The position numbers and the translations under genes are program-made. A stretch of DNA of 18,364 nt from Candidatus Magasanikbacteria bacterium CG_4_10_14_0_8_um_filter_42_12 (GTDB lineage: Bacteria > Patescibacteriota > Patescibacteriia > Magasanikbacterales > UBA922). Shown here one piece after another: positions 1-18,364 of this stretch. The stretch lies in the NCBI GenBank assembly GCA_002784795.1, contig PFLZ01000063.1, positions 1-18,364 of the forward strand. Reading direction: 5' to 3'. The number at the start of each line of letters is the position of its first letter. The stretch's first letter is position 1. The notes beneath the pieces were generated by a model that worked only from the letters and a program-made list of their open reading frames with translations, did no database searches and was not told the origin of the DNA.

Positions 1-1439
1 ATGACCGTTCGAAATAAGGTTGTGCCGACTTGACAAAGACCACCGGCAACTTCAGGCTTTATTTCATCTCCCTTGATGACTAATTCAGGCAAGTATCCGC
101 CTTCGATAGTAAACGGACGAAGCGCACCGAGAAGTGAAAAAACTTCGTCAGGCTTTATAAGTAATCCATTCAATTTATCAACAACCGCATGACGAATATT
201 TTTCACACGATTTGTCGGACTGCCACTAAAGTTTGAATATCCTGTACCAAGGATTTCCGTAATACCGAGGTCATTTACTTCTCCTGTTTTTACTGCTGGT
301 TCGACTTGTTTGACAATGACCGGCAAAGACGTCACAAATCCTTCATCATGCCAGGTACGCTGCAGTATGGCTTCATTCAAAGAGGTATACAGCGCATCCA
401 TGTCTACAGCAATACCAGGTCGAGATCCTTGAAATTCATTTACTTTGCTGTTTTGTCCGATTGCAAATTTTGCTTCACGCGCATCTTGATCGATCTCTAG
501 TGCAATGGTTTCTTCGATATATGCTTTTGTTGATGATGCATTGAGCCCAAAACCTACAGCGTCTTCTTGTATTTGGACTTCAAGCCACTCGGCTATATCA
601 TCTGTCGAAATTGTCCATATATATTCTTTTTTGGTTTGTTCGTATGTATAGGTCAGGTCAAGATCACCTGCATCAATCACGCGTGGGAGACGATCAAGGA
701 GAGACTGTACGTCCGTTTCTACAAGTGTTGGGTTTTGGACCGCACGCACAATGGTAATTTCTGGCACTTCCAGTGCATTCCATGCCGCAACGATTTTCCC
801 GATAATATCTTGGTATGCAAACGTCACTCCTATGGTTGAGCTCACTGTGTTAAAGAGAAGCGGGTCGACACTCGTAACATGAATATCAGCATTCCGTGCA
901 TCTTCTGCATACGGTGCCAATTTTTCAGCAACAACTTCTTCGAGTCGTTCTCTATCGAGCGTGACGGTGGTCAATTCTAATTGTGGTTTTGACATGCGTA
1001 CGAGGATTGCAGACCACCCACGAGTCAATAAATTTCCTGTTTTTTGGTACGACAACAGATGTTCAACTTCTTGATTTACATTCATTTGAATCAACTCATA
1101 AAAAGCATCTTGTGACACGACACTTGATTCTATATACACACGCTGTGTATGCCCATCGGTATCAAAAGAGAGAATAATACCAGCATCCACCAACTTATTA
1201 TTCATATCACGAAAAAAGGCTGTCAATTCTTCTCTATCCATACCACCCACCTGTACACTCCCAATCGCAACACCAGGTAATACCCGCGCTTCATATGAAG
1301 ATGCATACGAAATCATGCCTCCTAGTCCAATACCCAAAATAACAAGAAAAGAAATAACCCATACCCAAATACGCGCCCATGAAATGGTTTGCATTTTTTT
1401 TGTTACTTCTTCCAATTCTTTTTCAACGGTACCATTCAT
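1..1439 (-). CDS. VanW family protein with N-terminal membrane anchor (3' end cut by the window)
   Basis: The reading frame is open from an ATG at 1439 to the window edge (479 codons visible), so the C-terminus is missing. A short cytoplasmic N-terminus is followed by one membrane segment (about residues 20-42, WVISFLVILGIGLGG). The external part begins VLPGVAIGSVQVGGM, typical of the peptidoglycan-binding-like domain (PG_binding_4) that precedes VanW domains. At the visible end, NRVKNIRHA, LNGLLIKPDEVFSLLG and AGGLCQVGTTLF match the VanW-domain signature (usually GGGxCQVSTTL). VanW proteins are envelope proteins of unknown biochemical activity, associated with the cell wall. The start lies 3 nt after the hsp20 stop, so the two are probably co-transcribed. 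Family assignment is firm; function is not. Confidence 0.88.
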   Translation of the reverse strand, partial: MNGTVEKELEEVTKKMQTISWARIWVWVISFLVILGIGLGGMISYASSYEARVLPGVAIGSVQVGGMDREELTAFFRDMNNKLVDAGIILSFDTDGHTQRVYIESSVVSQDAFYELIQMNVNQEVEHLLSYQKTGNLLTRGWSAILVRMSKPQLELTTVTLDRERLEEVVAEKLAPYAEDARNADIHVTSVDPLLFNTVSSTIGVTFAYQDIIGKIVAAWNALEVPEITIVRAVQNPTLVETDVQSLLDRLPRVIDAGDLDLTYTYEQTKKEYIWTISTDDIAEWLEVQIQEDAVGFGLNASSTKAYIEETIALEIDQDAREAKFAIGQNSKVNEFQGSRPGIAVDMDALYTSLNEAILQRTWHDEGFVTSLPVIVKQVEPAVKTGEVNDLGITEILGTGYSNFSGSPTNRVKNIRHAVVDKLNGLLIKPDEVFSLLGALRPFTIEGGYLPELVIKGDEIKPEVAGGLCQVGTTLFRTV

Positions 1440-1442
1440 ATA

Positions 1443-1907
1443 TTATTCATCAACAATTTCTATTGGGATAGTTCTTCCTTTTGATTCTTTTGTTTTTGGG
1501 ATACGTATACTCAACAGTCCATGGGTATATTCTGCGACAGCACCACCCGATGCGACGTCTGCCGGGAGCACAATACTTCTTGAAAAAGGGCCCCAATAAC
1601 ACTCTGCATGATACTGTCCAGATGCCATGTCTGTCAATGCAGGTTTTTGTCGTATTCCCCGAATAGATAGCAGATCTTCATGGATATGCACATCTACCGT
1701 TTCGGGATCAACACCAGCCATTGGCGCAACGACAAGAATCTCTTGGACCACATCATACACATCAATGGCAAGACGCCCCTCACCTGTAGGTGCCCAATCA
1801 GGAAATGCCTCCTCGTTTCTGTGTGAGGAAATATTGATGGGGGTCTGCCTATCGGCTTTTTGTGACTCCAATATCAATGAAAAAATGTCATCTGGTTCTT
1901 TTGCCAT
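1443..1907 (-). CDS. Small heat shock protein, Hsp20/alpha-crystallin family
   Basis: 154 residues, normal for the family. A short polar N-terminus leads into an alpha-crystallin domain from about residue 46 (LAIDVYDVVQEILVVAPMAG) to the C-terminus. The conserved Gly-x-Leu element near the end is present (GLLSIRIPK, residues 130-138), and the tail ends TIPIEIVDE, close to the usual I-x-I assembly motif. Such proteins bind unfolding polypeptides in the cytoplasm without ATP. The gene is preceded by a promoter only a few bases from the ATG and followed after 3 nt by the VanW gene. Nothing in the sequence suggests a CIRCE or ROSE-type heat control element; the leader is too short for an RNA thermometer. 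Confidence 0.93.
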   Translation of the reverse strand: MAKEPDDIFSLILESQKADRQTPINISSHRNEEAFPDWAPTGEGRLAIDVYDVVQEILVVAPMAGVDPETVDVHIHEDLLSIRGIRQKPALTDMASGQYHAECYWGPFSRSIVLPADVASGGAVAEYTHGLLSIRIPKTKESKGRTIPIEIVDE

Positions 1908-1910
1908 ATA

Positions 1911-1946
1911 TACCTATACTATAGCAAATTTTTTGTTTTGTGGGAA
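1911..1946 (-). promoter_or_regulatory. Putative sigma-70 promoter of hsp20
   Basis: On the minus strand, TTCCCA (1946-1941) and TATAGT (1923-1918) are separated by 17 nt. Transcription would start near 1911, only about 4 nt before the ATG, giving an essentially leaderless mRNA. The -10 is good; the -35 matches TTGACA at four of six positions. Confidence 0.4.
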
Positions 1947-2045
1947 TAAAATGAATACGAACAAAAAAACATTTCAGGCACATACAATTTCATGAAAACA
2001 TATTTTCCAAAATCTTCATACAAAGACCATCAACAGGAGCCTCCC

Positions 2046-2774
2046 TCAATGTAAGTTATGTAATACATGCCTTTTTTTGATCCTATACAATGCACATAGC
2101 ATACGCCAAGGATCACGCATGACACTAACCTGTGATTTATCAGAGTTCTTCCAATGTATACCAACTTCCTTTACTGGGATATGAAACAATTTTGCAAGGC
2201 TCAAGATCTCAACATCAAAAGCAAACCCTGTTTCTACAACGTCATGAGATATTAATTGCCCACAACTCCTTGTAAATAATTTGAATCCGCACTGGGTATC
2301 AAGATATGGCAATTTCATCATTTTTCTCATAATACTATTGAATATGCCCCCCATGATCTTCCTGTGCCACTTGTCTATTCTTGTTAATGTCCCATCTTTG
2401 ATAGCACGAGATCCTATCATTATTTCATATTGATGTACAAATGGCTGAAAAAAAGCCAGAGAATCTATTGAAGCAGAATTGTCAGCATCCATAAAGAGAA
2501 TCCACTCTTTTTTAGAAGATAACATACCTTGTTTTACTGCAGCTCCTTTTCCTTGGTGCTTTATAGGTATACAACGTACCACTGATTTTTCCATGATACT
2601 ACAAAATTCTTTCTCAATGTCATCTCTTGTGGTATCGAGCGATCCATCATCAACAATAATAATTTCAAAATTGTTCGTAAAAAGTGAGACCTTCGATAAA
2701 ATATCATGTATTGTGTGAATGATCCTACCCGATTCATTGTACGTTGGAATCACTATGGATAAGCTAGAAAGCAT
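2046..2774 (-). CDS. Family 2 glycosyltransferase, polyprenyl-phosphate sugar synthase type (DPM1/ALG5-like)
   Basis: 242 residues from the chosen ATG. It would move a sugar from a nucleotide donor to a polyprenyl phosphate at the inner face of the membrane. Visible GT-A motifs: IVIPTYNE (7-14), VDDGS (41-45), the metal-binding DADN (96-99) and DTQCGFKLF (159-167), the last being typical of dolichyl/polyprenyl-phosphate glucose or mannose synthases. No C-terminal membrane helices are present. An in-frame ATG at 2822 would overlap the upstream gene by 43 nt; the ATG at 2774 sits 5 nt after that gene's stop and directly before the first motif, so I prefer it. The upstream ArnT-like enzyme would be a natural user of its lipid-linked sugar product. 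The stop codon is TGA, so UGA is not a sense codon here. The sugar is unknown. Confidence 0.9.
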   Translation of the reverse strand: MLSSLSIVIPTYNESGRIIHTIHDILSKVSLFTNNFEIIIVDDGSLDTTRDDIEKEFCSIMEKSVVRCIPIKHQGKGAAVKQGMLSSKKEWILFMDADNSASIDSLAFFQPFVHQYEIMIGSRAIKDGTLTRIDKWHRKIMGGIFNSIMRKMMKLPYLDTQCGFKLFTRSCGQLISHDVVETGFAFDVEILSLAKLFHIPVKEVGIHWKNSDKSQVSVMRDPWRMLCALYRIKKRHVLHNLH

Positions 2775-2779
2775 ACGAT

Positions 2780-4243
2780 TTATCTTTTTTCTAAAATAAT
2801 GGGAACACCCGTCTCTCCCCAACTGCTATGGAAATAAGATAAGGCTTCGCCCCTCCAAGTATCTTTTGTATCCAATGTTTTTATTTTTTTATACCCAGCC
2901 ATATCAGTAAAAAAAATAAAGTCATCTTTTACATCATGTACATAAAAATCTAAATCATCTTCATTTTGTGGATTTAACACAACATAATTATTGATGCTTT
3001 CCCACTGAAATGTTGCAGCAGGCCCCCCAAACGTATCTTTTTCTGAATATGTAAGTATTTTTTTTGGAACATGTGTACGTTTTTCTATATACTCAGTAAG
3101 AAGATCGACTGGCTGTTTTGTGGGATACAAAACATATGTAAAAGCTCCCTCTAACGAAAAAGAAACATACGCCATGCCGAGAAGAGACACCACTACAACA
3201 ACGACAATGTTACCCTTATATCTATGTTTATGATATACGTCATATAAGACTGACGCAATAATACAAAAAAAGACAGGGATAGCACTCATCATATACCACA
3301 CTATTTTTGTTTTCATAATCTGTAGAGGAATCACAAAAGCCAAAAACCAAAGGAGCCAAAGTTTATCCTCATCTCTTCCATATTTCAATAATCTCCCCAA
3401 AAAATATGTACATGCACTGAGAAAAAAAATGGTGAAAAATTGTAATTTAAAAAAAATAAAATTGAAGTAAAACCACTGATTTCCCACATGTCCTTCAAGT
3501 GGTCGAATCATTCGTTGAAAAAAATGATATCCAACATAGCTGTTCATAAATTCCACGGGATACATAACAAAAGCATAGATGTGCCATGGCAACATAATAC
3601 CTATAAAAACCAAAAGAGAAATAGTTATTATTCCCCTATGCAGGATACGATATTTTTTTGTCCATAGCACATGAGCACCAATTGCCAAAGGGACAAGCAA
3701 CGCTATATATCCACGTACCATAAAGCTCATTCCTGAGACAAGCCCAACAACCCAAAATAATTTTGGGTTCTTCCATGACACAATATATGTCCAAAAAGTT
3801 AGTACAGTAAAAAATAAAAAATACCCATCAAAATCAGCGGTTCGAATCATGTGTGGGAAAAAAAATAACGGACATATTACAAAAGCAAGACTTGAAAAAA
3901 AAGCAATCCAGTAAGAATAAAATTTCTTTATCATTACATATAAAAGAAGCACCGAAACAACAAACGATAGTGCGCTCATGAATCGTAACCCAAAATTATT
4001 CATCCCAAACATATCGGTACCAATAAGGTGTAACCAAAAACCAACGACTGGTTTTTCCAACCAAGGATGAAAATTGTTTGTTGCCAATAACCTGGGGACA
4101 TTATTCATTTCTAACACAGTCTGGGCATAAATCCCTTCATCCCAATTTTCTAAACTAACACTCCCTATATTATAAAAAGAAAAAAAACTTGCTATCAACA
4201 GCAATATACTTAGCAAAAAATAATGTATATAATTTTTTTTCAT
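2780..4243 (-). CDS. ArnT/PMT-like membrane glycosyltransferase (GT-C fold, GT39/GT83 type)
   Basis: 487 residues with about 10-12 hydrophobic segments through the first 370. The first periplasmic loop carries the acidic catalytic pair (NWDEGIYA, Asp35-Glu36), and the next loop has HPWLEKPVVGFWLH (about 60-73), the Lys-Pro region that binds the polyprenyl-phosphate donor in this superfamily. A soluble tail of about 110 residues follows. These enzymes transfer a sugar from a lipid-phosphate carrier to lipid or protein outside the membrane. The overlapping transcription unit with the DPM-like gene (5 nt gap) suggests synthase and user of one lipid-linked sugar. DNA of this gene is more AT-rich than its neighbours. 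The acceptor cannot be told from sequence. Confidence 0.88.
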   Translation of the reverse strand: MKKNYIHYFLLSILLLIASFFSFYNIGSVSLENWDEGIYAQTVLEMNNVPRLLATNNFHPWLEKPVVGFWLHLIGTDMFGMNNFGLRFMSALSFVVSVLLLYVMIKKFYSYWIAFFSSLAFVICPLFFFPHMIRTADFDGYFLFFTVLTFWTYIVSWKNPKLFWVVGLVSGMSFMVRGYIALLVPLAIGAHVLWTKKYRILHRGIITISLLVFIGIMLPWHIYAFVMYPVEFMNSYVGYHFFQRMIRPLEGHVGNQWFYFNFIFFKLQFFTIFFLSACTYFLGRLLKYGRDEDKLWLLWFLAFVIPLQIMKTKIVWYMMSAIPVFFCIIASVLYDVYHKHRYKGNIVVVVVVSLLGMAYVSFSLEGAFTYVLYPTKQPVDLLTEYIEKRTHVPKKILTYSEKDTFGGPAATFQWESINNYVVLNPQNEDDLDFYVHDVKDDFIFFTDMAGYKKIKTLDTKDTWRGEALSYFHSSWGETGVPIILEKR

Positions 4244-4253
4244 TACAGCATAT

Positions 4254-4259
4254 ATTATA
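4254..4259 (-). promoter_or_regulatory. -10 box upstream of the ArnT-like gene
   Basis: A perfect TATAAT reads on the minus strand, 10 nt before the ATG at 4243, so the transcript would begin within a few bases of the start codon. No convincing -35 box is seen at 16-18 nt spacing (ACGACA occurs at 15 nt). Confidence 0.4.
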
Positions 4260-4336
4260 GAGAATTAGATGCGATGTCGTACGTATTATAAGCCCTCTCC
4301 TCAAACGGGTCAAACATAGTTACCATTGCACATATA

Positions 4337-4365
4337 TTGACGAATCTTGCATTACCCGCTATACT
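4337..4365 (+). promoter_or_regulatory. Promoter of the serine tRNA cluster
   Basis: TTGACG (4337-4342), a 17-nt spacer and TATACT (4360-4365) form a near-consensus sigma-70 promoter. The predicted start, about 4372, coincides with a 6-bp hairpin GCTCTC-TCTTG-GAGAGC (4372-4388) that would cap the tRNA precursor. Directed at the tRNAs that begin at 4441. Confidence 0.72.
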
Positions 4366-4440
4366 ATTCAGGCTCTCTCTTGGAGAGCGTATATTTTGAT
4401 GTAACGTCGAAGGCAACAACGATACAATCCATACGTGAGC

Positions 4441-4527
4441 GGAGGGATGGCTGAGCGGTCGAAGGCGGCGGTCTTGAAAACCGTTGTGGATGAAAGTCCA
4501 CCTAGGGTTCGAATCCCTATCCCTCCG
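4441..4527 (+). tRNA. tRNA-Ser (anticodon UGA)
   Basis: A class II tRNA of 87 nt. The acceptor stem GGAGGGA pairs with TCCCTCC (4520-4526) and the discriminator is G, as in serine tRNAs. The anticodon loop CTTGAAA presents TGA, reading UCA and relatives. The long variable arm (GTGGA...TCCAC) and the T-arm (TAGGG TTCGAAT CCCTA) are intact. CCA is not encoded. Confidence 0.95.
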
Positions 4528-4574
4528 CTCACAGATGGAGTCTTGTCAGTCAAAGGCGAGTCCGATTGTGGCGG

Positions 4575-4639
4575 AAAAACTGTTGTGGATGAAAGTCCAC
4601 CTAGGGTTCTCCCGACTCAGTCGGGACTATCCCTCCGCT
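4575..4639 (+). pseudogene. Broken 3' copy of tRNA-Ser(UGA) with a palindrome in the T-arm
   Basis: This repeats the last part of the preceding tRNA almost exactly: the variable arm (GTGGATGAAAGTCCACC), the start of the T-arm (TAGGGTT) and the acceptor end (TATCCCTCCGCT). The middle of the T-arm is replaced by a 17-nt palindrome at 4610-4626. Upstream of it, 4540-4574 retains only scattered similarity to a tRNA 5' half, with no anticodon loop. It cannot make a tRNA but could still be transcribed with the cluster. Confidence 0.75.
4610..4626. repeat. Palindrome TCCCGACTCAGTCGGGA inside the broken tRNA copy
   Basis: A 17-nt palindrome (arms TCCCGACT/AGTCGGGA, one central base). It starts TCCCG and ends CGGGA, as do the palindromes at 4809-4835, 5029-5055 and 11037-11066. 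Confidence 0.7.
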
Positions 4640-4655
4640 GTGCATCGAAATATCG

Positions 4656-4741
<86 letters not shown>

Positions 4742-4788
4742 GGACGATTTTCCCAAAAAAAGAATCTCGTATAGAAAGAAAAAACAGA

Positions 4789-4855
4789 AGGGTTTCAGGG
4801 AACACTGATCCCGCACACACAACGTGGTGGCGGGACGAATCCCTCACTCTCCGCA
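4789..4855 (+). repeat. 67-bp direct repeat, copy 1: palindrome plus serine tRNA 3' end
   Basis: Begins AGGGTTTCAGGGAACACTGA, holds the palindrome TCCCGC...GCGGGA (4809-4835) and ends AATCCCTCACTCTCCGCA, identical to the 3' end of the tRNA at 4872-4958. Copy 2 (5009-5075) differs by 3 bases. I read it as a decayed tRNA copy whose T-arm received a palindromic insert, later duplicated with a unit of about 220 bp that includes the tRNA between the copies. Confidence 0.75.
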
Positions 4856-4871
4856 GATGACCTTTCCACAA

Positions 4872-4958
4872 GGAGAGTTGGCTGAGTGGTCTATAGCAGC
4901 AGTTTACTAAACTGTCGTCCTTGAAAGAGGACCGGGGGTTCGAATCCCTCACTCTCCG
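4872..4958 (+). tRNA. tRNA-Ser with unusual anticodon ACU
   Basis: 87 nt. The acceptor GGAGAGT pairs fully with ACTCTCC (4951-4957) and the discriminator is G. It has a long variable arm (GTCC...GGAC) and a T-loop TTCGAAT. The anticodon loop TTACTAA sits on GCAGT/ACTGT and gives anticodon ACT. It differs from the GCU tRNA loop (TTGCTAA) only by A instead of G at position 34. Serine tRNAs with A34 for AGU are not standard in bacteria. The folding looks intact, so this may be expressed rather than dead. It is flanked on both sides by the 67-bp repeat. Confidence 0.85.
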
Positions 4959-5008
4959 CATAATACTGTTTCCAACACCGACAACCCCCTTTCTAGCGCA
5001 ATGTTCAA

Positions 5009-5075
5009 AGGGTTTCAGGGAACACTGATCCCGCACACACAACGTGGTTGCGGGACAAATCCTTCACTCTCCGCA
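5009..5075 (+). repeat. 67-bp direct repeat, copy 2
   Basis: Matches 4789-4855 except for three substitutions (at 5049, 5057 and 5063). It contains the palindrome at 5029-5055 and ends with a slightly changed tRNA-Ser 3' end (AATCCTTCACTCTCCGCA). The substitutions in the tRNA part suggest it is no longer under tRNA constraint. Confidence 0.75.
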
Positions 5076-5077
5076 TG

Positions 5078-5108
5078 AAAACAAAGGAATACTCCCTTTG
5101 TTTTTTTT
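5078..5108 (+). terminator. Intrinsic terminator of the tRNA cluster, possibly bidirectional
   Basis: The stem AAACAAAGG/CCTTTGTTT encloses the loop AATACTC and runs straight into a T-tract (5101-5108) on the plus strand. On the minus strand the same hairpin is followed by TTTTC and lies 11 nt after the ComF stop, so it could also end the long minus-strand gene row. Confidence 0.8.
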
Positions 5109-5120
5109 ACAAAAAAATCA

Positions 5121-5837
5121 TTATCCACGAGCCAACGTCCACCCATATACTTCCGTTGCTCCTTCTTTGAGAAGGATCTCGGCACACGTCTGCATCGTCG
5201 CACCAGTGGTATAGACATCATCCACCAATAATACACGTTTCCCTTGCATTTTTTTGGGAGCTACGACACGGAAGGCCTTTATGACATTCTGAAGCCTTCC
5301 TTCTCTATCGAGTCTTGCTTGATGTGGTGTATTTTTTGTACGAATGAGTATATGTTCATACATCGGAATTTCTGTTTCTTTTGCGAGCATTCGTGCGAGG
5401 AGTGCGGCTTGGTTGAATCCTCGTTCGGCATACCGTTTTTTGTGCAATGGCACAGGAATAATACTATCAACCTGTGGCAAATCTTGTCTATATTTTTTTA
5501 CCCACTGATGAATCATTTTTTCAAACACAATTGCGATGTCATCCGCAAAATCGTACTTCAACGTATGAATGCTCTTTCCAATATGGCCAGACTCTTTGTA
5601 TACTGTACTTGCAACATGATGCGTAAGAAATGATGGTAATTGTTTTTTTGTACACGATACACACACTTCACCTGAATCCGTTTTTTCATGGCACAATGGA
5701 CAAAATAGTTGTGATGTAATATCTATCATAGCGAAACAATCATCGCATATCCATGCACCTTCTCTTTCACAGGACAAACAAAAAACAGGAAAGAGGTACT
5801 CCTTCACTGTTTGCATAGCCCCCCTTAAGAATACCAT
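5121..5837 (-). CDS. comF: ComF family phosphoribosyltransferase-like protein
   Basis: 238 residues. The N-terminus carries paired cysteines CxxC at 20/23, 31/34, 46/49 and 59/62, two zinc-ribbon-like modules usual in ComF. The C-terminal half is a type I phosphoribosyltransferase fold with VDSIIPVPLHKKRYAERGFNQA-like loop residues and the PRPP motif LLVDDVYTTGAT (203-214). ComF (also GntX) is needed for inward movement of transforming DNA in competent bacteria; its reaction is not established. The ATG at 5837 is 6 nt after the upstream stop. A second ATG at 5816 (MQTVKEYLFPVFCLSC) fits the usual ComF N-terminus better and has a G-rich stretch just before it. Last gene of the T4SS-like row. 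Confidence 0.93.
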   Translation of the reverse strand: MVFLRGAMQTVKEYLFPVFCLSCEREGAWICDDCFAMIDITSQLFCPLCHEKTDSGEVCVSCTKKQLPSFLTHHVASTVYKESGHIGKSIHTLKYDFADDIAIVFEKMIHQWVKKYRQDLPQVDSIIPVPLHKKRYAERGFNQAALLARMLAKETEIPMYEHILIRTKNTPHQARLDREGRLQNVIKAFRVVAPKKMQGKRVLLVDDVYTTGATMQTCAEILLKEGATEVYGWTLARG

Positions 5838-5843
5838 ACAGCA

Positions 5844-6440
5844 TTATTCCCAATACAATCCAGAGACATACCATGTGCCATCTGTTTCAAGAAGCTCGAC
5901 ACGACCAGTATGATACACCCGCTCATCCATATCTTTTGATTCTAGGTGTTGCTGTGCTTCTATATGCACGATGGCAGTAGTATCTATCACAGATTCAACC
6001 CTGCTGACGATAACATGTGTCGTACTTCCCTGATAGGTATCACTATAGCGCTGTGCCTGCGTTTCTACCCAAGAAGCCATCTCTGGTGTGACGAGAGGAA
6101 GGACATCGCGAATATGGGTATTTCTTGATTGATTGGAGTATGAGAGAAAACGCTCGACAAAATCAATAGAACGTTGTCGTACAAAACGCTCTGTTTCGTC
6201 TTCATTTGCCAGCACACTCCCAAGCTGCTGTGGATTGCCGATGACTGGCTGCAAATTGAGCGATGCATCATATATTGGTGCTGGCACTTCACCATTCCCA
6301 GATGTTTGTTGTGTATTATCTGGCTGTTCCTGCGTGGTATCATTGTGTTTGTTTATTGCCATGATACTCAACACAATCGCCAAAACAAGCAGGACAGCAA
6401 TACTGACGATGAGAAATAGACGTTGACGAATATCGAGCAT
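5844..6440 (-). CDS. One-pass membrane protein, possible VirB8-like component
   Basis: 198 residues: a short cytoplasmic N-terminus, one membrane segment (about 8-29), a polar Asn/Gln/Pro-rich linker (to about 70), then an outside domain of about 120 residues. The domain starts with helices (RQRSIDFVERFLSYSNQ, TPEMASWVETQAQRY) and ends in beta strands (THVIVSRVESV, TAIVHIEAQQH, GRVELLETDGTWYVSGLYW). This order, anchor then helices then sheet closing on a Trp-rich strand, is that of NTF2-like VirB8/TrbF proteins, which bridge T4SS parts at the inner membrane. That match is by layout only. It lies 9 nt after VirB4 and 6 nt before ComF. Confidence 0.7.
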   Translation of the reverse strand: MLDIRQRLFLIVSIAVLLVLAIVLSIMAINKHNDTTQEQPDNTQQTSGNGEVPAPIYDASLNLQPVIGNPQQLGSVLANEDETERFVRQRSIDFVERFLSYSNQSRNTHIRDVLPLVTPEMASWVETQAQRYSDTYQGSTTHVIVSRVESVIDTTAIVHIEAQQHLESKDMDERVYHTGRVELLETDGTWYVSGLYWE

Positions 6441-6449
6441 ATATGCGGG

Positions 6450-8318
6450 TTATGATCTTCCTGGGCTAATAACTTGTTGTTCAAAATCTTTTTTGGCTTG
6501 TTCTATCTGCAAGAGCTGTTCTGGATCTGACGTAATGAGCTGATCTTCAGTATATGATGCAACCACTTTGATAGCCGCATGTTTTAATCCAGCAAAGAAT
6601 ATTCCTTCTCCTACAGCACCTTCTAATAATAAATATTTTTCTCCCTCTGTCAGCAAAAAGGTTTTTTGGATTATGTCTATTGATGCTGGCGACTGTCGGA
6701 GCAAGAGCTGCAACGCAGAGTTCGTCACAATTGCTTGTCCGTATTGTGAGCTCAAGAAATCATTCACATCCTGCGTAATCGTCGTGACACCCAAATAATA
6801 TTTTCGACAACGCTTTACCAGTGCAAAAATAAACTTCGCACTGTCTTCGTGTTGCATGAGCCACCAGGCTTCATCAATAATAAGCAAACGTTTTTTTCGT
6901 TCACTGCGAACAATATTCCAAATATAATTTACCAACGTATAAATCGCCATAGGGCGCAATTCATCTTCGAGATCTCTGACACTAAAGATGACAAGCGCAT
7001 TATTCACATCCACATTCGTAGGCGCATTGAACAATCCTGCAAACGTTCCATCAGTATACTTACTTAGTTTAATCACCAATTCACTCGCCCCGTCTATCCC
7101 TTCGAGGACATCGAGCAGATCCTGCATAATTGGCGGCTCGACGGTCGCAAGGTCCGATGAAGAGGTAATATCTTTTTTTGCATAGGCTTCGAGGAGAGCA
7201 CGATCAAGAAGAGAGTCTTCTGTTGCCGTTACTTGCCCGAGCATAATGCGAAGCAACCCCTTGGCCGTGATGACTGCACTCCGAATAATATCTTCTGTAG
7301 ACACTTGCTCTCCGACCGGACGTGGCAAATCAAATGGATTGACTTTTCCTTCTGAAGCAAGCGAAATATTGATATAGGTACCACCAACAGCCTCGGAAAG
7401 ATGTTCATACTCGCGTTCTGGGTCGATAACAATCACATCGATGCCCATCATAAGACTGCGAAGCACTTCGAGTTTTACAGCATACGATTTTCCAGCACCA
7501 GAGGTCGCGAAGACCACCATATTTGCATTTTGGAGTGAAAATCTATCAAACAAAATCAAACTATTGTTGTGTCGATTGATACCATAGAGAATACCATCAT
7601 CACTGGTCAGTTCTGACGACATAAACGGAAACGACGAGGCAATCGGAGATGAATTCATGTTGAACGCTACCATCAGCTCATCAATAGCAAGTGGCATGGT
7701 AGAGGTGAAACCTTGTTCTGCCTGAAACAACACATTTTTTGTATAAATAAGTCGTGCACCAAAAATATTTTCCAAATCTTCTGTCAACGTATCAAGTTCT
7801 TTTTTATCATTTGCATAGATCGTCACATAAAAAGCAAATTGAAAAAAATGCTCAATGCCTTGCGTCAAATCATCACGGAGTTGCTCGATATCGCGCAGTG
7901 CTGTTTCTCTGAGCGGATCACGTGGCGCTCCTTTTTCTGCATCACCTGACAGCTGTGCTTGGAGTGCACCTACTTTTTTCTTGAGCTGCTTGAGAATAAC
8001 CGCAGATTCTACAGGATAAAAAAACATTGACAGATCCATGGTCGAATTCAAATTCAAAATTGGCGAACTCCATCCAACAGAAATATATCGAGGATATGTA
8101 ATCACGTACATGGTACGCAAAAATACATCACCCAGCTGAATGAAGTTTGATTCGACTCGAAACGCAGACGGTGCAATCAAATCTTTGATAGCCACGGTCC
8201 CCTCTCGATACAGCCGTTCTTCTTCGAGCGTGATAAGATCATCCTTGGTCACATCCTTTTTTGGATCATGACCACGATCTTTTTTGGCTGTTTTTCTTGT
8301 CAGTGGTTTGAATGGCAT
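6450..8318 (-). CDS. virB4: VirB4-type T4SS ATPase
   Basis: 622 residues from the ATG at 8318. The N-terminal domain (about 40-250) is followed by a RecA-like motor: Walker A ATSGAGKS (271-278), a VIDPEREY strand, Walker B LLIIDEAWW (about 478-486) and the ITQD sensor (about 513-516). VirB4/TraC/ConE ATPases power substrate transfer and pilus assembly on the cytoplasmic side. An in-frame ATG at 8432 adds 38 residues (including RATCYVLRKK), but those are translated heptamer repeat and a palindrome, so I reject that start. No Shine-Dalgarno is seen; array A of the repeat element ends 11 nt upstream. In other systems the region encoded by the separate TraC-like gene upstream is part of this protein. 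Confidence 0.93.
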   Translation of the reverse strand: MPFKPLTRKTAKKDRGHDPKKDVTKDDLITLEEERLYREGTVAIKDLIAPSAFRVESNFIQLGDVFLRTMYVITYPRYISVGWSSPILNLNSTMDLSMFFYPVESAVILKQLKKKVGALQAQLSGDAEKGAPRDPLRETALRDIEQLRDDLTQGIEHFFQFAFYVTIYANDKKELDTLTEDLENIFGARLIYTKNVLFQAEQGFTSTMPLAIDELMVAFNMNSSPIASSFPFMSSELTSDDGILYGINRHNNSLILFDRFSLQNANMVVFATSGAGKSYAVKLEVLRSLMMGIDVIVIDPEREYEHLSEAVGGTYINISLASEGKVNPFDLPRPVGEQVSTEDIIRSAVITAKGLLRIMLGQVTATEDSLLDRALLEAYAKKDITSSSDLATVEPPIMQDLLDVLEGIDGASELVIKLSKYTDGTFAGLFNAPTNVDVNNALVIFSVRDLEDELRPMAIYTLVNYIWNIVRSERKKRLLIIDEAWWLMQHEDSAKFIFALVKRCRKYYLGVTTITQDVNDFLSSQYGQAIVTNSALQLLLRQSPASIDIIQKTFLLTEGEKYLLLEGAVGEGIFFAGLKHAAIKVVASYTEDQLITSDPEQLLQIEQAKKDFEQQVISPGRS

Positions 8319-8354
8319 AGTTTTTTTACGTAACACATAACACGTAGCACGCCA

Positions 8355-8370
8355 TGCCTGCCGGCAGGCA
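8355..8370. repeat. Perfect 16-nt palindrome TGCCTGCCGGCAGGCA
   Basis: Fully self-complementary, far more GC-rich than its surroundings, next to the left heptamer array of element 1. I recall this motif as common in Patescibacteria genomes, but could not check. Confidence 0.7.
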
Positions 8371-8411
8371 GGTAACAAGTTTATACTGCAAAGATGTGCC
8401 CGCAGAACATT

Positions 8412-8452
8412 GTTGGTGGATATGCAATGCAACTCATTGCATATCCACCAAC
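8412..8452. repeat. Perfect 18-bp hairpin in the element 1 interior
   Basis: GTTGGTGGATATGCAATG (8412-8429) is exactly complementary to 8435-8452, with a 5-nt loop CAACT. No T-tract follows on either strand, so it is not a standard intrinsic terminator, though it could stabilise mRNA ends or slow readthrough into virB4. Confidence 0.85.
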
Positions 8453-8500
8453 CCAGTTTATTTCGATCTTGTTACGTGTTATGTGTTACATGTTTCGTGG

Positions 8501-9184
8501 TTATGTGTCAATTTGGAGTTTATCTACATCACCGAGACTTTCTGCAAATGCAATGTCTGGATTGTATCCCATATAATACAGTTCGATGAGGGCCTCGGTA
8601 TCGAGCGCCACGGTCTGCAGTGACATGCCATCGAGCCCGCCCATCACCTGTCTGACACGGGATTCCAAATCTTCTTTTCTTTTTTGGAACCGTTCATCCT
8701 TTAGCCGCACCGTGAACGCAGGCTTGAGTACTTCTTTAAATCTTGCAAAAAACCCTTTTTTTCTATTTGATAATGGATCATATGGGACAACTACATAAAA
8801 CCGTTTTGTCATGATCTGTCCGATGTCTACCAATTCTTCTACAAAGGCACGATAATCTGCAATTTGTACGCGCAACAATTCGCTTGTTTGCTTTTTTTCT
8901 TTTTCTACAAGTTTTGCAAGATAGGGTTTTATCTGCAAGCGGCGCGACTGAACAACAATCTGTATAGGAAATTCGAGCGAATTGAGAAAACTTACATAGG
9001 ACGAAATGAGCGCATTTTGTTCATCTTCTGATTTTAATGCAAAATTTATGCTCGATGTCATCAGCACTTTTCTGAGCGTCCCATCCTTCAATACGACAAC
9101 ACCATCTCGGATCTCCGCAATAGGAAGATAGGTTTGCGTCGCTGGGCGCGAGTGTTTCTTTGCGTTCTTTTTTTTGTCTTTCAT
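8501..9184 (-). CDS. TraC-like / VirB4 N-terminal-domain protein
   Basis: 227 residues. A basic N-terminus (MKDKKKNAKKHSR) precedes TYLPIAEIRDGVVVLKDGTLRKVL, SINFALKSEDEQNALISSYVSFLNSLEFPIQIVVQSRRLQIKPYL and a later KRFYVVVPYDP strand. This corresponds to the N-terminal, non-ATPase part of TraC/VirB4 proteins; no Walker motifs are present. In Gram-positive and Patescibacteria T4SS loci this part is often a separate gene just before the ATPase, as here. It ends with KLQIDT and a TAA stop supplied by the heptamer array. Promoter at 9211-9240. Confidence 0.8.
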   Translation of the reverse strand: MKDKKKNAKKHSRPATQTYLPIAEIRDGVVVLKDGTLRKVLMTSSINFALKSEDEQNALISSYVSFLNSLEFPIQIVVQSRRLQIKPYLAKLVEKEKKQTSELLRVQIADYRAFVEELVDIGQIMTKRFYVVVPYDPLSNRKKGFFARFKEVLKPAFTVRLKDERFQKRKEDLESRVRQVMGGLDGMSLQTVALDTEALIELYYMGYNPDIAFAESLGDVDKLQIDT

Positions 9185-9210
9185 ACAATGCGTTCACACA
9201 CAGTGTGTCA

Positions 9211-9240
9211 AGTATATCATGTCTGCATAATTCATGACAG
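9211..9240 (-). promoter_or_regulatory. Extended -10 promoter of the TraC-like/virB4 unit
   Basis: On the minus strand: CTGTCA (9240-9235), an 18-nt spacer, then TGaTATACT (-10 at 9216-9211). The start near 9204 lies 20 nt before the ATG at 9184. A short palindrome CACACtGTGTG overlaps the start region (about 9196-9208) and could be an operator. It means virB4 need not depend on the distant trbL promoter. Confidence 0.6.
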
Positions 9241-9299
9241 TAACATACCGTAGAACATCACAGATTCGAAGTCTTCAGTTTATACTAGAAAAAAGGTAC

Positions 9300-9358
9300 G
9301 GAGTGACAAGCGTCAGCTTGTCTAGAACCAACGAAAACGAGCTGACGCTCGTCACTCC
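9300..9358. repeat. Long imperfect hairpin, GGAGTGACAAGC family copy 1; possible terminator
   Basis: The left arm (9300-9322, starting GGAGTGACAAGC) pairs with 9339-9358 over about 19 bp with one wobble. Each arm also folds on itself (GACAAGC GTCA GCTTGTC; CGAGC TGAC GCTCG), so cruciform and hairpin forms compete. The 23-nt left arm is repeated exactly at 9864-9886. Read on the minus strand, the hairpin is followed by GTACCTTTTTTC, so it may terminate transcription after prgI. Confidence 0.75.
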
Positions 9359-9370
9359 CACCCATTTCAT

Positions 9371-9805
9371 TTAGACATGTTCATCGGGCCGATAGTATCC
9401 CCCTGTATTCACGACCAGTGAGAGATCTTTGATATGTTGTTTGTGCACAGCCTTTTTCTTCACAATATCAGAAATTTCATCATCATCACCACTGTGCAAA
9501 TAATATTCCAAATCTTTGTCTGTATATGCTTTATGCCAAATACGAAGTCCAGGCCGTTTCATAGTCTGAATAATGTTGAGCAGAAAAATATGAAACACCT
9601 GGCCATTTACCCTTACAAACGAAAAGACAATCGCAATAAGGCCAATAATGACTGCAATGGTAATAAATAATGTCGTGTCAGCAAGTCGATATGTCCCAAA
9701 GATAGTAATACCAGCAGCAAGTAAAATAATAAATTGCCTCGTGGTGATCGGACCAAAAATCTTGTCTTCAACTTCGATAAATTGTGGGACAACGAATTGT
9801 TGCAT
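9371..9805 (-). CDS. PrgI family protein (VirB3-like T4SS component)
   Basis: 144 residues from the ATG at 9805, beginning MQQFVVPQFIEVEDKIFGPI, the normal start of PrgI-family proteins. Two adjacent membrane segments follow (about 24-40 and 46-65, FIILLAAGITIFGTY and LFITIAVIIGLIAIVFSF), then a cytoplasmic tail with RPGLRIWHKAYTDKDLEYY. PrgI, named from pCF10, is an inner-membrane partner of the VirB4 ATPase. In-frame ATGs at 9811 and 9823 are possible. The frame stays open to 9982, but the extra residues come from a repeat element and are not PrgI-like. No Shine-Dalgarno is seen. Confidence 0.88.
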   Translation of the reverse strand: MQQFVVPQFIEVEDKIFGPITTRQFIILLAAGITIFGTYRLADTTLFITIAVIIGLIAIVFSFVRVNGQVFHIFLLNIIQTMKRPGLRIWHKAYTDKDLEYYLHSGDDDEISDIVKKKAVHKQHIKDLSLVVNTGGYYRPDEHV

Positions 9806-9823
9806 AAACATTTCATGAATCAT

Positions 9824-9982
9824 GGAACATGTAGCACGTAACAGATACATATCTCGAACGAACGGAGTGACAAGCGTCAGCTTGTCGGGATTACCGAGTT
9901 CATGCTTTTCCGATAACAGCTGACGCTTGTCACTCCATTTTTGAACATTGTTACGTGCTATGTGATATGTGTTACGTGACAC
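9824..9982. repeat. Heptamer-bounded element 2, between the 401-residue gene and prgI
   Basis: Left array 9824-9844 (GGAACAT, GTAGCAC, GTAACAG) and right array 9948-9982 (TTGTTAC, GTGCTAT, GTGATAT, GTGTTAC, GTGACAC) point in opposite senses. The 103-bp interior is mostly the hairpin at 9864-9936. The right array ends exactly where the upstream gene's stop codon begins (9983); the left array abuts the possible prgI start at 9823. It leaves almost no other intergenic sequence. Confidence 0.8.
9864..9936. repeat. GGAGTGACAAGC hairpin, copy 2
   Basis: Arms 9864-9882 and 9918-9936 are perfectly complementary over 19 bp. The first 23 nt equal those of copy 1 (9300-9322), while the loops differ. 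This is the cargo of element 2. No T-tract follows on the minus strand. Confidence 0.8.
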
Positions 9983-11188
9983 CTACATTCTCAAACTTGC
10001 ACTAAACAAGGCAATTTCTTTCATATCCTCGGGGGTCATATCATCGCTCCTCGATGCCGTGAGAGGTGTTCGTTCTGAGAGTGACTGTGTGATATGTGAG
10101 AGATACTGCCCATACAGCGGACTTTGTATCCATGCCACTTTTACTTTTTGAAACTCGAGATATGATTCTTCTCGGATCACAGCTATTTTTGCTTTCAGTA
10201 TTTCCGTTGCTTTTGCAGGGTCTTTCCCGTACCGACGAAAATCAGTCATGGTGATCTGCCCTATTTCCTCGAGTGGTCCGACGGTTTGTTGTTGTTTTTC
10301 AGGAGGATGAATGTCGGTAAACGATGTATCCCCTCCTCCGCTCGATGATGACATCGTTGGTGCAGATGAAAAAACTGTTGCTGTTTTTTTGGGTGTTGGT
10401 GTTTGTTGGACCGTTCTTCTCGGAGCGGGAATAGATTCCTCACGAGATGTCTCGAGTGACGTATGAATTGCTTGTATGAGCTCCTGTGCCTGCTCACTCG
10501 TGAGCGCGAGGCCACCATGTTCCGCAGGACGAGCAGCATACTCGATGACTTGTGCGTCACTGCGAATATCTTTGAGTCGTGACTGTATCAGTGAATGCAA
10601 TCGATGTTCAAGATCAACAGGTATTGAAAAAGAAATATTTTTTGTCACCATGGCCACGTCCTCAAAACGCGCTGATGGCACTGCCCTCGCAAGAGGATTG
10701 ATCACATCTGCCTGACTGACAGTTTCTTCGAGCGGAGATTTGTGATCCTGCTCGTTCCACTCATGCGCCTTTGCGAGGTCAGTAAAATAGTCAGAAACGG
10801 GAGTCGTCGTAGAAAGCTCATGCGGTGTTTCTTCCATTGGGAGGTCGGTGTCTTTTGGCAGTCTCGGTGCCTGTGCAGGAACTGATTTCGGAGCAGGAGT
10901 GAGAAATGTTTGTTTTTTTGGAGGGACGGGTTCGAGTTTCGGGGATATTGGTTCGGGGATATTAGTTCGGGGTTCAGAGTTCAAAGTTTTGGGTTCAGAA
11001 ATCTCTTGCTCATTATGTACTGTTACGTGCTTATTGTCCCGCAAAGTGGGATCCCGCTTTGCGGGATTTATTGCTAGTTGTTTATTGCTAGTTGATTGTT
11101 GTTTATTGTTTATTGAGGTAACCGAAGATAATGGCACTCGCTCGGTCGTTCCATCTGCTTTTTTTATGAGAATCATTGGTTCTGCCAT
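9983..11188 (-). CDS. Uncharacterised soluble protein of the T4SS-like locus with repeat-derived linker
   Basis: 401 residues, not recognised. No membrane segments or signal peptide. The N-terminus (MAEPMILIKKADGTTERVPL) looks like a small folded tag. Residues about 26-90 are low-complexity and encoded by short DNA repeats (heptamers at 11071-11119, palindrome at 11037-11066, heptamers at 10929-10998), giving INNKQQSTSNKQ and SEPKTLNSEPRTNIPEP-like text. A conserved-looking middle (about 165-245: ITKNISFSIPVDLEHRLHSLIQSRL-like, then DAQVIEYAARPAEHGGL) and a helical C-terminus (about 310-400) are joined by Pro/Ser/Thr-rich linkers. It starts 3 nt after the 505-residue gene. Position suggests a cytoplasmic accessory of the T4SS-like apparatus; no function can be assigned. 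Confidence 0.75.
   Translation of the reverse strand: MAEPMILIKKADGTTERVPLSSVTSINNKQQSTSNKQLAINPAKRDPTLRDNKHVTVHNEQEISEPKTLNSEPRTNIPEPISPKLEPVPPKKQTFLTPAPKSVPAQAPRLPKDTDLPMEETPHELSTTTPVSDYFTDLAKAHEWNEQDHKSPLEETVSQADVINPLARAVPSARFEDVAMVTKNISFSIPVDLEHRLHSLIQSRLKDIRSDAQVIEYAARPAEHGGLALTSEQAQELIQAIHTSLETSREESIPAPRRTVQQTPTPKKTATVFSSAPTMSSSSGGGDTSFTDIHPPEKQQQTVGPLEEIGQITMTDFRRYGKDPAKATEILKAKIAVIREESYLEFQKVKVAWIQSPLYGQYLSHITQSLSERTPLTASRSDDMTPEDMKEIALFSASLRM
10929..10998. repeat. Ten 7-bp units of the GGTTCRG class inside the coding sequence
   Basis: Exact register of ten consecutive 7-mers: GGTTCGA, GTTTCGG, GGATATT, GGTTCGG, GGATATT, AGTTCGG, GGTTCAG, AGTTCAA, AGTTTTG, GGTTCAG. The period is 7, not 3, so it arose as DNA and not from a peptide repeat. 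It encodes part of the proline-rich linker of the 401-residue protein without breaking the frame. Confidence 0.75.
11037..11066. repeat. 30-nt palindrome TCCCGC...GCGGGA inside the coding sequence
   Basis: Arms TCCCGCAAAG and CTTTGCGGGA surround a second palindrome GGGATCCC; only one central pair (T/G) fails. It is read in frame as about NPAKRDPTLRD. It shares ends with the palindromes in the tRNA region. It sits between two heptamer arrays. Confidence 0.8.
11071..11119. repeat. Seven 7-bp units of the TTGYTTA class inside the coding sequence
   Basis: Units in exact register: TTGCTAG, TTGTTTA, TTGCTAG, TTGATTG, TTGTTTA, TTGTTTA, TTGAGGT. Read on the minus strand they give the Asn/Gln/Lys-rich linker of the 401-residue protein. 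Sequence class differs from the intergenic GTGYTAC arrays, but the unit length is the same. Confidence 0.75.
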
Positions 11189-11191
11189 AGA

Positions 11192-12709
11192 TTACAACGA
11201 TGTATTCCATTCAAATGCACTTGTCTGCTGATTGTATACCACAATATCCTGATCTTCTTTCAATACCCCCTGCTCTCGCAAAAATTCGTTGAAGCGGATT
11301 ACTTTTTCTTGCGTCTTTTGATCTTCGAGTGATTCGTTTGCTTGGATCTGCAACAAAAAAGGCTCAAGTGGTACGACAGAAGGATATTCATTCTCTTTTG
11401 GTTTGAATTCCTTTGTGAAATAGTCAGCAATCAATGACCAAAAATCTTCATCGATCCACCATGTGAGCAAATGCTCCATCTGCGTATCAAAAATTTCTTT
11501 CTCATTTGGCTCTGATCCACGATTTTTTTCGATGAGATCTACTGATTTGATATGCCCATAGATGTACAATACTTTTCTAAGTACATGTTTCCACAGTCCT
11601 TTATTTTCTACATGTGCCACATGTTCATCAATATATTCTTCTCTTTTATATCCATCATTGAATTTGTCTCCCAGACGGAGCATGTAATCTTTGAAGAGTG
11701 ACCCTAGTGCTATCGATTCTCCGTCTAGCCCAAGAGGCAACGTTTCCTTATTTTTATCAAGGCTTTTCAACAAAAAAATATTTTCATTCACGTAATCTAC
11801 CAACGTTGACGTTTCTTGATACAGATAATCTTGTAATACGTGGGTGAGTGGAACACCTGCTATCTGCGCCTTTACAAAATAAAAAGATAACCAAAATTCC
11901 TGGAATTCCCAATCCAACTGTCTGAAATAAATAAAAGGCACGTGAAGCAATATGGTCAGGTAAAAAGCTTCGTCCCAACTGTATATCGATTTTTTATAGA
12001 TGTCTACCACATGCAAATGTTCGTATGCAATAGTACTGAGTGCAAATCCTTCACCATTATCTAAAAGATATCTAACAGTTGAAGCAAGTCGAGGTCCATC
12101 ATATGTTGAAATATCACCAGATAATACATCTGCAAATTCTTTTTTTGTGTAAGCATCCACTTTTGACACTTTCAGAAAAGCAGCGATGAGTTCTATCTGA
12201 GATATCATCTCTTCTCCAATTTTTTCTAGCTCTCCAAACGCATTTGAAATAGTCTGTTTTACCACGTCGGAAAAACCATCATATTGCGTAGATAAGAAAT
12301 CAATACTATCTGCAGCAACACCATATTTTTTTGCAAAATCACTAATATTGACAGAAGAAATCAATCTATACGTATGTTCTTCAGCTGATACAGTATTTGG
12401 TGTCTGTGTATAGGATGCAATCCATGTATTCCAATTCTTAACAAATAGAGTCACCGTATCAGTATCAAACATTTCTAACACACTTTTTTCTTGAACATTC
12501 GGATATTCTTCTGAGGTATCCTGACTATAGGCCTGTGCAATGTCAGCGATATCTCGAATTATAATCCGAAATGACTGTTGCTCTTCTGAAAAACGAACAA
12601 CAGTTTGTTCTCTAAAAAATTCTTGAAGTGTACGAAACGCCTCGATACTTTTTACAAAGTCGGTCGTATGAAATTTTTCAAATTGTTTTTCTATTTCAAA
12701 CATACACAA
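11192..12709 (-). CDS. Uncharacterised acidic, helix-rich cytoplasmic protein
   Basis: 505 residues, not recognised. It is acidic and predicted largely helical (EKQFEKFHTTDFVKSIEAF at the start, repeated Phe/Trp/Leu-rich helices such as WDEAFYLTILLHVPFIYF and FQEFWLSFYFVKAQIAG at about 255-290). The latter are not long enough or apolar enough to be clear membrane spans. No catalytic motif is visible. The start at 12709 (MCMFEIEK) or 12703 (MFEIEK) is uncertain; an AT-rich TATATT lies at 12715-12710. It begins 23 nt after the TrbL-like gene and ends 3 nt before the next, so it belongs to the same transcription unit. A structural or regulatory partner of the membrane complex is plausible, not shown. 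Confidence 0.75.
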   Translation of the reverse strand: MCMFEIEKQFEKFHTTDFVKSIEAFRTLQEFFREQTVVRFSEEQQSFRIIIRDIADIAQAYSQDTSEEYPNVQEKSVLEMFDTDTVTLFVKNWNTWIASYTQTPNTVSAEEHTYRLISSVNISDFAKKYGVAADSIDFLSTQYDGFSDVVKQTISNAFGELEKIGEEMISQIELIAAFLKVSKVDAYTKKEFADVLSGDISTYDGPRLASTVRYLLDNGEGFALSTIAYEHLHVVDIYKKSIYSWDEAFYLTILLHVPFIYFRQLDWEFQEFWLSFYFVKAQIAGVPLTHVLQDYLYQETSTLVDYVNENIFLLKSLDKNKETLPLGLDGESIALGSLFKDYMLRLGDKFNDGYKREEYIDEHVAHVENKGLWKHVLRKVLYIYGHIKSVDLIEKNRGSEPNEKEIFDTQMEHLLTWWIDEDFWSLIADYFTKEFKPKENEYPSVVPLEPFLLQIQANESLEDQKTQEKVIRFNEFLREQGVLKEDQDIVVYNQQTSAFEWNTSL

Positions 12710-12732
12710 AATATAGAGTAGTTGTCTTCTGA

Positions 12733-15700
12733 TTACGTAGGTCTTCGCATGTCAGCTTCATCTTCATCATCCCGATCACCTCTCCCTTTTGTTCTTAATG
12801 CTTCTTCACGCTTTGACGATGCCGCTATCCCCTGTCGTATCTTATCCATAAAATGTTCTTCTACATTCATGGTATTATTATTTTTCTCAATATATTTCAA
12901 TAAATTATTCAAGAAATCACTGTTTTTTCTTCCTTGAATATCCGTTCCTGCAACTTTGATGTTTGCCAACCCTTTGTCAGCATCAAAACGATCTACATGC
13001 TGTGCTTTTGCTGCCATCACATAGTTGAAGGTATCAGCGTTCCCTGCAACCAGCGGAACTAAAACATTTTTTATATAGGCTTCCATTGTACCATGTTTCT
13101 TTAATATGGCTTCTTCACTTTCCCCGATCAATGCAAATTGTCCATCCATTTTAGCGCCATTTCCAAAACCATACCCCGCAATAGCATCTACAGAACGTTC
13201 AGGCATCTGACGGGCAGCCAAGACTGAATTAAGTTCTTCCAATTGACTTTTTGCATATCTTTCGTCAACTTTTTTCAACACACCATTTTCAACATCAGCT
13301 TCTCCGAGACCATGATATTGCCATTTCAACTTTCCTTTAAATTTGCGCGCTTCTGCTGCCATGAGTGTAGCAGCTTCATCCAAAGTTGCTACACGGTATG
13401 CATTCATTTCATTATCCCATTGAAAGTGAGCTCCATATTCTTGATGTCCAACGTTGATTGCTTCACGCTTGAAAAAACTACTTGCTTCCTGCATAAATTC
13501 TGCAGATTGTTGCATTTTATTCTCAAAGTTTTCTGCAGACATGCTTATCAATTGTCCTGCATCACCCAATTTTTTAACAACAGCACTATATGAATCATTT
13601 TTGTCAATAGTTGCGCCACTGTCACCGCTTACATACACGGTTTCTCCTTTTTTCGCAGCTGCAATTTTTTTCTGTATTGTTTCGTGATCACGCATATAAT
13701 CTGTGTCACCGGCCGTTACCATGAGTTGCTGTACCTTTGACACACGTGCAAAATCAGATGTTTTTGTATATTTTCCGGTTGTTTCGTCTTCGTTGATAAT
13801 ACCCAGTTGACCTACAAAAATATCTCTCAAATTATTGAGCTGTTCCATTTTGTCTTTATCATCTTTAAATTCACCATTTTTTGCCTTTTGAAGATCCGTA
13901 GCAACCTGTGAAATGACATCATCAAACCATCCATTCTTTCCCACATGCATCGCCGTTCCCATCATAAATGCGCGTTGTTGTCGAGTCAGTGTCCCTTTCT
14001 TTTTTGCGAGTAATAGATGTGCCAACTGACTAGACGCAAATGAGGCCGCGTCTCCTGCTTCTTGTGTTTTCAAATCACTGGCAACACTCTCTGCCCAAGG
14101 GACAAGTGTGGTAGAAGGAGTGGATACACCATAATTTGGCATTTCGACTGAATACGCCTTTGCTGTTTCACCAAGCATAGTCTCGTACATCGTACGATTT
14201 TTCTTTGTTTGCTCCAGTTTCTGTGTATTCTGTGCAGCCTGTGCATAGGAATTTTTGCTTAATTCTCTATCCAATTCTGCCACAAGTGCTTCTCCTCCTT
14301 TTTGTGCACCTGCTTTTATTCTTTTTTCCAACAAATCAGCAGCCTTTTCTAGTTGTTTTGCAATTTTATTATTTTTGAACACTTCAGCAGCGGCCTTTGA
14401 GCTTGCCTCCAGTTGATCTGCAGCATCTTGCAAGATCATAGAAACCTCTCCAAATGTTGACTTTTGGAATGTCTCTGCAAGCTGTGCCTCTTGACTTCGT
14501 TTTTCGGCTTCCTTTCGATCTCCTCCTACGGTTTTTGCCTGCATACGTATACGCTCTGCAATTGCTTGACGAGCTTTTGCATCTCCCTCCACTTCTACCC
14601 CTTTTACATATTTCCCAGTCGCGATATCATCAGCCAATTGGAAAATCTTTTTCTCAGACGCTGTCGCGAGATCTTTAGCCTCCTTCGTGGTTGCAAATCC
14701 AGCTTCGGCTTTTTGAAAACGATCTCTATTTTCAGTTGCAATTCTATCTTCCTTAAGTTTCGCAGCGCGTGTTGCAACATCACCAGTATCTTTAATAACT
14801 TTTGCTCTCAAAGCCTGTGCTTCGTCTGTTTGTGTATATGTATCAACCAATCCTTTACGTTCATTACGGGCACCAGTCAATGCTGTCTGTGCAGTTTCTG
14901 AAGCAAGTTTTAATTTTGATAAATCTGTATCTGCTGCCATTTTTTCGTCTATCATGCCACTTAATGAACCACCCTCTATAGGTGATATTTCTCTTTTTTT
15001 CATTAACTCAGCAATAGCCTCATTCTGAGAAACTCCACTAGCAGCCATATATGCTTCCACCTTTTTCTGAGAATTTTTGTCAAATTCATCAATATCTTTT
15101 TCTCCAAGATTACCTGCAACAGTATCAACAGCAGACTCAAAAGCCTCTTTCTTTGCTTCTTCATAAGAGTCAGTTAACGTCTTCAGAGCAGTAGTCAATT
15201 CTTCAATTCTGGTTCTTAAGCCAGAACCTTCTGTCTCGTCAAATTTAGCCTCAACAACATCTTTTACATCACTCTCAAGACTATCATTTGCTTGTTTTTG
15301 CAAATCAGCATCCTTTATATTTGCTTTTGCCCATGCCTCTCCCACATCAGCAAGCTCTTCTTTATTTTCTTTTTTATTTCGGAACTCATTTATAGCTTCT
15401 TCTTTTTCTTTTTTGAGTTCATCAACTACACCGCTATCCTTCACAGCCTTATTTGCAATTTTTGCCTGTTCTGCTGCAACACCTGCTTTTCTTCCACGTT
15501 TTGATTCTGCTTTTTCAGCCTTAATAACATCCTCTTCGGCTTCGAGTTTATATCTCTTTTTCTTCCATGCCTCGATACCAAACCCAAATTTCTTTCCAAC
15601 CCTGTCAAGTGTTCCAATATTTTCTTTTCGACTAATAGTATCGATAATATTCTCATCAGTCATCTTGCTATTTCTATCAAGTTCTTCATTCAATTTTTGA

Positions 15701-17022
15701 CGACGCAATTCCCCCATTCTTCCAATAAACGGAATTTTTCGGACGACTGGCATTGTAGCTCGCGCGATATTTATTCGCTTCTTCATCCTATCGCCCCATT
15801 CACGTGCTGGCTGCGCGAGTATTTCATCTCCCTTCTTCTTTGCATATCTCCCCACGGCACGTCCTGCAGCAACCCCCGTCGCAATCGTTGCGACATTCTT
15901 TACAAATCCAGTCGCGCTCGACGTCAGACCGCCGGCTACTACTCCGAGATTTCGGACAGTCTTCAGACCGATGATAAGGAAGACTGTTGTTATCAAAAAG
16001 CTCGCAAGGTTTTCCCAACTCGTCGCTTCTGAAATACTCAATTTTTTCTGTCCATCCTTCACTTGTGCACCGCTTTCTATGACACTTGTCGCTTCTGCTC
16101 CGGCACTGCCAAAATCGAGTTGTGGCACAGAACTATTCAGTGTTGCAAAAGCAAGCCAGAGGAAAAAGACCATGACTGGTGCGACGATGACATGATTGGT
16201 AAATTCGCTCCACCATTCCTGCGCATATTTTTGTGTCTGCGGAATGACTTGGAAAATATAAGCAAGTGGAGACAGGATAATCAATACCCACAAAATCACC
16301 ATTCGTGCTGCCATGACAATTGCAAATGCCCCCATTGTTGCCATCATAATCGCGGCTAGCAAGAATGACGCCACAGACGCAGCAAACGCTTCTATTTTAA
16401 GATCGCCGCCATCCCCAAACTTGTCTGCTCCGGTAATTTTGTACACTGCGTCTATATTGAACAGCTGAATAATATTCCCTCCAGCTGTCGCTGATATCGC
16501 ATTGACAAAGGTAATTGTAAACACATGCGCCACATCGATGATGAGCTGCGCGATCATGTTGGAAAAATTGATAAAGACAGCAGCGAAAAGGAGTTTGATC
16601 AGGGTCTTTTTCCATTCATACTGCTCTAGGCCTAGGATCGTCCCAAAGGCGATGACCAGAAGCAAGACCACAAAGAACATGTTCGCAACATCACGGACCA
16701 GGAACCACCCTATCTTTACCGTAGGGGTGTCAATAAAATTGTTGTACGAAGCAACTTCTATGAAAAACTTGAGAGCAAAAATCGTAATACCGATGAACAA
16801 TCGTGCAAGAACAAACATGATCCAACTGAACGCAACCAAGATCCCATTGAGAATATCCGTAAAAATTCCTTCTGCATGCGTCGGTGCAGCTATCGCAAAT
16901 ATACCAATACTCACGAGTGCAAATACTACCGGTAATACAAAAAACTTCTTTCGTCCTGTCGGGAGAAGTTTTTTACATAGCGCAAAAAATGCTCGATTGT
17001 AGTGTGTTATCCGTGCAAGCAT
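12733..17022 (-). CDS. Giant TrbL/VirB6-like polytopic membrane protein with long coiled-coil tail
   Basis: 1429 residues from the ATG at 17022. A first hydrophobic segment ends in AAPTHA (about 42-50), perhaps a cleaved signal. Around six further membrane segments lie up to about residue 390, including VANMFFVVLLLVIAFGTILGL, FAIVMAARMVILWVLIILSP and HVIVAPVMVFFLWLAFATL; this core resembles TrbL/VirB6, the T4SS channel subunit. The remaining 1040 residues are charged, Lys/Glu/Ala-rich and probably coiled-coil, far beyond the usual 300-500 residues of VirB6. The tail ends TKGRGDRDDEDEADMRRPT. The frame is open to an ATG at 17121, but the promoter at 17045-17053 and the heptamer array lie inside that extension, so 17022 is the credible start. 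First gene of the row. Confidence 0.85.
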   Translation of the reverse strand: MLARITHYNRAFFALCKKLLPTGRKKFFVLPVVFALVSIGIFAIAAPTHAEGIFTDILNGILVAFSWIMFVLARLFIGITIFALKFFIEVASYNNFIDTPTVKIGWFLVRDVANMFFVVLLLVIAFGTILGLEQYEWKKTLIKLLFAAVFINFSNMIAQLIIDVAHVFTITFVNAISATAGGNIIQLFNIDAVYKITGADKFGDGGDLKIEAFAASVASFLLAAIMMATMGAFAIVMAARMVILWVLIILSPLAYIFQVIPQTQKYAQEWWSEFTNHVIVAPVMVFFLWLAFATLNSSVPQLDFGSAGAEATSVIESGAQVKDGQKKLSISEATSWENLASFLITTVFLIIGLKTVRNLGVVAGGLTSSATGFVKNVATIATGVAAGRAVGRYAKKKGDEILAQPAREWGDRMKKRINIARATMPVVRKIPFIGRMGELRRQKLNEELDRNSKMTDENIIDTISRKENIGTLDRVGKKFGFGIEAWKKKRYKLEAEEDVIKAEKAESKRGRKAGVAAEQAKIANKAVKDSGVVDELKKEKEEAINEFRNKKENKEELADVGEAWAKANIKDADLQKQANDSLESDVKDVVEAKFDETEGSGLRTRIEELTTALKTLTDSYEEAKKEAFESAVDTVAGNLGEKDIDEFDKNSQKKVEAYMAASGVSQNEAIAELMKKREISPIEGGSLSGMIDEKMAADTDLSKLKLASETAQTALTGARNERKGLVDTYTQTDEAQALRAKVIKDTGDVATRAAKLKEDRIATENRDRFQKAEAGFATTKEAKDLATASEKKIFQLADDIATGKYVKGVEVEGDAKARQAIAERIRMQAKTVGGDRKEAEKRSQEAQLAETFQKSTFGEVSMILQDAADQLEASSKAAAEVFKNNKIAKQLEKAADLLEKRIKAGAQKGGEALVAELDRELSKNSYAQAAQNTQKLEQTKKNRTMYETMLGETAKAYSVEMPNYGVSTPSTTLVPWAESVASDLKTQEAGDAASFASSQLAHLLLAKKKGTLTRQQRAFMMGTAMHVGKNGWFDDVISQVATDLQKAKNGEFKDDKDKMEQLNNLRDIFVGQLGIINEDETTGKYTKTSDFARVSKVQQLMVTAGDTDYMRDHETIQKKIAAAKKGETVYVSGDSGATIDKNDSYSAVVKKLGDAGQLISMSAENFENKMQQSAEFMQEASSFFKREAINVGHQEYGAHFQWDNEMNAYRVATLDEAATLMAAEARKFKGKLKWQYHGLGEADVENGVLKKVDERYAKSQLEELNSVLAARQMPERSVDAIAGYGFGNGAKMDGQFALIGESEEAILKKHGTMEAYIKNVLVPLVAGNADTFNYVMAAKAQHVDRFDADKGLANIKVAGTDIQGRKNSDFLNNLLKYIEKNNNTMNVEEHFMDKIRQGIAASSKREEALRTKGRGDRDDEDEADMRRPT

Positions 17023-17044
17023 GGAACAGGATAAATATATAGAG

Positions 17045-17053
17045 AGTATATCA
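17045..17053 (-). promoter_or_regulatory. Extended -10 promoter of the T4SS-like gene row
   Basis: TGaTATACT on the minus strand (-10 TATACT at 17050-17045). Transcription would start near 17038, 16 nt before the ATG at 17022. No clear -35. The same TGaTATACT occurs before the TraC-like gene and at 17410-17418. Confidence 0.55.
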
Positions 17054-17093
17054 TATATTTTGACTTGCGTAGAGGGAAATGGGGACAGATTTA

Positions 17094-17281
17094 ATAACAC
17101 GTAACATGGAACACATAGCACGTAACAATCTTGCTATGTACGGCCGGACACCTCGCAAAGAAAGATTGCGCTTCGTTATACCACAGGCATCAGTGTTCCC
17201 TGAAGATTATGTGCTTGCCAACAAACACGGTGTGTTACGTGTTACGTGCTACGTGATTCGTGAATAAGTGCTACGTGCTAT
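17094..17281. repeat. Heptamer-bounded element 3
   Basis: Left array 17094-17128 has five units (ATAACAC, GTAACAT, GGAACAC, ATAGCAC, GTAACAA). Right array 17232-17281 has seven units in the opposite sense (GTGTTAC twice, GTGCTAC, GTGATTC, GTGAATAA, GTGCTAC, GTGCTAT), one of them 8 bp. The 103-bp interior (17129-17231) has no gene and only a small hairpin CGCAA/TTGCG. A 62-codon plus-strand frame through it is repeat-derived. Confidence 0.8.
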
Positions 17282-17302
17282 AAGTTATCCTCACAAATTC
17301 CA

Positions 17303-17331
17303 TTGACTTCAAGACTTTTTTATGGTATATT
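17303..17331 (+). promoter_or_regulatory. Strong sigma-70 promoter for small RNA 1
   Basis: TTGACT (17303-17308), a spacer of exactly 17 nt, and TATATT (17326-17331) preceded by TG (extended -10). The expected start is 17338, which is the first base of the 13-nt inverted repeat described for RNA 1. Confidence 0.72.
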
Positions 17332-17337
17332 TTTTAC

Positions 17338-17408
17338 ATGATAAGCCAGGTTGCAGAAATACCGTTTGCACCTACTCTAGAGTCCCGTTTTCGGGGTTCT
17401 TTTTTTTT
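17338..17408 (+). ncRNA. Predicted small RNA 1 (about 71 nt), complementary to RNA 2
   Basis: It runs from the predicted start to the end of a strong intrinsic terminator. The 5' end ATGATAAGCCAGG (17338-17350) is exactly complementary to 17459-17471 in RNA 2; with one G-U pair the pairing extends to 17 nt (17338-17354 with 17455-17471). A small hairpin AGGT(t)GCA/TGCACCT (17348-17373) partly competes. There is no open reading frame with a sensible start. I do not recognise an RNA family. It could act on RNA 2 as an antisense, or be the leader of one longer RNA with an early terminator. Confidence 0.55.
17379..17408 (+). terminator. Intrinsic terminator of RNA 1
   Basis: A 9-bp stem (AGAGTCCCG with CGGGGTTCT, two G-U pairs) with loop TTTT, followed directly by nine T (17400-17408). 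Confidence 0.82.
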
Positions 17409-17409
17409 A

Positions 17410-17418
17410 TGATATACT
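17410..17418 (+). promoter_or_regulatory. Extended -10 promoter for RNA 2
   Basis: TGaTATACT (-10 at 17413-17418) directly after the terminator T-tract. The -35 region falls in the terminator hairpin and is poor (TTCGGG). Expected start 17424-17425, exactly at the base of the RNA 2 closing stem. Confidence 0.5.
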
Positions 17419-17424
17419 TTTTGC

Positions 17425-17510
17425 GGTGGATATGAGGATGAGCGCGGGGGTTCCGCAGCCTGGCTTATCATCTAGGTTTCTGGGGTTCAACTCCCCCTCA
17501 CTCCACCACC
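17425..17510 (+). ncRNA. Predicted tRNA-like structured RNA 2 (about 86 nt)
   Basis: It folds as a cloverleaf. The closing stem is GGTGGA (17425-17430) with TCCACC (17503-17508). Three hairpins follow: GCGG-GGGTT-CCGC (17444-17456); CCTGG-CTTATCAT-CTAGG (17459-17476); and a T-arm-like GGGG-TTCAACT-CCCC (17482-17496). The 3' part (T-arm, then TCACTCC, then ACCA) is just what a tRNA or tmRNA end looks like. However, the matching 5' acceptor strand GGAGTGA is missing, the anticodon-like loop has 8 nt, and the D-arm region is wrong. So it is not a working canonical tRNA. The 8-nt loop and its 5' stem are the target of RNA 1. No tmRNA tag frame or 5' domain is present upstream. Confidence 0.5.
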
Positions 17511-17547
17511 AAAGAGACTCTGTAATATGCAGGGTCTCTTTTGTTAC
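17511..17547 (+). terminator. Intrinsic terminator of RNA 2
   Basis: A 12-bp stem (AAAGAGACTCTG with CAGGGTCTCTTT, one G-U) with loop TAATATG, followed by TTTTGTT. It follows the RNA 2 3' end immediately and runs into the next heptamer array. Confidence 0.72.
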
Positions 17548-17750
17548 ATGCTATCTGTCACGAAATACATAACACATAGCACGCAACACTTATTCACGAA
17601 ACACGTAGCACATAACACGTAACAAGGTGAAACTAAGGAGTTTGGGAAAAAATTCAATGTATACCATCGCATACCCAAGATCTGTGTTCTTTTTGTATTC
17701 CTATCTCACTACAACGTGTTACGTGTTATGTGCTACGTGTTCCGTGATTT
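17541..17750. repeat. Heptamer-bounded element 4
   Basis: The left array is twelve units at 17541-17625; the first three (TTGTTAC, ATGCTAT, CTGTCAC) point the other way, and the rest (GAAATAC, ATAACAC, ATAGCAC, GCAACAC, TTATTCAC, GAAACAC, GTAGCAC, ATAACAC, GTAACAA) in the left-array sense. The right array 17716-17750 is GTGTTAC, GTGTTAT, GTGCTAC, GTGTTCC, GTGATTT. The interior (17626-17715) holds nothing I recognise. Part of the left array (17576-17625) is a 90% inverted copy of 17232-17281, including the odd 8-bp unit. Confidence 0.78.
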
Positions 17751-17765
17751 TTCCCCCTTGACACC

Positions 17766-17794
17766 TTGACAAATCTTGTTTTTTACGCTAAGCT
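17766..17794 (+). promoter_or_regulatory. Promoter upstream of the lipoprotein gene
   Basis: TTGACA (17766-17771), 17-nt spacer, TAAGCT (17789-17794). A second TTGACA lies at 17758-17763. The start near 17801 would give a leader of about 260 nt before the lipoprotein ATG. Confidence 0.55.
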
Positions 17795-17800
17795 AACTTT

Positions 17801-18059
17801 GGAGGAATGTTTCTCTTTTTAGGGAGATACTCTTCCCGTTCTTTTTCAAGCGTGTCTGTTGACTATGCCTCACGGTATGGCAAAAGATACAACATATGGT
17901 GTGTGAGAAGCACAAATACACATGGCATACTCCTTTCGAAGGATTGGGTTCTGAGAACTGGTGACTACCGCGTCATCAACTGTCAGGACTCAAGCCTTCC
18001 CAACTTCTTCCGGCTCGCCGGAATCACCGTCTCGCTCAGCGAGGCAAGGAACGACCGCC
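17801..18059 (+). other. Long leader before the lipoprotein gene, no confident gene
   Basis: The stretch starts AT-rich and becomes GC-rich after about 17950. It holds a compact hairpin TTCCGG-CTCG-CCGGAA (18008-18023). GGAGGA abuts an ATG at 17807 whose frame runs 115 codons, but it crosses into the lipoprotein gene in another frame and its later residues look like an off-frame reading of GC-rich coding DNA. No known riboswitch recognised. Confidence 0.4.
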
Positions 18060-18364
18060 ATGACAAAGCAGCGTACCATCTTCGCCGCCATCCTGGCGGC
18101 TCTCCTGATGTTCGGGTGCGACACAGCATCCACCCCCACCAACACCCAGACTGACACGGTCGTCGCGGACGCCGGCCCCAAAGCCGACAATCCCGACCAG
18201 CTCCCCGTCCAGGTCGAGACCACTCTCGTGATCTCGCTCCAGTACCCGATCATCGACGGTGATCTGCAGATCGCGATCTACCCGGTCGGTACATCGCCGA
18301 CAAAGGTCAGCTGGACGACCGTGACTGAGGGGAACACTTCCTTCGTCATCGACGTCTTCGTCGG
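18060..18364 (+). CDS. Putative lipoprotein (3' end cut by the window)
   Basis: 101 codons visible, open to the window end. The start has a good Shine-Dalgarno (AAGGA, 18046-18050, 9 nt spacing). A lipoprotein signal peptide follows: basic MTKQR, hydrophobic IFAAILAALLMF, then a lipobox-like MFGC with Cys20. Next comes a Thr/Asp/Pro-rich spacer to about residue 50 and then beta-type sequence (TTLVISLQYPIIDGDLQIAIYPVG). I do not recognise the mature domain. By my count about 85 of 101 codons end in G or C, unlike all other genes here, and it has the only convincing Shine-Dalgarno in the window. Confidence 0.78.
   Translation, partial: MTKQRTIFAAILAALLMFGCDTASTPTNTQTDTVVADAGPKADNPDQLPVQVETTLVISLQYPIIDGDLQIAIYPVGTSPTKVSWTTVTEGNTSFVIDVFV

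Follow-up and report, generated by a model that had tools for sequence, protein, structure and literature searches.

Two predicted transcription units at the window locus

The window, by which we mean the whole 18,364-nucleotide stretch of DNA analyzed, is contig C23 (G000:C23) within a 1.04-Mb genome and contains two adjacent predicted promoter-terminator units, of a kind also predicted at homologous loci, that would give rise to two small RNAs (coordinates are on the + strand unless marked otherwise). The first unit opens with a promoter at 17303..17331, made up of a TTGACT -35 element, a 17-nt spacer and a TATATT -10 element, which matches the consensus at 10 of 12 positions and places the predicted start of RNA 1 at 17338, 7 bases 3′ of the end of TATATT, in agreement with the position that a first-pass annotation of the sequence had derived from promoter spacing. 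Taken alone, this promoter is no more than chance would give (a scan of a 1.2-kb stretch returned one RNA 1-type promoter, against 2.6 expected by chance), and it gains weight because homologues retain it. The predicted transcript, a putative antisense RNA at 17338..17408, has a 5′-end (17338-17354) complementary to the loop and 5′ anticodon strand of RNA 2 and an internal hairpin (17348-17373) that by inspection is roughly antisense to the RNA 2 D-arm. It ends in the strong intrinsic terminator already pointed out in the annotation (17379..17408), a stem at 17379-17400 followed by a T-run, which was recovered by a terminator scan that found four in the 1.2-kb stretch versus 1.0 expected.

The second unit is preceded by an extended -10 promoter, TGaTATACT (17410..17418), from whose position a start of RNA 2 at 17425 is probable, and is followed by a probable terminator hairpin at 17513..17543. 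Both elements of this earlier description can be seen in the sequence, but neither appears in the lists returned by the promoter and terminator scans. The 5′ leader GGTGGATATG (17425..17434) contains a GGTGG that is present in 12 of 13 aligned sequences and could be an alternative partner for the CCACC end. The body of RNA 2 (17435..17508) is tRNA-Ala-like and is matched by the covariance models R1 and R2, both of which were built with the window copy included. It comprises acceptor strands at 17435-17442 and 17497-17504, a D-arm at 17444-17456, an anticodon arm at 17459-17476, a T-arm at 17482-17496 and an ACCA end at 17505-17508. The cloverleaf had been described as having no canonical acceptor 5′ strand, which is wrong for the family, where these two segments form 8 bp. 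Within the anticodon arm lies an 8-nt anticodon-like loop, CTTATCAT (17464..17471), with the TTRNYA core typical of the family, and it is here that the pairing with RNA 1 starts. The window copy keeps the G3:U70 pair (17437:17502) and has A·C mismatches at 1:72 and 4:69 that are peculiar to it, the other 27 of 28 aligned sequences differing at these positions; given these two acceptor mismatches, the window RNA 2 may be poorly charged or decaying.

The claimed pairing of 17338-17354 with 17455-17471 (inverted repeat I6) holds at the coordinates given for it. Its RNAduplex energy is -39.5 kcal/mol, and its complementarity score of 38.5 stands against 17.2 ± 2.2 in dinucleotide-shuffled flanks and was reached in none of 60 shuffles. 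A 209-nt window sequence folds as a single long hairpin (-81.4 kcal/mol, z -5.5). The RNA pair is bounded by a 56-nt inverted repeat (89%; left arm 17233..17288 on the + strand, right arm 17569..17624 on the - strand) that belongs to a repeat dispersed in the genus; among the 60 loci tested for long flanking inverted repeats, the window locus is the sole one so bounded. The equivalent site in two genomes of the same genus, G001 and G002, spans about 60 nt versus about 660 nt in the window, and a third, G003, has a different insert. An Rfam search at the window locus returned no match above cut-off, the best one below it, a tRNA-like element of plant viruses that we rejected as an identity for RNA 2, reaching 24.4 bits where the cut-off is 40. 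The window copy also falls under the gathering cut-off of the tRNA model RF00005, and the tmRNA model RF00023 finds no full-model match there, reaching 8.6 bits over 15 model positions against a cut-off of 47.

A relative of tRNA-Ala and its antisense partner

The conservation of RNA 2 identifies it as a tRNA relative. By blastn, 14 of 95 related genomes had a match, with RNA 2 covered in 12 (the genome of the window included). The 13 aligned sequences have an 8-bp acceptor, a D-arm with a short GG loop, a mostly 8-nt anticodon loop, and the features that had first suggested a tRNA, namely a T-arm, with a 4-bp stem and a TTCRA-type loop, and an ACCA end that is usually encoded. Across 28 sequences of the main subfamily, in which the acceptor and T stems have 8 and 4 pairs, 95.1% of the 586 cells of the predicted structure are paired and 16 of its 21 pairs change on both sides; the covariation of the cloverleaf is 0.468 compared with 0.162 ± 0.014 for shuffled alignments and at most 0.148 for slid structures. 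The anticodon stem is about 5 bp and the variable region about 5-6 nt in the alignments. Pair 3:70 is G·U in 28/28 of these sequences, next to pairs 4:69 and 5:68, for which 10 and 13 sequences, respectively, have both bases changed, and G3:U70 together with A73 is found in 74/74 sequences of a larger set, one of which (G499) is an ordinary tRNA-Ala. This constancy was not imposed by the search, because the covariance model also matches ordinary tRNAs, including tRNA-Glu.

The anticodon loop departs from this alanine identity. Counted from U33, 7 of 59 loops do read UGC, an alanine anticodon. ARAGORN named no tRNA in 51 of the 74 sequences and called 11 as Ser(UGA), 3 as Arg(GCG), 8 as others and 1 as Ala, the last being G499, by its sequence an ordinary tRNA; apart from that one, none of the 74 was called with the alanine anticodon in a 7-nt loop that a normal tRNA-Ala would have. 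Anticodon loops of 8 nt with C37 should decode poorly. A second subfamily has a near-normal tRNA shape, with members that ARAGORN names Ser(UGA), Arg(GCG) or Cys(GCA), and it accounts for all six members, among 16 loci, that exceed the RF00005 gathering cut-off (45.6-62.6 bits). Judged by these features, RNA 2 is predicted to be an alanine-identity RNA that lacks a normal alanine anticodon loop.

RNA 1 is almost certainly antisense to RNA 2, as far as sequence comparison can establish such a relation. At 55 of 75 loci, the complementarity exceeds that of all 60 shuffles of the locus's own flanks, a fair comparison in that the shuffles select segments in the same way as the real loci; a null drawn from the flanks of other members was inflated by shared seeds and was replaced by these own-flank shuffles. 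By inspection, the remaining 20 loci include G506:C9, without a clear RNA 1, the ordinary tRNA of G499, and many with interrupted matches. The 75 loci were chosen partly because an RNA 1 had already been seen and are composed of 38 of 43 matches (5 ordinary tRNAs omitted), 9 of 20 weak matches (11 ordinary tRNAs omitted), 3 further loci, another 3 from a pattern search, and 22 more; they retain one ordinary tRNA-Ala, G499, as well as G506:C9, which has no clear RNA 1, and the set of 74 is the same set minus G506:C9.

In three further measurements, each RNA 1 segment was the one that best fitted its own RNA 2, a choice that favors cognates. First, across 15 columns of the loop pairing, paired cells make up 88.7% at the 59 loci that have a TTRNYA loop, versus 62.9 ± 1.3% after random re-pairing (maximum 66.7% in 500). 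The 88.7% is inflated by that choice of segment, but several of these columns show at least three standard pair types; the loop arm itself occurs as 58 distinct 15-mers among the 59 loci. Second, among 49 RNA 1s from the 16 genomes with at least two loci, 48 bind their own RNA 2 best, at a mean of -43.0 kcal/mol versus -25.6 kcal/mol for the others in the same genome. Third, in co-folding of the 52 upstream-type loci, the duplex takes in 71% of the anticodon 5′ strand and loop, 57% of the D-arm and 41% of the acceptor 5′ region, compared with 2% of the T-arm and acceptor 3′ strand, and at 46 of the 52 the gain is larger with the own partner than with a foreign one. This coverage indicates that RNA 1 is antisense chiefly to RNA 2's 5′ half; second-subfamily RNA 1s, by inspection, also cover the loop and 3′ anticodon strand. 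The two units differ in predicted promoter strength. RNA 1 promoters average 9.66 of 12 consensus matches versus 7.80 for RNA 2 and 7.66 for shuffled sequence, and a TTGAC -35 is present in 42/64 RNA 1 promoters versus 2/64 RNA 2 promoters, which on average have a -10 element and no -35 element. Some RNA 1s start with ATG or TTG, and we considered and rejected a leaderless peptide; by eye, the reading frames of L005 and L015 soon end, and other members have TAG in place of the start.

Gene order, spread and surroundings

The relative order of the two RNAs varies. By best match at 74 loci, RNA 1 lies upstream on the same strand at 52, downstream at 15, and convergently on the opposite strand at 7. 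One of the opposite-strand cases, L109 from Peregrinibacteria, has by eye a TTGAAA-17-TAATAT promoter for RNA 1 and a two-way terminator that it has in common with RNA 2. Because the order is variable, the pairing must join two molecules. The first-pass annotation had offered three readings of the locus, and for the one in which an antisense RNA would control a tRNA-like RNA, the antisense relation is strongly supported at the sequence level by the covariation, the preference for the own partner and this variation in gene order, the control being putative.

Such predicted two-RNA modules are present across Patescibacteria, in a patchy distribution and often in several copies. Model R2 has matches in 15/380 sampled genomes of the class at E ≤ 1e-9 and in 16/379 of the phylum at E ≤ 1e-8, the genome of the window included in each, counts that omit members whose scores are like those of tRNAs and include a few ordinary tRNA-Ala (G499, G474:C27). 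RNA pairs number six in genome G029, five in G068 and four each in G015, G017 and G077, and a 1.86-kb unit at G230:C10:4660-8475 (L252) is repeated in tandem, giving three RNA pairs adjoining a gene that by eye encodes a zinc-ribbon-type protein. Two sets of matches that lie outside the 75 loci bear on the reliability of the search. When eight previously unexamined phylum matches were inspected, seven had an RNA 1 behind a promoter-like sequence, with 0 or 1 of 60 single-base shuffles reaching the score, and the eighth was an ordinary tRNA-Ala(UGC). A second twenty weak matches consisted of 17 ordinary tRNAs, two loci with an RNA 1, G077:C35 (0/60 shuffles) and G037:C35 (4/60), and G069:C28, and the forty weak R1 matches in all (33.9 to 44.3 bits) of 28 ordinary tRNAs, 11 loci with an RNA 1, and G069:C28. 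Ordinary tRNAs may score near a tRNA gene on the opposite strand, as at G022:C20 (0/60) and G000:C97, and within the genus the weak matches listed for G002 and G003 are tRNA-Glu. None of 299 sampled Pseudomonadota genomes had an R2 match, in a run made without a positive control. A viral origin was considered and not favored: 16 viral contigs match the T-arm pattern, and by eye 14 of them have ordinary-looking tRNAs, whereas the other two, L133 and L137, have a TTGACA promoter followed by a short tRNA-Ala-like RNA that keeps G3:U70 and the T-arm and lacks an anticodon arm.

Among the ORFs up to 6 kb from each of the 33 strongest loci, no protein family is shared by more than four genomes. The sole family found in four is TrbL/VirB6-like, represented in the window by a protein matching PF04610 at 27.4 bits (cut-off 25.9), and a pair lies within about 300 nt of such a gene in G000:C23, G017:C21:10500 and G029:C9:13261. 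The contig end (window 18060-18364) holds a GC-rich lipoprotein-like frame (0.62, in a window of 0.41 GC) with no Pfam match, and similar frames occur near loci in G029, G068 and G077. Elsewhere in the window, at 4441-4959, are three consecutive tRNA-Ser genes, one with the unusual anticodon ACT.

Possible functions and related RNA systems

How such a pair might act is suggested by the combination of a fixed charging identity and a drifting loop. We favor, at a little under even odds, a two-RNA module of the addiction type, resembling a toxin-antitoxin system, in which RNA 2, when not bound by RNA 1, would receive alanine and misread codons. RNA 2 would adopt a tRNA fold and, by virtue of G3:U70, accept alanine, but its loop is abnormal, usually 8 nt long in the main subfamily. 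RNA 1, made as a dedicated antisense RNA from the stronger promoter, would first pair with the U-turn-like loop of its cognate RNA 2, using a short complementary stretch that in the main subfamily is the 5′-end of RNA 1. The duplex would then spread along the 5′ side of the anticodon stem to the D-arm and the 5′ strand of the acceptor, and the tRNA fold would be lost and decoding with it. Once released from RNA 1, RNA 2 would take part in translation as an Ala-tRNA that reads a wrong codon or shifts the frame, and its loop could change over time so long as RNA 1 changed with it. The addiction reading draws on the close linkage of the two RNAs in any order, the mutually specific copies, the patchy presence, the stronger antisense promoter, and the drifting loop beside a fixed charging identity. 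With more reserve, we speculate that the modules form a new class of RNA-only addiction or defense systems, each a mistranslating alanine tRNA toxin with an antisense antitoxin, present in many mutually specific copies across Patescibacteria and possibly triggered by decay of the antisense RNA once a phage or stress has shut transcription down.

RNA 2s without an escort weaken a strict addiction model, under which they are expected to be rare for a toxin. Besides G506:C9, these include G069:C28:17336-17422 (L293, minus strand), where RNA 2 is intact and the upstream RNA 1 unit keeps its promoter and terminator and has lost the complementary segment, a case that slightly lowers the odds of a toxin-antitoxin function. 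Of six model matches in the Peregrinibacteria genome G781, two have a clear RNA 1 within 280 nt, and four (C1:6598, C17:40071, C16:40895 and C14:87186) have no clear antisense partner within that distance.

The same G069:C28 locus, where RNA 2 is apparently tolerated without a working RNA 1, fits an alternative in which RNA 2 is a useful, regulated alanine-accepting tRNA, employed in conditional recoding, in frameshifting or as a non-ribosomal alanine donor, with RNA 1 setting its level or barring it from the ribosome and with no toxicity. The invariant G3:U70 and A73, the preserved tRNA fold, to the point that six members pass the Rfam tRNA model, and a stronger RNA 1 promoter that would hold RNA 2 off by default are all in keeping with this account. 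We nevertheless regard it as unlikely, since the loop arm drifts, with a nearly unique 15-mer at each locus, whereas a decoding role should conserve it; the patchy presence, the copies with mutually specific partners, and the want of a recurrent neighboring protein to use the alanine also count against it.

Improbable, in our estimation, is a role for the RNA 1:RNA 2 duplex itself as the active particle, a bipartite, tmRNA-like RNA for ribosome rescue. tmRNA is likewise an alanine-charged tRNA mimic with G3:U70, and G015, G076 and G077, with 4, 2 and 4 pairs, are among the 9 of 95 draft genomes without a tmRNA match above cut-off, which may reflect assembly gaps. The other 86, including that of the window, do have such a match, on which ground we rejected a general replacement of tmRNA; moreover, by eye no conserved reading frame is seen in RNA 1, and pairing over the D-arm and the 5′ strand of the acceptor would take the tRNA fold apart. 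There is also little chance that RNA 1 regulates mRNAs elsewhere and that RNA 2 is a tRNA-shaped sponge for it; the free 5′-end and strong promoter of RNA 1 do resemble those of a seed-type sRNA, but a sponge leaves unexplained both the invariant G3:U70 and A73 and the way in which RNA 1 tracks RNA 2 copy by copy, each with its own sequence. The two remaining readings of the first-pass annotation, an element of 134 bp bounded by terminal inverted repeats, here taken as mobile with 13-bp repeats, and a single attenuator RNA with long-range pairing, are suggested by the perfect inverted arms inside I6 and by the long hairpin of the window but are very improbable there and refuted for the family, because a pairing that joins two molecules, and is kept where RNA 1 is downstream or convergent, excludes both, and because an element would need identical termini across copies, whereas the arms vary between loci yet remain complementary, and the conserved promoter, T-arm and acceptor lie outside the 134 bp.

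No tRNA mimic with an antisense RNA dedicated to it is known to us from another system. We found none described in the open-access literature, searched by title or abstract; the arrangement of a tRNA-like RNA with a dedicated antisense RNA looks like an RNA-only poison-antidote pair or off-switch. It differs from tmRNA (RF00023) in that no tag frame is seen in the module, and the window's own genome has a canonical tmRNA match elsewhere. The proposed course of pairing recalls ColE1 RNA I/II and IS10 RNA-IN/RNA-OUT, where contact between a free 5′-end or loop and a U-turn loop starts the pairing and the helix then grows; by their description, these are set apart by their targets, a primer or an mRNA as opposed to a tRNA-like RNA. 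The allo-tRNAs are closer in structure. In the passages covered of a review of these RNAs, they come from Clostridia, Proteobacteria and Acidobacteria and are suggested to be serine isoacceptors whose variable arm and anticodon stem are longer, and a UAU group was unusable in translation in one tested host (E. …) (PMC7609411). According to the same passages, they have the 8/4 acceptor/T arrangement of RNA 2, some carry G3:U70, and their anticodons are unrelated to identity (PMC7609411). The 12-bp acceptor domain (8/4 or 9/3) that characterizes them is found in RNA 2 as 8 + 4 in 28 sequences. RNA 2 differs in its short variable region, with no long arm, its anticodon stem of about 5 bp and its mostly 8-nt loop; on the point of serine identity, it has G3:U70 in 74/74 sequences. 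The word "antisense" occurs nowhere in that review (PMC7609411). Pairs in which both partners are RNAs are found in SdsR/RyeA, a type VIII toxin-antitoxin system of mutually cis-encoded RNAs, each of which brings about degradation of the other (PMC6610125), and in CreTA, where toxin and antitoxin are both RNAs and CreA acts on the promoter through Cascade (PMC12737573). Our module would resemble them as a predicted RNA-RNA pair and differs in that neither toxin is a tRNA mimic in the passages covered of these sources (PMC6610125, PMC12737573), the toxicity of RNA 2 being putative.

Should that toxicity prove true, RNA-RNA toxin-antitoxin systems would gain a novel type of RNA toxin in RNA 2, and with the module the idea that a tRNA can be toxic can be tested directly. 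It spans a mostly uncultured phylum and has retained the alanine identity pair while discarding the normal alanine anticodon loop. It might account for some of the unusual tRNAs found in metagenomes, and it makes many natural, mutually specific RNA pairs available. Separately, at G029:C1:53253-53326 (L193), a different hairpin RNA has a 12-nt complement downstream of a TTGACA promoter and may be another kind of paired RNA.
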